Origin: Achromobacter dolens
GTDB lineage: Bacteria > Pseudomonadota > Gammaproteobacteria > Burkholderiales > Burkholderiaceae_B
DNA length: 64,000 nt
Assembly (NCBI RefSeq): GCF_902859745.1
Contig: NZ_CADIJW010000018.1
Location: 33,889-97,888, forward strand
Direction: 5' to 3'
Below the pieces are notes generated by a model. The model ran no database searches. It saw nothing but the letters and a program-made list of their open reading frames with translations, and was not told where the DNA came from. The translations under genes were made by a program, and so were the position numbers. Of this stretch, positions 1 to 64,000 are shown one piece after another (position 1 is the stretch's first letter; every line of letters starts with the position of its first letter).

Positions 1-2
1 AC

Positions 3-353
3 AGCCTGGTGGGCGGCATGCGGGTGGCGCGGCGTATCGTGCAGCAGCCGGCTCTGCGGCGCTATATCGAGCGCGAGATGAGTCCGGGGCCAGACGTGGA
101 CAGCGACGAGCAATGGCTGGACTTCGCGCGCCGCAACGGCCAGACCATCTATCACCCGATCGGCACCTGCCGCATGGGCTCGGATGGCGGCGCGGTGACC
201 GATCCGCGCCTGCGGGTCAACGGCATCGACGGCCTGCGGGTGGTGGACGCCTCGGTGATGCCGAAGATGGTGTCGGGCAACACCCAGGCGGCGGTGATGA
301 TGGTGGCCGAGCGCGGCGCCGAGATGATCCTGGAGGATGTTGCGGCGGCGTGA
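3..353 (+). CDS. GMC-family oxidoreductase, C-terminal fragment
   Basis: Only the last 116 or so codons are present; the reading frame runs in from the left window edge. The visible part matches the C-terminal substrate/FAD region of glucose-methanol-choline oxidoreductases such as choline and alcohol dehydrogenases. A YHPIGTCRMG block carries the active-site His region, followed by VVDASVMPKMVSGNTQAAV, the family's terminal FAD-contacting signature. The catalytic second His/Asn falls in SGNTQAA, as is usual. Members are flavin dehydrogenases or oxidases of alcohols, sugars or polyols. The gene converges on the sugar-acid operon ending at 438, so it could supply an oxidised sugar to that pathway, but that is inference. 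The substrate cannot be judged from the fragment. Confidence 0.9.
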   Translation, partial: SLVGGMRVARRIVQQPALRRYIEREMSPGPDVDSDEQWLDFARRNGQTIYHPIGTCRMGSDGGAVTDPRLRVNGIDGLRVVDASVMPKMVSGNTQAAVMMVAERGAEMILEDVAAA

Positions 354-437
354 CGGAGGGCGACCTCGAAGGAGAAGTCCGCGCCGGGTGCGCGGGCCGG
401 CGCGGTTTGCGGGGCGGCCGCCGTCCGCCGCGCGCCC

Positions 438-1541
438 TCAGCCGTGGCGGCTGCGGTGCAGCGTCAGCTTGCCGATGCGGTCCCAGTCCCAGGCGATGCC
501 CAGGCCCGGATCTTCGGACGGAATGGCGCGGCCGTTCTCGATGCGCATGCCGTGCTCGGTCACCATGTCCAGTTGCGGGATGTATTCCAGCCAGCGGCTG
601 TTGGGCACCGCGCAGCACAGCGCCACGTGGATCTCCATCAGGAAGTGCGGGCACACCGGCACGTTGTAGGCTTCGGCCATGTGCGCCACCTTGAGCCACG
701 GCGTGATGCCGCCGATGCGGCCCACGTCCACCTGCACGATGGAGCAGGCCTCGCTCTGCAGGTAGTCCTTGAACTGCGACAGGCTGTAGAGCGATTCGCC
801 CACGGCGATGGGCAGGGTGGTGGACTGGCTCAGGCGGCGATGGGCCTGCACGTCGTCGGCGTGGATGGGCTCCTCGAACCAGGCCAGGTCCAGCGGCTCG
901 AAGCAGCGCGCGCGGCGGATCGCCTCGGGCAACGAGAAACCCTGGTTGGCGTCGGTCATGATGTCCCAGTCCGCGCCGACGGCGGCGCGCACCGCGGACA
1001 GCCGCGCCACGTCCTCGGCCACGTGCGGCCGGCCGACCTTGATCTTGGCCCCGCCGAAGCCGGCCTCGCGCGCCTTGAGCGCCTCTTCCACCAGTTGCGG
1101 CGGCGCCAGGTGCAGCCAGCCGCCCTCGGTGGTGTAGAGCGGAATGTCCGCCTTGGCGCCGCCCGCCAGCCGGTGCAGCGGCAGCCCGGCGCGGCGCGCG
1201 CGCAGGTCCCACAGCGCGGTGTCGATGGCGGCCAGCGCGATCGAGGTCAGCGCGCCCACGGTGGTGGCGTGCACGCGGTACATCAGGTCGCGCCAGAGCT
1301 GTTCGATGTCGTCAGCCTCGCGGCCCAGGAGCAGCGGCGCCAGGTGGTCGTCCAGCAGCCGGATCACGGACGAACCGCCGGTGCCGATGGTGTAGCTGTA
1401 GCCGGTGCCGGTGACGCCATCGGCGTCGGTGATGCGCACGATCGGCGTTTCCTGGCGCTCGAAGCTCTGCACGGCGTCGGTGCGCCTGACCTTGGGCTGC
1501 AGGTCGACCTGCAGGATCTCGACGGAAGCGATGCGGGCCAT
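438..1541 (-). CDS. Enolase-superfamily (mandelate racemase type) sugar-acid dehydratase
   Basis: This is a 367-residue protein of usual family length. The lid domain (about 1-125) is followed by a TIM barrel. Catalytic features of the mandelate racemase subgroup are visible: K166-x-K168 (AKIKVG), metal ligands D197 (MTDAN), E223 or E224 (WFEEP) and E249 (VGES), and H299 (PHF) with D272 as the likely His/Asp dyad. Members abstract the proton alpha to a carboxylate; many dehydrate aldonic acids to 2-keto-3-deoxy acids. It is the last gene of the leftward operon, 14 nt after the ABC binding protein. The neighbouring SDR and FAH hydrolase fit a fuconate/rhamnonate-type dehydratase role. The exact substrate is not determined, and racemase or cycloisomerase activity is possible. 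Confidence 0.88.
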   Translation of the reverse strand: MARIASVEILQVDLQPKVRRTDAVQSFERQETPIVRITDADGVTGTGYSYTIGTGGSSVIRLLDDHLAPLLLGREADDIEQLWRDLMYRVHATTVGALTSIALAAIDTALWDLRARRAGLPLHRLAGGAKADIPLYTTEGGWLHLAPPQLVEEALKAREAGFGGAKIKVGRPHVAEDVARLSAVRAAVGADWDIMTDANQGFSLPEAIRRARCFEPLDLAWFEEPIHADDVQAHRRLSQSTTLPIAVGESLYSLSQFKDYLQSEACSIVQVDVGRIGGITPWLKVAHMAEAYNVPVCPHFLMEIHVALCCAVPNSRWLEYIPQLDMVTEHGMRIENGRAIPSEDPGLGIAWDWDRIGKLTLHRSRHG

Positions 1542-1554
1542 GGGTTCTCCTGGG

Positions 1555-2373
1555 TCAGCCGCCGACCTTGCCGACTTCCTGCGGCAGGTCGACGCCGTGG
1601 AACTGCTTGTAGATGGTGTTGAGCTCGCCGCTCTTGAGATTGGCGCGCACCCAGGCGTCCAGCTTGTCCTTGAGCGCCGGCTCGTTCTTGCGCAGGCCGA
1701 TCGCCAGCATGTTCAGGCGCATCACGAACTTCGATTCCATCTGCTTGGCCGGCGCCTTGTCGTTGATGGTGCGCAGCAGGGCCGGCGCGGTGGCGAAGAT
1801 GTCGGCCTGGCCGCTGACCACCGCGGTGATCGAGGTGGCGTCGTCGTCGAAGCGGATGATCTGCGCGTCCTTGGGGGCGATCTTGGTCAGCTCGGTGTCG
1901 TTGGTGGTGCCGCGGGTGGCGATGACCTTCTTGTTGGACAGGTCGGCCGCGCTGGTCAGCTTCATGTCCCTGGGCGCGCCGACCACCGCCAGGATGGCGG
2001 CATAGGGCACCGAGAAGTCGATGACCTTCTGCCGTTCGGGCGTGACCGACATGCTGGAGATGACGATGTCGGCCTTGCCGGTCTGCAGGAACGGCACGCG
2101 GTTGGCGCCGGTGGTGGGCACGATCTCCAGGGTCACGCCCAGGCCCTTGGCCAGCAGGCGCGCGGTCTCGACGTCGGAGCCGGTGGGGTTGAGCGCGGCA
2201 TCCTTCATGCCGTAGGGCGGCACGCCCAGATCGATGGCCACGCGCAGCTTGCCGGCCTTCATGATGTCGTCGAGCTGGTCGGCGAGGGCGGCGCCGGACA
2301 GGGCCAGGCCGCCGATCAGGGCCAGGCCGGCGAAAGCGGCGCGCAGCCGCGGCGGGAATACGGACTTGTTCAT
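1555..2373 (-). CDS. ABC transporter periplasmic substrate-binding protein (polar amino-acid type)
   Basis: A 272-residue secreted protein. The N-terminus MNKSVFPPRLRAAF plus a hydrophobic stretch ending in ALA is a typical Sec signal peptide. The mature protein has the SBP_bac_3 fold, with the KLRVAIDLGVPPYG strand and the VTPERQKVIDFS block that holds the ligand-carboxylate Arg. The start at 2373 is preferred over the upstream in-frame ATG (2388) because GGAGA lies just ahead of it. It is encoded next to its ATPase and two permeases. The family normally binds polar amino acids. Its setting among sugar-acid enzymes makes an acidic sugar or related carboxylate a reasonable alternative ligand, which is inference. 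Confidence 0.9.
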   Translation of the reverse strand: MNKSVFPPRLRAAFAGLALIGGLALSGAALADQLDDIMKAGKLRVAIDLGVPPYGMKDAALNPTGSDVETARLLAKGLGVTLEIVPTTGANRVPFLQTGKADIVISSMSVTPERQKVIDFSVPYAAILAVVGAPRDMKLTSAADLSNKKVIATRGTTNDTELTKIAPKDAQIIRFDDDATSITAVVSGQADIFATAPALLRTINDKAPAKQMESKFVMRLNMLAIGLRKNEPALKDKLDAWVRANLKSGELNTIYKQFHGVDLPQEVGKVGG

Positions 2374-2426
2374 GCGGGTTGTCTCCATTGTCGTTGTGGT
2401 CGGGGCAAGGGGCGGGGCCGGCGGCC

Positions 2427-3141
<715 letters not shown>

Positions 3142-3158
<17 letters not shown>

Positions 3159-3801
3159 TGAGTCTCCTTTCCAAGGAACGGCTCCAGCGCGACAGCGGAT
3201 AGCACATGAGGAAGTACAGGACGGCGGCGCAGCCGAAATAGACGAAGGGCTGGAAGGTCGAGTTGTTGAGGATCTTGGCGTTGTAGGCCAGCTCCGGATA
3301 GCCGATCACCAGCGAGGCGATCGAGGTGTTCTTGATGATCTGCACCAGAAAGCCGACGGTGGGCGGGGTGGCGATGCGCAGCGCCTGCGGCAGCACCACC
3401 TTGGCCATGCGCTGCAGCCGCGACAGGCCCAGGCATTCGGCCGCTTCCCACTGGTTCTTCGGCACCGCCTGGATGCAGCCGCGCCATATCTCGCCCAGGA
3501 AGGCGCTCGAATAGATGGTCATGGCCAGGCCGGCCGCGGCCAGCGCCGACAGCTCGCCCAGGCCGAACAGGCTGGGGCCGAAGAAGCACAGGCCCATCAG
3601 CACCAGCAGCGGCGTGCCCTGGATCACCTGGATGTAGCCGGCGGCGGCCGCGCGCAGGGCGCGGCGCGGCGAGACGCGGGCCAGCGCCAGCAGCAGGCCG
3701 GCCAGGCCGCCGCCGGCGAAGGTCCAGGCCGACAGCTTGACCGTGCCCCAGGCGCCTTCCACCAGATACCAGGCGTGTTGTTCGGGAATGAAGAAAGCCA
3801 T
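3142..3801 (-). CDS. ABC transporter permease (amino-acid type), second subunit
   Basis: A 219-residue inner-membrane protein of the HisM/HisQ family with about five predicted membrane spans. The EAA cytoplasmic loop that docks on the ATPase is recognisable around NQWEAAECLGLSRLQRM, preceded by the family block GCIQAVPKNQWEA. It lies 10 nt after the first permease and overlaps the ATPase gene. It resembles the first permease (3812-4495) in length and order, so the pair probably forms a heterodimeric channel. Confidence 0.9.
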
Positions 3802-3811
3802 GGCGCGTCCC

Positions 3812-4495
3812 CTACAGCGGCGTGCCGAGCTTGCGCCGGCGCGGGAACACGACCTGGGCCAGCAGCCAGAACCCCAGCCGCATCAGCCACGACAGCGCCA
3901 GGTACACGCCCCACAGCACGATGAAGACCTCGAAGTTGCGGTAGGTGTCCGACTGGATGCGGTTGGCCACGCCCAGCAGTTCCTCGGCGCCCACCGCCGA
4001 CATGATGCTGGAGGCCAGCATCAGCAGCACGAACTGGCTGGTCAGCGAAGGATAGACGCGTTCGACCGCCGGACGCAGCACCACGTGCCAGAACACCTGC
4101 AGCCGCGACAGCGCCAGGCACTCGCCGGCCTCGAGCTGGTCCTTGGGGATGGATTCGATGCCGGCGCGCACGATCTCGCAGGTGTAGGCGCCAATGTTGA
4201 TTACCAGCGCCAGCACCGCGCCCGCCATGATCGGCATGGTGAGGCCGGCGCTGGACAGGCCGAAGATGAGGAAATAGGCCTGGATCAGTAGCGGCGTGTT
4301 GCGGATCAGTTCCACATAGCCGCCGGCCACGGCGCGCAGCCAGCCCATGCCGCTGTTGCGCGCCAGCGCGCACAGCGTGCCGAGGATGAACCCCAGCACG
4401 GTGGCGCAGAACGACAGCTTGACCGTGACCCACGCGCCCTGCGCGAGCAGGGGCCACTGTTCAAGCACCGAGGCGAAATCAAACGTGTAGTTCAC
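3812..4495 (-). CDS. ABC transporter permease (amino-acid type), first subunit
   Basis: A 227-residue inner-membrane permease. Hydrophobic segments alternate with an EAA loop near IPKDQLEAGECLALSRLQ. The start codon is GTG at 4495, with GGGAGCG at ribosome-binding distance; no ATG gives a better fit. It follows the UxaA-like gene by 22 nt and precedes its partner permease by 10 nt. The family exports or imports small charged molecules through a two-permease channel; the binding protein in the same operon marks this one as an importer. Confidence 0.9.
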   Translation of the reverse strand: MNYTFDFASVLEQWPLLAQGAWVTVKLSFCATVLGFILGTLCALARNSGMGWLRAVAGGYVELIRNTPLLIQAYFLIFGLSSAGLTMPIMAGAVLALVINIGAYTCEIVRAGIESIPKDQLEAGECLALSRLQVFWHVVLRPAVERVYPSLTSQFVLLMLASSIMSAVGAEELLGVANRIQSDTYRNFEVFIVLWGVYLALSWLMRLGFWLLAQVVFPRRRKLGTPL

Positions 4496-4517
4496 CGTGT
4501 CGCTCCCTGGGGCCGGT

Positions 4518-5750
4518 TCAGGCCGCGCGGCTCAAGGGCAGGCAGGACGGGCCGATAGGCTCGAACGCCTTGTAGGTGAGGATGAATTCGCGGTGGCCCA
4601 GGTCCTCGGACTTGCTGGGCGCGCCGTTGGCGACCGCGCGGACCTGGGCGTGGATCTCCTCGGCCACTTCCTGCAGCGAGCCGCGGCCCTCCAGGATGCG
4701 GCCGGCGTCCACGTCCATGTCCTCGCCCAAAGCGCGGTAGGTGTCGGGGTTGGCGCAGACCTTGATGACCGGAGAGACCGCCGAACCCACCACCGAGCCG
4801 CGCCCGGTGGTGAACAGGATCACGTGCGAGCCGCAGGCGATCAGTTCGACGATCTCGGCGTTGTCGCTGATGTTGGGAAAGCCGAAGCGCGGCTCGCCGT
4901 CGGGCACCACGTCCAGCAGGTACAGGCCGCCGAAGGGCGGCACGTCGCCCGGCTTGATGATGCCGTCGATGGGCGAGGCGCCGCTCTTGGCGTAGGCGCC
5001 GAGCGATTTTTCCTCGATGGTCGAGAGGCCGCCGTCGGCATTGCCGGGGGCGAAACTGCCGTGGCCCATGATGCTGTAGTAGCGCGCCGCCTTGTTGACG
5101 CAGGCCACGATCTCCTCGCCCAGCTCGGGCGTGGCGGCGCGGCGCCGCATGTGGAATTCGCAGCCGACCAGCTCGCCCGTCTCCTCGAAGATACAGGTGG
5201 CATCCTGTGCGATCAGCATGTCGAAGGCGCGGCCCACCGCCGGGTTGGCGGTGATGCCGCTGGTGCCGTCCGAGCCGCCGCAGATGGTGCCGATCACCAG
5301 TTCGTCGATGCCCATGGGCACGCGCGCCTGTTGCGCCAGTTGCGCGACAGCGCCGCGCACCCAGGCGCGGCCTTCCGCCACGGTGCTGCGGGTGCCGCCG
5401 CGCTGCTGGATGGTCAGGGTCTGCACCGGACGGCCGGAGTCGGCGATGGCCGCTTCCAGCTTGCGCTTGTTCATGCTTTCACAGCCCAGCGACACCAGCA
5501 GCGCGGCGCCGACGTTGGGGTGGGTGGCGATGGCCGTCATCATGCGTTCGGCATAGGCGTTGGGGTAGCAGCCGGGAAAACCCACCAGGTGCACCTGCAC
5601 GTCGCCGGCCAGGTCGCGGAAATCGAGCGCGATCTCGCGCGCCACGTGATGGGCGCATTCGACCAGGTAGGCGACGACGACCACGTTGCGGATGCCTTTG
5701 CGGCCGTCGGCGCGCGGATAGCCCTGCAGGGGCTGGGACAGATCGGTCAT
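4518..5750 (-). CDS. UxaA-family dehydratase, large (catalytic) subunit
   Basis: A 410-residue protein matching the C-terminal domain of altronate/galactarate dehydratases (UxaA/GarD). It has the conserved glycine- and cysteine-rich blocks TICGGSDGTSG, the GSFAPGNADGG segment and FTTGRGS. The family uses iron to dehydrate sugar acids to 2-keto-3-deoxy products. The small SAF-type domain, fused in E. coli UxaA, is here a separate upstream gene (5761-6087) 10 nt away, so the enzyme is probably a two-subunit complex. It lies in the same operon as an enolase-superfamily dehydratase, giving the locus two unrelated dehydratases that may act on different epimers. Substrate unknown. Confidence 0.88.
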   Translation of the reverse strand: MTDLSQPLQGYPRADGRKGIRNVVVVAYLVECAHHVAREIALDFRDLAGDVQVHLVGFPGCYPNAYAERMMTAIATHPNVGAALLVSLGCESMNKRKLEAAIADSGRPVQTLTIQQRGGTRSTVAEGRAWVRGAVAQLAQQARVPMGIDELVIGTICGGSDGTSGITANPAVGRAFDMLIAQDATCIFEETGELVGCEFHMRRRAATPELGEEIVACVNKAARYYSIMGHGSFAPGNADGGLSTIEEKSLGAYAKSGASPIDGIIKPGDVPPFGGLYLLDVVPDGEPRFGFPNISDNAEIVELIACGSHVILFTTGRGSVVGSAVSPVIKVCANPDTYRALGEDMDVDAGRILEGRGSLQEVAEEIHAQVRAVANGAPSKSEDLGHREFILTYKAFEPIGPSCLPLSRAA

Positions 5751-5760
5751 GGCGGAAACC

Positions 5761-6087
5761 TCAGTGCCGGTCGGTGAAGGCGCGGCCTTCTTCCAGCGTG
5801 TAGGTGGGGGTGTAGTCGCTGTCGAGGTTGTGGGTGTGGATGTGGTCCCCGGCCGCGACGGCGGTGGTCAGGCTGCCGATGATGGCGCCGTACTTCAGGA
5901 TCTTTTCGCCGGCCGGCATGGCGTGGCGCGCCAGCTTGTGGCCCAGGCCCAGCGGCGCGGCGATGACGGCGCTGCCGTCTTCGAGCTGCACGCGGGCGCC
6001 GGCGGGCAGGGCGTGGCGCACGATCAGGCAGTTGTCTTCAGGGGAGATCAGCAGGAGCTGAGGGTCCAGGGTGGCTTGTCTCGTCAT
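5761..6087 (-). CDS. UxaA-family dehydratase, small SAF-domain subunit
   Basis: A 108-residue protein corresponding to the N-terminal SAF domain of altronate dehydratase. The blocks DNCLIVRHALPAG and LGHKLARHAMPAGEKILKYG are the usual ones, the second carrying conserved His/Lys positions. The start is taken as the ATG at 6087; a TTG at 6123 in the same frame would add 12 residues of AT-rich leader with no domain match. No convincing Shine-Dalgarno is seen before 6087. It is the first gene of the leftward seven-gene operon, next to an AT-rich divergent promoter region. It should assemble with the 410-residue subunit directly downstream. Confidence 0.87.
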   Translation of the reverse strand: MTRQATLDPQLLLISPEDNCLIVRHALPAGARVQLEDGSAVIAAPLGLGHKLARHAMPAGEKILKYGAIIGSLTTAVAAGDHIHTHNLDSDYTPTYTLEEGRAFTDRH

Positions 6088-6107
6088 GATTTTTATGTGT
6101 TGATGTT

Positions 6108-6142
6108 TTGCATATAAAAGCAAGTTTCATATTGGTGGTCAA
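6108..6142 (-). promoter_or_regulatory. Possible promoter of the leftward sugar-acid operon
   Basis: On the minus strand TTGACC (6137-6142) resembles a -35 box. About 17 nt further lies an AT-rich TTTTATATG (6111-6119) in the -10 position, placing a start site shortly before the ATG at 6087. The match at -10 is loose. The region is much more AT-rich than the flanking genes. Confidence 0.35.
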
Positions 6143-6249
6143 CACTCGTTTGCCCTTGTGTGAGGAAAAAGGGTTCAAATTCGGGTAATTACTGAGTTTT
6201 TCGGCATGCCTCTGGCTTGCGATGCGCCATAAATCCAGTATATTTGTTT

Positions 6250-7105
<856 letters not shown>

Positions 7106-7142
7106 GCCGCCGCTCCGCTTTGTTCCCTTTCAAGGATTCCGC

Positions 7143-7997
7143 ATGAAACTCGTACGCTACGGCCAGCCCGGCCAGGAAAAACCCGGCCTGATCGACGCCC
7201 AGGGCGCGCTGCGCGACCTGTCGGGCGTGGTGGCCGACATCGACACCGCCGCCATCGCCCCGGCCGAACTGGCCCGGCTGGCCAAGCTCGACCCCGCCAG
7301 CCTGCCGCGCGTGGACGGCGTGGTGCGCTACGGCTGCCCGGTCAACGGCGTTGGCAAGATCGTCTGCGTCGGCCTGAACTACGCCGACCACGCCGCCGAG
7401 TCCGGCCTGCCGGTGCCGGCCGAGCCGGTCCTGTTCCTCAAGCCCAGCTCGTCGCTGAGCGGCCCGAACGACCCGGTGATCATCCCGCGCGGCTCGGTCA
7501 AGACCGACTGGGAAGTGGAGCTGGGCGTGGTCATCGGCAAGAAGGCCTCGTACGTGGAGGAAAGCGAGGCCATGGACTACGTGGCCGGCTACACCGTGGT
7601 CAACGACGTGTCCGAGCGCGAATACCAGATCGAGCGCGGCGGCCAGTGGGACAAGGGCAAGGGCTGCGACACCTTCGCGCCGGTCGGCCCGTGGCTGGTG
7701 ACGCGCGACGAGGTCGCCGATCCGCAGAACCTGGACATGTGGCTGGAAGTGAACGGCCATCGCTTCCAGAACGGCAGCACCCGCACCATGGTGTTCGGCG
7801 TGAAGACGCTGGTCAGTTACATCAGCCGCTTCATGTCGCTGATGCCGGGCGATATCATCAGCACCGGCACGCCGCCGGGCGTGGGCCTGGGCCAGAAGCC
7901 GCCGGTGTACCTGAAGGCGGGCGACGAGATGCGCCTGGGCATCGCCGGCCTGGGCGAACAGCGGCAGGCCCTGCGGGCCTGGAGCCGGGCCGAATAA
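7143..7997 (+). CDS. FAH-family hydrolase, probable 2,4-diketo-3-deoxy sugar-acid hydrolase
   Basis: A 284-residue fumarylacetoacetate-hydrolase-fold protein. A short N-terminal domain (1-65) is followed by the catalytic domain with the KIVCVGLNYADHAAE entry block. Metal ligands are E124 and E126 (WEVELG) and D155 (VVNDVSER); the GDIISTGTPPGVG block is near the end. Relatives include ureidoglycolate lyase-like proteins and the 2,4-diketo-3-deoxy-L-fuconate/rhamnonate hydrolases, which cleave to pyruvate plus lactate or a related hydroxy acid. Being directly after an SDR dehydrogenase argues for the latter. Expected cytoplasmic. Confidence 0.88.
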   Translation: MKLVRYGQPGQEKPGLIDAQGALRDLSGVVADIDTAAIAPAELARLAKLDPASLPRVDGVVRYGCPVNGVGKIVCVGLNYADHAAESGLPVPAEPVLFLKPSSSLSGPNDPVIIPRGSVKTDWEVELGVVIGKKASYVEESEAMDYVAGYTVVNDVSEREYQIERGGQWDKGKGCDTFAPVGPWLVTRDEVADPQNLDMWLEVNGHRFQNGSTRTMVFGVKTLVSYISRFMSLMPGDIISTGTPPGVGLGQKPPVYLKAGDEMRLGIAGLGEQRQALRAWSRAE

Positions 7998-8025
7998 AAT
8001 CGGGTTTCACTCCAACGCCGACGCC

Positions 8026-8874
8026 ATGACCGCTTCCAAGATTTCCCCCGCCGATTCCACGCCGACCGAGGCCGACGCCGCCGACGCGCCGGGCGCGCAA
8101 CGCTACGCCGCGCCCGCCCTGGAAAAGGGGCTGGACATCCTGGAGGCGCTGGCCGCCAGCCCGGCCGGCTACACGCTGGCCGAGCTGGCGCAGAAGATCG
8201 GCCGCAGCGTCAGCGAGATCTTCCGCATGGCGGTGACGCTGCAGCGGCGCGGCTTCGTGCAGGTCGACGACAACGACCGCTACACGCTGACGCTGAAGAT
8301 GTTCGAGCTGGCGCACCGCCAGCAGCCGCTGAAATCGCTGGTGAGCGTGGCGCTGCCGCTGCTGCGCGAACTGGCCAACCGCGCGCGCCAGTCGTGCCAC
8401 CTGGCGGTCTACCAGGCCGGCCGGGTGGTGGTGATCGCGCAGGTCGACAGCCCCGAGCGCTGGTCGTTCGGCCTGAAGGTGGGCGTGATGATGGGCCTGA
8501 CCGACACGTCCTCGGGCCACGTGTTGCTGGCATTCCGCGACGAGGTCGAGCGCACCCGCATGCTGGCCGCCCACATCAAGGTGGAAGGCGAGCTGGAGTC
8601 CGACCCGGGCGAACTGTTCCCGATCCTGGCGGACGTGCGCAAGAACGGCTGCGCCTGCATGGCCAGCCGCCAGATCCGCGGCATCACCAACGTCGCCTAT
8701 CCGGTGATGGGCGTGGGCAACCAGGTCATCGCCGCCATCAACGTGCCCCACATCGAGCGCATCGACCGCAAGGAATCGCCCAGCATCGCCCAGGTGCAGG
8801 AGATCGTCGCCAACGTCGCCCAGCGGTTGTCGACGCTGATGGGGTATAGCGGTTATCTGCCGGAGCAGGCGTAG
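8026..8874 (+). CDS. IclR-family transcriptional regulator
   Basis: A 282-residue regulator. After a disordered Ala/Asp/Pro-rich N-terminus of about 25 residues comes the winged HTH (about 30-90), with TLAELAQKIGRSVSEIFRM as the recognition region. The GAF-like effector domain (about 105-275) has the LTDTSSGHVLLAF and GCACMASRQIRGITNVAYPV blocks. It lies 28 nt after the FAH hydrolase, so it is probably co-transcribed with it. IclR proteins respond to small organic acids, so it probably controls both divergent catabolic units from the 6088-6334 region. That target is inferred. Confidence 0.92.
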   Translation: MTASKISPADSTPTEADAADAPGAQRYAAPALEKGLDILEALAASPAGYTLAELAQKIGRSVSEIFRMAVTLQRRGFVQVDDNDRYTLTLKMFELAHRQQPLKSLVSVALPLLRELANRARQSCHLAVYQAGRVVVIAQVDSPERWSFGLKVGVMMGLTDTSSGHVLLAFRDEVERTRMLAAHIKVEGELESDPGELFPILADVRKNGCACMASRQIRGITNVAYPVMGVGNQVIAAINVPHIERIDRKESPSIAQVQEIVANVAQRLSTLMGYSGYLPEQA

Positions 8875-8886
8875 GGGAGGGCGCGC

Positions 8887-10389
8887 TCACGCCGCCTGGA
8901 TCGGGATCACCGCATGCACCGGGCGACCGCGCGCATCAATCGCCACCGTCACCGGCATGTCGCGCACCTCGAATTCATAGATCGCCTCCATGCCCAGGTC
9001 GGCGAAGGCCACCACGCGCGCCGCGCGCACGGCCTGCGACACCAGGTAGGCCGCGCCGCCCACCGCGCTGAGGTAGGCGCCGCCGTGGGCCTGGATCGCC
9101 TGCACCGCCAGCGGTCCGCGCTCGGCCTTGCCGATGGTCACCAGCAGGCCGCTGTCGGCCAGCAGGCGCGGCATGAACTTGTCCATGCGGGCCGCGGTGG
9201 TGGGGCCGGCCGGGCCCACCGCTTCGCCGGCCACCGGATCGACCGGGCCGACGTAGTACAGCGCGCGCCCTTGCAGCGGCACCGGCAGCGGTTCGCCCCG
9301 CGCCAGCAATTCATCCATGCGCTTGTGCGCGGCGTCGCGGCCGGTCAGCAACCTGCCGGACAGCAGCAGCGTTTCGCCGGCTTGCCACGAGGCGACCTCG
9401 GCGTGCGTCAGTGAGTCCAGGTCGACCCGGCGGCCGGCGCTGTCCGGCAGGGCGTCCGGAATGCCGTCCCAGGCCGCGGGATCGGGCGGCGGCAGTACCG
9501 CCGGCCCGCTGTCGGGCATCGTGAACGTCACGAAGCGGGTGGCGGCGCAGTTGGGCAGCAGCGCCACCGGCAGCAGCGCCGCGTGCGAGGCGGCGGTGGC
9601 GACCTTGACGTCGAGCACGGTGGTGTCGCCGCCCAGGCCCTGGGCGCCGATGCGCAGCGCGTTGACGCGCTGGTGGACCTCGATCCGCAAGCGCTCGACC
9701 GGGTCTTGCGCGCCGCGTGCCAGCAGCTCGGGCATGTCGATCGGCGTGAAGAGGGCGCGCTTGGCCAGGGCCATGGCCTGTTCCGGCGAACCGCCCACGC
9801 CCAGCCCCAGCACGCCCGGCGGGCACCAGCCGGCGCCCATGCCGGGAAGTTGCGCCACCACCCAGTCGGCGACCGAGTCGCTGGGATTGAGCATGGCATA
9901 GCGCGCCTTGACGTCGCCGCCGCCGCCCTTGGCGACTACGGTCAACTCCAGTCCGTCGCCTTCCACCAGTTCCACGTGCAGCACGGCGGGCGTGTTGTCG
10001 CGGGTGTTGCGGCGCAGGCCCAGCGGGTCGCGCACCATCGATGCCCGCAGCGGATTGGCGGCACAGCCATAGGCGCGCGCCACGGCCCGGTCGGCCAGGC
10101 TTTGCAGGCTGGGCGTGGGGCCGGAGCCGTCGGCGCGGATGCGCGCGTCCATGCCGAGCCGGGCATAGACGTGCGCCACGCCGGTGTCCTGGCAGACCGG
10201 GCGCCGCGCCCGCGCGCTCATCTTGCTGTTGACCAGCAATTGCAGCAGCGCGTGGCGCGCGGCCGGCGCGGTTTCGCGGTCGTGGGCGGCCTTCAGCGCC
10301 CGCACGAAATCGGGCGGATGCGTGTGGCTGACCGCCTGCAGGGCCTGGGCGATGCTGGTCTCGATATCGGAAGCGAGCAGGACGCGCAT
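8887..10389 (-). CDS. Class I (Fe-S) fumarate hydratase / tartrate dehydratase family
   Basis: A 500-residue single-chain hydro-lyase with alpha (about 1-290) and beta (about 300-500) regions fused, as in FumA-type enzymes. The three 4Fe-4S cysteines are C66 (PVCQDTG), C189 (GWCPPG) and C281 (NCAATR). The beta part has YYVGPVDPVAGEAVGPAGPT and GGAAYLVSQ, typical of class I fumarases. It interconverts fumarate and malate, or acts on tartrate. It ends the leftward operon of lyase and Bug receptor, 12 nt after the latter. A lyase releasing fumarate upstream would feed it, which is inference. It converges on the IclR gene with only 12 nt between stops. Confidence 0.88.
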   Translation of the reverse strand: MRVLLASDIETSIAQALQAVSHTHPPDFVRALKAAHDRETAPAARHALLQLLVNSKMSARARRPVCQDTGVAHVYARLGMDARIRADGSGPTPSLQSLADRAVARAYGCAANPLRASMVRDPLGLRRNTRDNTPAVLHVELVEGDGLELTVVAKGGGGDVKARYAMLNPSDSVADWVVAQLPGMGAGWCPPGVLGLGVGGSPEQAMALAKRALFTPIDMPELLARGAQDPVERLRIEVHQRVNALRIGAQGLGGDTTVLDVKVATAASHAALLPVALLPNCAATRFVTFTMPDSGPAVLPPPDPAAWDGIPDALPDSAGRRVDLDSLTHAEVASWQAGETLLLSGRLLTGRDAAHKRMDELLARGEPLPVPLQGRALYYVGPVDPVAGEAVGPAGPTTAARMDKFMPRLLADSGLLVTIGKAERGPLAVQAIQAHGGAYLSAVGGAAYLVSQAVRAARVVAFADLGMEAIYEFEVRDMPVTVAIDARGRPVHAVIPIQAA

Positions 10390-10401
10390 GATGTGGCGGG
10401 C

Positions 10402-11382
10402 CTATTGCAGCGTGATGCCGGCCTGCTTGATGACGCCGGCCCAGCGCTTGCCTTCATCGGCGGTGAATTGCTGGAAGGCGGCGGGCGCGTACTGGCCCTC
10501 CGGCAGCAACTGGATGCCCTGTTCCACCATCTTGCCGGTGAAGTCACTGTCGGCCAGCGCCTTCTGCCAGGCGCCGTACATCGTCTGCACCACCGCGTCC
10601 GGCGTGCCCTTTGGGGCATATAGGCCGTACCACGTGGACACCTGGAAGCCCGGCAGGGCTTGCGCGCCCATCGGCGCCACGTTGGGGAACTGCGCCATGG
10701 CGGTGGCGGAGGTCAGCCCCAGCGCGCGCACCTTGCCGCCGCGGGTCTGAGGCAGGGCGGTGTTGGTCTGGTCGAACATGGCGTCGACCTGGTTGCCCAT
10801 CAGGTCGTTCAGCGCCGGGCCGGCGCCCTTGTAGGCGATGGGCGTGATGTCCATGCCGGCCTGGCTGGCGAACATGGCGGCCACCAGGTGCGAGGTCGAG
10901 CCGACCCCGGCGTTACTGAAGTTGAGCTTGCCCGGATGCTGCTTGCCGAAGGCGATCAGTTCGGACACCGACTTGTAGGGCGAGCTTTCGCCCACCAGCA
11001 GCACCAGCGGCGTGTCGGGGAAGCGGAACACCGCCTGGAAGTCCCTGGTCGGGTCGTACGGCAGCCGTTGGTACAGCGACGGCGCGGCCGCCATGTAGCC
11101 GATGTGGCCCACCAGGAAGGTGTAGCCGTCGGGCGTCGACTTGGCCGCCTTGGCCGCGCCGATGGTGCCGCCCGCGCCGCCCACGTTCTCGATCAGGATG
11201 GTCTGCTTGAGTTCCTGCGCGACGCGGTTGGCGATGTTGCGCGCCATCGCGTCGGTGGGGCCGCCGGCCGCGAACGGCACGATCCAGGTGATGGCGCGGT
11301 TGGGGTAGGTGTCCTGCGCGTGCGCGCCCGGGGTCAGGGCGAATGCCGCCGTGGCGGTGATCGCCGCCAGCCAGTTCTTCAT
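10402..11382 (-). CDS. Bug (TctC-like) tripartite tricarboxylate receptor, periplasmic
   Basis: A 326-residue secreted binding protein. The signal peptide MKNWLAAITATAAFAL ends near AHA-QD. The mature part begins YPNRAITWIVPFAAGGPTD and includes LNDLMGNQVDAMFDQ, both characteristic of Bug receptors, which are strongly expanded in Bordetella and Achromobacter. The start at 11382 has GGAGACAAACC upstream; the frame stays open further upstream but that part is not protein-like. No TctA or TctB membrane partners are nearby, which is common for this family. Ligands are usually carboxylates. Context suggests a fumarate-yielding dicarboxylate conjugate (inference). Confidence 0.92.
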   Translation of the reverse strand: MKNWLAAITATAAFALTPGAHAQDTYPNRAITWIVPFAAGGPTDAMARNIANRVAQELKQTILIENVGGAGGTIGAAKAAKSTPDGYTFLVGHIGYMAAAPSLYQRLPYDPTRDFQAVFRFPDTPLVLLVGESSPYKSVSELIAFGKQHPGKLNFSNAGVGSTSHLVAAMFASQAGMDITPIAYKGAGPALNDLMGNQVDAMFDQTNTALPQTRGGKVRALGLTSATAMAQFPNVAPMGAQALPGFQVSTWYGLYAPKGTPDAVVQTMYGAWQKALADSDFTGKMVEQGIQLLPEGQYAPAAFQQFTADEGKRWAGVIKQAGITLQ

Positions 11383-11431
11383 GGTTTGTCTCCGTGGGTG
11401 TTTTTTATCGGGGGAAAGCCGGCGCCGCGGT

Positions 11432-12787
11432 TCAGGCGGCGCCGGGGTTGAGATGCGCGCGCATGCGGTCCACCATCCGGGGCGCGGCCCCGAGGTAGTG
11501 GGCCGGATCGCACAGCCGTTCGATCTGGTCCGCGCCGAGCCGCTGCGCGACCCGCGCGTCCTCGCGCAGCACGTCAGCCAGCCGGCGGCGGGACGTGGCC
11601 GCCTCGCGGCAGGCGTCGTAGACCACGTCATGCGCGGTCTGGCGGCCGATGTGCGGCGCCAGGCCCATCATCACGGCCTCGGCCACGATCAGGCCGCCGG
11701 ACAGATCCAGGTTGCGCGCCATGCGCGCGGTGTCCACTTCCAGTCCGCCGAGCATGAAGCGGGCCTGGCGCAGCGAGCCGGCCGTCAGCACGAAGGCCTC
11801 GGGCACGGCCGACCATTCGATGTGCCAGGGGCCGGTGGCGCGCTCGAAGTCCTGCAGCATGGCGTCCAGCGCCAGCCCGGCGTGCTGGCGCACGGTCTTG
11901 GACGCCGCCCACATCAATTCGCACGAGATCGGATTGCGCTTCTGCGGCATGGTGCTGGAGGCGCCGCGGCCCTTCACGAACGGCTCGAACGCCTCGCCCA
12001 GCTCGTTGGTCATCATCAGCATGATGTCGACCGCGATCTTGCCCAGCGAGCCGCATACCAGCGCCAGGAACTGCACCGTTTCCGCCAGGCCGTCGCGCGC
12101 CACGTGCCAGGTCACCGGCGCGGCGCCCAATCCCAGTTCGTCCATCAGGGCGCCATGCACCGTCAGGCCCTGCTCGCCGAGCGAGGCCAGCGTGCCGGCC
12201 GCGCCGCCGAATTGCCCGATCAGCACCCGCGGCCGCAACTGCGCCAGGCGTTCGCGATGGCGCCGCAGCATCAGCAGCCAGATGGCGGCCTTGTAGCCGA
12301 ACGTGATCGGCAGGGCGTGCTGCAAATGGGTGCGGCCTGCCATGGGGGTGTCGCGGTATTCGCGCGCCAGGTTGTCGAGGATGGCGTCCAGCGCCGCCAG
12401 GTCGGCATCCACCAGTTCCAGCGCCTCGCGCACCTGCAGCACGGTGGCGGTGTCCATGATGTCCTGCGTGGTCGCGCCCCAATGCAGGTATTCGCCTTCC
12501 GGACCGCATTGGCGCGACAGCTGGTGCACCAGCGGCAGGATCGGATAGCCGACGATCTCGGTTTCCTCGCGCAGCAGCGTCATGTCGAGGGCGGCGGCGT
12601 CGGCGCGGGCCTCGATGGCGCGGGCGGCCTCGGCCGGGATCACGCCCAGCCGGCCCTGCACCCGCGCCAGCGCGACTTCGGTTTCCACATAGCGTCGCAC
12701 GGTGGCGGCATCGTCGAACACGGCCCGCATCGCGGCGGTGCCGAACATATCTTTGAAGAGGGTGGATTCGAGAACCGAGACTGGCAT
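11432..12787 (-). CDS. Fumarase/aspartase-superfamily lyase (3-carboxymuconate cycloisomerase-like)
   Basis: A 451-residue helical lyase. The three conserved regions are present: YLHWGATTQD (100-109), GRTHLQHALP (151-160) with the catalytic His, and the signature GASSTMPQKRNP (275-286) with the mobile-loop Ser. Sequence style is that of PcaB/adenylosuccinate-lyase-like members. No other protocatechuate genes are present, so the PcaB label is doubtful. A lyase freeing fumarate from a substituted succinate is equally plausible, given the class I fumarase in the operon. It diverges from a GntR regulator, with a palindromic operator overlapping its start region. Confidence 0.85.
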   Translation of the reverse strand: MPVSVLESTLFKDMFGTAAMRAVFDDAATVRRYVETEVALARVQGRLGVIPAEAARAIEARADAAALDMTLLREETEIVGYPILPLVHQLSRQCGPEGEYLHWGATTQDIMDTATVLQVREALELVDADLAALDAILDNLAREYRDTPMAGRTHLQHALPITFGYKAAIWLLMLRRHRERLAQLRPRVLIGQFGGAAGTLASLGEQGLTVHGALMDELGLGAAPVTWHVARDGLAETVQFLALVCGSLGKIAVDIMLMMTNELGEAFEPFVKGRGASSTMPQKRNPISCELMWAASKTVRQHAGLALDAMLQDFERATGPWHIEWSAVPEAFVLTAGSLRQARFMLGGLEVDTARMARNLDLSGGLIVAEAVMMGLAPHIGRQTAHDVVYDACREAATSRRRLADVLREDARVAQRLGADQIERLCDPAHYLGAAPRMVDRMRAHLNPGAA

Positions 12788-12821
12788 AAATGTACGCTCT
12801 TAAAAAGTTGTACGTACATTT
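12788..12821. promoter_or_regulatory. GntR/HutC operator between the lyase and its regulator
   Basis: AAATGTACG (12788-12796) is repeated inverted as CGTACATTT (12813-12821), a perfect 9-bp pair separated by 16 nt. The right arm sits inside a 10-bp palindrome TGTACGTACA (12809-12818). TGTAC/GTACA half-sites are the kind bound by HutC/FadR-type GntR proteins. The left arm abuts the ATG of the lyase gene (12787), so binding would block its transcription. Confidence 0.7.
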
Positions 12822-12911
12822 AAGCAGGGCCTTCGGCGGGCGTCAATGCCGGGGAATACCCGCGCCCGGGCAGCAGATAGAATGGAGCCTGTCGCAAACA
12901 CCCCCGGTTCC

Positions 12912-13634
12912 ATGTCCATCTCGCTGTACACCCGCATCTCCGAAGAACTGGCACGACGGATCGCCGGCGGCGTGTATGCCGTGGGGGCCGTGCTGCCGTC
13001 CGAGAACGCCCTGGCCGAAGAGTTCGACGCCAGTCGTCACACCCTGCGGGCGGCGTTGCGCCAGTTGCAGGACCTGGGGTTGATCGCGCGTCGGCGCGGC
13101 AGCGGCACCGTGGTCACGGCGGCCCGGCCCAAGGCCGGTTTCAGCCAGTCGCTGCGGTCGCTGGAAGACTTGGTGCAATTGGCCGCGCGCACGCCGCGCA
13201 CCATCCTGCAGGTGCAGGAGATCGTGGCCGACCTGGAACTGGCCGCGCGCCTGGGCGTCGGGCCGGGCACGCGCTGGCTGCGTTTTGTCTCGACCCGAGG
13301 CACGCCGGCGCAGCCGCCGGTGGTGTGGACCGAGCTGTATGTGGACGCCCACTACAAGGGCGTGCGCAAGCTGGCGCGCCAGCATCCCGACCGGCTGGTG
13401 TCGGAACTGATCGAGGAACACTACGGCCGCCGCATCGCCTCGGTCGAGCAGACCATCTCGGCCTGCGCCATGCCGGCGGCGGTGGCCGGCGAATTGCAGG
13501 TGGCGCCGGAGTCGCCCGGCTTGCTGATCCTGCGCCACTACAAGGACCAGGCCGGGCAGATCGTGGAAGCGTCGTGCTCGTACCATCCTGCCGGACGCTA
13601 CGAGTTTTCGACGACGCTGATCCGCGAGCACTGA
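12912..13634 (+). CDS. GntR-family regulator with UTRA domain (HutC type)
   Basis: A 240-residue regulator. The winged HTH (about 1-70) contains GAVLPSENALAEEFDASRHT and ends GLIARRRGSGTVV. The UTRA ligand domain (about 90-240) includes the WTELYVDA strand and the EQTISACAMPA block. The start at 12912 (MSISLYTRI) matches where the family begins; upstream in-frame ATGs at 12846 and 12882 add residues that match nothing. It diverges from the lyase-Bug-fumarase operon, with a palindromic site between, and is most simply its substrate-responsive repressor. Confidence 0.88.
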   Translation: MSISLYTRISEELARRIAGGVYAVGAVLPSENALAEEFDASRHTLRAALRQLQDLGLIARRRGSGTVVTAARPKAGFSQSLRSLEDLVQLAARTPRTILQVQEIVADLELAARLGVGPGTRWLRFVSTRGTPAQPPVVWTELYVDAHYKGVRKLARQHPDRLVSELIEEHYGRRIASVEQTISACAMPAAVAGELQVAPESPGLLILRHYKDQAGQIVEASCSYHPAGRYEFSTTLIREH

Positions 13635-13660
13635 GCCGGTTGGTCCCCGCGCCGCCGCGC

Positions 13661-14797
13661 CTACACCGCGTACACCACCCGGTGCGCTTCCGTCGGCAGC
13701 GGCAGGTCCCAGCGGTGCAGCATGCCCAGCAAGGTCTTGTTCGGCAGCGACGTGTCGCGCCGGGCGTTGCGCCGCAGCAGTTCGGCGCGCGGCTGCTCCA
13801 GGTACACCAGCTCGACCTCGGCGTGGTAGGCGTACAGCAGGTCCAGCGTTTTCTTGCGCATCAACTGGCTGAGGTTGGTGGCGTTCCAGACGAACGGGCG
13901 GCGCGCGCGCAGCAAGGCCTTGGCCCGGTCGATCGCCAGGTGCGCCACCTTGCCTTCGTTCTTGCCGTGCGCCAGGCCGAGCGCCTCGCGCGCGTCGTCG
14001 AACGACACGACCGGCAGGTCGGGGTGATGCGCCGCCACCCAACTGTTCTTGCCGCTGGCCGGCAGGCCCGACATGACGATGACGCGCGAGCCGGGCTCCT
14101 GGAACAGGGCGTAGTCCGGATGCACGTCGGCGCCGCGAAAGTAGCTGACGGCGGTGTGCGCGTCGGCGAAGCGCCGCGGTTGGCCGTAGCAGTCTTCCTC
14201 GCGCGCGGCCTCGCGGAACAGCGCGATGTTGTCCAGCACCTGCTGCTGGTCGCGGCAGACGCGGCCGCGCATGTCGGCCTCGGCCAGCATTGCCAGCAGC
14301 GGAATGCTCAGTTGCCACGACAGCTCGCGCACGATGAATTCCACCGATTTGCCGCGGCGCGAACCGGACAGGGCGAAGAACGGCACCTGGTGCACGGCGA
14401 TCAGGCGGCAGATGGCCTCGCGCACGGCGAAGGGCACGCCGGCGTCCCACAGCGCGATGCGCGCGTCGATCGCGCCCCGGGCGGAATGGCCGGGTTGCGA
14501 AATCGCGCCGCTGGCCGGGTCGATCACCGTGGTGGCGTGCTTGGCGATGTCGTGCAGCAGCGCCGCCAGGAACACGATCTCCTGGTCGGCGCGGCTGGCG
14601 GCCTGGTAATCGGGCAGCGCCAGCAGGGCCTCGACCACCATGCGGGTGTGGGTCCAGACGTCGCCCTCGCCGTGGTAGCGCGGGTCCTGCGGCGTGGTCT
14701 TGGCCAGCTCCAGCGCCGGAAAGGCCGCCAGACAGGCGGCGAAGTCCGGCGCCCGGCCGGCGGCGGGCGCCAGGGCCCGCAATTGTTCGTAGTTCAT
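13661..14797 (-). CDS. HD-Pnk: HD phosphoesterase fused to polynucleotide 5'-kinase (RNA end healing)
   Basis: A 378-residue two-domain protein. The N-terminal HD domain (about 1-210) has H50 (WTHTRM), H82-D83 (LLHDIAKH), H104 and H136. The C-terminal P-loop kinase (about 238-378) has Walker A GLPASGKNS (244-252), the putative general base in VVSFDDAR, the WNATNLS block and an Arg-rich lid LLRRNARR. This order matches the HD-Pnk family characterised from Runella, which removes 2',3'-cyclic phosphates and phosphorylates 5'-OH ends. The start is the ATG overlapping the ligase stop (ATGA), with AAGGAGG inside the end of the ligase gene. Together with the ligase it can heal and seal broken RNA. 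Confidence 0.85.
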   Translation of the reverse strand: MNYEQLRALAPAAGRAPDFAACLAAFPALELAKTTPQDPRYHGEGDVWTHTRMVVEALLALPDYQAASRADQEIVFLAALLHDIAKHATTVIDPASGAISQPGHSARGAIDARIALWDAGVPFAVREAICRLIAVHQVPFFALSGSRRGKSVEFIVRELSWQLSIPLLAMLAEADMRGRVCRDQQQVLDNIALFREAAREEDCYGQPRRFADAHTAVSYFRGADVHPDYALFQEPGSRVIVMSGLPASGKNSWVAAHHPDLPVVSFDDAREALGLAHGKNEGKVAHLAIDRAKALLRARRPFVWNATNLSQLMRKKTLDLLYAYHAEVELVYLEQPRAELLRRNARRDTSLPNKTLLGMLHRWDLPLPTEAHRVVYAV

Positions 14798-15663
14798 GAT
14801 GCCTCCTTGTCGCCGCGCAGCGTGTCCCAATCGACCCGCGGACGCGGGGCGTACAGGTCGACGCCGGGCGCGAGCAGGTTGGGGACGTAGGGCTGCTCGG
14901 AATGGTGCTTGTCGGCGGCCAGGATGGCCTGGACGAAGTCGGCGCGCACCCATTTGTATCGGCCCAGCGTCCTGCCGTCGGCCTCCACCTTGATGTACAG
15001 GCCTTCCGACAGGTCCGACTTGTCGCATTGCCGCCAGGCCAGCGCCAGGTCCAGGCCCTCGCGCCGCACGGTGGCCTCGAACGCGTCGCGCCACCGCGCC
15101 GTCTTGGCCAGCGAGGGCCGCAGCAGGGCCTTCAGGTCGGCCAGGCGCGCGGGCGCCAGGCCGTCGTACAGGACAGGCACCGACAGCACCGGGCCGCCGG
15201 CCAGCAGTTCGCGCCGCGCCTCGGTGGACAGGAAGGCGCCGGTGCGGCGGTCGAGCACGTCGAACTCGAAGAAGTGGTGCGGCAGCGCGTCGTAGAACAC
15301 CGAGTGCTTTTTCGATAGCGTTTCGCCGTACATCACGTAGCGGTCTTCCAGCCGTTGCAGCAGCCAGCCGGCGTGGGCCTGGGCCCAGGCCTTGATGAAG
15401 TTGAATTGGCGTTCGCGTCCGCCGCCCACCAGGTAGTGGCCGCGCGATTGCAGCAGCAGGTCGCCCGCGGGGCTGAAACTGATGCCGGTGTTGGCGCCAT
15501 CGAGTTTCTCTTCCACCACCAGGCGCAGGCCGCGCAGGTCGCGGTAAGGCACGTGGTCGTGGCCGTGGTCGCCCTCCTGCAGCCGCGAGCCTTCCAGGTG
15601 CGGGGTGCGGGGATAGCGGAACAGTTCAAGGGATTGCGCGCAGGCGCGGAAATCCGGCGTCAT
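14794..15663 (-). CDS. ATP-dependent RNA ligase
   Basis: A 289-residue covalent nucleotidyltransferase with the ligase motifs in order. Motif I is EKLDGANTG, where K53 would be adenylylated. Then come YVMYGETL (III), FFEFDV (IIIa), SEGLYIKVE (IV) and RYKWVR (V). The short length and the KLDGAN form fit RNA ligases rather than NAD- or ATP-dependent DNA ligases. GGAGAAGACCC precedes the ATG. It is the first gene of a two-gene operon with the HD-Pnk end-healing enzyme, overlapping it by 4 nt. Expected role: seal 3'-OH/5'-PO4 RNA nicks or breaks, for example damaged tRNA. The physiological substrate is unknown. Confidence 0.87.
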   Translation of the reverse strand: MTPDFRACAQSLELFRYPRTPHLEGSRLQEGDHGHDHVPYRDLRGLRLVVEEKLDGANTGISFSPAGDLLLQSRGHYLVGGGRERQFNFIKAWAQAHAGWLLQRLEDRYVMYGETLSKKHSVFYDALPHHFFEFDVLDRRTGAFLSTEARRELLAGGPVLSVPVLYDGLAPARLADLKALLRPSLAKTARWRDAFEATVRREGLDLALAWRQCDKSDLSEGLYIKVEADGRTLGRYKWVRADFVQAILAADKHHSEQPYVPNLLAPGVDLYAPRPRVDWDTLRGDKEAS

Positions 15664-15913
15664 GGGTCTTCTCCAGGAAAAGTGGGGAAGCCGACGACGC
15701 GGTCTTGCGGGGAAGGGAAGCGAGGGGGGATGTGTTGCGCGTTCCGGAACCGCGCCTGCCGCGGGTCGCGCTCAAGACCGGGAAGGTCGAGCCGCGTGAA
15801 TGGACAGGCTGACCGCGATTACCGGAAGGTAGTCGTCGGCGTTTAGGCGAATTGACGAATGGCAGACACGTTGGCACCCGGAAGAGAAGGGGTTGTTGAA
15901 AAGCAAGGGCGCA

Positions 15914-15942
15914 TCCTAAGGCAACGATGATGAGGCTGTCAA
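15914..15942 (-). promoter_or_regulatory. Probable sigma70-type promoter for the RNA-repair operon
   Basis: On the minus strand a perfect TTGACA (15937-15942) is followed after 17-18 nt by TTAGGAT (15913-15919), a moderate -10 match. It points at the RNA ligase gene, about 250 nt upstream of its ATG. No sigma54-type GG/GC pair of the kind used by RtcR-controlled repair operons was found. Confidence 0.5.
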
Positions 15943-15983
15943 CGCCGCGTCCGCCGGTTGTTGTCCGGCGGACACGCGGCGTT
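15941..15983. terminator. Long GC-rich inverted repeat, likely terminator
   Basis: A 17-nt arm (15941-15957) pairs with 15965-15983 apart from two extra bases, leaving a short loop. No T-run follows on either strand. It lies downstream of the leftward hydrolase gene. The outer part (AACGCCGCG with CGCGGCGTT) recurs in the hairpin at 20941-20972. Confidence 0.5.
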
Positions 15984-16037
15984 GTGCCCGGCACGGGGAC
16001 GCGCCGGGCGGTATCGCGGTATCACGGCGCTATTACA

Positions 16038-16063
16038 TTCAAATCACGATAGTGATTTTGAAA
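16038..16063 (-). terminator. Hairpin directly after the hydrolase stop
   Basis: AAATCAC (16041-16047) pairs with GTGATTT (16052-16058), and flanking bases TTC/GAA extend the stem with one bulged base. It begins 2 nt after the hydrolase stop codon. No clear U-tract, so it may be a weak terminator or an mRNA-stabilising stem. Confidence 0.35.
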
Positions 16064-16064
16064 T

Positions 16065-17108
16065 TCACAGCCGCGTCACCTGCAGCACCGCGTCGGCGAA
16101 GGCCTCGGGCGCTTCCTGCGGCAGGTTGTGGCCGATGCCGCCGGTCACGTCGACGTGACGGTACTTGCCGCTGAACTGGCCGGCATAGGCGGCGGGCGCG
16201 GGGTGCGGCGCGCCGTTGGCGTCGCTTTCCAGCGTGATGGTGGGCACCGCGATCTTCGGCGCCACGGCCAGGCGCCGCTCCAGGTCGTCGTAGCGCGCCT
16301 CGCCCTGGGCCAGCCCGAGGCGCCAGCGGTAGTTGTGGATGACGATGGCGACGTGGTCGGGGTTGGCGAAGGCGCGGGCGCTGCGCGCGTAGGTGGCGTC
16401 GTCGAAGCGCCATTGCGGCGAGGCCAGTTGCCAGATCAGTTTGTTGAAGGCGTCGACGTTGGCGGCGTAGCCGGCCGCGCCGCGTTCGGTGGCGAAGTAG
16501 AACTGGTACCACCACTGGAACTCGGCCTGCGGCGGCAGCGGCTTGCGGTTGCCTTCCTGGCTGCCGATCAGGTAGCCGCTGACCGACACCAGCGCCTGGC
16601 AGCGTTCGGGCCAGAGCGCGGCCATGATGTTGGCGGTGCGCGCGCCCCAGTCGAAGCCGGCGATGACGGCCTTGCCGATCTTCAGGGCGTCCATCAGGGC
16701 GATGATGTCGACCGCCACCACCGCCTGTTCGCCGTTGCGCGCGGTATCGGCCGACAGGAAGCGGGTCGAGCCGTAGCCGCGCAGGTACGGCACGATGACG
16801 CGGTAGCCGGCGGCGGTCAGGCGCGGCGCCACGTCGATGAAGCTGTGGATGTCGTAGGGCCAGCCGTGCAGCAGGATGGCGACCGGGCCGTTGGCCGGGC
16901 CGGCGTCGACGTAGCCGATGTCCAGGTCGCCGGCGCGGATCTGGCGGATGGCGCTGAAGCTGGCCGTGCCGGTGGCGCGAGGGGCGACTGGCGCGGCGCC
17001 CTGGGCGCGCGCGCTGGCGCCCAGGCCCAGGTTCAGGAGGCTGGCGCCGGCCAGGGCCGAGGTGGTGCCGAGCAGGCGGCGGCGTCGGGTGTCGATGGGA
17101 TCGGGCAT
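16065..17108 (-). CDS. Tat-exported alpha/beta hydrolase (epoxide-hydrolase-like)
   Basis: A 347-residue protein. The N-terminus MPDPIDTRRRRLLGT plus an Ala/Leu-rich stretch ending ARAQG is a twin-arginine-type signal. The hydrolase core has the oxyanion block LLHGWPYD, the nucleophile Asp in GFDWGARTANIM (an Asp elbow as in epoxide hydrolases and haloalkane dehalogenases, not Ser), and a C-terminal GGIGHNLPQEAP with the catalytic His. Asp as nucleophile favours an epoxide- or halide-processing activity. GGAGACCCGCC precedes the ATG. It stands alone on the minus strand, diverging from the serine hydrolase gene. Substrate unknown. Confidence 0.82.
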   Translation of the reverse strand: MPDPIDTRRRRLLGTTSALAGASLLNLGLGASARAQGAAPVAPRATGTASFSAIRQIRAGDLDIGYVDAGPANGPVAILLHGWPYDIHSFIDVAPRLTAAGYRVIVPYLRGYGSTRFLSADTARNGEQAVVAVDIIALMDALKIGKAVIAGFDWGARTANIMAALWPERCQALVSVSGYLIGSQEGNRKPLPPQAEFQWWYQFYFATERGAAGYAANVDAFNKLIWQLASPQWRFDDATYARSARAFANPDHVAIVIHNYRWRLGLAQGEARYDDLERRLAVAPKIAVPTITLESDANGAPHPAPAAYAGQFSGKYRHVDVTGGIGHNLPQEAPEAFADAVLQVTRL

Positions 17109-17299
17109 GGCGGGTCTCCGGGAAAGGGAAGTGACAGGGTGTGGCGCCGTTGTAGCCAGCCCGGCGGGGTGGGGGGTGTCGCAATGTACGGCGCGGGCGG
17201 GCGGATACATTGCGACTTGAATCTCCTTGTCCGCGCCGCCGCCGTCGCGCGCGGATGACGAGCGCGCGATGCCTGTTGTGCATTCGGCGCGGACTTGGC

Positions 17300-18499
17300 A
17301 TGATCCGCGCCATGGCAACGGACCCGACCTCCCGCATCACGCGCCCGCGCGCCCGCCGCGCGGGCCGCGCCGCCGTGCGGCTGGCCCTGGGGTTGGCCGC
17401 GCTGACGGCCGCCGCCTATGCGGCCACGGCCGTGATGGAGATCCCGCCGCCGCACACGCTGTGGCGGCTGGAGGCGTCGGCGCCGTCGCGCCGCGGCGAC
17501 CTGTTGCCGGCGCGGGTCGTGCCGGCCTCGGCCACGCCGTCCGTGCTGGCGGCCAGCGCCTGGCCGCCGCCCGCCACGGTGCCGTGGAAAGGCGCCGAAA
17601 TTCCGTTCGAGCGGTTCCTGCAAAGCACCGCCACGAATGCGCTGGTGGTGCTGCGCGACGGCCAATTGGAGTACGAGTGGTACCGGCCAGGCGTGCGCGC
17701 CAGCGACCCGCAGTCGTCGTGGTCGATGGCCAAGTCGGTGGTGTCGCTGCTGGTGGGCCAGGCGATCGCGCGCGGCGAGCTGCGCGAGGACGATCGCCTG
17801 ACCGCGCTGCTGCCCGAGCTGGCGGGCGCCGGCGATTACGACCGCGTCACGCTCGGGCATCTGCTGGACATGGCCTCGGGCATCGACGTGTCGGAGAACT
17901 ACCGGGCCTACTGGCCTTTCACCGGCACCGCGCGCATGTATCTGACGCGCGATCTGGCCGGGTTTGTGCACGACCACCGGCGCATGCATTTCACGCCGGG
18001 CAGCGCGGGCGACTACCGCAGCGTCGACACCCAGCTACTGGGCATGGCGCTGACGCGGGTGACCGGCAAGCCGCTGGCCGACCTGCTCGCCGAGCGGCTG
18101 TGGGGGCCGATGGGCGCGGAGTCCGCCGCCACCTGGAACCTGGACCGGCCCGGCGGCATCGAGAAGGCGTTCTGCTGCCTGAATGCCACGGCGCGCGACT
18201 TCGCGCGGGTCGGGCAGCGCGTGCTTGAGTCCGGGCAGGGCGCAGGCCTGGTCCCGGCCGCCTGGGTGGCGCGCATCGCGCGTCCCGCCCCGCATCCGGT
18301 CGACGGCTGGGGCTACGCCGCGCAATGGTGGCAACTGGAGCCCACGGGCGGGCCGGACTTCGCGGCCGTCGGCATCCATGGCCAGTACCTGTACGTGCAT
18401 CCCGGCCGACGCGTGGTGATCGTCAAGCTCAGCGACTATGGCGAGAACCAGGACGAGCGCGAGACCTATCGGGCGCTGCGGGCGATCGCCGATCGTTGA
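17300..18499 (+). CDS. Serine hydrolase of the beta-lactamase class C / NylB-like family
   Basis: About 399 residues. A basic start (RPRARRAGRAA) and an Ala/Leu-rich helix form a signal anchor, so the catalytic domain is probably periplasmic or membrane-bound. The SxxK motif is SMAK within SSWSMAKSVVSLLVG; a Tyr motif is GDYRSVDTQLLG; a C-terminal HGQ replaces the KTG-type triad (VGIHGQYLYV). This arrangement resembles 6-aminohexanoate-dimer hydrolase and esterase members rather than true beta-lactamases. The start could be the ATG at 17300 or at 17312; neither has a strong ribosome site. Physiological substrate unknown. Confidence 0.82.
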   Translation: MIRAMATDPTSRITRPRARRAGRAAVRLALGLAALTAAAYAATAVMEIPPPHTLWRLEASAPSRRGDLLPARVVPASATPSVLAASAWPPPATVPWKGAEIPFERFLQSTATNALVVLRDGQLEYEWYRPGVRASDPQSSWSMAKSVVSLLVGQAIARGELREDDRLTALLPELAGAGDYDRVTLGHLLDMASGIDVSENYRAYWPFTGTARMYLTRDLAGFVHDHRRMHFTPGSAGDYRSVDTQLLGMALTRVTGKPLADLLAERLWGPMGAESAATWNLDRPGGIEKAFCCLNATARDFARVGQRVLESGQGAGLVPAAWVARIARPAPHPVDGWGYAAQWWQLEPTGGPDFAAVGIHGQYLYVHPGRRVVIVKLSDYGENQDERETYRALRAIADR

Positions 18500-18517
18500 G
18501 GCGGCGCGCGGCCCTGG

Positions 18518-19963
18518 CTACAGCAGGCCCGAGGTCAGCGCCTTGAGCGTGGCGGCCGCGCGGGTCGAGCATTCCAGCTTGCGGAACACGCTTTCGACGT
18601 GGGTGCGCACCGTGCTGGGGCTGATGTTCAGCGCGCGCGCCGCTTCCTTGTTGCTGGCCCCAAGGCTGATCTGCCGCAGCACTTCCAGTTCGCGCTGCGA
18701 CAGCGGCGAGACGGCGCGGCGCGGGGCGGCGGTTTCGCCACCCGCCGCGGCGATGGCGGCCTCGGCCACGTCAGCATCGTAGCGGCCGGTGGCGGCTTCC
18801 TGGCGCAGTTGCCGCGCCGCGTCCGCCAGCGCAAGCGCGGGACGCCAGGGGCGGTCCTCGAGCAGCGCCTGCAAGGCCACGCAGGCGGCCAGCACGCGTT
18901 GCGGCAGGCCCAATGCCGCGCCCGCCGCGCCGCGGAAATAGCCGCTGCCATCCAGCCGTTCGTAGGCATACGAGGCCAGTTCGGCGGCCTCGCTCAGGCC
19001 CTTGATCTGGCGCGCCGCGCGCGCGGTCCAGTAGGGCATCAGGCGCACCTGCTCCCACTGGTCCGGCGACAGCTTGCCGGCGGTGTTCCACAGGCGGTTC
19101 GGCAGCGCGGCGCGGCCGATGCCGTGGACCAGCGCGGCGGCCTGCAATTGCGCCTGCGTCGCCGCGTCCAGGTCGAGCCGCGCGGCGGTGGCCACCGCCA
19201 GCGCCGCCACCCGGCGCGAATAGCCGGCCAGCCAGGGCAGCTTGAGTTCGGCCACGTCGGCCAGCAGCGTCAGCGCGGCGGGCGCGCCGGGGCGGCCGCC
19301 GGCCAGGTTCCAGTCGGCGCCGTCGGGCGGATCGGCGTCGATCCGGTCGAGCCAGGCCGGGCCGTGGCGCGCGGCCAGCGCGGCGACGTCGGCGGGATAC
19401 TTGGCGCCGGCCTGCTGGCGCAGGAAGTCCAGCGCGCTGTCGCGGCCATGGGCGCGGCTGAGGATCTCCAGGTCGCTGGCGGCGTTGACGATGAACGCCA
19501 GCGGCGAGACGGCGCCGCCGTCCAGCGCCTGCGGCATGCCCTTGCCATCGTGGCGCTCGAAGGCGTGGCGCAGACCGGTCACGACCGCGTCGGGCATGCC
19601 CAGGCTGACGGCGACGTCGCCGGAGATCTCGCAATGGATCAGCGCCAGCGGCACGATCAGCGACTGCGTGCGCGCATCCAGCGGCGGCAGGGTCTGCGCC
19701 ATCATGGCCTCGCGCGAGGCGATGTCGTCGCCCAGCAGTTCGGCGAAGCCGCCGGCGTTGGCGGTGCAGCCTGACCAGCGCAGCAGCGCCACCGCGCGGG
19801 CGTGGTCCTGGCCGGCCGCATCCAGGCCGTGCGCGGCGGCCAGCAGGCCCGCCAGGCAGGCGGTGCGGCGCGAATGGTCGGTGGCGCGGCCCATGCTGAG
19901 GTCGCCGATGAAGGCCATGGCCAGCACGGCGTCGGTCAGTTCTATGGCGCTATCGGCGATCAT
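18518..19963 (-). CDS. LuxR-type regulator with two degenerate HD-GYP-like modules
   Basis: About 481 residues. Two HD-GYP-like halves lie in tandem. The first contains DHSRRTACLAGL and a GYP-like HDGKGMP; the second has YSRRVA, LVHGIGRAALPNRLW and YERLDGSGYFRG. The catalytic HD pair is HG in the second module and absent in the first, so c-di-GMP hydrolysis is unlikely and the modules are probably sensory. The C-terminal LuxR HTH (about 415-481) reads LSQRELEVLRQISLGASNKE. The start at 19963 is preferred; the frame extends to 20026 with a proline-rich, unmatched leader. It diverges from the exported esterase gene and may control it. Confidence 0.8.
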   Translation of the reverse strand: MIADSAIELTDAVLAMAFIGDLSMGRATDHSRRTACLAGLLAAAHGLDAAGQDHARAVALLRWSGCTANAGGFAELLGDDIASREAMMAQTLPPLDARTQSLIVPLALIHCEISGDVAVSLGMPDAVVTGLRHAFERHDGKGMPQALDGGAVSPLAFIVNAASDLEILSRAHGRDSALDFLRQQAGAKYPADVAALAARHGPAWLDRIDADPPDGADWNLAGGRPGAPAALTLLADVAELKLPWLAGYSRRVAALAVATAARLDLDAATQAQLQAAALVHGIGRAALPNRLWNTAGKLSPDQWEQVRLMPYWTARAARQIKGLSEAAELASYAYERLDGSGYFRGAAGAALGLPQRVLAACVALQALLEDRPWRPALALADAARQLRQEAATGRYDADVAEAAIAAAGGETAAPRRAVSPLSQRELEVLRQISLGASNKEAARALNISPSTVRTHVESVFRKLECSTRAAATLKALTSGLL

Positions 19964-20122
19964 GGGGGCAGGCGGGGCGATGAATGGGGGCGGCAGGAGA
20001 GGGCGGGAAAGCGAGAACCGGCGCATCGGTCAATCATCCGATACCGCGCGACGGGCGGGAAAACGACACTGGCGTCAAGCAAGCGCCATGTCGGCGTTTG
20101 ATCCCGAAAAAAAGGAACCGTC

Positions 20123-20896
20123 ATGAAGCGCCATATTATCGCAGCCTCCCTCCTGGTAGCCGGCCTGTTCGCCGCGCCCGTCTCGCAATCGTTCGCCGCC
20201 GAGCCGGCCGCCGCGCGGCCGTCCGTCGTCATTGTGCACGGCGCCTTCGCCGATGGCTCGGACTGGGCCAAGGTGGTCGCCCTGCTGCAGGCCAAGGGCG
20301 TGCAGGTGCAGGCGGTGCAGAACCCGCTGGAATCGCTGGCCGGCGACGTGGCCGCGGCCAACCGCGCCATCGACAACCAGCCCGGCAAGGTGGTGCTGGT
20401 CGGCCATTCGTGGGGCGGCACGGTGATCACCGAGGCCGGCAACCATCCCAAGGTCGCCAGCCTGGTCTACGTGGCCGCGTTCGCGCCCGACGCCGGCCAG
20501 TCGGTGGCGACGCTGACCGAGGGCACGCCCAAGGCGCCGGGTTCGGACAGCATCGGCGCCGACAGCCACGGCTGGCTGAGCCTGTCGCCCGCCGGCCTGG
20601 CGCGCGATTTCGCGCAGGATGTGCCGGCCGCGCAGGCCCGGGTGATGGCGGCCACGCAGGGCCCGATCAAGGCCAGCGCCTTTGGCGAAGCGGTGTCGAC
20701 CGCCGCGTGGAAGACCAAGCCGTCGTGGTTCGTCGTCAGCAACCACGACCGCATGATCCTGCCGGCGCTGCAACACCAGATGGCCAAGCGCATCGGCGCC
20801 AAGGTCACCGACCTGCAGACCAGCCACGTGCCGCAGCAATCGCAGCCGGACGCCGTGGCGCGGGTGATCCTGGACGCGGTGGCGAGCGTGAAGTGA
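20123..20896 (+). CDS. Exported alpha/beta hydrolase (esterase-like)
   Basis: A 257-residue protein with a clear Sec signal peptide (MKRHIIAASLLVAGLFA, cleavage near FAA-EP). The core has the HGAFADGSDW oxyanion block, the nucleophile S96 in VGHSWGGT and a late TSHVPQQSQP His. Members are small-ester hydrolases or salicylate-esterase-like proteins; the substrate is not predictable. AAAGGAACCGTC precedes the ATG. It diverges from the HD-GYP/LuxR regulator with about 160 nt between the starts. Two hairpins follow the stop. Confidence 0.87.
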   Translation: MKRHIIAASLLVAGLFAAPVSQSFAAEPAAARPSVVIVHGAFADGSDWAKVVALLQAKGVQVQAVQNPLESLAGDVAAANRAIDNQPGKVVLVGHSWGGTVITEAGNHPKVASLVYVAAFAPDAGQSVATLTEGTPKAPGSDSIGADSHGWLSLSPAGLARDFAQDVPAAQARVMAATQGPIKASAFGEAVSTAAWKTKPSWFVVSNHDRMILPALQHQMAKRIGAKVTDLQTSHVPQQSQPDAVARVILDAVASVK

Positions 20897-20901
20897 GGGC
20901 T

Positions 20902-20935
20902 GTGACCGCCCGGCGACATGACGCCGGGCGGTCAC
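20902..20935. terminator. Perfect 14-bp hairpin after the esterase gene
   Basis: The arm at 20902-20915 (GTGACCGCCCGGCG) pairs perfectly with 20922-20935 around a 6-nt loop. It starts 6 nt after the esterase stop and lies between convergent genes, so it probably stops transcription from the left. No U-run follows. Confidence 0.65.
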
Positions 20936-20940
20936 GCATG

Positions 20941-20972
20941 AACGCCGCGCGTCCGTCGGGACACGCGGCGTT
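20941..20972. terminator. Second hairpin between convergent genes
   Basis: AACGCCGCG (20941-20949) pairs with CGCGGCGTT (20964-20972), with an inner GTCC/GGAC pairing. It ends one base before the stop of the Crp-type gene on the other strand. The outer stem is shared with the hairpin at 15941-15983. Confidence 0.55.
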
Positions 20973-21671
20973 TCAGCATCCGGACGCCAGTTGTTCGAGC
21001 GCCGCGAGCCGCAGCACGTAGAGCGTGCCGGAGCGGCTGGCGATGATGCCTTCGCGGCGCCACTTGGAGAAGATGCGGCTGAGGGTCTCTGCCCGCATGC
21101 CGAGCTTGACGGCGATCTGCGAGTGGCTGAGCGGCAGGGTCAACGGCTGGCCGGCCTGAGGCTTGCCAGCGCGTAGCACGTATTCGGCCAGGCGTTCCTG
21201 CGCCGAACTGGAAGTGAGCCAGTCGATCCGGTCGGTGTGATGCCGCACCAGCGCGGCGCCGTGGGCGGCGACGCGGCAGGCGAAGCGGCCGTCGTCGCGA
21301 CATAGCTGCAGGAAGGCGCCTTGATGCAGCAGGCAACCATTGCCGTCGCGGCGGGCGCGGACATGATGCAGGTGGCGCGGCGTCGGCTCGAACATGGCCA
21401 GCACCGACAGCCAGCCGCCCGGGCCGACTTCGCCAAATATCTTGTCATCGCCATCAGCGGTGTAGCGCAGGCCCTGGACCAGCCCCTCGCACACCAGCAG
21501 GCACGCGGTTGCCGGCTGGCCTTCGGAAAACAGCGTGTCACCCGCCTCGAAGCGCAGCCAATGGGCGCGCGCCGCCAGCGCGCCGAGCGCGGCGTCGGCG
21601 ATGCCCTCGAACCAGGGATGGCGCCGCAACGCGGCGAGCAGAAGCGACTGAGACGAATTGACAATAGTCAT
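20973..21671 (-). CDS. Crp/Fnr-family transcriptional regulator
   Basis: A 232-residue regulator with an N-terminal cyclic-nucleotide-binding-type beta roll (about 15-130: WLRFEAGDTLFSEGQPA, then GWLSVLAMFEP) and a C-terminal Crp winged HTH (about 155-225: LPLSHSQIAVKLGMRAETLSRIFSKW). The Fnr-type cysteine cluster is absent, so oxygen sensing through Fe-S is not expected. The effector is unknown. It diverges from the metallophore/iron transport run, with only about 40 nt between the starts, and may regulate it together with Fur. Confidence 0.9.
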   Translation of the reverse strand: MTIVNSSQSLLLAALRRHPWFEGIADAALGALAARAHWLRFEAGDTLFSEGQPATACLLVCEGLVQGLRYTADGDDKIFGEVGPGGWLSVLAMFEPTPRHLHHVRARRDGNGCLLHQGAFLQLCRDDGRFACRVAAHGAALVRHHTDRIDWLTSSSAQERLAEYVLRAGKPQAGQPLTLPLSHSQIAVKLGMRAETLSRIFSKWRREGIIASRSGTLYVLRLAALEQLASGC

Positions 21672-21706
21672 TTGATCGGCGGAGGTGGCTACCTAGAATT
21701 CGAATC

Positions 21707-21725
21707 GAAAATGATTCCTGTTCAA
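21707..21725 (-). promoter_or_regulatory. Weak Fur-box-like sequence at the start of the transport operon
   Basis: Read on the minus strand this 19-mer agrees at 11 of 19 positions with the classical Fur consensus, including a contiguous AATCATT. It overlaps the annotated ATG at 21711. If it is a true Fur site, the GTG at 21738 becomes the better start for the binding-protein gene. Confidence 0.3.
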
Positions 21726-22859
21726 GATGCCCTCCCCGTGAAAAAATACAAGGCCAGGACCGCGCCGCAACCGCGCCGTCTTATAAGTTCTCCCATTGCC
21801 TTGAGCGCCTTGTCGGCGGCGTTGTCATGGTCGTCTGGCGCGGCGGCGCAGGGGCCCGTGCGCTTCACCGACATGCTCGGCAACCCGGTCACGCAGGCCG
21901 CGCCTGCGACGCGCGCGGTCTCGCTGCCGATGCCGGGCGGCACGCTGTTGATGTCATTGGACGGCGGCTCGTCGCGCCACCTGGCGGGCATGCATCCCGA
22001 CTCCTATGCGCGCATGGCCGACCCGGTGCCGTCGCGCCTGTTCCCGCACATGGAAAGCGTGCGCTCGGACATCACCCGGTCGGGCTTCGTGCCGAACGTG
22101 GAAACCCTGCTGCAGATCCGTCCCGACATGGTGTGGCAGTGGGGTCACATGGGAGACGACCTGATCGCGCCGCTGCGCAATGCCGGCCTGCCGGTGGCCG
22201 CGCTGCTCTACGGCACCGACGTGCGCACCCGCGAATGGATCCGGCTGATGGGGCATTCGCTCGGGCGGGATGCCCAAGCCGCCCGGCTGCTGGCGTGGCG
22301 CGACGAGGTGCGCGCGCAGATCCTTCGCGTCACCGGCGGCCTGCGCGCCGACGAGCGGCCGGGCGTGCTGTACCTGTCGCGCTACCGGCCGCAATTGCGC
22401 ACCTCGGGCGCGGGCAGCAGTTTCGATGACGACATCCAATTGACTGGCGGGCGCAACGTGGCCGCGGCAGTGGTCGGCACCGGCCAATCGGTCGGCATCG
22501 AGCAGATCATGGCCTGGGCGCCCGATGTGATCCTGCTGAACAACTTCGAGTCGGGCCTGACGCCCGCCATGATCTATGCCGATCCGCTGTTCGCGGATAT
22601 TCCGGCCGTGCGCAGCCATCGCGTCTACATGATTCCGGCCGGCGGCTATATCTGGGATCCCCCCAGCCAGGAATCGCCGTTGTACTGGCAGTGGCTGAGC
22701 CAGTTGCTGCATCCGAAGCGATTCGACTGGCCGCTGCGCGAGCGCATCGCGCAGGCCTACGCCTGGCTGTACGGCTATGACATCGACGCGGCCGATATCG
22801 ACAAGGTGCTGCGCATGCGCTTGAACCACGGAGCCGCCGGCTATGACCGCCTGCGCTGA
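21711..22859 (+). CDS. Periplasmic binding protein for a ferric-siderophore/cobalamin-type ABC importer
   Basis: About 382 residues of the FecB/BtuF class. A basic N-region (KKYKAR and QPRRL) and a Ser/Ala/Leu-rich core ending GAAAQG form the signal peptide. The mature domain starts VRFTDMLGNPV and includes NVETLLQIRPDMVWQWG and TGGRNVAA, typical of this fold. The start is unsure: ATG at 21711 or GTG at 21738, neither with a good ribosome site. Its last 17 nt overlap the permease gene. It is the first gene of a rightward run with permease, ATPase and two TonB receptors, so an iron or other metal chelate is the expected ligand. Confidence 0.85.
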   Translation: MIPVQDALPVKKYKARTAPQPRRLISSPIALSALSAALSWSSGAAAQGPVRFTDMLGNPVTQAAPATRAVSLPMPGGTLLMSLDGGSSRHLAGMHPDSYARMADPVPSRLFPHMESVRSDITRSGFVPNVETLLQIRPDMVWQWGHMGDDLIAPLRNAGLPVAALLYGTDVRTREWIRLMGHSLGRDAQAARLLAWRDEVRAQILRVTGGLRADERPGVLYLSRYRPQLRTSGAGSSFDDDIQLTGGRNVAAAVVGTGQSVGIEQIMAWAPDVILLNNFESGLTPAMIYADPLFADIPAVRSHRVYMIPAGGYIWDPPSQESPLYWQWLSQLLHPKRFDWPLRERIAQAYAWLYGYDIDAADIDKVLRMRLNHGAAGYDRLR

Positions 22860-23913
22860 ACGGAATCCCGCGCGGGGCGACGATCGGCGGCGCGCCTGGC
22901 CCTGGTGGCTGATGATCGCCGCGGCGCCGCTGTCGGCCCTGGCCGCGTTGTGCGTGGGGCGTTATGCCTTGCCGGCCTCTCACGTGGGCGCCGCGCTGGC
23001 CGGATGGGCGCTGCCCGACGGCCTGGCATCCTGGCTGCCGGCCGTCGCCGACGCCGAGCGCCGGGTGGTATTGCTGGTGCGCCTGCCGCGGGTGCTGCTG
23101 GCGCTGCTGGCCGGCTCCAGCCTGGCGCTGTGCGGCGCGGCCTTGCAGGGCGCCTTCCGCAACCCCCTGGTCGGGCCGCAGATCCTCGGCATTTCGTCCG
23201 GCGCCGCGTTTGGCGGGTGCGCGGCGATCCTGCTGTTCTCGTCGTTGTGGGCGACGCTCGGGCTGGCCTTTGCCGGCGGCCTGCTGGCGGTGGCCATCGT
23301 CTACCTGCTGGGCCGCTCGCGGGGGCGCACCACCATCCTGATGCTGGTGCTGGCGGGCGTGGTCACCAGCGCGTTCTTTTCCGCGCTGATCTCGCTGGCC
23401 ACCTATTTTGCCGATCCCTACGACAGCCTGCCGGCGATCGTGTTCTGGCTGATGGGCAGCTTCGCCACGGCGTCCTACGTCAAGCTGGGGGCGGCGGTGG
23501 CGCCCATCGCGGCGGGCATGGGGCTGTTGTTCGCGCTGCGGTTCCGCATCAACGTGCTGTCGCTGGGGGACGAGCAGGCCAGCGCCATGGGGCTGGCGGT
23601 CGAGCCGCTGCGCTGGATGCTGCTGGGCTGCGCCACGCTGGTGGTGTCGGCCAGCGTGGCGGTGTCCGGCACGGTGGGCTGGGTCGGGCTGGTGGTGCCG
23701 CACATCGCGCGCATGCTGGTCGGCCCGGATCACCGCGCGCTGCTGCCGGCCAGCGCCTTGCTTGGCGGCACCTACATGGTGTGGGTCGATACCGTGGCCC
23801 GCAGCGCCACCAGCGCCGAGATTCCGCTGGGCGTGATCACCGCGCTGGTCGGCGCGCCGCTGTTCGCATGGCTGTTGCGCCGCACGCAGGTCAGGGAGGC
23901 GGGCCATGCTTGA
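22843..23913 (+). CDS. FecCD-family ABC permease
   Basis: A 356-residue inner-membrane protein with about ten hydrophobic spans. Typical blocks are LVRLPRVLLALLAGSSLALCG, cut here by position (about 72-92), GAALQGAFRNPLVGPQILG, and VSGTVGWVGLVVPHIARML with the cytoplasmic coupling loop. One permease gene suggests a homodimeric channel, as in BtuC. It overlaps the binding-protein gene by 17 nt and the ATPase gene by 8 nt, so the three are translationally coupled. Confidence 0.92.
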   Translation: MTACAERNPARGDDRRRAWPWWLMIAAAPLSALAALCVGRYALPASHVGAALAGWALPDGLASWLPAVADAERRVVLLVRLPRVLLALLAGSSLALCGAALQGAFRNPLVGPQILGISSGAAFGGCAAILLFSSLWATLGLAFAGGLLAVAIVYLLGRSRGRTTILMLVLAGVVTSAFFSALISLATYFADPYDSLPAIVFWLMGSFATASYVKLGAAVAPIAAGMGLLFALRFRINVLSLGDEQASAMGLAVEPLRWMLLGCATLVVSASVAVSGTVGWVGLVVPHIARMLVGPDHRALLPASALLGGTYMVWVDTVARSATSAEIPLGVITALVGAPLFAWLLRRTQVREAGHA

Positions 23914-24640
23914 AGTGGATCGCCTTGCCGTGCAGGCCGGCGGCCGCGTGCTGCTGTCCAACCTGACGCTGCGCGTGCCGGCCGGCGGCGTGCTGGCCGT
24001 GCTGGGGCCGAACGGCCGGGGCAAGACCACCTTGCTCAAGACGCTGCTGGGGGTGCAGCCGCCGGCCGCTGGCGCGGTGCGCCTGCGCGGCCACGCCGCC
24101 TATGTGCCGCAGCGCACCGATTCGCTGTTCGCCTACGACGTGCTGGCCATGGTGACCATGGGCCGCGTGCGGCACCTGCGCTGGTGGGCCTCGCCCGGCC
24201 CGGGCGACCGCGAGATCGCCCGCGAGTGCCTGCGCGCCGTGCGGCTGGAGCATCTGGCGGCGCGGCCGTTCCACGCGCTCAGCGGCGGCGAACAGCAGTT
24301 GGCCTGCATCGCGCGGGCCATGGCCAGCGCCAGCCCCATCATCGTCCTGGACGAGCCCAGCGCGGCGCTCGATCTGCGCAACCAGGACGTGATCCTGACG
24401 CTGCTGCGGCGGCTGGCGGGCGAGGGCATGACGGTGGTGTTCTCGACCCACCAGCCGCAGCACGCGCAGCACATCGCCGACCAGACCCTGTTGATGCATC
24501 CCGACGCCTGCGAGGCCGGCCCCACCGGACAGATGTGCACCGACGAACGCCTGAGCCGGCTGTACGGCTTGCCGGTGCGGGTAACCACCGTCACCGCCGA
24601 CCGCCGCGAGGTGCCGGGCGTGATTCCTCTTTTCCATTGA
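23906..24640 (+). CDS. ABC transporter ATPase (ferric-siderophore/cobalamin type)
   Basis: A 244-residue nucleotide-binding subunit of the FecE/FhuC/BtuD class. Walker A is GPNGRGKTT, the signature LSGGEQQLA, Walker B IIVLDEPSAALD and the switch His STHQPQ. Q-loop region: YVPQRTDSLFAYDV. It overlaps the permease gene by 8 nt. Five nt after its stop lies the first of two unrecognised conserved-looking genes, so the operon continues. Confidence 0.93.
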   Translation: MLEVDRLAVQAGGRVLLSNLTLRVPAGGVLAVLGPNGRGKTTLLKTLLGVQPPAAGAVRLRGHAAYVPQRTDSLFAYDVLAMVTMGRVRHLRWWASPGPGDREIARECLRAVRLEHLAARPFHALSGGEQQLACIARAMASASPIIVLDEPSAALDLRNQDVILTLLRRLAGEGMTVVFSTHQPQHAQHIADQTLLMHPDACEAGPTGQMCTDERLSRLYGLPVRVTTVTADRREVPGVIPLFH

Positions 24641-24645
24641 ATCCG

Positions 24646-25248
24646 ATGAACACCATCGTCTATTTGAATCACTGGACCGGCGACGGTCCAGCCGCGTTGA
24701 CCGGCGGCGATGCGCCGCCGGCCGTCGCCGAACCCCTGTACGCCCTGCACCGTCTGGAACTGGCGACGGTACGGGCCTTGCTGGTGCCGGCCAATACCGA
24801 CCAGCGCTATCTGCTGTCGCAGCAGGCTCGGCTGGAGGCCTGGCTGCTGGCGGGCGGCACGATGGTGTTCAACGGCCACGTGGCCTATCCCTTCCTGCGC
24901 TGGCTGGCGCCGTTCGCGCCCGGCCCGGCGCGCGGCATCGAGGGACTGCGGCTGCACCGCGCCCAGGCGCATCCCGTGTTCGATGGCGTCGATCCGGAAC
25001 ACCTGACCTTCCGCCGCGGCGTGGCCGGCTTCTACGCGCGCGGCGGCAACCCGCCGCCGGCCGGCGCCAGCGTGCTGCATACGCTGGGGCCGGACGCGGT
25101 GCCGGTGGACTGGGTGCTGTCCTTGCCCGGCGGCGGCCGCCTGTTCACGCATTCCGGCAACGACATGTGGATGTATGCGGGCAGCGCGGACAGCACCCGC
25201 CGCATCGTGCCGCAACTGATCGACTGGCTGCGCGGGGAGGCGGCATGA
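24646..25248 (+). CDS. Unrecognised Rossmann/amidotransferase-like protein A of the transport operon
   Basis: A 200-residue soluble protein with no signal peptide. I do not recognise a named family. The pattern of ALLVPANTD, then a helix, then LAGGTMVFNGH looks like the alternating strand/helix core of class I glutamine-amidotransferase-like or ThuA-like folds, but no Cys nucleophile elbow is seen. It begins 5 nt after the ATPase stop and overlaps the next gene by 4 nt (ATGA). Its layout parallels the next protein: a strand, RLEAWLLAGG against RLARFLAAGK, and a late GGRLFTHSGN against AGRLIVTSLD. The two are probably distant paralogues. Function unknown; context ties it to metal-chelate uptake. 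Confidence 0.8.
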   Translation: MNTIVYLNHWTGDGPAALTGGDAPPAVAEPLYALHRLELATVRALLVPANTDQRYLLSQQARLEAWLLAGGTMVFNGHVAYPFLRWLAPFAPGPARGIEGLRLHRAQAHPVFDGVDPEHLTFRRGVAGFYARGGNPPPAGASVLHTLGPDAVPVDWVLSLPGGGRLFTHSGNDMWMYAGSADSTRRIVPQLIDWLRGEAA

Positions 25249-25895
25249 TCCACGACGCCCATTCCGTTTCGAACCGGCGCGCGCCGGTGATCGCCGCGCT
25301 GGACGCCGGCACCTACTACCACCATCGCACCTTCCACACGCCGGAACTGGCGGCGTACATCGACCGGGTGATCTACCTGCCGGAACTGGATGACGCCGCC
25401 CTGGAGGGCTGCGACGCCTTGATCGTGTCGTGCCGCATCAATCCCGAGCTGCTGGTGGCGCAGCGGGCGCGCTTGGCCCGCTTCCTGGCGGCCGGCAAGA
25501 CGCTGGTGGCGATGGGCGAGACCGGCTCGCACCGCTGGCTGGATGGCGTGTGCTGGACCGATTGCGAAGTGAATTTCTGGTGGTGGAAGACGCCGGGGGC
25601 CGATCCCGGCCTGCGGCTGGCGGCGCCCGACCATTCGCTGTTCCGGTATCTGACGCTGGCCGATGTCACCTGGCACCAGCATGGCACCTATGCGCCGCCG
25701 CCGGGCGCGGTCTCGCTGGTCGACAAGGTCGACGCCGGATCGGTGCTGTACGAGGACCGCTGCAGCACGGCGGGCCGGCTGATCGTCACCTCGCTCGATC
25801 CGATGTACCACCACGGCAGTTATTTCATGCCGGCCACCAGCCGCTTCCTGCGCGGTTTCCTGCCGTGGCTGAAAGATTCCACGCCCGCCGCCTGA
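25245..25895 (+). CDS. Unrecognised Rossmann/amidotransferase-like protein B of the transport operon
   Basis: A 216-residue soluble protein without a signal peptide. It contains DALIVSCRINPELL, RLARFLAAGKTLVAMGE, a Trp-rich stretch NFWWWK (about residues 108-113) and a His-rich HQHGTY, ending with SLDPMYHHGSYF. The His and Trp residues could mark a metal or ligand site, which is speculation. Fold-level resemblance to the preceding gene product suggests an old duplication and perhaps a heterodimer. Its start overlaps that gene (ATGA), and it precedes the first TonB receptor by 42 nt. No named family recognised. Confidence 0.8.
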   Translation: MIHDAHSVSNRRAPVIAALDAGTYYHHRTFHTPELAAYIDRVIYLPELDDAALEGCDALIVSCRINPELLVAQRARLARFLAAGKTLVAMGETGSHRWLDGVCWTDCEVNFWWWKTPGADPGLRLAAPDHSLFRYLTLADVTWHQHGTYAPPPGAVSLVDKVDAGSVLYEDRCSTAGRLIVTSLDPMYHHGSYFMPATSRFLRGFLPWLKDSTPAA

Positions 25896-25937
25896 GGCGG
25901 CATCCTTCCGGCCTCCGGGCTATTGCGCTTTTTTCGT

Positions 25938-28106
25938 ATGACTCATTCCTTCCCGTCCTCGCCCTTCGTCCGCGCCATCCTGCTGGCAGCCGCCAGCCTC
26001 GGCGCGCCCGCCATGGCCGCCGAGACCGCCGCGCAGCTTCCCGCCATTCGCGTCACGGCCGAAGACGCCGCCGTCGACGACGGCCGCCTGCATGCCATTG
26101 GCGCCGCGCCGCCGCCGGCGACGCTCGACCATACGGTCACGCAATCGGTGTCGGTGGTGGATCGCCAGGACCTCGACCGGCTCAGCGCCATCAGCACGCT
26201 CGAACTGTTGGGCAGAATTCCGAACGCCACCATCAATCTGGGCGGCGGCATTGGCGGCACCTTGTTCCTGCGCGGCATGGACACGCTCGATATGCGGGTA
26301 CCCGTGTTCATCGACGGCGATCGCTTTCGCGGCCGCAACAAATTGCAGTTCATGCTCATCAGCCCCACCGAGCTGGAAGCGGTCGAGGTGGTGCGGGGGC
26401 CTGATTCGGCACGCTTTGGCAGCGATGGGCTGGGGGGCTTGATCAACTTCGTCACCAAGCGCGCCCGTGGCAACCTGGATCACGGGTTCACCGTGAACGG
26501 CGGCGAGGTGTCGACCACCTGGCAGAGCAATGGCAATGGCAGGCAGGCCAACGCGGCGCTGGAGGCGGCCGGCGATGGCTTCGACCTGCGCGTCTATGCC
26601 ACCGGACGGCGCGCCGGCAACTTCCGCAGCGCCGAGGGCGCAGTGCCGAACAGTGATTTCCGCAGCGCGGGCGGCGGCATCGTGCTGGGCTACATGCCGG
26701 ATGCGCGCCAACGTATCGAGATCAGCGGCCGCATGGCGCACGTCAACGAAGGCTGGGCGGGCACCGTGCCGCCCTATCCGCTGGCCAGAACGCGCAGCAA
26801 TCCCCTGAACGTCAAGCAGGGAAGGCTGGCCTATCGGGGCGAGTTCGACGGCGCGATCAGCGAATTGCGCGCCAGCGTCTACGTCAACGAATTCGACACC
26901 ACGCTGGTGGTGCACAACCAGGCCAACCCGGATCGCGTGCTGGACGTGCAGCGCCACGTGCCGGGGCCGCTGGCGTATGGGGGCAGCCTGGCTGCAACCC
27001 TTCCGTGGGCCAGTGTCGCCACCACGGTCGGCATGGATTTCATGCATGAAAACTGGCCCGGCCAGGAACGGCGCACACAGGTGACGCTGCGCCAACCGGA
27101 CGGCGCCACCCGCATCGCTCGCGGCGACTGGGTGCCCAGCGGACCGTCCCGCTACCAGACCAATATCGGCGCCTTCCTGAGCAATGAGTGGACGATTTCG
27201 CCAAAGTGGACGTTGACCGCCGGCGGCCGCCTGGATTGGTACCGTTCCGATGTCGACCTTTCCCCCCTGCCGTCGCCCGATCTGCTGCCGGCGTTCCGCG
27301 CGGCGCGCAACAACCAGCAGACCGCCACGACCGGCAGCCTGGGGGTGTCGTATCGCGCTACGCAGGTGGTCGAACTGCTGGGCAGCGTAGGCAATTCGTT
27401 CCGCATGCCGTGGATCTTCGACATGTTCGACGCCGGCTTCACGGGCGCGAGCTATTCCTTCCCCAACCCCCGGCTCAAGCCCGAGCGCGGCACCAACGTG
27501 GACATCGGCACCCGCCTGCATTTCGAGGATGCCAGCGTTGGCCTGACCGCGTTCCGCAGCGATTTCCGCGACTTCATCGAGAACGTCAACACCCAGTACA
27601 ACGGCCTGCCCGCCACCCAAAAGGCGAATGTGGGCAAGGTCCGGGTGCAGGGGGTGGAAAGCGACTGGCGCTGGCAGGTGACGCGCGCGCTCAACCTGTA
27701 TGGCAGCGCCGGCTACCTGCATGCCACCAACCGCATCACCCACCGGCCGCTGCCCTCCATCGCCACGCTCAGCGGCCTGATGGGGGTGCAGTACGTCGGG
27801 CCGAATGACGCCTATGCATTCGGCGCCGAATTGCAGTGGGCCAAGGGGCAGGGCCGTTATGACGACCGCAAGGAATACCCGGCGGCCGGCTTTGGCGTGG
27901 TCAACCTGTCCGCGCAATTGCAGTTGGACCGGCTGGGCTTGCCGAGGGTGGGCAATACCCAGGCGGTGTTCAGCATCAACAACCTGTTCGACCGCGCGTA
28001 TCGCACCGCCGCCACGGCGTCGAATGTCAATTACCCCATGACGGGCCTGAACCCGTTGCTGCAGCCGGGGCGCAGCGTCAATGTGACGTTGCGGACACGG
28101 TTCTGA
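25938..28106 (+). CDS. TonB-dependent outer-membrane receptor, copy 1
   Basis: A 722-residue receptor. The signal peptide (FVRAILLAAASLG...AMA) is followed by a TonB-box-like LPAIRVTAED, the plug domain (SVSVVDRQDLDRL, VVRGPDSARFGSDGLGGLI) and a 22-strand-type barrel ending in NVTLRTRF with the terminal Phe needed for outer-membrane assembly. There is no N-terminal STN signalling domain. The start is the ATG at 25938; the frame is open slightly further from a TTG. It is highly similar to the next gene along its whole length. Operon position behind a FecCD-type importer makes a metal chelate the likely ligand. Confidence 0.93.
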   Translation: MTHSFPSSPFVRAILLAAASLGAPAMAAETAAQLPAIRVTAEDAAVDDGRLHAIGAAPPPATLDHTVTQSVSVVDRQDLDRLSAISTLELLGRIPNATINLGGGIGGTLFLRGMDTLDMRVPVFIDGDRFRGRNKLQFMLISPTELEAVEVVRGPDSARFGSDGLGGLINFVTKRARGNLDHGFTVNGGEVSTTWQSNGNGRQANAALEAAGDGFDLRVYATGRRAGNFRSAEGAVPNSDFRSAGGGIVLGYMPDARQRIEISGRMAHVNEGWAGTVPPYPLARTRSNPLNVKQGRLAYRGEFDGAISELRASVYVNEFDTTLVVHNQANPDRVLDVQRHVPGPLAYGGSLAATLPWASVATTVGMDFMHENWPGQERRTQVTLRQPDGATRIARGDWVPSGPSRYQTNIGAFLSNEWTISPKWTLTAGGRLDWYRSDVDLSPLPSPDLLPAFRAARNNQQTATTGSLGVSYRATQVVELLGSVGNSFRMPWIFDMFDAGFTGASYSFPNPRLKPERGTNVDIGTRLHFEDASVGLTAFRSDFRDFIENVNTQYNGLPATQKANVGKVRVQGVESDWRWQVTRALNLYGSAGYLHATNRITHRPLPSIATLSGLMGVQYVGPNDAYAFGAELQWAKGQGRYDDRKEYPAAGFGVVNLSAQLQLDRLGLPRVGNTQAVFSINNLFDRAYRTAATASNVNYPMTGLNPLLQPGRSVNVTLRTRF

Positions 28107-28113
28107 GCCTGTC

Positions 28114-28137
28114 GCGCGGGGCCCTGTTGCCCCGCGC
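28114..28137. terminator. Hairpin between the two TonB receptor genes
   Basis: GCGCGGGG (28114-28121) pairs with CCCCGCGC (28130-28137) around an 8-nt loop. No T-run follows, so it may attenuate rather than end transcription, or protect the upstream message. Confidence 0.35.
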
Positions 28138-28206
28138 GCCGGCTTTCATCGCCGCCGCGCAAGGCGGCGTTTCTCCGGCCTTCGGGCTTTGCCTTTGCGT
28201 TCCCGT

Positions 28207-30369
28207 ATGACTCATCCCTTTCCGCATTTGCCCCTGGTCCGCGCTTTCCTGCTCGCGGCCACCACCCTTGGCGTGCCCGCCGTGGCCGCAGAACCCGCGC
28301 AACTGCCTGCCATCCGCGTCACGGCCGGCGACGGCGCGGACGACGGCCGCCTGCACGCCATCGGCGCCGCCCCGCCGCCGGCGACGCTGGACCATGCGGT
28401 GACGCAATCGGTGTCGGTGGTCGATCGCCAGGACATCGACCGGCTCAGCCCCATCAGCACCCTGGAGCTATTGAGCCGGATTCCGAACGCCACCATCAAC
28501 CACACGGGCGGCATTGCCGGCACGGTATTCCTGCGCGGCATGAACACCAATGACATGCGGGTGCCTGTCTTCATCGACGGCAATCGCTTCCGTGGCCGCA
28601 ATACCCTGCAATTCATGCTGATCAGCCCGACCGAGCTGGAGCAGGTCGAGGTGGTGCGGGGGCCGGATTCGGCGCGCTTCGGCAGCGATGGGCTGGGCGG
28701 CCTGATCAACTTTGTCACCCGGCGCGCCCACGGCAATCTGGATCATGCATTCCAGCTCAATGGCGGCGAGGTGTCGGCGTCGTGGCGCAGCAACGCCAAC
28801 GCGCTGCAGGCCAACGCCGCGCTCGAAGCCGCCGGCGACGGCTTCGACCTGCGCGTGTATGCCACCGGCCGGCGCGCCAGCAATTTCCGCAGCGCCACCG
28901 AAGAGGTGCCCAACAGCGGTTTTCGCGGCGCGGGCGGCGGCATCGTGCTGGGCTACATGCCCGACGCGCGCCAACGCATCGAGATCAGTGGCCGCATGGC
29001 GCACGTGAACGACGATGCCGCCGGCGCGGTGCCGCCGTATCCGCTGGCCAGCAGCCATCGAGATCCGCTGGCCGTCAAGCAGGGCAAGCTCGACTATGCC
29101 GGTGAATTCGACGGCCTGGTCAGCGAGTTGCGGGCCAGCCTGTACGTCAACGAATTCGACACCACCCTGGCCGCGCACAACGAGGTAAACCCGGCCCGGG
29201 TGGTCGACGTGCGCCGCCACGTGATCGGGCCGCTGGTCTATGGCGGCAACCTCGCCGCGACCCTTCCGTGGGCCAGCGTCGCCACCACGGTCGGCATGGA
29301 TTTCATGCACGAAACCTGGCCGGGCCAGAAACTGCGCACCCGGACGACGGTGCGCCAGCCCGATGGCGCCACCACCCGGAACCGTGGCGATTGGATCCGC
29401 GGCGGACCGACCCGTTACCAGACCAACATTGGCCTGTTCCTGAGCAACGAATGGAACCCCGCGCCCAAATGGACGGTGAGCGCGGGCGGCCGCTACGACT
29501 GGTACCGTTCCGACGTTGGCCTCAGTCCGCTGCCGTCGCCCGATCTGCTGCCGGCCTTCCGCGCCGCCCGGAACAACCAGCAGACCGCCATCACCGGCAG
29601 CCTGGGGTTGTCGTACCGCGCCACCGAGGTGGTGGAACTGCTGGGCAGCGTGGGCAATTCGTTCCGCATGCCGTGGATCTTCGACATGTTCGACGCCGGC
29701 TTCACCGGAACCGGCTACACCTTTCCGAATCCCCGGCTCAAGCCCGAGCGCGGCACCAATGTGGATGTCGGCACCCGTCTGCATTTCGCCGACGCCACGG
29801 TCGGCCTGACGGCGTTCCGCAGCGACTTCCGCGATTTCATCGAGAGCGTCGACACGATGTATCTGGGGCTGCCGGCGACGCAGCGCGCGAACGTGGGCAA
29901 GGCGCGCGTGCAGGGATTCGAAAGCGACTGGCGCTGGCAAGTGACGCGCGCGCTCAACCTGTATGGCAGCGCCAGCTATCTGCACGCCACCGACCTGGTC
30001 ACCCATCGGCCGCTGCCTTCCATCGCCGCGCTCAGCGGCCTGATGGGCGTGCAGTATGTGGGGCCGAACGAGGCCTACGCCCTGAGCGGGGAACTGAAGT
30101 GGGCCAAGGGGCAGAACCGCTACGACGAGCGCAAGGAATATCCCGCCGCCGGCTTTGGCGTGGTCAACCTGTACGCGCAACTCCAGTTGGATAAGCTCGG
30201 ATTGCCACGGGCCGGCAATACCCAGGCCGTGCTGGGCGTCAGCAATCTGTTCAACCGCGCCTACCGTAGCGCGGCCACGGCCTCGAACGTGAATTACGCC
30301 ATGACGGACCAGAATCCATTGCTGCAGCCGGGGCGCAGTTTCAACCTGACGCTGCGGACGCGGTTTTGA
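28207..30369 (+). CDS. TonB-dependent outer-membrane receptor, copy 2 (tandem paralogue)
   Basis: A 720-residue receptor collinear with the preceding one, with long identical runs in plug and barrel. It shares the VVRGPDSARFGSDGLGGLI plug motif, the GNSFRMPWIFDMFDAGFTG barrel block and a terminal LTLRTRF. Differences cluster in predicted outer loops: for example, residues after TVPPYPLA versus AVPPYPLA and after TWPGQ differ, and the ends of the NTQYNGLP and DTMYLGLP segments differ. This would fit altered ligand preference. The 30-40 nt before the ATG are also similar to those of copy 1, so the duplication included the leader. No STN domain. Confidence 0.93.
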   Translation: MTHPFPHLPLVRAFLLAATTLGVPAVAAEPAQLPAIRVTAGDGADDGRLHAIGAAPPPATLDHAVTQSVSVVDRQDIDRLSPISTLELLSRIPNATINHTGGIAGTVFLRGMNTNDMRVPVFIDGNRFRGRNTLQFMLISPTELEQVEVVRGPDSARFGSDGLGGLINFVTRRAHGNLDHAFQLNGGEVSASWRSNANALQANAALEAAGDGFDLRVYATGRRASNFRSATEEVPNSGFRGAGGGIVLGYMPDARQRIEISGRMAHVNDDAAGAVPPYPLASSHRDPLAVKQGKLDYAGEFDGLVSELRASLYVNEFDTTLAAHNEVNPARVVDVRRHVIGPLVYGGNLAATLPWASVATTVGMDFMHETWPGQKLRTRTTVRQPDGATTRNRGDWIRGGPTRYQTNIGLFLSNEWNPAPKWTVSAGGRYDWYRSDVGLSPLPSPDLLPAFRAARNNQQTAITGSLGLSYRATEVVELLGSVGNSFRMPWIFDMFDAGFTGTGYTFPNPRLKPERGTNVDVGTRLHFADATVGLTAFRSDFRDFIESVDTMYLGLPATQRANVGKARVQGFESDWRWQVTRALNLYGSASYLHATDLVTHRPLPSIAALSGLMGVQYVGPNEAYALSGELKWAKGQNRYDERKEYPAAGFGVVNLYAQLQLDKLGLPRAGNTQAVLGVSNLFNRAYRSAATASNVNYAMTDQNPLLQPGRSFNLTLRTRF

Positions 30370-30464
30370 GGTTTTCCGGTCGCGGGAACCGAACCCGGCC
30401 GCGCCGGTCCATAGCCAACGGATCGGCCGCCGGCCAGTCCGCTTGATATATCAAGGAAGACCTC

Positions 30465-30620
30465 ATGTTCGGAATTGGAATCGCCCTGGCCATTCTTGGC
30501 GCCGTGTGCGTGCACGCGGCGATCGGCACGCATCGCGCCGGGTGTGAGCGCCGCGACAGTTATGCCCTGGCGGGGCTGGGCATCGTCGCGGGAAGCGGCG
30601 GCGCGTTGTTGCTGGTCTAG
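30465..30620 (+). CDS. Small two-helix membrane protein (51 residues)
   Basis: A short frame with a good ribosome site (AAGGAAG, 7 nt before the ATG). Its 51 residues form two hydrophobic helices (about 3-20 and 34-51) joined by a charged loop with HRAGCERRD. It begins 95 nt after the second TonB receptor and is closed by a strong rho-independent terminator 20 nt after its stop, which supports real expression as the operon's last gene. Function unknown. Confidence 0.6.
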   Translation: MFGIGIALAILGAVCVHAAIGTHRAGCERRDSYALAGLGIVAGSGGALLLV

Positions 30621-30640
30621 GCGCCGCGCTGGCAGGCAGG

Positions 30641-30672
30641 CGGGCGTCCCGGCCTCGGGACGCCCGTTTTTT
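30641..30672 (+). terminator. Rho-independent terminator of the iron-transport operon
   Basis: CGGGCGTCCC (30641-30650) pairs perfectly with GGGACGCCCG (30657-30666), followed by six T residues (30667-30672). The T-run reaches the stop codon of the convergent receptor gene. Confidence 0.9.
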
Positions 30673-33103
30673 ACCAGTAGTACTTCACCGACGCCACCAC
30701 CGTGCGGCCGTTGCCGTACATGCACACGCCGTACGACTGGCAGCCGCTGACATAACGCTTGTCGAACAGGTTGGCGGCGTTCAGGGCGAAACGCCAGTTC
30801 GGCATTTCATAGTGCAGGCCGGCGTCGTAGACGGTGTAGCTGGGGATCTTCAGCGAATTGTCGGCCGCGCCCGCGGCCGAGCTCTGGTAGCGCACGCCCG
30901 CGCCGGCGCCGAAGCCTTCCAGCGGCCCGGTGCGCCAGGTCCAGTCGGCCCACAGCGAGGCCATCTGGCGCGGACGCGGGATGTCCACCGGCCACTTGCC
31001 CTGGGTCTCGTCGTTGGCCTTGGTGATTTTGACGTTCTGGAACACGTAGGCGCCGACGATGGACAGTTCGGGCGTGATCTTGCCCACGGCGCTCAGCTCG
31101 ACGCCCTGCGAGCGCACCGCGCCGGTCTGCAGGTAGCTGCTGTTGGTCGGGTCGTTCGGGTTGTTGGTGACGACGTCGGTCTGCTTGATCTGGTAAATGG
31201 CGGCGTTCAGCGTCAGGTTCTTGCCGTCGGGCTGCCAGCGCAGGCCGGCCTCGATCTGTTTGCCCTGGGTCGGCTTGGCCCAGTTGCCGTCGGCCAGGCG
31301 CGTGTTCGAGACCGGGTTGAACGAGGTCGAATAGCTGACGTAGGGCGACAGGCCGTAATCGCCAAGATAGGTCAGGCCGACGCGGCCGGTGAAGGCCTGG
31401 TCCAGCTGCGCGGCGCGGGTGTCGGCCTCGCGGTCGTTCTGGCGGGTGCGGGCCCAGTCCTTGCGGCCGCCCAGCGTCAGCACCCAGCGGTCCCACTTGA
31501 TCTGGTCCTGCGCGTACAGGCCCACCGTGTTCATGACGGTATAGGTGTCGGTGCGCGGGAAGGCGTTGGGGCCGTAGAAGATCGAGCGGTTGATCGGCGT
31601 GTAGACCGGGTGGTAGACGTTGAGCGACGGCGCCAGCGCCATCCATTCGCTGTCGATGGTGGACTGGCGGCTGTATTCCAGGCCGGTCAGCAGCGTGTGT
31701 TCGAGCGCGCCGGTGCGGAATCTGGCCTCCGCCTGGTTGTCGATGTCGAAACGGCTGTAGTTGAATTGGAAGCGGCCGGCATAGCGCGTGATCGTGGCCT
31801 GGGTCGGGTCGCTGTCATCCAGGCCGCCGCCCCAGACCGAACGGTTATTCAGCTGCAGGTGCATCAGGCGCGTGTTCTGGCGCAGGGTCCAGACCGAATC
31901 CAGTTTGTGTTCCAGCGCGTAGCCGACCGACCATTGCTTCTTGTGATAGTCGTTGAAGTCCGGCTCGCCGGTATAGACGTCGCGCGAAATGCGGCCATTG
32001 GGATTGGACAGCACCGTGCCCTGGGCGGGCAGGAAATTGGTGTTGATGTCGCCCCAGTCTTCCAGGTAGGTGGCCGACAGCGTCAGGCTGGTGGCGGCGC
32101 TGGGCTGCCAGCGCAGCGACGGCGCGAACACCACGCGCTGGTCCTTGTTGGGGCCGGTCTGGGCGTTGCCGTCGCGGCCCACGCCCAGGATGCGGTACGA
32201 CAGCGTGCCGTCCTCGTTGAGGCTGTCGCCGAGGTCGAAACTGAGCTGCTTGCGGGCGTAGTTGCCGACCTGGGTCTCGATCTCGCGGATGCGCTCGCCG
32301 TTGGCCAGCTTGCTCTGCACGTCGACGATGGCGCCGGGGTCGCCCTGGCCGTACAGCACCGAGGTCGGGCCGCGCAGCACGGTGATGCTGTCGATCAGGT
32401 AGGGATCGACGCGCCAGCTGGCCAGGTTGAGCGTGTTGGGCACCTGCAGGCCGTCGACGTAGGCCGTGGGGGTGAAGCCGCGCAGGGCCGAATACCAGTC
32501 GGAACGGTTGTCCGAGCCATAGCTGGAGAAGCCGGGCACGTAGTGCAGCGCCTGGTTGATGTCGGTGGCGCCGGTCATCTCCAGCTGCTGCGCGGTGACC
32601 ACGTTGATGGTCTGCGGGATCTCGTTGAGCGCGGTGTCGGTCTTGGTGCCGGTGCGGCTGCGGCGCGCCACCAGGCCTTCGATCGCGTCGCCCCGGGTGT
32701 CGCCATAGACCGAGACGGTGGGCAGCGTGGCGGTGTCGGCGGCGGGCGGCTGCACCACCGCGGTGTTGCCGGTGATGCGCGCGACCAGGCCCGTGCCGGC
32801 CAGCAGGCGGTCCAGCGCCTGTTGCGGTGTCAGGGTGCCGCTGATGGCGGGCGCGCGCCGGTCCTGCACCGCTTCGGGCAGGTAGTAGACCTGTAGATTG
32901 GTCTGGCGGCCCAGGTGCAGCAGCGCCTGCGCCAGTGACTGGGCGGGCAGGTTGATCTTGACGGCGGCGGCTTGCGCGTGGGCGGCGGACGGCGCGGCGC
33001 CCAGGGCGACGGCGAGGGCAAGGGTCAGGGTGCCGAGGGCGGCATGCAGCGGCGTGGCGCGGGGGCGCGGGAGGCGGGTGGGCCTGGCGGAAATCTGGGT
33101 CAC
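30671..33103 (-). CDS. TonB-dependent siderophore receptor with STN signalling domain
   Basis: An 810-residue transducer-type receptor. After the signal peptide (cleavage near AHAQ) comes an STN domain (about 50-115: INLPAQSLAQALLHLG, LTPQQALDRLLAGTGL). This is followed by the TonB box region, plug (NEIPQTINVVTAQQLEMTGATD cut by position about 163-185; VLRGPTSVLYGQGDPGAI) and barrel ending SVKYYW. The plug and barrel style matches ferric hydroxamate or pyoverdine-type receptors (FpvA/FoxA/FhuE class). The STN domain should contact the FecR-like protein encoded just upstream. Expression is expected to depend on the FecI-like sigma and Fur. Confidence 0.93.
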   Translation of the reverse strand: MTQISARPTRLPRPRATPLHAALGTLTLALAVALGAAPSAAHAQAAAVKINLPAQSLAQALLHLGRQTNLQVYYLPEAVQDRRAPAISGTLTPQQALDRLLAGTGLVARITGNTAVVQPPAADTATLPTVSVYGDTRGDAIEGLVARRSRTGTKTDTALNEIPQTINVVTAQQLEMTGATDINQALHYVPGFSSYGSDNRSDWYSALRGFTPTAYVDGLQVPNTLNLASWRVDPYLIDSITVLRGPTSVLYGQGDPGAIVDVQSKLANGERIREIETQVGNYARKQLSFDLGDSLNEDGTLSYRILGVGRDGNAQTGPNKDQRVVFAPSLRWQPSAATSLTLSATYLEDWGDINTNFLPAQGTVLSNPNGRISRDVYTGEPDFNDYHKKQWSVGYALEHKLDSVWTLRQNTRLMHLQLNNRSVWGGGLDDSDPTQATITRYAGRFQFNYSRFDIDNQAEARFRTGALEHTLLTGLEYSRQSTIDSEWMALAPSLNVYHPVYTPINRSIFYGPNAFPRTDTYTVMNTVGLYAQDQIKWDRWVLTLGGRKDWARTRQNDREADTRAAQLDQAFTGRVGLTYLGDYGLSPYVSYSTSFNPVSNTRLADGNWAKPTQGKQIEAGLRWQPDGKNLTLNAAIYQIKQTDVVTNNPNDPTNSSYLQTGAVRSQGVELSAVGKITPELSIVGAYVFQNVKITKANDETQGKWPVDIPRPRQMASLWADWTWRTGPLEGFGAGAGVRYQSSAAGAADNSLKIPSYTVYDAGLHYEMPNWRFALNAANLFDKRYVSGCQSYGVCMYGNGRTVVASVKYYW

Positions 33104-33210
33104 GATGGCGCTCGATCGGGGCGGCGGTTTCCGTGAGGGAACCGGCCGGCGGGTTCATGCGGGGCGACAGCCTCCGCTTATCTGCTAAGAGCGGATCGGA
33201 CGCCGAACCC

Positions 33211-33229
33211 CGTAATGATTCTCAACTCA
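33211..33229 (-). promoter_or_regulatory. Fur-box-like site upstream of the STN receptor
   Basis: On the minus strand this 19-mer has 11 of 19 Fur-consensus bases, with a contiguous AATCATTA and a preceding TGA. It lies in the 291-nt gap between the FecR-like gene and the receptor, downstream of a GGAAAT element. Confidence 0.5.
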
Positions 33230-33246
33230 AAATGGAAACAAGATGT

Positions 33247-33252
33247 ATTTCC
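33247..33252 (-). promoter_or_regulatory. Possible FecI-type -35 element (GGAAAT)
   Basis: Minus-strand GGAAAT matches the -35 element recognised by FecI-class ECF sigma factors. The Fur-like box begins 17 nt further downstream, where the -10 would fall. About 145 nt lie between it and the receptor ATG. Confidence 0.4.
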
Positions 33253-33394
33253 GGCCGGGCGGCGCGAGGGGGCGCGAGGCGGCGGCGTTGCAACCGGCGC
33301 GGTGGCGGTCGCCGAGTGGCGCTGGCGAGGGCGGAAAGCGGGAATGCGGGGGCGGGGCGCGGAGGGCGGCCTGGACTGAAGACGCGGCGCCGGG

Positions 33395-34378
33395 TCAGCG
33401 GGCGATGATGTCGCTGCCGCCGTCGGCGCGCGGCGTCACGCGCACGGGGATCAGGGCGGGCAGGGCGGCCAGGAAGCCGCGGGTGTCGTCGATGTCGAAT
33501 ACGCCGGCGATGCGGATGCCGCGCAGCGCGGCGGCGACCCGGATGGGCTGTTCGCGGTAGCGGTTGATCTCGTCCACCACCTGCGCCAACGGCACATTGT
33601 CGAAGACCGCCTTGCCCTGCCGCCAGGCGGTGAGCGTGGCCACGTCCACGGCTTCGGCCCGCAAGGCGTCGCCCGCATGGGTCAGGCTGACGCCTTGGCC
33701 GGCGGCCAGCAGCACCCGTTCGCGCCGCCACCAGGCGCCGGTGGCAACCTCGACCGAGCCGGATTCGACCGCCACCGCCAGCCGCTGGCGGTCATAGCGC
33801 ACGTTGAAGCGGGTGCCGGTGACGCGCACGCGGCCCAGGTCGGTGTCGACGACGAAGGGCCGCGCCTTGTCCGGCGACACCTCGAACAGGATCTCGCCGG
33901 CGTGCAGCGCCACGTGCCGTTCGGCGCGGGTGTAGCGCACGTCGGCCTGGGTGGCGGTGTTCAGCGTCAGGACCGAGTCGTCCTGCAAGGCCACCCGGCG
34001 GCGCTCGCCGCGGGCGGTGGCGTAGGCCTGTTCGAACAGCGTCGGCGCCGGCCCCCAGAGCGGCCAGGCCAGACCGGCGCCGGCGGCGGCGCAGGCGGTG
34101 GCGGCCAGGCCCCAGGTCAGCCGGCGGCGTTGCGGCGATGGCGGGGGCGGCGCCGGCCGGCGCGAGAGCAGGGCGCGCAGGTCGCGGTCGGGCACGGCCT
34201 GGGTCAAGCCCCACACCTGCAGCATCTCCTGGTAGGCGCGTTCGTGCGCGGCGTCGGCCTGGCGCCAGGCCTCGAACTGGCGCCGTTCGCCGGCCGTCAT
34301 CAGGCCGCCGCGGTCGCGCGCGAACCAGTACGCGGCGGCGTCCAGGGGATCCCTCGGCAGGTTGGGAACGGATGTCAT
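33395..34378 (-). CDS. FecR-like anti-sigma/sigma-regulator
   Basis: A 327-residue inner-membrane protein. A cytoplasmic N-terminal part (about 1-85; AAYWFARDRGGLMT, RQFEAWRQADAAHERAY) is followed by one membrane helix (about 90-105). The periplasmic FecR domain contains GERRRVALQDDSVLTLNTAT and RVRVTGTRFNVR, and a STN-like tail ends in VVDEINRY and IAGVFDIDD. The start ATG overlaps the sigma-factor stop (ATGA). It transmits the signal from the receptor's STN domain to the FecI-like sigma. The order sigma-FecR-receptor is the standard surface-signalling layout. Confidence 0.92.
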   Translation of the reverse strand: MTSVPNLPRDPLDAAAYWFARDRGGLMTAGERRQFEAWRQADAAHERAYQEMLQVWGLTQAVPDRDLRALLSRRPAPPPPSPQRRRLTWGLAATACAAAGAGLAWPLWGPAPTLFEQAYATARGERRRVALQDDSVLTLNTATQADVRYTRAERHVALHAGEILFEVSPDKARPFVVDTDLGRVRVTGTRFNVRYDRQRLAVAVESGSVEVATGAWWRRERVLLAAGQGVSLTHAGDALRAEAVDVATLTAWRQGKAVFDNVPLAQVVDEINRYREQPIRVAAALRGIRIAGVFDIDDTRGFLAALPALIPVRVTPRADGGSDIIAR

Positions 34379-34878
34379 GGCGAATAGGCGTGCAGCCGGG
34401 TGTGCAGGTGGCGCATGGTACGGGTCAGGTATTTTTCCACGCTGCTGACCGACAGGCCCATGTGGCTGGCGATTTCCGGCACGGTCCAGCCTTCCAGGCG
34501 GTGCCAGGCGAAGACCGCGGCGCAGGGCTCGGGCAGTTCGTCCAGCGCCTGCCGCAGCGCGCGCGACAGTTGCGCGGTGCGCGCGCCGGCCTCGGGGCTG
34601 TCCTGCGCGGGGTGTTCGTCTTCGTCCAGGTCGTGCAGCGGCACGGCGGCGCTGCGCACTTGTTGGTGATACTGGTTGGCCAGGCCGTGGTAGATGCTGC
34701 GGTGCAGGTAGGCGCGCGGATTGCGGATGGCCGAGACGTCGCCTTCCAGCATGTTGGCGATGGCGTCGTGGGCGGTGTCCTCGACGTCGCCGCTGGCGTG
34801 GCCTTTGCGCTTCCATGTGCCCAGCAGCTCGCGATAGTAGGCGAGCCAACCGTGTTCGGCGGGGCGGGTCCGGCGCAT
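34375..34878 (-). CDS. FecI-like ECF sigma factor
   Basis: A 167-residue extracytoplasmic-function sigma factor. Region 2 (about 8-75) includes DVEDTAHDAIANML and NPRAYLHRSIYHGLANQ; region 4 (about 105-160) has LRQALDELPEPCAAVFAWHR and the HTH WTVPEIASHMGLSVSSVEKYL. It is the first gene of the sigma/FecR/receptor set, coupled to the FecR gene by a 4-nt overlap. A Fur-like box lies 42-60 nt upstream. Expected target: the promoter of the receptor gene at 33103. Confidence 0.92.
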   Translation of the reverse strand: MRRTRPAEHGWLAYYRELLGTWKRKGHASGDVEDTAHDAIANMLEGDVSAIRNPRAYLHRSIYHGLANQYHQQVRSAAVPLHDLDEDEHPAQDSPEAGARTAQLSRALRQALDELPEPCAAVFAWHRLEGWTVPEIASHMGLSVSSVEKYLTRTMRHLHTRLHAYSP

Positions 34879-34919
34879 GCGGGGGCAACGTGGAAGGGAC
34901 GAAGCCGCCGATTATTGCA

Positions 34920-34938
34920 AATAAGAATAATTCTTGTA
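34920..34938. promoter_or_regulatory. Fur-box-like site upstream of the FecI-like gene
   Basis: This 19-mer matches the Fur consensus at 12 of 19 positions and carries the near-palindrome AAGAATAATTCTT. It stands in an AT-rich patch otherwise unlike the surrounding DNA, which supports iron control of the sigma factor. Confidence 0.5.
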
Positions 34939-34983
34939 AAGCCAGCCGGGGCGCGCGGGCTGCCGCCCCGGCTGGCGCCGCCG

Positions 34984-36315
34984 CTACAACGCGCGGCTAT
35001 GCTGACCGGCGCCCAGCGCGCCGCCGCGCTGGCGGGCGGCCTCGCGCTCCGGCGTGGGCAGGTAGATCGCGCACAGCAGGTTGGCGCCGGCAATGATGGC
35101 GAACATCAGCGCCATCGGCTGCCAGGTCAGGCCGAAGGTGTGCGCCACCCACAGGCCCACCAGTGGCGTGGTGCCGCCGAAGATCGCGCCGCACAGCTGG
35201 AAGCTGAGCGAGATGCCGGTGTAGCGCATCTCCACCGGGAAGGCCAGCGGCAGGTAGGGCGCCAGCACCGCGTAGTAGGCGCCGATCAGGAAGATGGCGG
35301 AGAGGATGCCGATGGCGATGTTCTGGATGTCGCCGGTCAGGATCAGCATCATCATCGGCACGGCCCACAGCGTCGACAGCGCGGTGACCCAGATCAGGAA
35401 GCGGCGCTCGCCGACGCGGGTGGCGATGTACGAGGCGATCGGGAAGCTGATCAGCTCGACCACGCCGGCCCAGGTCACCACGTCCAGGATCTGGCTGCGC
35501 GTGATCTTCAGGTAGGTGGTGGTGTAGGTGATCATCAGGGTGGTGACGAAGTAGAACCCCGAGATGCCCAGCAGGCACAGGCCGATGCCCAGCAGCAGCG
35601 CGCGCTTGCGTTCGCGCAGCACCATGCTGATGGGGGCGGTGCTTTCCTTTTTCTTTTCCTTCAGGCGCGCTTCCAGCTCGGGGCTTTCGTTGACGCCGCG
35701 GCGGATGACGAAGGCCACCAGCACCAGCACGCCGCTGATGATGAAGGGCAGGCGCCAGCCCCACGACAGGAAGTCCTCTTTGGGCAGGTCGGACACCAGA
35801 CGGAACACGCCGGTGGCCAGGATCAGGCCGATGGGGCTGCCGTACTGCGGCGCCGAGGCCAGGAAAGTGCGCCACTTGGGCGGCGCGTGTTCGGCCGCGA
35901 TCAGCACCGCGCCGCCCCATTCGCCGCCCACCGCGATGCCCTGCACCAGCCGCAGCGCGACCAGCAGCACCACGGCGGCCAGGCCGATCGAATGGTATGA
36001 CGGCAGCAGGCCGATCAGCGTGGTGGCCACGCCCATCAGCAGCAGTGTGATGACCAGGCTCTGCTTGCGGCCGACGCGGTCGCCGAGATGGCCGAACAGC
36101 ACCGCGCCCACCGGCCGCGCGAAAAAGCCGATGGCGAAGGTGCCGAGCGAGGCCAGCGTGCCCATGAAGGGATCGTTGGTGGCGAAGAACACGTCGCCGA
36201 ACACCAGGGCGGCCGCCGTGGCATAACAGTAGAAGTCGTACCACTCGATCATGGTGCCGAAGAAAGCGGCGGCCGCCGCCCTGACCGGCTGTCTGCGGCC
36301 ATTCTGGTCTTGCAT
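34984..36315 (-). CDS. MFS transporter of the MHS (metabolite:H+ symporter) family
   Basis: A 443-residue inner-membrane protein with twelve predicted spans. It opens with the family block FFGTMIEWYDFYCYATAAAL and has the loop 2-3 motif GHLGDRVGRKQ and GEWGGAVLIAAEHAP. Relatives carry alpha-ketoglutarate, proline/betaine, shikimate or citrate. GGGGAATTCC lies before the ATG. A perfect inverted repeat of the MocR-type site sits between this gene and the divergent MocR regulator, so it may import the substrate of the M20/kinase/phospho-lyase operon. That link is inference. Confidence 0.9.
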   Translation of the reverse strand: MQDQNGRRQPVRAAAAAFFGTMIEWYDFYCYATAAALVFGDVFFATNDPFMGTLASLGTFAIGFFARPVGAVLFGHLGDRVGRKQSLVITLLLMGVATTLIGLLPSYHSIGLAAVVLLVALRLVQGIAVGGEWGGAVLIAAEHAPPKWRTFLASAPQYGSPIGLILATGVFRLVSDLPKEDFLSWGWRLPFIISGVLVLVAFVIRRGVNESPELEARLKEKKKESTAPISMVLRERKRALLLGIGLCLLGISGFYFVTTLMITYTTTYLKITRSQILDVVTWAGVVELISFPIASYIATRVGERRFLIWVTALSTLWAVPMMMLILTGDIQNIAIGILSAIFLIGAYYAVLAPYLPLAFPVEMRYTGISLSFQLCGAIFGGTTPLVGLWVAHTFGLTWQPMALMFAIIAGANLLCAIYLPTPEREAARQRGGALGAGQHSRAL

Positions 36316-36387
36316 GGAATTCCCCTTGTTTGTCGCGGCTTTCCACGGTGGCGCCGCATTGGATACGGCGTTGACGATAGCAACTAC

Positions 36388-36408
36388 TGGCTATATCTTG
36401 TATAGCCA
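36388..36408. promoter_or_regulatory. MocR operator candidate (TGGCTATA dyad)
   Basis: TGGCTATA (36388-36395) and its inverted copy TATAGCCA (36401-36408) flank a 5-nt spacer. It lies between the divergent MFS and MocR genes, 28 nt before the mocR ATG. The same TATAGCCA core occurs upstream of the M20 operon (41852-41881). Confidence 0.65.
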
Positions 36409-36435
36409 CAATCCAATCAGAGATAGGTCCACTTC

Positions 36436-37938
36436 ATGAAGGAAGTCCTGCTCGCCGACCTGCTTTCCGGCGCGCTCTCGCGCGAGTCGGGCGACCCGCT
36501 GCAAAAGCAGATCTACGACATCGTGCGGCGCGGGGTGCTGGACCACACGCTGGTGGCGGGGCAGCGCCTGCCGTCGTCGCGCGTGCTGGCGCAGGAGTTG
36601 GGCATCTCGCGCATCACGGTGACGCTGGCGTACGAACGCCTGATCGCCGAGAACTACCTGAGTGCGCGCGGCGGCAGCGGCACCTTCGTAGAGAAGACCG
36701 TGGACCGGCCGCTGCTGCCGCCGGCCTCGCCCGAACACGTGCAGCGCCACGTGCCGGGCCTGTCCACGCGCGGCGAGGGCATCGCCGGCGGCGCGGCGGG
36801 GCTGGGCCAGCACACCGGCGCGTTCGTGCCGGGCGTGGCCGACGCCAGCCTGTTTCCGTTCCACCTGTGGCGCCGGCTGGTGTCGCGCCACCTGGGCAAG
36901 TCGAACCTGGCGCTGTCGGGCTACGCCAAGGACGGCGCGGGTTTCCTGCCGCTGCGCGAGGCCATCGCCAGCTATCTGCGGCTGGCGCGGGCCGTGGTGT
37001 GTGAGCCGGAGCAGGTCATCGTCACGGCGGGCACGCACCAGTCGGTTGATCTGTGCGCCCGTATGCTGACCGAGTGGGGCGACGCCGCGCTGGTGGAAAG
37101 CCCCTGCCACTGGGCCTTTCCGCCGGTGCTGGCGGCGGCCGGCGTGCGCGCGCATGCCGCCGTGCTCGATGATCAGGGCCTGGACCTGGCGGCCAGCAAG
37201 CTGCCGCGCCGGGCGCGGCTGTTGATCACGAGCCCGTCGCATCAGTACCCGACCGGCGTGGTGATGCCGCTGGCGCGGCGCCTGGAGCTGCTGCAGGCGG
37301 CGCGGGCGCGCGGCCTGTGGGTGCTGGAGGACGACTACGACAGCGAGTTCCGCTACGACGGCGCGCCGATTCCGTCGCTGCAGGGCCTGGACGCCGACGG
37401 CCGCGTGATCTACCTGGGCACCTTCAGCAAGACCATGTTCGCCGGCCTGCGCATGAGCTACATGGTGGTGCCGCCGCAGGTGGCCGAGTCGTTCTCGCGG
37501 GCCTGCGCCAGCATCTATCGGCCGGGACAGTTGCATCTGCAGGCGGCGCTGGCGGATTTCATGGCGGACGGCCATTTCTCGCACAACATCAAGCGCATGC
37601 GCACCGAGTACGCGCAGCGCCAGATCGTGCTGCGCGATGCGCTGGCGGCGCGGGTCGGCGACCAGGTGCGGTTGTCGCAGGCGCGGGCCGGCCTGCATGT
37701 GTATGCGCGGCTCGACCGCAAGGTGTCGGCGCCGCGCCTGGCCGAGGCCGCCCGCGACGAGGGCATCGTGCTGGGGCAGCCGCATTACCTGCCCGATGCC
37801 GCCAGAGCTGCGTCGCCCGCGGTGGTGCTGGGGTATGGCGGCGTGCCATGCGAGCGCATCGACGACGGGGTGGCGCGCTTTGCGCGGGCGCTGGGGCGGG
37901 CCGGGGAGAACCGGCCCGCGCGCCGGGCGCGTCGTTGA
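36436..37938 (+). CDS. MocR-type regulator (GntR HTH fused to aminotransferase-fold domain)
   Basis: A 500-residue protein. The N-terminal GntR winged HTH (about 1-85) has GQRLPSSRVLAQELGISRITV. The fold-type I aminotransferase-like domain (about 125-480) has the AGTHQSVDLCARML block, SPSHQYPTG, EDDYDSEFRYDG and the PLP-Lys motif GTFSKTMFAGLRM. MocR proteins sense amino-compound or vitamin B6 ligands through PLP rather than catalyse. It diverges from the MFS gene and converges on the phospho-lyase gene. Shared operator motifs suggest it controls both the transporter and the M20 operon. Confidence 0.92.
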   Translation: MKEVLLADLLSGALSRESGDPLQKQIYDIVRRGVLDHTLVAGQRLPSSRVLAQELGISRITVTLAYERLIAENYLSARGGSGTFVEKTVDRPLLPPASPEHVQRHVPGLSTRGEGIAGGAAGLGQHTGAFVPGVADASLFPFHLWRRLVSRHLGKSNLALSGYAKDGAGFLPLREAIASYLRLARAVVCEPEQVIVTAGTHQSVDLCARMLTEWGDAALVESPCHWAFPPVLAAAGVRAHAAVLDDQGLDLAASKLPRRARLLITSPSHQYPTGVVMPLARRLELLQAARARGLWVLEDDYDSEFRYDGAPIPSLQGLDADGRVIYLGTFSKTMFAGLRMSYMVVPPQVAESFSRACASIYRPGQLHLQAALADFMADGHFSHNIKRMRTEYAQRQIVLRDALAARVGDQVRLSQARAGLHVYARLDRKVSAPRLAEAARDEGIVLGQPHYLPDAARAASPAVVLGYGGVPCERIDDGVARFARALGRAGENRPARRARR

Positions 37939-38091
37939 GCCCTGTCGTTGCGCCGAGGTGCCGGGTCGCCGCGGTGACGCCCGGTGATGCAACGCGGCGG
38001 CGAATCACGGGGATGGCCCGCCGCATCCGGCGGCTCCGTCTTGCTCGTGGGAGCCAGCGGAGAGGACGCGCGCGCCGCGCCGCTTTGCCGC

Positions 38092-39420
38092 CTACAGTTG
38101 CGCCAGGGTCTCATCCGCCGCCGCCAGCAGCAGGTCGGCGTGTTCCCGCGCGAACGGCAGTTGCGGCCGCAGCTTGAGCACGTTGCCGTGCAGGCCGGTG
38201 GCGCTGAGCAGCACGCGGCGCTGGCGCATCAGGTTGACGAAGCGGTGCGTCTCTTCCTTGGCGGGCGTCTTCGCGGCGCGGTCGCGCACCAGTTCGACGC
38301 CGATGAAGAGGCCGTCGCCGCGCACGTCGCCGATGAGCGCGTGGCGCCCGGCCAGCGCGCGGAAACCGTCGCGCAGGTACTGGCCGGTGCGGGCGGCGTT
38401 GGCCTGCAGGCCTTCGTCCTCGATCACCGAGAGCGTGGCCTGGGCCGCGGCGCAGGCCACCGGATTGCCGCCGAAGGTATTGAAGTAGCGCGCCTCGCGG
38501 CCGAAGCGTTCCAGGATGTCGGGGCGCGAGACCATGGCGGCGATGGGGTGGCCGTTGCCCATCGGCTTGCCCATGGTGACGATGTCCGGCACGAGAGCGT
38601 GGCGCTGGAAGCCCCACATGCACGAGCCGGTGCGGGCGAAGCCGGCCTGCACTTCGTCGGCGATGAACAGGCCGCCCGCGTCGCGGATGGCCTGCGCCGC
38701 CGGGGCCAGGAAGCCGGCCGGGTCGCTGTAGACGCCGTCGCTGGACAGGATCGTGTCCACCAGCAGCGCGGCCGGCTTGATGCCGTGGCGCCGCAGGTCG
38801 TCGATGGCGGCCTGCACCTGCTGGCCAAACCATTGCCCGAGGGTGGCCGGGTCGTGGCGGTAGCTGTCGGGCGCGGCCACGGCGCGGGTGTCCACGCCCA
38901 GCGGCACGGCCTGGCCGAGCGAGGGCGACACGGCGGCCACCGCGGCGGTGACGCCGTGGTACGCCAGTTGCGTGACGATGACGCCGGTGCCGCCGGTGTG
39001 GCTGCGCGCCACGCGCAGCGCGAGGTCGTTGGCCTCGCTGCCGGTGCAGGTGAAGATGACCTGCGACAGCGGCTGCGGGAACGTCGCCAGCAGGCGCTCG
39101 GCGTAGTCCAGCACGCCGTCGTGCAGATAGCGGGTGTGGGTGTTCAGCACCGCCGCCTGCTCGGCGATGGCGCGCACCACGCGCGGATGGCTGTGGCCCA
39201 CAGAGGCGACGTTGTTGTAGGCGTCCAGGTAGCGCTCGCCGTCGGCGCCGTAGAGCCACACGCCTTCGCCGCGCACGATGTGCAGCGGCTGGTCGTAGAA
39301 GAGGCGGTAGGCCGGCCCCAGCACGCGCTGGCGGCGGGCGATAAGCTCGCGTTCGGCCGGCGGCAGCGCGTCGGCCGCGGCGGGGTCGAAGGCGTTGAGC
39401 ATGGCTTGGTCTCGGCTCAT
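38092..39420 (-). CDS. Class III PLP enzyme, probable O-phospho-amine phospho-lyase (AGXT2L-like)
   Basis: A 442-residue fold-type I enzyme. Phosphate-cup GSEAND (127-132), the Asp pair in IADEVQAG (D255) and the PLP lysine K285 in TMGKPMGNGHP are present. The blocks LDAYNNVASVGHSHP and NTHTRYLHD, and the MGKPMGNGHP form, are closer to ethanolamine-phosphate and phosphohydroxylysine phospho-lyases than to typical aminotransferases. The start overlaps the stop of an APH-fold kinase gene (ATGA), which would supply the phosphorylated substrate. Aminotransferase activity remains the alternative. It converges on mocR. Confidence 0.82.
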   Translation of the reverse strand: MSRDQAMLNAFDPAAADALPPAERELIARRQRVLGPAYRLFYDQPLHIVRGEGVWLYGADGERYLDAYNNVASVGHSHPRVVRAIAEQAAVLNTHTRYLHDGVLDYAERLLATFPQPLSQVIFTCTGSEANDLALRVARSHTGGTGVIVTQLAYHGVTAAVAAVSPSLGQAVPLGVDTRAVAAPDSYRHDPATLGQWFGQQVQAAIDDLRRHGIKPAALLVDTILSSDGVYSDPAGFLAPAAQAIRDAGGLFIADEVQAGFARTGSCMWGFQRHALVPDIVTMGKPMGNGHPIAAMVSRPDILERFGREARYFNTFGGNPVACAAAQATLSVIEDEGLQANAARTGQYLRDGFRALAGRHALIGDVRGDGLFIGVELVRDRAAKTPAKEETHRFVNLMRQRRVLLSATGLHGNVLKLRPQLPFAREHADLLLAAADETLAQL

Positions 39421-40496
39421 ACAAGAGTCTCCATCGGGTTCTGGCTGGCGGCCAGCAGGATGTCGCTGGCCTGCTGCCGGGGCAGGGCGTCCAGGCGCGC
39501 CAGGCCGGTCCAGGCCAGGCCGTTGTTGCGCAGGATGTACTGGCGGTTCTCGGGGTGCTGCTGCGCGCGCCAGCCGGTGATGGCCACCGTGATCAACAGG
39601 CGCGTGGCGATCAGGTCGGGCAGCAGCGCGATCTCGGTTTCGGTCAGCGGCAGCGTCTGGTGGTAGCTGGCCAGGCACTGGCGCAGGCCGGCCGACAGCG
39701 GGTCGGGCGCGTCGTCGAGCAGATAGGCGGCGGCCACGGCCAGGTCCTGCGCCAGCGGCGCGCGCACCATGTCGCCGAAGTCGAGCAGCGCCGCGATCTG
39801 TTCGGGATCGTCGCGCGCCACCATTACGTTGTAGGGGTTGAGATCGTTGTGGATGACCTGGCGCCGCAACCCGCCCAGGCGCGGCCGCAGGTCATTGGCG
39901 AAGCGTTCGAGCTGGCGCTCGGCCAGCCGGCGGCGGTCCGCCTCGGGAATCTTCGGCAGCAGGTCGGCGATGCGGTCGGCGTGCTGCAGGTCCCACAGCA
40001 GTTCGTGGTCGGCCATGGCGTGGTCGAAGCCGGCCAGGGCCAGGTCGAACTGCGCCAGGGCCCGGCCCAGCGCGCGGTACTGCGCCGGGCTGCGCGCCAC
40101 CTGGTGCAGCGGCACGCCCTGCACGAAGGTCATCAGCCGCAATGCGCGGCGCGCGCCGTCGCCGGCGTCGTGCCAGTGCACGTAGTCGCCGTGCAGGCCA
40201 GGGATCAGGCGCGGCACCGGCGGCTCGCCGCCGGCCTGCATGAGGCGCAGTTGCGCCTGGGTGTGGAAGTCGGTGACCGCCGGGTCCTCGGCCGGGTGGG
40301 TGGCCTTGAGCACGTAGGCGCCGCCGGCGGCGTCGCGCAGCAGGAAGTTCTGGTCGCGCTCGCTCGACAGCAGCGTGGCCTGGGCCAGCAGGCCGTAGTG
40401 GTGTTGCGCCAGGGCCTCGGCCTGTGCCAGGGACAGCTTGGGCGGCTCGGCCGCGAACAGCGCCTGGCCGACGCTGGGGAGGTTGCCGCCGCTCAT
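39417..40496 (-). CDS. APH-fold small-molecule kinase (hydroxylysine/ethanolamine-kinase-like)
   Basis: A 359-residue phosphotransferase with a protein-kinase-like fold. K64 (YVLKATHP) is the ATP-binding Lys, the catalytic loop is HNDLNPYN (216-223) and the metal-binding DFGD is at 239-242. Such proteins include aminoglycoside, choline, homoserine and hydroxylysine kinases. It sits between an M20 amidohydrolase and a class III PLP enzyme with 4-nt overlaps on both sides. The operon logic (deacylate, phosphorylate a hydroxyl, eliminate phosphate) argues for a hydroxy-amine substrate rather than drug resistance. Confidence 0.82.
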   Translation of the reverse strand: MSGGNLPSVGQALFAAEPPKLSLAQAEALAQHHYGLLAQATLLSSERDQNFLLRDAAGGAYVLKATHPAEDPAVTDFHTQAQLRLMQAGGEPPVPRLIPGLHGDYVHWHDAGDGARRALRLMTFVQGVPLHQVARSPAQYRALGRALAQFDLALAGFDHAMADHELLWDLQHADRIADLLPKIPEADRRRLAERQLERFANDLRPRLGGLRRQVIHNDLNPYNVMVARDDPEQIAALLDFGDMVRAPLAQDLAVAAAYLLDDAPDPLSAGLRQCLASYHQTLPLTETEIALLPDLIATRLLITVAITGWRAQQHPENRQYILRNNGLAWTGLARLDALPRQQASDILLAASQNPMETLV

Positions 40497-41791
40497 GCCC
40501 GACGCTCTTCCAGGCCGCACCACTCGGCGATGAACAGGGCGATGGTCTGGGTGACCTTGCGCACCGATTCCAGGTTGACCGCTTCGTCGTAGCCGTGCGG
40601 CATGCGGCATTCCGGGCCGTAGACGATGGCCGGGGTGTCGGCGTACAGGCCGTAGAAGCGGGCGTCGGTGGCGGCCGACGTGGCGTATTCGCGCAGCGGT
40701 TCGCCGAACACCTGCTCGTGCGCGGCGCGCAGCGCGGCCTCGGCCTCGTCGGCGTTCCGCAGTTCGTAGCCCTCGGCCATGAAGCCGTGGTAGATCACCT
40801 TGGGCGGATGCTTGGCCAGGAACGGATCGCGCGCCGCGGCCTGGGCCACGAAGGCCTCGATCTCGGCGCGCGCGGCCTCCAGGCTCTGGCCCGGATAGAC
40901 CGCCACGCGCATGTCGAAGGTGCACCAGGCCGGCACGCTGGACGGCCAGTCGCCGCCGGCGATCTTGCCGAGGTTGAAACGGATGGGGTGGGGATGGTCG
41001 CAGAAGTGGCGGTGGTCGCACTTGTTGGCGTTCCAGCGCGTTTCCAGTTCGTCCAGCGCCTGGATCAGGAAGATCGCCTTCTGGATGGCGTTGGCGCCCG
41101 CGCCGGTGAAGGCGGCCGAGGCGTGCTGGGGGTCGCCTTCGACCTGCACCTGGAACCACATCGGCCCGACCTGGGCGCGCATCAGCATGGGCAGCAGCGG
41201 TTCCGGGATGAAGGCGGCGTCGGCGCGGTAGCCGCGCGCCAGGCAGGCCAGGGCGCCGTTGCCGGTGCATTCTTCTTCCACCACCGACTGCAGGAACACG
41301 TCGCCGGCCGGCGCCAGGCCGATGGCGGCGAGCGCATCCATGGCCGACAGGCAGGCGACCAGGCCGGATTTCATGTCGCCCGCGCCGCGGCCGTGCATCC
41401 AGCCGTCGACGATGGCGGGGTCGTACGGGTCGCGGCTCCATTGCGCCAGCGGGCCGACCGGCACCACGTCGATGTGGCCATTGAGAATCAGCGAGCGGCC
41501 TTTCAGGCTGCGGGCACGGTGCGCGCCGACCACGTTGTAGGCGTTGTCATAGGACACCGCCACCGGCGAAAAGCCGGGCAGGTGGCGGATGGCGTCGACG
41601 TCGATGCGCCAGCGGTCCACGGCGTAGCCGCGCTCGGCGTAGCGCGCCGCCATGAAATCCTGCGCGGTGGCTTCCTCGCCGCGCTGCGACGGCAGGCGTA
41701 CCAGTTGCGCGGTCAATTCGGTCTGGGCCGCGAAGCCCGCGTCCACGGCTTGGAGGATGCGCTGGCGCAGCGCCGGGGTCAGTTCTGGCAT
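40493..41791 (-). CDS. M20-family metallopeptidase/deacylase (ArgE/DapE type)
   Basis: A 432-residue amidohydrolase. Metal-binding blocks are LNGHIDVVPVG (His, Asp), HGRGAGDMKSG (bridging Asp) and VVEEECTGNG (catalytic Glu), with a dimerisation domain inserted about 185-300 and a late PHGYDEAVNLES His. It cleaves N-acyl or peptide bonds of amino compounds. The start at 41791 matches family length; the frame is open further upstream without protein-like content. It is the first gene of the three-gene operon, ending with a 4-nt overlap into the kinase. Confidence 0.9.
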   Translation of the reverse strand: MPELTPALRQRILQAVDAGFAAQTELTAQLVRLPSQRGEEATAQDFMAARYAERGYAVDRWRIDVDAIRHLPGFSPVAVSYDNAYNVVGAHRARSLKGRSLILNGHIDVVPVGPLAQWSRDPYDPAIVDGWMHGRGAGDMKSGLVACLSAMDALAAIGLAPAGDVFLQSVVEEECTGNGALACLARGYRADAAFIPEPLLPMLMRAQVGPMWFQVQVEGDPQHASAAFTGAGANAIQKAIFLIQALDELETRWNANKCDHRHFCDHPHPIRFNLGKIAGGDWPSSVPAWCTFDMRVAVYPGQSLEAARAEIEAFVAQAAARDPFLAKHPPKVIYHGFMAEGYELRNADEAEAALRAAHEQVFGEPLREYATSAATDARFYGLYADTPAIVYGPECRMPHGYDEAVNLESVRKVTQTIALFIAEWCGLEERRA

Positions 41792-41851
41792 GGATGTGCT
41801 CGAGGTTGACAGGGAACCCGGCCATGCTAGGGAAAATTGGATCGGTGAAAA

Positions 41852-41881
41852 ATAGCCAATCCGGGTTATTTGATATAGCCA
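41852..41881. promoter_or_regulatory. ATAGCCA direct repeats, MocR site candidate upstream of the M20 operon
   Basis: ATAGCCA at 41852-41858 recurs at 41875-41881, 23 nt apart (about two helical turns). Both share the core of the dyad near mocR. The second copy extends to TATAGCCA, as at 36401-36408. MocR regulators often use direct repeats. Confidence 0.55.
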
Positions 41882-41924
41882 CTTTTGGCGCACCGGGCCT
41901 GGCGACCCGGCGCGCCCTGCCGAA

Positions 41925-42060
41925 CAGCGCGATCCTGCAGGCCATCGCCGAATCCGGCGGACGCCTGGGCCGCGCCGCCAAATGGCTTGGCATTTCGGCT
42001 TGGCATTTCGCGCATCGGCGACCGCGACTCCAGGCACGGCAATTGCTGGCCGGCACGATC
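41925..42060 (+). pseudogene. Possible remnant of a helix-turn-helix regulator
   Basis: The plus-strand translation contains ILQAIAESGGRLGRAAKWLGIS, given here by position (41935-41999) with key residues AESGG, RAAKWLGIS. It has the spacing of a Fis- or ModE/LysR-type helix-turn-helix. A 13-bp tandem duplication directly after it shifts the frame, and no start or remaining domain is visible. This may be chance. Confidence 0.2.
41984..42009 (+). repeat. 13-bp tandem duplication
   Basis: GGCTTGGCATTTC occurs twice back to back (41984-41996 and 41997-42009), exactly identical. Confidence 0.9.
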
Positions 42061-42163
42061 ATGCCGGCGTTGGCGTGCGCGCCAAGCGCTGCGACAATAG
42101 CGTCAGGCGGTCAATCCAACCACTGGACGGGGCGGCAGCGGCGCCCCGAAGGAGAGCGGCATC

Positions 42164-43117
42164 ATGGCGACGCGAACCATCTGGAAAGGGGCGATTTCAT
42201 TCGGGCTGGTGCATATCCCGGTGGGGCTGCACACGGCGACGACTGAATCGGGCGTGGATTTCGACTGGCTCGACAAGCGTTCGATGGACCCCGTCGGCTA
42301 CAAGCGCATCAACAAGCGCACCGGCAAGGAGATCGACAAGGACAATATCGTCAAGGGCGTGGAGTATGAGGACGGCCAGTACGTCATCATTTCCCCGGAC
42401 GAGATCGCCGAGGCCTACCCGCGCACCACGCAGACCATCGAGATCCAGCAGTTCGTGGATGCCGGCGAGGTGTCGTTCGTGTACCTGGAGCGGCCCTATT
42501 ACGTCGCGCCGATCAACAAGGGCCAGAAGGTGTATGCCTTGCTGCGCGACACGCTGGCCAAGGCCGGCAAGATCGGCATCGCCAAGGTGGTGATTCAGAC
42601 CAAGCAGCACCTGGCCGCGCTCATTCCGTCGGGCGATGCGCTGGTGCTGAACCTGATGCGCTGGGGCGACGAGGTCAAGTCCACCGAGGACCTGGACCTG
42701 CCCAAGGCGGGCGCCAAGGCCTCCGCGCCCAGCGCCAGCGAGCTGAAGATGGCGCGCATGCTGGTGGACGACATGTCGGGCCAGTGGGATCCGGAACAGT
42801 ACAAGGACGAATTCAAGGCCGCGGTCATGGACCTGGTGGCCCGCAAGGTCAAGGCCGGCAAGACCGAGACGGTGATCGAGCCGCAGGAGGAAACGCCCGC
42901 CTATGCCGATAACGTCATCGACCTGACCGAACTGCTGCAACGCAGCCTGAAGGGACGCTCGTCCGGGAAGGCCGCGAACGGGGCGGGGAATGGAACGGGC
43001 AATGCGACGGCCAAGGGCAAGGCCGCGGCGAAGAAGACCGCGAAGAAGGCAGCCGCCCGGCCGGCGAAGAAGAAAGCGGCGGGCGCCAAGGCGGCCAAGA
43101 CCCGCAAGGCGGCGTGA
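42164..43117 (+). CDS. ku: Ku protein, non-homologous end-joining DNA-end binder
   Basis: A 317-residue bacterial Ku. The core (about 1-255) opens with TIWKGAISFGLVHIPVGL and contains YVAPINKGQKVYALLRDTL and LPKAGAKA near its end. The C-terminal tail (about 270-317) is almost all Lys, Ala, Pro and Gly with AAKKTAKKAAARPAKKK, a histone-H1-like DNA-binding tail known in some bacterial Ku proteins. AAGGAGAGC precedes the ATG. It is followed 2 nt later by ligD, so the two are expressed together. It binds broken DNA ends and recruits LigD. Confidence 0.95.
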   Translation: MATRTIWKGAISFGLVHIPVGLHTATTESGVDFDWLDKRSMDPVGYKRINKRTGKEIDKDNIVKGVEYEDGQYVIISPDEIAEAYPRTTQTIEIQQFVDAGEVSFVYLERPYYVAPINKGQKVYALLRDTLAKAGKIGIAKVVIQTKQHLAALIPSGDALVLNLMRWGDEVKSTEDLDLPKAGAKASAPSASELKMARMLVDDMSGQWDPEQYKDEFKAAVMDLVARKVKAGKTETVIEPQEETPAYADNVIDLTELLQRSLKGRSSGKAANGAGNGTGNATAKGKAAAKKTAKKAAARPAKKKAAGAKAAKTRKAA

Positions 43118-43119
43118 CC

Positions 43120-45656
43120 ATGGCCGATACCCTGGCGAAATACCGCGCCAAGCGCAATTTCAATGTGACGTCGGAGCCGGCCGAAGGCGGCCAGGCCAAC
43201 GAGGCGGCGCGCGCCTTCGTGATCCAGAAGCACTGGGCCAGCCGCCTGCACTACGACTTCCGGCTGGAACTGGATGGCGCCATGAAGAGCTGGGCCGTGC
43301 CCAAGGGACCCAGCTATGACCCGTCGGTCAAGCGCATGGCCGTGCAGGTGGAAGACCATCCCATCGCCTACAACCGCTTCGAGGGCGAGATCCCCAAGGG
43401 CCAGTACGGCGCCGGCAAGGTGATCATATGGGATCGCGGCACCTGGTCGCCGGTGGGCGATCCGGCCGAGGGCTACAGGCGCGGCCATCTCAAGTTCGAC
43501 CTGCATGGCGTCAAGATGCGTGGACGCTGGGCGCTGATCCGCATGAAGGGCCGCGAGTCGGAAAAGCAGCCGCCCTGGCTGCTGGTCAAGGACCGCGACG
43601 AACACGCCCGCGCCGAAAGCGAATTCAGCGTGGTGGACGATCGTCGCCGTCGTCGCCGCCGGCGTCGGGCGCCGGGGCATCGGACCTGCCGGGCGAGGCG
43701 GCGCCCTTGCCGGAGTTGCTCAAGCCGCAATTGGCCACGCTGGTGGAAGGCGTGCCGCGCCAGGCCGGCGATGACTGGATCTACGAGATGAAGTTCGACG
43801 GTTACCGTCTGCTGGCGCGGCTGCAGGAGGGCCAGGTGCGCCTGTACACGCGCAACGGCCATGACTGGGGGCCGAAGCTGCCGCACCTGGTGCGGGCGTT
43901 GCAGCGCCTGCCGCTGCCCGACGCCTGGATCGACGGCGAGATCGTGATGCTGGCCGACAACGGCGCGCCCAGCTTCCAGGCGCTGCAGAATGCCTTCGAC
44001 GGCGAACGCACCGACGGCATCCTGTTCTACGCGTTCGACCTGCCCTACGTCACCGGCCGCGACCTGCGCCAGGAGCCGCTGCGCGTGCGTCGCGCGGTGC
44101 TGGCGCGGGTCATGGAGGCCGCCGGCGGCGATCCGCTGCGCTTCAGCGAGGCCTTCGACGCGGCGCCGGCGGACCTGGTGGCCTCGGCCTGCAAGATGGG
44201 GCTGGAGGGCATCATCGCCAAGCGCCTGTCCGCGCCCTACGTATCGCGCCGCAGCGATAGCTGGGTCAAGCTCAAGTGCGCCCGCCGGCAGGAATTCGTC
44301 ATTGCCGGCTATACCGATCCCAAGGGCGCGCGGGTGGGGCTGGGCGCGCTGCTGCTGGCGTACCACGACGAGGACGGCGGGCTGGTCTACGCCGGCAAGG
44401 TCGGCACCGGCTTTGACGACATGGGCCTGGCGGCGCTGCAACGCCGCCTGAGCGCCCTGGAAACGGAGCGGCCCGCCGTCAAGGCGGCCGGCGTTGGCCG
44501 CGGCGTCCATTGGGTGCGGCCCGAGCTGGTGGCGGAAGTGTCGTTCGGCGAATGGACCGCTGCGGGGCATGTGCGCCACCCGGTCTTCCGCGGCTTGCGC
44601 ACCGACAAGCCGGCGCGGGCGATCACCAGGGAGACGGCGATGGGGGCCGATACGATGCAGTCCGACGATACGGCCGGCAAGACCGGCAAGGCCAAGACCG
44701 GCAAAGCCAAGACCGGCAAGGCCAAGGCGGGCAACGCCCAGACTGGCAAGGCCAAGGCGGGCAAGGCCCAGCCAGGCGCCGGCAAGCTGACCCACCCTGA
44801 ACGCATCATCGATCCGTCCACGGGGCTGACCAAGCTGGACCTGGCGCGCTACGACGGGCTGGTGGCGCCGCTGCTGCTGCGGCATCTGAAGGACCGGCCC
44901 GTTTCCTTTCTGCGCGCCCCGTCCGGCCTGAAGGGCGAGTTCTTTTTCCAGAAGCACCTGGAGGCGCCGATGCCGGGCGTGCGGCCGCTGCCGCAGGAAC
45001 TGGACCCGGATCATCCGCCCTTGATGGAGGTGCCGACGCCGCAGGCGATCATGTCGGCGGCGCAGATGAACGTAGTCGAGTTCCACACCTGGAACGCGGT
45101 GAAAAGCGCGATCGACAAGCCCGACCGCATGTTGTTCGACCTGGACCCGGGCGAAGGCGTGGCCTGGCCGTCGATGCAGCAGGCGGCGCGGCTGGTCCAC
45201 GTGATGCTGCGCGAAATCGGTTTGCGAAGCTGGCTCAAGACCAGCGGCGGCAAGGGCCTGCACGTGGTGGTGCCGCTGCGCCGGCAATACGACTGGGACA
45301 CGGTCAAGGCGTTCTCGCAGGCCATCGTCCAGCATCTGGCGCGCACGCTGCCGCAGGTGTTCGTGGCCAAGAGCGGTCCGAAGAACCGCGTCGGCCGGAT
45401 CTTCGCCGATTACCTGCGCAACGGCTTCGGCGCCACCACGGTGGCGGCCTGGTCGGCGCGTGCGCGGCCGGGGATGGGGGTGTCGGTGCCGCTGGCGTGG
45501 GACGAGCTGGACGAGGTCCGGGCCAGCGACCAGTGGACCATCGCCAACATCCATGAGCGCCTGGATGTCGGCGACTCGCCGTGGGACGACTACACCCCGC
45601 AAGCGCTGGGCGCGGCCATGAAGGCGATGGACTTCAAGCCGGATTCGGGCGGGTAG
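43120..45656 (+). pseudogene. ligD: ligD, multifunctional NHEJ ligase (PE-LIG-POL), broken by a frameshift
   Basis: Three LigD domains follow the ku gene in the order phosphoesterase-ligase-polymerase. The PE domain is read from 43120 (HWASRLHYDFRLELDG, WAVPKGPSYDP) and ends at FSVVDD near 43641, after which that frame becomes poly-Arg and stops at 43791. The ligase (motif I EMKFDGYRLL, IDGEIV, EGIIAKR) and polymerase (LFDLDPGEG, TSGGKGLHVVVPL, KNRVGRIFADYLRN) domains continue in the -1 frame to 45656. The switch falls in a TCG/CCG-rich linker at about 43640-43680. No good start exists for the second part before motif I except non-ATG codons. Possibilities are a one-base error, a real mutation, translational frameshifting or a split gene. 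Confidence 0.85.
44685..44774 (+). repeat. Six 15-bp repeats encoding a GKAKT-like linker in ligD
   Basis: Units of GGCAAGGCCAAGACC and close variants repeat six times without a gap, encoding Gly-Lys-Ala-Lys-Thr-type pentapeptides between the ligase and polymerase domains. The units preserve frame, so copy-number changes would alter linker length only. Confidence 0.85.
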
Positions 45657-45681
45657 GACGCCTCGGCGCCCCGATCCAGCC

Positions 45682-45707
45682 GTTGACCGGCGCCGGGGCC
45701 GGTCAAC
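45682..45707. terminator. Hairpin between convergent ligD and permease genes
   Basis: GTTGACCGGC (45682-45691) pairs perfectly with GCCGGTCAAC (45698-45707) around a 6-nt loop. It lies between the two stop codons and could act for both strands. No T-run. Confidence 0.6.
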
Positions 45708-45731
45708 AGGCGGGGGCTTGGGGCCGGCGGC

Positions 45732-47144
45732 CTACTCGGCGCCCGCCGGCGCCAGTTCCGCTTCGGCCCGGGCGCGCGTGCCGATGCCGAACACCTGCGC
45801 CACGATGCCCATGGCGACGATGACGCCGGCCAGGATCGAGGTGTAGACCACTTCGTTGCGATAGGTGCCTTCGATCACCATGGTGACCAGGGCGGCGATG
45901 ATGCAGACGATCACCGCATACGTCAGCCACGGGAACAGCCACATCCTGAATTCCAGCCGCACCCCGCGCGCCTGCAGGCGCTGGCGCATGCGCAATTGCG
46001 AGAAGGCGATGGCCAGGTAGACGAACAGCGCGATGGTGCCGGTGGCCTGCATCAGCACGTCATAGACGTCCATTTTCGAGGTCGCCATCATCCAGACGGC
46101 GGCGAAGGCGAACAGGCTGGAGACGATGACGCCGACATAGGGCGTGCCGGTCTTGCGCCCGGTGATCTGCATGACGCGGTGGGCGTCGCCGCGCCGGGCG
46201 AGCGAATAGAGCATGCGCGAGGCGGTGTACAGCGCTGAATTGAAGCAACTGCATACCGAAGTGAGCACGATGAAGTTGACGATCAACTGCGCGTGCGGAA
46301 TGCCGAGCGCGTCGAGCGCGACGTTGTAGGTGCCCTGGGTCGGCTGCGTCAGCCCGGGCGCGTTGTACGGCACCAGGCAGACCACGATGAAGATCGACCC
46401 CACGTAGAACAGGCAGATGCGCCACACCACCGAGCGCGTGGTCTTGATGATCTCGCGTCCCGGGTCGGCCGATTCGGCGGCGGCCACGGTGACGATCTCG
46501 GCGCCGATGAAGGCGAACATCACGCCCAGCAGCGCCACCACCACGGACTTGGGGCCGTTGGGCATGAAGCCCTGGCTGGTCAGGTGATCCCAGCCGTTGG
46601 CGGCGCCCCATGGCCACAGGTGCGCCAGCGCCAGGCTGCCCATCACCAGGAACAGCACGATGGCCACCACCTTGATGAGCGCGAACCAGAATTCGAATTC
46701 GCCGTAGTTGCGCACGTTCAGGAAGTTGACGATCAGCAGCGACACCGTCACCAGCAGCGCATAGCCCCAGGCCGGGACCATCGGGAACCAGCCGTGCAGG
46801 ATCTGCCCGGCGACGTAGGCTTCCCAGCCCATCAGCAGGGCCCAGAAGTACCAGTAGAGCCAGCCGATGGTAAAGCCCGCCCAGCGCCCGATGGCGCGGT
46901 CGGCGTAGGTCGAGAACGAGCCGGTGTCCGGCTGCGCGACCGCCATCTCGCCCAGCATGCGCATGGCCAGGATGACCAGGATGCCGCCGCCGATGTAGGC
47001 CAGGATGACGGCGGGGCCGGCCAGGGCGATCTGCTTGCCGGACCCCACGAACAGCGCGGCGCCGATGACGCCGGCGATGGACATCATCGTGAGGTGGCGG
47101 GACTTCAGGCCGCCCTTGAGCTCGGTATTGGGGGTGTTCTCCAA
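45732..47144 (-). CDS. APC-superfamily amino-acid permease (GabP/AroP-like)
   Basis: A 470-residue inner-membrane transporter with twelve hydrophobic spans. The family opening SRHLTMMSIAGVIGAALFVGSG and the loop MRMLGEMAVAQPDTGSFSTYA are clear, as is FIGAEIVTVAAAES. The start is a TTG at 47144 with a strong AGGAGAAGAAG site six nt upstream; no ATG fits. Members take up GABA, aromatic or other neutral amino acids by proton symport. It is a single gene with no catabolic partner next to it. Substrate not predictable. Confidence 0.9.
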   Translation of the reverse strand: MENTPNTELKGGLKSRHLTMMSIAGVIGAALFVGSGKQIALAGPAVILAYIGGGILVILAMRMLGEMAVAQPDTGSFSTYADRAIGRWAGFTIGWLYWYFWALLMGWEAYVAGQILHGWFPMVPAWGYALLVTVSLLIVNFLNVRNYGEFEFWFALIKVVAIVLFLVMGSLALAHLWPWGAANGWDHLTSQGFMPNGPKSVVVALLGVMFAFIGAEIVTVAAAESADPGREIIKTTRSVVWRICLFYVGSIFIVVCLVPYNAPGLTQPTQGTYNVALDALGIPHAQLIVNFIVLTSVCSCFNSALYTASRMLYSLARRGDAHRVMQITGRKTGTPYVGVIVSSLFAFAAVWMMATSKMDVYDVLMQATGTIALFVYLAIAFSQLRMRQRLQARGVRLEFRMWLFPWLTYAVIVCIIAALVTMVIEGTYRNEVVYTSILAGVIVAMGIVAQVFGIGTRARAEAELAPAGAE

Positions 47145-47333
47145 CTTCTTCTCCTCTCCGGATGCGCGGGGGCCATGGCGTGTTCGCCATCGGAATGGAA
47201 AAGAGGCATGTCCCCTGCCGGTTTATCGCTTTTTGCTATTAAGCGTAGGAGCATACGCCCCATGCCGCGAGGGTTGGCGCGCGTGCCATGTCCTGTTGCA
47301 AGTGCCAGGTTTTGTTGCGCGCGAGCGAGATAA

Positions 47334-50030
47334 TCAGACTGATAGCAGGCACAACGCCACCGGCACGTCATGCAACAGGTCGGCAACGTTCAGCGCCGCG
47401 GCCGGATGCCGGCGGTCGGACAGCACGTCATGCAGCTCGCCTCCCACGCCGGCCGGCAGGATCACATGCGTGTCCGCCCAATAGGCGCGGGCGGTCGCGC
47501 CATCGCCGCGCGCATAGCCGGCAATGGCGGTGGCGCAATGATGGGGCGCGAGGACCAGCAGAGCCTGGCCCGCATGGCGGCGCAGGAACGCCAGCAGGCG
47601 CGACGCGCGCGGTCCGCGTATCTCGAGGGGCAGCAACACGCCGTCGCGCAGCAGTTCGGGGTGACGGGCGCGCAGCGCCAGCGACCGCTGGATCAGTGCC
47701 TGCTTGATCGCGCCGCTGCGCCACGCGGCGGCGCTGGTGTCGAGGGCGCCGTCGCCGGCCGCCTCGGCCAGCAAGGCCGCGCGGCGTGCGTAGTCCACGG
47801 GACGGCGGTTGTCGGGATCGACCAGGCTGAAGTCCCACAGTTCGGCGCCCTGGTACAGATCGGGCATGCCCGGCAGGGTATAGCGCAGCAGCGTCTGGGT
47901 CAGGCTGTTGACCAGGCCGGCGGGCGCCAGCCGTTCGGCGAAATCCGCGATCTCCCGCAGCAGGCCGCGGCCGCCGGCGGTGTGCGCCAGCGCGTCCAGC
48001 GCCTGCCGGGCCGCGTCTTCGTAGGGGATGTCGGGCGCGGTCCAGCGCGTGTGCAGCTTGGCTTCGCGCAGCGCCTTCTGCTGCCATTGCGCCACGCGCT
48101 CGATAAGGGCGGCGACAGCGTCGGGGCGGTCGCCAATGTCCTCGGGCGCCAGCTCCAGCGGCCAGGCTCCGACCAGCGTCTGCAGCAGCAGGTAGCGGTC
48201 GGCGCGCGACGGCATGCCGTCGCGCGGGGCCAGGCGTTCGATCCAGTCGCTCGCGGCGGCGATCCAGGCCTGCGGGATTTCGCTCAGCGCGGCCAGTCGG
48301 CAGCGGCTGTCTTCGCCGCGCTTGTGGTCGTGGGTGGCGGTGGCCAGCATGGCGTCGGGATGGCTGCTGGCGCGCGCGGCGCAGGCGTCGAAAAACGCCT
48401 TCGGCGCCAGGGCGAACCGGGTGGGCGATGAACCCACCTCATTGCGCGAGAGCAAAGGGCCATGGCGATAGAACAGCGTGTCTTCCAGGGCCTTGGCGGC
48501 CAGGGGCGGGGTGAGTTGCTGGAAGTGGCGCAGCGCCCGCGCCCGCGCGCTGCGCAGGGCGGTGGCGGCGCTTTCCTCCTGGGGCTCGCCGGCCGAGCCG
48601 TCCAGCCATTGATCCAGCAGCGCCAGCAGGCGGCCGTCGGCGCTGTCGGCCGGGGCGGGCAGGCTGGCGCGCGCGCCGGCCAGGGCGATCCGCCAATGGT
48701 GGCGATCGGTGGCGCCGCGACCGCCATCCTCCGCATAACTGCGATACGCGGGAAACGCCGCCAGCAACGCGCTCAGCACGCGGTCGATGGCGGGCGCGGT
48801 CCAGTCGCGGGTGCGCAGGTCGAGCCGGGCGATCCGGGTGAGCGCGCGCACCAGCACCAGCCGCTCGGCGGCGAAGTGGCGCGCCAGCATCAGCTCGCGC
48901 GCCCGCAGCAGTTGCGTCGATGGCGGCCGGCGGTCGCCGGTGAGCGTTTGCCAGAAGGCCTCCAGCGGCTCCCGGGCGTCGGCCACGTGCAGCAGCGCGC
49001 CGACCTGGTCCATGAAATCGTAGCCGGTGGTGCCATCGACGGGCCAGCGCGGGTCGAGGGGTTCGTCCTGGGCGAGGATTTTCTCCACGATCAGGTAAGG
49101 CGCGCCTGACAGGCCGGCCTGCGCGCGCGCCGGCGCGGCCCGGGACAGGGCCGCGCGCAGCCGCCGCAGGTACGCACCCGGCATGGCCAGGCCGTCGACA
49201 TGGTCGATGCGCAGGCCGTCCAGCACGCCCTCCTGCACCAGCCGCAGGGGCAGGGCATGCACGGCGTCGAACACGATGTCGTCCTCGACCCGCACGCCGA
49301 CCAGCTCGGTGATCTCGAAGAAGCGCCGCCAGTTGATCTGATCGGGCGCGGTGCGCCACCAGGCCAGGCGGTAATGCTGGCGCTCCAGCAACTGATGCAG
49401 CCGGCGCCGGCCCTGGGGCGTGGCGGGCGCATGCGCGGCGCAGGTCCGCGCGGGGGATTGTTCGGATTGCGGGGCCTGCTCCAGCGGGTAGCGCTGGTCG
49501 CCGATGGCGATGGCATAGCCTTGTCCGGGGGCGTATGCCAACGTAATGTCGCCGTTCTCGAGGCAGACGCCGTAGGGTTCCGGCAGCACCGGCAGCAGCA
49601 CCTTGCCGCGCAGGGCCGGATCGGGCGCGCGCCAGTCGATGTCGAAGCAGCGCGAATGCGGACTGCGCTCGCCATGGCGCAATACGTCCGCCCACCAGGC
49701 GTTGGCGACGTCGGTCGCCATGTGGTTGGGCACGATGTCGGCGATCAGCCCCATGCCGCGCGCGCGCGCCTGCGCCGCCAGGCGCCGCAGCGCCGCCTCG
49801 CCGCCCAGGTCGACGCTGACCCGTCCGTGGTCGATCACGTCGTAGCCATGGGTGGACCCGGCGCGTGCCTGGGTGATGGGCGACAGGTACAGATGGCTGA
49901 TGCCGAGGCCCGCGAAGTAGGGCAGTTGCGCGCGGGCGTCGTCGAGGGTGAAGCCCGCGTGCAGTTGCAGGCGCAGCGTGGCCCGGGGGCGGCCGGCCCC
50001 CGCCGGCAGGACAGGTGCGTGGCTGTTCAT
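47334..50030 (-). CDS. treY: Maltooligosyl trehalose synthase
   Basis: An 898-residue GH13 enzyme, the usual TreY length. The barrel has YFAGLGISHLYLSPITQA, LIADIVPNHMA, DGLRIDHVDGL with the nucleophile Asp, YLIVEKILA with the acid Glu, and ATHDHKRGEDSR near the barrel end. It converts the reducing-end bond of maltooligosaccharides to alpha,alpha-1,1, giving maltooligosyl trehalose for TreZ. The start at 50030 overlaps the malQ stop (ATGA); the frame is open upstream but that is malQ's other frame. It is the last gene of the seven-gene alpha-glucan operon. Confidence 0.94.
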   Translation of the reverse strand: MNSHAPVLPAGAGRPRATLRLQLHAGFTLDDARAQLPYFAGLGISHLYLSPITQARAGSTHGYDVIDHGRVSVDLGGEAALRRLAAQARARGMGLIADIVPNHMATDVANAWWADVLRHGERSPHSRCFDIDWRAPDPALRGKVLLPVLPEPYGVCLENGDITLAYAPGQGYAIAIGDQRYPLEQAPQSEQSPARTCAAHAPATPQGRRRLHQLLERQHYRLAWWRTAPDQINWRRFFEITELVGVRVEDDIVFDAVHALPLRLVQEGVLDGLRIDHVDGLAMPGAYLRRLRAALSRAAPARAQAGLSGAPYLIVEKILAQDEPLDPRWPVDGTTGYDFMDQVGALLHVADAREPLEAFWQTLTGDRRPPSTQLLRARELMLARHFAAERLVLVRALTRIARLDLRTRDWTAPAIDRVLSALLAAFPAYRSYAEDGGRGATDRHHWRIALAGARASLPAPADSADGRLLALLDQWLDGSAGEPQEESAATALRSARARALRHFQQLTPPLAAKALEDTLFYRHGPLLSRNEVGSSPTRFALAPKAFFDACAARASSHPDAMLATATHDHKRGEDSRCRLAALSEIPQAWIAAASDWIERLAPRDGMPSRADRYLLLQTLVGAWPLELAPEDIGDRPDAVAALIERVAQWQQKALREAKLHTRWTAPDIPYEDAARQALDALAHTAGGRGLLREIADFAERLAPAGLVNSLTQTLLRYTLPGMPDLYQGAELWDFSLVDPDNRRPVDYARRAALLAEAAGDGALDTSAAAWRSGAIKQALIQRSLALRARHPELLRDGVLLPLEIRGPRASRLLAFLRRHAGQALLVLAPHHCATAIAGYARGDGATARAYWADTHVILPAGVGGELHDVLSDRRHPAAALNVADLLHDVPVALCLLSV

Positions 50031-52147
50031 GGTTTGCGTCCGCGCAGGGACCGCAGCGGGGCGAGGCGTTCGCGCACCGCCGGGTCCTTCAGGCAATCCG
50101 CCGCCGCCAGGGGCTGGCGCTGCCGCCAGTTGGGATGGCGGCTGTCGGCGCCCGGCAGGTTGGGTTGGTCGATCGCGCCGGTGGCATCCTCCAGGGGCAC
50201 CAGGGCCAGGGGGCACGGCGTGGCCGCGACGAAGGCCAGCAACGAGGCGCTGGGCGCTTGCGCAGGCGCGGGCGTGTCGGGCGGCAGGCGCGCATGGTCG
50301 CGCACCGCCTGCCACAGGCATTCGCGGTCCGCTTGGCGCTGCGCGCGCAGGTCGGTTTCGCGCTCGTCGGCGCCGAGCAGGCCAAGCCCGCTGCGCCAGT
50401 CGAGATCGCGGCCGCGCCACCAGCCCGCGAGCGTGGGCAGGTCATGGGTGGTCGTCATGGCGGCGGCCGGGGCCGGCCAGGCCTCGGGCGCGACGAAGCC
50501 GGCCGCGCGACGCGGGCCGGCCGCATCCCGCATGAACCACAACACGTCCATGCCCAGCAGTCCGTGGTCGCGCAGCGTGTCGTCAAAGCCCTCGGGCACG
50601 GTGCCCAGGTTTTCGCCGATCACCAGCGCCTGGTGGCGCCACGCCTCCAGCGCCGTCAGCCGCAGCAGCGTGCGCAGCGGATAGCGCAGGTAGGCGCCGT
50701 CGCTGGCCGGCGCGCCCTTCGGGATCAGCCACAGGCGCGCCATGCCCAGGATGTGGTCGATGCGCAGTCCGCCGGCGTGGGCCAGGCCTGCGCGCAGCAA
50801 CGCGAGGAAGGCGGCATAGCCGGATTGGCGCAGGGCCTGCGGCGACAGCGCCGTCAGGCCCCAGGCCTGCCCCTGCGGATTGTAGATATCGGGCGGCGCA
50901 CCCACGCCGGCGTGCCGCACCAGGTCGGCCTGGTGGCTCCAGGCATGGCTGCCGGCGGGGCTGGCGCCGATGGCCAGGTCGGCGATCAGGCCCACGCGCA
51001 TGCCGGCGCGCCTGGCCGTCTGCTGCGCCTGAGACAGGCTGACCGCGGCCAGCCATTGCGCGAAGATGTGGAAGTCCAGTTCGGCCGCCTGCGCCTGGGC
51101 GAAATCGCGGACCTCGGCGGAACGGGGATCGCGCAGGCCGTCCGCCCACGCGGTCCAGGCGCGAGGCGCGCCGGGCATGCGGCCCAGGTGTTCGTGCAGC
51201 GCTTCGAACAGCGCATGGTCGTGCAGGGACTGTCCGCCGGCCGCGCGGAACGCCTGCAGCGCCTGGCGCTGCTGCGGCGTCGCCGTGCGCTCGAAATCGC
51301 GATGCAGTTCGCGCAGCAGCCGCTGGCGGGCGCGGGCGGTCTGCGGCCAGTCGATCAGGTCCTGCTTGTCCAGGGCATGCAGCGCCTGTTGCGCCAGCGG
51401 CCCCATCCGCGCCAGCGCCGCGCGCACCGGCCTGTCGCCGAGCACGGCGGCGGGATCGGCATAGAGCGTGTTGAGGAACAGCCGGCTCGAAGGCGAATAG
51501 GGACTGTACTGCTCGGGATCCGCGGCGAACATCGCGTGGACCGGACTGATCGCCAGCGCGTCCGCGCCCGCTGCGCCCGCGCTCGCGGCCAGCTCGCGCA
51601 GCGCGCCGAAATCGCCATGGCCCTGGGTCGCGTGAACCGGATCGTCGCTGGCGCGTCGCAGGCTGTAGACCTGTACCGCCAGGCCCCAGGCGCGCGGCCG
51701 GGGCTCGCCCAGCAATTGGGAGGGCGTGGGGGCGCTGGCCGGCGCCACCGCCAGGAGGGTGGCGCCGGCGCGCAGCGCCAGGGTGTAGTAGCCGGGAACG
51801 GTGGGGAGGGCGATCTCCGGCTGGCCGGCGGCGTCCGGGGTGGTTTCCCCGGCCAGCGGCCTGGCGTGCGCGGCGCTGATCTCGTAGCGCCCCGCGCACG
51901 AAGGCGGCACCTTCAGCATGCCGCCGGCGATGCCGACCAGCATGGCCGGCAGTTGCGCCGCGCCGCGGGCGCTGGCCAGCCGTTCGTGGCTGTCGCGGAT
52001 GTCCGCGTCGCTGTCGGCGGGCAGGTCCATCGCGCGCAGCAGGGCGCGCAGCGTGTCGGGCGCGACGACGCGGGCCCGCTGGTGGGCGTCGGTCCAATGT
52101 TCCGCCAGGCCGGCGGCCTTGGCCAGCGCGGACAGCGAGGCGGTCAT
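50027..52147 (-). CDS. malQ: 4-alpha-glucanotransferase (amylomaltase, GH77)
   Basis: A 706-residue enzyme with an N-terminal extension of about 150 residues before the GH77 barrel. Active-site blocks are GLRIDHILGMARLW (nucleophile Asp), IGENLGTVPEGF (acid Glu) and TTTHDLPTLAGWW (transition-state Asp). It transfers glucan segments, adjusting chain lengths between debranching and TreY. The start at 52147 overlaps the treZ stop (ATGA). It sits between treZ and treY rather than with maltose genes, so it probably serves glycogen/trehalose turnover. Confidence 0.93.
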   Translation of the reverse strand: MTASLSALAKAAGLAEHWTDAHQRARVVAPDTLRALLRAMDLPADSDADIRDSHERLASARGAAQLPAMLVGIAGGMLKVPPSCAGRYEISAAHARPLAGETTPDAAGQPEIALPTVPGYYTLALRAGATLLAVAPASAPTPSQLLGEPRPRAWGLAVQVYSLRRASDDPVHATQGHGDFGALRELAASAGAAGADALAISPVHAMFAADPEQYSPYSPSSRLFLNTLYADPAAVLGDRPVRAALARMGPLAQQALHALDKQDLIDWPQTARARQRLLRELHRDFERTATPQQRQALQAFRAAGGQSLHDHALFEALHEHLGRMPGAPRAWTAWADGLRDPRSAEVRDFAQAQAAELDFHIFAQWLAAVSLSQAQQTARRAGMRVGLIADLAIGASPAGSHAWSHQADLVRHAGVGAPPDIYNPQGQAWGLTALSPQALRQSGYAAFLALLRAGLAHAGGLRIDHILGMARLWLIPKGAPASDGAYLRYPLRTLLRLTALEAWRHQALVIGENLGTVPEGFDDTLRDHGLLGMDVLWFMRDAAGPRRAAGFVAPEAWPAPAAAMTTTHDLPTLAGWWRGRDLDWRSGLGLLGADERETDLRAQRQADRECLWQAVRDHARLPPDTPAPAQAPSASLLAFVAATPCPLALVPLEDATGAIDQPNLPGADSRHPNWRQRQPLAAADCLKDPAVRERLAPLRSLRGRKP

Positions 52148-53925
52148 GGCGTGTTCTCCAGCAGGTAGGTCGCGCTGTTGCCGCACACGCTGCCGGTGCG
52201 CAGCGCGTTGAACGCGCCGGGCAGCGACTCGAACAACAGGTCGCAGTCCGCCGGGGGCGGCGACAGATCGGGCGGCAGGGATTCAGGCGCGTCGCCCAGG
52301 TTGACGTACAGCGAGAGCACCGCGCCATCGCCCAGCCGCCAGCGGGCGAGCGCGGTGGCGGCGCCCAGCGCCAGGGCGCCCAGGCTGACCGCGCCGCGCA
52401 GGCGCGGCGCGATGAGCTGCCGCCGCAGGTGCAGCAGCGCCCGGTAATAGGTGCGCCAGGCCTTGCCCTCGTCGCTGTGTTCGGCGGTCCATGGCTGGCT
52501 GCGGGCATAGGTGTCGATGGCGCCGGGGTCGGGCACCGCGGCCGCGTCGAGCGAGAGGGCCGGGAACTCGCGGCGCCTGCCCTCGCGCACCGCCCGCGCC
52601 AGCGCCGGATCGGCATGGCTGGTGAAGTAGAGGAAGGGCGCGGTGCTGCCGCATTCCTCGCCCATGAAGATCAGGGGGATCTGCGGGGCCAGCAGTTGCA
52701 GGGCGACCGCCGCGCGCAGGCGGTCCGGCGATGGCGTCAGGGTGGTCAGGCGTTCGCCCTGGGCGCGGTTGCCGGTCTGGTCGTGGTTCTGCAGGAACAG
52801 CACGAAAGCCGTGGGCGGCAGGTGGGCGCTGGGTTCGCCACGCGGGCGGCCGCCGCGATGGGCCGAGGGCTGGCCCTGGTACAGCCAGCCTTGCTCCAGG
52901 CATTGGGCCAGCGCCTGGGCCGGATAGCGCGTGTAATCGGCGTAGTAGCCATGCGATTCGCCGGTCAGCAGGTGGTGCAGCACGTGGTGCGCGTCGTCGT
53001 TCCATTGCGCGTCGTAACCGGCGCCGAGCAGCGACGCGCGGTTGTCGTCGTTCTCCAGCACCAGGTGCAGGTGGCGTTGCGGCAACTGGCCGCGCAGGTG
53101 GCGCGCCAATTCCTCCAGCCAGTCCTGGTCGATGATGGCATGCACGGCGTCAAGCCGCAGGCCGTCGAAACGGTATTCGATGAGCCAATGAAGCGCGCTT
53201 TCCTCGAAATAGCGGCGCACGGCGGCCTGGCGCAGATCGATGGCCGCGCCCCACGGCGTGGGCACGTCGTCGCGGAAGAACGGCGCGGCGTATTGCGACA
53301 GGAAATTGCCATCAGGGCCGAAATGGTTGTAGACCACGTCCAGCATCACGCCCATGCCCAGGCCGTGGGCGGTATCGATGAGGTCCTTCAGTTCCTCGGG
53401 CGTGCCGTAGGCGGTGTCGGGCGCGTACGGCAGCACGCCGTCGTAGCCCCAGTTGCGCGGCCCGGGGAAATCGGCCAGCGGCATCAGTTCGAGCAACGTG
53501 ACGCCAAGGTCGGCGAGGGCGGGCAGGCGTTGCCGCAGGCCGGCATAGCCGCCTGCCAGGCCCACGTGCACTTCGTACAGCACGGTCTCCTCCCATGGCC
53601 GGCCGCGCCATCCCGGATGCCGCCATGGGTAGGTGTCGAGGCCGGTGACCACGCTGGCCTCACGCACGTCGCCGGCCTGCAGGCGCGAGGCGGGATCGGG
53701 CACCACCAGCGCGTCGCCGATGCGGTAGCGGTAGCGCGTGCCCGGGCCGCAATCCACATCCACCTGCGCGTACCCCTGCGCGTCGCGCCGCAGCGCGATG
53801 GGATCGCGGCCCTCGATCAGCAGGGCCAGCCCGGGGGGCGCGGAAGGCGCCCACAGGCGAAAGCGCGTGCGGCCATCGGGCAGCGGCAGGGCGCCGAAGG
53901 AAAATGGTTCGGGCCATGCGGTCAT
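52144..53925 (-). CDS. treZ: Maltooligosyl trehalose trehalohydrolase
   Basis: A 593-residue GH13 enzyme. An N-terminal beta-sandwich (about 1-95, FGALPLPDGRTRFRLWAPSA) is followed by the barrel with ELMPLADFPGPRNWGYDGV, MLDVVYNHFGPDGN, DGLRLDAVHAI (nucleophile), LVLENDDNR (acid Glu) and FLQNHDQTGNRAQGER, the TreZ signature region. It releases trehalose from maltooligosyl trehalose. It overlaps glgX and malQ by 4 nt each. Confidence 0.94.
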   Translation of the reverse strand: MTAWPEPFSFGALPLPDGRTRFRLWAPSAPPGLALLIEGRDPIALRRDAQGYAQVDVDCGPGTRYRYRIGDALVVPDPASRLQAGDVREASVVTGLDTYPWRHPGWRGRPWEETVLYEVHVGLAGGYAGLRQRLPALADLGVTLLELMPLADFPGPRNWGYDGVLPYAPDTAYGTPEELKDLIDTAHGLGMGVMLDVVYNHFGPDGNFLSQYAAPFFRDDVPTPWGAAIDLRQAAVRRYFEESALHWLIEYRFDGLRLDAVHAIIDQDWLEELARHLRGQLPQRHLHLVLENDDNRASLLGAGYDAQWNDDAHHVLHHLLTGESHGYYADYTRYPAQALAQCLEQGWLYQGQPSAHRGGRPRGEPSAHLPPTAFVLFLQNHDQTGNRAQGERLTTLTPSPDRLRAAVALQLLAPQIPLIFMGEECGSTAPFLYFTSHADPALARAVREGRRREFPALSLDAAAVPDPGAIDTYARSQPWTAEHSDEGKAWRTYYRALLHLRRQLIAPRLRGAVSLGALALGAATALARWRLGDGAVLSLYVNLGDAPESLPPDLSPPPADCDLLFESLPGAFNALRTGSVCGNSATYLLENTP

Positions 53926-56039
53926 TGCGCCTGCTCCGGAATGTGGGCGGCCGCCAGCAGCACCAGGCTCTGCGCCGGCACCACGAGTTCTCCCTGATTG
54001 ACGGGCGCCGCGGCGGTCGGCGCGGAGGAATCCAGCTCGCGGATCCAGGCCAGCGCCGGCGCTGGCAGCGTGAAGGCGGCCGGCTCGGCGCCGGGATTGA
54101 GCAGCAGCAGCGTGATGTCGGCGCTGCCGTCGTCACGCAGCGCGGCGCGGCGCAGGGCGAGGGACTTGGCGGTGACATCTTCCCAGGAGGCCGGTTCGAT
54201 GGGGCGGCCGTCGGGGTTGAACCAGGCGATGGCGGCCACGCCGGGGCAGACTTCGCGGGCGGCGTCGCCATAGCGCGCGGCCCGCAGGGAAGGATGACCG
54301 CGCCGCAAGGCCAGCGCGCGCGCCACCGCCTGGCTCAGCGCGCGGCCTTCATCGCTCTGGGCCTGGGTCCAGTCGAGCCAGGACAGGGGATTGTCCTGGC
54401 AGTAGGCGTTGTTATTGCCGTCCTGGGTGTTGCCGAATTCATCCCCGGCCAGCAGCATGGGCGTGCCATCCGACAGGCACAGCGTGGCCAGCAGCGCCCG
54501 CTGCACCCGGTCGCGCCGTTCCAGCACCGCCTCGTCCTGGCTGGGACCTTCCTCGCCCCAATTGCTGCTGTAGTTCTCGGGATGGCCGTCGTCGCCGTTC
54601 TCGCCATTGGCCTCGTTGTGGCGGCCGTCGTAGCTGACGACGTCGCGCACGGTGAAGCCATCGTGCGAGGCGACGAAGTTGACGCTGGCCCAGGGGCGCC
54701 GGTGGCGGCGGTCGAAGACGTCGCGCGAGCCGGTCAGCCGCGCCGCCATGTCGCCGCGCTGCCCCTCGTCGCCGCGCCAGTAGCGCCGCGTCGTGTCGCG
54801 GTAGCGGTCGTTCCACTCGGCGAAGCCGGGCGGGTGGTTGCCGAGCTGGTAGCCGTCCGGGCCGATGTCCCACGGTTCGGAAATGAGCTTGATCCCCGCC
54901 AGTTCCGGGTCCTGCAGCACGGCGTCGAAAAAGCCCGACCCCGGATCGAAGCCGGTGCCTTCGCGCCCCAGCGTGACCCCCAGGTCGAAGCGGAAGCCAT
55001 CCACGCCATAGGACCGCACCCAGTGGCGCAGTGAATCGGTCACCATCTGCAGCACTCGCGGATGGGACAGGTTGACCGTGTTGCCGCAGCCGGTGTCGTT
55101 GATGTAGTGGCGCTCCTCGCCCGGCACCAGGCGGTAGTAGCTGGCATTGTCCAGCCCGCGCCAGGACAGCGTCGGCCCCAGTTCGTTGCCTTCGCAGGTG
55201 TGGTTGTAGACCACGTCGAGGATGACCTCCAGGCCGGCAGCGTGCAGGCGGCGAATGGCCTGGCGCAGGTCGTTGGGGCCGTGCTGCAGGTACGACGGTT
55301 CGGGCGCGAAGAACGACAGCGTGTTGTAGCCCCAGTAGTTGCGCAGCCCGCGCTCGAGCAGGAAGCGGTCCTGCAGGAAGGCGTGCACCGGCAGCAGTTC
55401 GATCGCGGTCACGCCCAGCCGTTGCAGGTGCTCGATGAAGCGCGGATCGGCCAGCGCCGCGCTGGTGCCCCGCAGCGGTTGACGCAGGTCTTCGCGCTGC
55501 ATCGAGGCGCCGCGCAGGTGCATCTCGTAGATGACGCTGTCGGCCCAGGCGGTGCGCGGCGGCTTGCTGTTGCCCCAGTTGAACGGCAGATCCTCCACCA
55601 CGATCGCCTTGGGCATGGCGGGAGCGCTGTCGCGCCGGTCCATCGCCAGGTCGGCGCGGGCGTGGTTGAGGCGGTATCCAAACAGCGCATCGCTCCAGTT
55701 GACAGGGCCGGTGAGCTGGCGCGCGTAGGGGTCCAGCAGCAGCTTGTGCGGGTTGAAGCGGTGGCCGTTGCGCGGGTCGTACGGGCCATGGGCGCGCAAG
55801 CCGTAGACCAGGCCCGGCTGGGCATCGGGCAGGTAGCCGTGCCAGATCTCGTCGGTGCATTCCGGCAGATCGAAACGGCGCAGTTCCTTGCGGCCGCGGG
55901 CATCGAACAGGCAGACCTCGATGCGGGTGGCGTTGGCCGAGAACACGGCGAAGTTCACGCCCAGGCCGTCGCTGACGGCCCCCAGCGGATAGGGGTGGCC
56001 GGCGGTCATGCGGGTCAACAGGGAGGGATCCATGGTCAT
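53922..56039 (-). CDS. glgX: Glycogen debranching enzyme
   Basis: A 705-residue isoamylase-type GH13 enzyme. The N-terminal CBM48 region begins [20 protein letters not shown]. The barrel contains [33 protein letters not shown] (nucleophile), [15 protein letters not shown] (acid Glu) and [18 protein letters not shown]. It trims alpha-1,6 branches, giving linear chains for MalQ and TreYZ. The ATG at 56039 overlaps the glgB stop; a second ATG two codons later is possible. Confidence 0.94.
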
Positions 56040-58272
56040 TCGCCTTCATGCCTGAAGTAGAGGGTGGACAGGGCCGGCAGCGCCAGGGCCAGCGATTGGG
56101 CATGGCCGTGCGCCGGCTCCGGCGCGGTGCGCGCCAGCCCAAGGTTGCCGCCGCCGGCGCCGCCATAGGCGCCGGCATCGGTATTGAGGACTTCGGCCCA
56201 GCGGCCGGGCAGCGGCACGCCGACGCGGTAGCCGTCCCGGGCCACCGGCGTGAAGTTGCTGATCGCCAGCATTTGCGCCGCGCCATCGGTGCGCAGGAAG
56301 GCGACCACGCTGTTGTCGGCGTCATCCAGCACCACCCAGGCGAATCCGGCGGGGTCGGCGTCAAGCGCGTGCAGCGCGGGCTGGTCGCGGTACAGCCGGT
56401 TCAGGTCGCCGACCAGCCGCTGCACGCCCCTGCGAGGCGGATCGTCCAGGAGGTTCCAATCCAGCGGCGCATCGTGGTTCCATTCGTCGGGCTGGGCGAT
56501 CTCGCCGCCCATGAACAGCAGCTTCTTGCCCGGATGGGCCCACATGTAGCCCAGGTAGGCGCGCAGGTTGGCCAGGCGTGCGGCGGCGTCGCCGGGCATC
56601 TTGTTCAGCAGCGAGCCCTTGCCGTGCACCACCTCGTCGTGCGACAGCGGCAGGACGTAGCGTTCGGCATAGGCGTAGACCATGCTGAAAGTCAGCTCGC
56701 CGTGGTGGTGCTTGCGGTGCACCGGGTCTTCGCGCAGGTAGCGCAGGGTGTCATGCATCCAGCCCATGTTCCACTTGTAGTGAAAGCCCAGGCCGCCCTC
56801 GGCCACCGGGGCGGTCACGCCGGGCCAGGCGGTGGACTCCTCGGCGACCATGATCGCGTCGGGCACCTCGTGGCGCACCGCCTGGTTCAGCGCGCGCAGG
56901 AAATCGACGGCCTCCAGGTTCTCGCGGCCGCCGTGGCGGTTGGGAATCCATTCGCCGGGCCGCCGGCTGTAGTCGCGGTACAGCATGGACGCCACCGCGT
57001 CCACGCGCAGGCCATCGACGTGGAAGCGTTGCAGCCAGTGCAGGGCGCTGGCGATCATGAATCCCCGCACTTCGGTGCGTCCCAGGTTGTAGACCAGCGT
57101 GTGCCAGTCGGGGTGGTAGCCCTCGCGCGGGTCGTCGTATTCGTAAAGCGCCGTGCCGTCAAAGCGCGCCAGGCCATGGGCGTCATCGGGAAAGTGCGCG
57201 GGCACCCAGTCCAGGATGACGCCGACGCCGGCGGCGTGGCAGCGGTCGACGAAGTGCGCGAAGGCCGCCGGCGGACCGAAGCGCGCGCTGGGCGCGAACA
57301 AGCCCAGCGGCTGGTAGCCCCACGAGCCGCCGAACGGATGTTCCATGATCGGCATCAGTTCGATATGTGAAAACCCCATCGACGCGGCGTAGGCCGGCAG
57401 CTTGTCGGCCAATTGCCGCCAGGCGCAGGCATCGTCGCCGGTGGACAGCCATGAGCCCGCGTGGACTTCATAGATCGCGATGGGCGCGTCCGCGCCATGG
57501 CGGTTCCCGCGGCCGCGCATCCAGTCGCCGTCCGTCCACGGATAGGGCGCCGCGTCGTCCACCACCGAGGCGGTTGCCGGCGGCAGTTCGGCGCGGCGCG
57601 CGTGCGGGTCGGCCTTGAAACGGATCGCGCCGGTCGCGTCGGTGACGGCGAACTTGTAGGCCGAGCCCGCCGCGACGTCGGGCACGAACAGCTCCCAGAC
57701 GCCGGCCTCGTGCCGCAGCCGCATGCCGTGGCGGCGGGGATCCCAGCTATTGAAGTCGCCGACCAGCGCCACGCGGCGCGCGTTCGGCGCCCAGACGGCG
57801 CAGCGCAGCCCGGCGACGCCATCGACCGTGGCGGGCCGCGCGCCGAGCCAGTCCAGGGCGGCCCGCCAGTCGCCGGCCGCCAACCCGCGCAAGGCGTCGG
57901 CCGGCAGCAATGGGCCGAATGCATATGGGTCGGCGGTGCGCTGCAACGCCTGCGGCCATTCGATCTCCAGCCGGTACGAGGCAGGCTCGCCGGCGCGGGC
58001 GCAGTCCGCGGGGCCGCTGAACAGGCCGTCGCCGTCATCGGCCAGCGGGTGGCGCGCCTCATCGGCGCCGATCACGGTGACCGACCGCGCGTCGGGCGCC
58101 AGCACCCGCACGTGGCCGTCATGCGGGCCCAGCACGGCGAAGGGGTCGCCATGCAGGCCGGCGACCAGGGCGGTGCGCTGCGCCGCGTCCAGAGGGGGCG
58201 CCAGGGAAGGCGCGGCCGGCGGCGGACGGCCGTTCGCGCCGGCGGCGCCGCGGGAAGAGGCGTGGCGTCGGT

Positions 58273-58276
<4 letters not shown>
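56036..58276 (-). CDS. glgB: 1,4-alpha-glucan branching enzyme
   Basis: A 746-residue GH13 enzyme. A disordered, Pro/Ala-rich start is followed by an N1 region, CBM48 (about 130-220: [20 protein letters not shown]) and the barrel with [34 protein letters not shown] (nucleophile), [13 protein letters not shown] (acid Glu) and [15 protein letters not shown]. It makes alpha-1,6 branches in the glucan built by GlgE. The start at 58276 overlaps the treS stop (ATGA). Confidence 0.95.
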
Positions 58277-61614
<3,338 letters not shown>

Positions 61615-61636
61615 GGTTGCGGGCTCCATGGCGGCG

Positions 61637-64000
61637 TCAACCATGACGCGACAGCCGCCAGATGCGATAGGGTTGTTCGGGAGACAGCGCCACTTCGCGG
61701 GCGCCGCCCCGCCAGGTTTCGCGCCGTTCGGCCAGCAGGTCCTCGGCCACCATCTCGGCGGCCCACGGCGGGCAGAAGAGCGCGTAGGGCGGTTCGATGC
61801 GGGCCGTCTGGGCGTGGAACGGGTCCAGGCTGATCGCCGCCAGGATCACGTTGCCCTGTCCGGGCGTGGCCTTGGCGAACGCGATGACGCGCGCATTGCC
61901 GCTGGCGGCCAGCGTCAGGCCGCGGTGGCTCTGCAGGGCGGGGTTGGCGCGGCGAAGCTGGTTCAGGCGGGCGATGTCGGCGCGGATGTTGCCGGGTTGG
62001 CGCCAGTCGCGCGGGCGCAGTTCGTACTTCTCGGAGTCCAGGTATTCCTCCTTGCCCGGCACTGGCGCGGCCTCGCACAGTTCGAAGCCGCTGTAGACGC
62101 CCCACAGCCCCGAGCCCAGCGCGGCGAGCGCCGCGCGGATCAGGAAGCCGGGACGGCCCGAGGTCTGCAGGAACAGGGGGTTGATATCGGGCGTGTTGAC
62201 GAAGAAATGCGGCCGGAAGAAATCCGCCGCCGGCGGCTGCGAGATCTCGCGCAGGTAGTCTTCCAGCTCGGCCTTGTCGTTGCGCCAGGTGAAGTAGGTG
62301 TATGACTGCGTGAATCCCACCTTCGCCAGCCGGTACATCATCTTGGGGCGGGTGAAGGCTTCGGACAGGAACAGCACGTCGGGATGGCGCGCGTGGATTT
62401 CGGCGATCAGCCACTGCCAGAACGGCAGCGGCTTGGTGTGCGGGTTGTCGACGCGGAACGTGCGCACGCCCTGTTCCGCCCAGAACAGCACGATGTCGCG
62501 CAGGGCGCGCCACAGCCCGAGCTTGCGCGCGCGCTTGGGCGCGGGGCCGTAGAACGACACGTTGACGATGTCCTGGTATTTCTTGGGCGGATTCTCGGCG
62601 TAGCGCAGCGATCCGTCGGGCCGCCACGAAAACCAGTCCGGGTGCTGCGCCAGCCAGGGGTGATCGGGCGAGCACTGAATGGCGAAGTCCAGGGCCATTT
62701 CCAGGCCGTGGGCGCGCGCCGCGTGTACCAGCCGCAGGAAATCCTCCAGCGTGCCCAGTTGCGGTTCGATGGCGTCGTGGCCGCCGGCGGCCGATCCGAT
62801 CGCGTAGGGGCTGCCCACGTCGTCCGGCCCGGCCTGCAAACTGTTGTTGCGGCCCTTGCGGTTGGACCGGCCGATGGGGTGGATCGGCGGCAGGTACAGC
62901 ACGTCGAAGCCCATTTCGCGGATGTCGGGCAGGCGCGCGATCACGTCGTCGAACGTGCCGTGGCGGCCCGCCTCGGTCGCCTGGGAGCGCGGAAACAATT
63001 CATACCAGGCGGCGTGGACCGCGCGCGGCCGGTCGACCCAGATGGGATGGGGGGCGGACAGCGACTCGAACGGATGGCTGTCCAGGCCGCGCATGGCCTG
63101 CGCCAGCGCCGGGCTGAGCAGCAGCGCAATCTGCTCGGCGTCGGGCTCGTCGCCCTCGCGCCGCGCGGCGCAGGTCTTGATGGCGCGCTTGAGCAGGCCG
63201 GCGCCGGCGCCGGACGCGCCGCCCATGCTGGCGCGCTGGTCCGCCTCGCGCAGTAATTGCAGCCCTTCCTCGCGCTCGAGCCGCAGGCTGGCGCCGGCAG
63301 CGTGCTTGACCTCGAACTCGTGCTGGAAGGTGGCCCAACTGTCGTACCAGGCGACGATCTGGAAGGTGTGCGGGCCGATCCGGCTCGGGCGGAAGGCGGC
63401 CTGCCAGCGGTCGTTGCCGGCCGGAACCATCGGCACGCTGCGCCAGCCGGGTTCGTCGTCGGCGCGCCAGCGAAGTTCGGCGGCGAGCTGGTCGTGGCCG
63501 TCCATGAAGATGTCCGCCCGCACCTCGATCTGTTCGTGGACGCTGCATTTGACCGGAAAGCCGCCGCCGTCGACGGCGGGCGCGACCTGCTCGATGGCGA
63601 TGCGCGCCTGGGCGCCTTCGGCGCGCGCCGGGGCCGCCATCCGTGGCGCCGCGCATATCGGCGGGGCGGGGGACAGCAGATAACGGGCATGGCCTGCGGG
63701 CGCCAGGATGCCGTCGGCTGGCGCGCCGTCCTGGGGGGAGAGCTCGCCGGGCGGCAGCAGGCCGGCGGCCAGGTCCCGGTCCAGGCGCGCGGGGGCCTGG
63801 TCGTCGGGATTGAGCGCGAGCAGATCCGCGCCCTCGGCGGCCGTCTCGCGCAGCACCAGGGTGGCGCCGCCGTCGCGGCCCACCACGATCCGGGGCGGGG
63901 CGGTGGCATGGGCCTGCCGCAACCAGGCATTGATTTGGGGGGCGCCGCCGGCCTCGCCGATGTCGTCGGCGAGCCAGCCGCAGCCGCTCAGGGCCGCGGT
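61637..64000 (-). CDS. glgE: Alpha-1,4-glucan:maltose-1-phosphate maltosyltransferase with N-terminal extension (partial)
   Basis: The frame covers 787 residues and runs off the right edge, so the true start is outside. The GlgE core begins near IAIEQVAPAVDGGGFPVK, about 130 residues in, with the N-terminal beta-domain and then the GH13 barrel: LDFAIQCSPDHPWL, RTFRVDNPHTKP (nucleophile Asp), LFLSEAFTRPKMMYRLAK (acid Glu) and YTYFTWRN. It extends alpha-glucan from maltose-1-phosphate made by TreS-Mak. The extra 130 or more residues ahead of the core resemble the beta-sandwich end of another amylase-type domain (DLLALNPDDQAP, APAGHARYLLSP), so this is probably a longer fused form. Confidence 0.93.
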   Translation of the reverse strand, partial: TAALSGCGWLADDIGEAGGAPQINAWLRQAHATAPPRIVVGRDGGATLVLRETAAEGADLLALNPDDQAPARLDRDLAAGLLPPGELSPQDGAPADGILAPAGHARYLLSPAPPICAAPRMAAPARAEGAQARIAIEQVAPAVDGGGFPVKCSVHEQIEVRADIFMDGHDQLAAELRWRADDEPGWRSVPMVPAGNDRWQAAFRPSRIGPHTFQIVAWYDSWATFQHEFEVKHAAGASLRLEREEGLQLLREADQRASMGGASGAGAGLLKRAIKTCAARREGDEPDAEQIALLLSPALAQAMRGLDSHPFESLSAPHPIWVDRPRAVHAAWYELFPRSQATEAGRHGTFDDVIARLPDIREMGFDVLYLPPIHPIGRSNRKGRNNSLQAGPDDVGSPYAIGSAAGGHDAIEPQLGTLEDFLRLVHAARAHGLEMALDFAIQCSPDHPWLAQHPDWFSWRPDGSLRYAENPPKKYQDIVNVSFYGPAPKRARKLGLWRALRDIVLFWAEQGVRTFRVDNPHTKPLPFWQWLIAEIHARHPDVLFLSEAFTRPKMMYRLAKVGFTQSYTYFTWRNDKAELEDYLREISQPPAADFFRPHFFVNTPDINPLFLQTSGRPGFLIRAALAALGSGLWGVYSGFELCEAAPVPGKEEYLDSEKYELRPRDWRQPGNIRADIARLNQLRRANPALQSHRGLTLAASGNARVIAFAKATPGQGNVILAAISLDPFHAQTARIEPPYALFCPPWAAEMVAEDLLAERRETWRGGAREVALSPEQPYRIWRLSRHG

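Follow-up and report, generated by a model that had tools for sequence, protein, structure and literature searches.

The closest described systems to the locus studied here are the FecCD-type (BtuCD-like) importers of metal chelates and corrinoids, and for few systems is it known how bacteria release metal from the chelates that they have taken up. The window analysed, a stretch of 64,000 nucleotides from Achromobacter dolens (contig NZ_CADIJW010000018.1), contains an operon that resembles these importers in holding together a periplasmic binding protein, a FecCD permease, an ATPase and TonB receptors, and differs from them in carrying two further genes, A and B, and in that none of its proteins reached the cut-off of a known-cargo model among the best 25 NCBIfam matches per protein. 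A profile of 15 window-type binding proteins matched the solved chains 4ovk, 4hn9, 4pag, HI_1472, 2etv and 4ino, labelled iron, nickel and others. The nickel-labelled chains presumably come from Helicobacter pylori, and in this respect the binding protein can be compared with the NiuBDE nickel importer of that species. The available part of the NiuBDE paper names no A/B-like genes beside that importer (PMC5140060). Both iron and nickel/cobalt are hinted at as cargo.

All eight ORFs of the operon lie on the plus strand, in the order binding protein, FecCD permease, ATPase, A, B, two TonB receptors and a 51-aa ORF, with a terminator behind them (Table 1). Neighbouring genes overlap by 17 bp (binding protein and permease), 8 bp (permease and ATPase) and 4 bp (A and B, through ATGA) or are separated by 5 bp (ATPase and A), 42 bp (B and receptor 1), 100 bp (between the receptors) and 95 bp (receptor 2 and the small ORF). 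The tight packing and the ATGA overlap given in a preliminary description were borne out, and the families were confirmed by Pfam. The binding protein, permease and ATPase each score above their curated cut-offs, which places them in a FecCD-type importer.

Table 1. Features of the A/B operon and its upstream region, in window positions.
Feature	Positions	Strand	Evidence or remark
Crp/Fnr-family regulator	20973..21671	-	divergent from operon; HTH_Crp_2 6.6e-16, cNMP_binding 2.6e-15
Near-palindrome TTGACAATAGTCAT	21658..21671		putative Crp/Fnr-regulator site; overlaps that gene's first codons as called
Sigma-70-like promoter match TTGATC-16-TAGAAT	21672..21699	+	scan: 1 found vs shuffle mean 0.7, not above chance
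Periplasmic binding protein (Peripla_BP_2)	21711..22859	+	Pfam 1.2e-13; 51.5 bits vs cut-off 27.5
FecCD-type permease	22843..23913	+	PF01032 1e-85; 287.9 bits vs cut-off 26.5
ABC ATPase	23906..24640	+	PF00005 (ABC_tran) 1.5e-23; 84.4 bits vs cut-off 25
Protein A	24646..25248	+	ORF; no curated family
Protein B, paralogue of A	25245..25895	+	ORF; no curated family
TonB-dependent receptor 1	25938..28106	+	Pfam TonB barrel and plug
TonB-dependent receptor 2, tandem duplicate of receptor 1	28207..30369	+	Pfam TonB barrel and plug
51-aa hydrophobic ORF, uncertain operon member	30465..30620	+	ORF, conservation in relatives
Rho-independent terminator	30641..30672	+	GC-rich hairpin and T6

The two receptors are 82% identical. 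Their best-scoring NCBIfam model is the heme receptor model TIGR01785, at 230.5 bits for receptor 1 and 239.5 bits for receptor 2, yet under its cut-off of 316.85. Heme cargo, to which a HemP gene near a Methylocystis operon also pointed, was set aside because the receptors miss this cut-off and the HemP link is confined to one locus. The small ORF, earlier described as a membrane peptide belonging to the operon, is present and is kept in two relatives, with 98% identity in L009 and 80% in L010 (and in its duplicate L080), where it stands behind the accessory gene C treated below; it had no significant match in the nearest relatives, L006 and L007, and is a weak operon member. The closing terminator was upheld by a 61-nt stretch that folds at -35.1 kcal/mol (z -2.78), a value equalled by 3 of 200 shuffles; a consensus terminator scan did not list 30641-30672, and the six terminator-like matches that it gave were at chance level (shuffle mean 5.4). 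No RNA family reached its gathering threshold in 20900-31000.

Upstream of the operon, TTGACAATAGTCAT is identical in the window, in L006-L012 and in L082, with close variants in L013 and L014 and weaker ones in L036 and L087, and a genome search with the surrounding 19-mer, allowing up to 3 mismatches, gave one match. The TAGAAT element recurs, as judged by eye, in several relatives; from the spacing, by arithmetic, the centre of the palindrome would fall near -41.5 of an estimated transcription start at about 21706. A Crp/Fnr match lies near 14 of the 60 B copies surveyed, 13 of which are FecCD-labelled. A Fur-like box scoring 15/19 was found in two of 39 upstream regions (L036 and L087), a score matched by 1 and 0 of 300 shuffles and by none of 780 control windows, and the other 37 regions scored lower; boxes of 14/19 occur in L013 and L030, a score also reached by 11 of the 780 control windows. 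At the window promoter the best Fur-like box scored 10/19, which 173 of 300 shuffles reached and which is not above chance. Expression of the operon is perhaps controlled by the adjacent Crp/Fnr protein and, in Cupriavidus-type relatives, might be controlled by the Fur-like box. Denitrification or NO control by the Crp/Fnr protein, considered on account of NnrS genes in Martelella, was dropped because the putative site has a single match in this genome.

Proteins A and B had been described as matching no nameable family, and indeed neither reached a curated Pfam or NCBIfam cut-off. They are diverged paralogues, with 27% BLASTP identity over 169 positions and a profile–profile hhalign E value of 5.8e-20. 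Weak sequence similarity links them to the ThuA (PF06283), DUF4159 and DUF4350 families, which we take to share a GATase1-like fold: window A matched DUF4350 (PF14258) at E 0.0047 and 17.7 bits, below the cut-off of 30.4, window B had no Pfam match, and the best single-member matches to DUF4159 (PF13709) were E 0.0011 among 42 aligned B proteins and 0.00038 among 39 aligned A proteins. PDB sequence searches with A and B gave no confident match, and a ThuA-like match to 1t0b at E 0.025 vanished with a larger alignment. Class I glutamine amidotransferases are defined by a nucleophile cysteine at the elbow; neither window protein reached a sequence cut-off for these enzymes or for ThuA, and the conserved cysteine was absent, the commonest cysteine column being C63 of B (28/42), outside the elbow as placed by eye, and none in A exceeding 6/39. 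The pair also differs from the GATase1-like families in consisting of two paralogues tied to importers.

The alignments used here hold chosen sequences rather than all 60 copies, and that of A omits the A proteins of L028 and L033, which lie in two frames, and the partial ones of L083 and L084. In A, D52 is invariant and R132, D155, W156 and H169 are kept in at least 90% of the 39 sequences; in B, W113, W114, H130, W143, H144 and D185 are invariant and H189 is kept in 40 of 42. The conserved W/H/D residues of B and D/R/H residues of A have the look of a ligand pocket. All 14 annotated plasmid stretches list both genes as hypothetical protein; with four unannotated stretches they make up the 18 examined among 32 plasmid records with a match, and searches with more distant B proteins returned largely the same plasmid genera. 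No paper on such a pair was among the matches listed in the open-access literature, to which, leaving subscription papers aside, the search extended.

The neighbourhood of the pair was surveyed in 60 B copies from 57 stretches, out of 63 stretches scanned. Left out were L079, L080, L081 and L088, which are the same contigs as L007, L010, L012 and L015, as well as L111 and L112 (a fragment and a weak match) and a 79-bit B-like domain in a two-domain ORF (L097, 118-1470). The separate profile surveys of genomes, which in many genomes scored a portion of the initial candidates, give lower bounds. In 58 of 60 copies A and B are same-strand neighbours no more than 250 bp apart, and in 15, L020 among them, the two are fused, nine in A-B and six in B-A order. 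Of the 60 copies, 48 have an ABC-importer gene on their own strand at a distance of up to 250 bp. Among the remaining 12, four are divergent from an importer or receptor-importer operon (the second pair of L018 and L100-L102), two have an intervening HupE-like gene (L021, L097), one has its importer at 305 bp (L019), one has A and B some 10 kb apart (L083), one is an extra copy (L097), and three (L096, L098, L099) had no importer match within their stretches of about 20 kb. At least one importer-component match occurs anywhere in the stretch for 57 of 60 copies, a range at which chance matches are common. In 37 of 60 copies a same-strand FecCD gene is no further than 1.3 kb away, as against 11 FecCD matches in the 6.29 Mb of this genome (the background count for BPD_transp_1 being 132), and in most FecCD copies the pair adjoins the ATPase gene.

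TonB receptors were found by profile within 7 kb of at least 17 of the 60 copies, the threshold missing receptors in L100, where Pfam shows one, and in L102, just under threshold. The expected company of TonB and ABC genes therefore held for the importer, which need not be of the FecCD type as first described, and failed for the receptors, which are not a constant part of A/B loci. The pair was also found in Paenibacillus and in a haloarchaeon, organisms without a Gram-negative outer membrane. With importers that vary and a receptor close to at least 17 of the 60 copies, the pair goes with import or a later step rather than with a receptor or pump type.

Importers beside the pair fall into four classes, FecCD, Dpp/NikA, NMT1/SsuA and SBP_bac_8-type, or five if the Fbp and YnjB kinds are split; the permease of the L089 importer is BPD_transp_1 (PF00528). 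To our knowledge, NMT1- and YnjB-type importers are not known as metal importers. On the B tree, where long branches meet and p-AU values are modest, a single clade was rejected for the 38 FecCD sequences (p-AU 0.021), with the second L018 pair, divergent from a FecCD operon, counted as FecCD, and for 11 of 12 Dpp sequences (p-AU 0.031), the divergent L097_B190 being left out after the tree was seen. The importer label changes nine times on the tree (minimum five), or four times when seven long or isolated sequences are unlabelled (four labels need at least three). Repeated re-pairing of A/B with importers is thus lightly supported.

A third accessory gene, C, accompanies 22 of the 60 B copies and was not found in this genome. 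It resembles the FmdE family in standing beside transporter genes, the available part of the FmdE paper stating that the family mostly adjoins genes for metal-ion transporters and that one structure holds Zn/Ni through His, His, Cys and Cys (PMC2954224). C differs from FmdE in lacking the two cysteines of that site (PMC2954224, available part), no cysteine being conserved among 10 aligned C proteins. Of two C members scanned with the FmdE model (PF02663), one scored 22.2 bits, short of the 22.9 cut-off, and the other gave no match; PDB searches with C returned nothing reliable.

The presence of A/B beside several kinds of importer, their near-constant company and their occasional fusion suggest a role in handling the imported compound within the cell. 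Among the roles first offered (processing, release or sensing), processing or release after import is favoured, and the leading reading, held with somewhat less than even confidence, is that A and B form a complex in the cytoplasm which processes or releases a metal chelate imported across both membranes. The route would run from receptor to binding protein to the FecCD permease and ATPase and then to A:B, where A and B, cytoplasmic as judged by eye from their N-termini, which are not signal-like, might form one two-subunit complex in direct contact; this complex would bind the chelate and hydrolyse or exchange its ligands, so that the metal is released. Against this reading stand the lack of a conserved catalytic cysteine, the three B copies with no importer match in about 20 kb, the Fur-like scores below 15/19 in 37 of 39 upstream regions, and the presence of NMT1- and YnjB-type importers.

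An unlikely alternative is that A and B, joined by C in the loci that have it, act as chaperones or chelate handlers for nickel or cobalt, passing on Ni or Co that was brought in as a chelate. In L021 and L097 HupE/UreJ-type genes separate the importer from A, L097 has a NicO nickel/cobalt transporter nearby, and the models closest to the L021 binding protein are Opp4A and NikA, whose cut-offs it does not reach; however, such HupE/NicO neighbours occur in two loci. Likewise, the window-type binding-protein profile matches the nickel-labelled 4ino (also labelled iron) and 4ls3 but ranks the iron-labelled 4hn9 and 2etv equal or higher, and Cupriavidus-type loci have the Fur-like box. As far as the available part of the FmdE paper goes, the resemblance of C to a family that neighbours metal transporters, with Zn/Ni in one structure, favours nickel/cobalt, and its lack of the metal-site cysteines does not (PMC2954224).

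More unlikely still, A and B might convert nothing and sense the imported ligand, regulating uptake at the level of transport gating or of gene expression. The GATase nucleophile lacks conservation, a trait of ligand-binding proteins related to enzymes, and the position of the pair beside the ATPase gene would suit such a role; against it, at least 90% of the diverged sequences retain the polar residues, as in active sites, a Crp/Fnr gene is already near the operon in 13 FecCD-labelled copies, and a Pfam scan of A and B found no DNA-binding domain.

Improbable, ranking below sensing, is that the operon brings in an organic cargo, for instance a phosphonate, and that A/B are catabolic enzymes. 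C-P lyase genes at three loci point to such another cargo and count against the metal-chelate reading: importer and C are followed by phnGHIJ in L033 and, in L016, by phnG, phnH and a phnI truncated where the stretch ends, and in L020 a second importer with C beside the pair is followed by phnGHIJ. In addition, the NMT1-type binding proteins of L028 and L100 also match Phosphonate-bd. However, phn genes accompany 3 of 60 B copies, all within one clade of nine, and the TonB receptors and Fur-like box in beta-proteobacteria fit metal uptake better. It is very improbable that A/B are extra soluble importer subunits without action on the cargo, as tight coupling to importer genes might suggest, since four copies are divergent from importer operons and a single docking surface conserved for both FecCD (PF01032) and BPD_transp_1 (PF00528) permeases is hard to imagine.

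A pair shared by uptake loci of different pump classes points to the cargo or to a common post-import step. In a wider and more doubtful form of the favoured reading, A/B would be an importer-independent heteromeric enzyme whose two subunits are diverged paralogues of GATase1-like type and which takes apart one class of metallophore in the bacterial and haloarchaeal cytoplasm; it would have been combined with ABC importers of four or five kinds, often with FmdE-like C as a third part. The pair offers an experimental handle in many hosts and, if this is true, the dismantling module would free metal within the cell by a path distinct from those of ferric reductases and siderophore esterases.

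All the parts attributed to the operon in the preliminary description (binding protein, FecCD permease, ATPase, the paired proteins A and B, two receptors, a small ORF and a terminator) were located within one plus-strand span of the 6.29-Mb genome (contig C18 of G000). Achromobacter provides the nearest named kin for this operon, with B 94% identical to its counterpart in Achromobacter ruhlandii LMG 1866. The two TonB-dependent receptors (TBDTs) share 82% identity, and such a tandem pair is common to the window and to L006 and L007, two of the neighbourhood stretches fetched for B relatives; several relatives have a single receptor followed by gene C, an FmdE-like accessory gene. The minus-strand ORF downstream is TBDT-like, with 365 bits against the TBDT profile.

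Features of the operon and its flanks (window positions)
Feature	Position	Strand	Remark
Crp/Fnr-family gene	20973-21671		divergent, upstream of operon
TTGACAATAGTCAT	21658-21671		
Operon	21711 to about 30620	+	Peripla_BP_2 binding protein, FecCD permease, ABC ATPase, A, B, two TonB-dependent receptors, 51-aa ORF
A	24646-25248	+	
B	25245-25895	+	
Tandem receptor pair	25938-30369	+	
Hairpin and six T		+	3' of 51-aa ORF; sequence, folding
TBDT-like ORF	30671-33103	-	stop codon touches operon's terminator

Neither A nor B reached the curated cut-off of any Pfam or NCBIfam model, which bears out the earlier impression that they match no nameable family, and no paper on an A/B-like pair was found among the matches listed in the open-access literature. 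On sequence comparison, A and B are paralogues, with 27% identity across 169 positions and hhalign probabilities of 98.5 (E 2e-15; 17 rows each) and 99.2 (E 5.8e-20; 42 B and 39 A rows). DUF4159, DUF4350 and ThuA, which have a GATase1-like fold in common, are weakly matched by single members in profile searches, and these matches suggest a place near the GATase1-like group. No nucleophile cysteine is conserved in the A/B alignments, the elbow position being judged by eye. Residues kept in at least 90% of sequences are W112, W113, W114, H130, W143, H144, D171, D185 and H189 in B, and D52, R132, D155, W156 and H169 in A. No signal peptide was obvious by eye in window A or B.

Among 60 B copies, 58 have A within 250 bp on the same strand, and A and B form a single ORF in 15 (nine A-B, six B-A); the eight copies in B-A order, fused or separate, form one clade of the B tree (support 100/100). 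In L083, about 10 kb containing genes that look toxin-antitoxin-like by eye separates A from B, as though an inserted segment had divided the pair. Gene A is spread over two reading frames in L028 and L033 (frameshift or sequencing error). The preliminary description had linked the pair to importer and receptors alike. The importer part stood: in 48/60 copies an importer gene shares the pair's strand and lies no more than 250 bp away. An importer match occurs somewhere in the fetched stretch for 57/60, which means little over distances of up to 10 kb given how frequent ABC genes are (the window's genome has 132 BPD_transp_1 places). The receptor part proved not to be constant: our own profile found a TBDT within 7 kb of 17/60 copies, a lower bound, L100 being added by Pfam and a receptor in L102 falling just below threshold. 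Location of the pair between importer and receptor genes is thus a local arrangement. L100-L102 carry NMT1/SsuA-type receptor-importer operons divergent from the A/B pair, with NnrS-like genes behind (by eye); the nearest model for the L100 receptor is TonB-copper, below cut-off.

The importers were labelled FecCD (38 copies), Dpp/NikA type (12), NMT1/SsuA type (4), YnjB type (2), Fbp type (1) and none found (3), where YnjB and Fbp may be a single broad class because of the bases of their labels (PRK11622 at 391.7 bits against a cut-off of 203 for the L084 binding protein; the record's annotation and SBP_bac_8/SBP_bac_6 matches for L031). Labels change nine times on the B tree (minimum possible five), in which long branches meet in places, and four times when seven rows that are long or isolated carry no label (minimum three for the four remaining labels). 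One-clade tests gave p-AU 0.021 for the 38 FecCD rows and 0.031 for 11 of the 12 Dpp rows, L097_B190 having been excluded once the tree had been seen. It is therefore firm that the pair occurs alongside importers of several classes; repeated exchange of importers is only lightly supported.

In 22/60 copies, gene C is found no more than 4 kb away and on the same strand: 3' of the receptor in several relatives from Achromobacter and Bordetella, immediately 3' of B in L013, L020, L021 and L034, among others, 3' of the ATPase gene in L016 as well as L033, and 5' of A in Paenibacillus. One of two C proteins scanned scored 22.2 bits against FmdE (cut-off 22.9). tblastn did not find gene C in the window, L006 or L007, nor did one query without positive control, which says little, find it in the window's genome. 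The FmdE structure paper (PMC2954224) states that most PF02663 genes adjoin metal-ion transporter genes.

B relatives occur in 5/200 genomes of the window's own family (query P0002) and, as lower bounds, in at least 2/369 of its class and 4/398 of its phylum (own genome counted in these three), at least 17/297 of the order of genome G905 and at least 9/151 of the family of genome G814. Moreover, 32 plasmid records match B, including Rhizobium, Martelella, Labrenzia, Methylocystis, Methylosinus, Cupriavidus, Aliivibrio, Paenibacillus and the haloarchaeon Natribaculum.

The Crp/Fnr neighbour may be a dedicated regulator, since the genome contains a single match to the 19-mer around TTGACAATAGTCAT when up to three mismatches are allowed. 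The window, L006-L012 and L082 all carry TTGACAATAGTCAT unchanged, and L013 and L014 have close variants; since the regulator gene, as called, shares its first codons with this site, some of the conservation could reflect coding constraint. TTGACAATAGTCAT abuts a promoter-like match that is at chance level (one found, shuffle mean 0.7), and lies at about -41.5 of the implied start, the usual position for class II activation. Among 39 upstream regions scanned, a 15/19 Fur-like box occurs in two, L036 and L087 (score reached by 1/300 and 0/300 shuffles, respectively, and 0/780 random windows), and none of that strength in the window's.

As for cargo, iron, nickel/cobalt and another compound are all candidates. 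A profile of 15 binding proteins matches the solved structures 4ovk, 4hn9, 2etv, 4pag, HI_1472, 4ino and 4ls3, which outscore heme and B12 binding proteins among the matches listed; 4hn9 and 2etv are labelled iron, 4ino and 4ls3 nickel, and HI_1472 binds molybdate/tungstate. L021 and L097 have HupE/UreJ-type genes between importer and A, and a NicO gene is present in the L097 neighbourhood, adjoining a second, divergent relative with two B-like domains (L097 118-1470). C-P lyase genes occur in 3/60 neighbourhoods. In L016, L020 and L033, from plasmids of Labrenzia, Agrobacterium vitis and Martelella, phnG, phnH and other C-P lyase genes come after a FecCD importer and gene C; phnM is not annotated in these stretches.

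The A/B pair is tied to importer function, rather than to a single pump type or to the receptor. In the simplest reading, A and B would make up one two-part cytoplasmic protein handling the imported chelate; sequence does not distinguish among binding, release, hydrolysis and sensing, and processing or release of the chelate is tentatively favoured.
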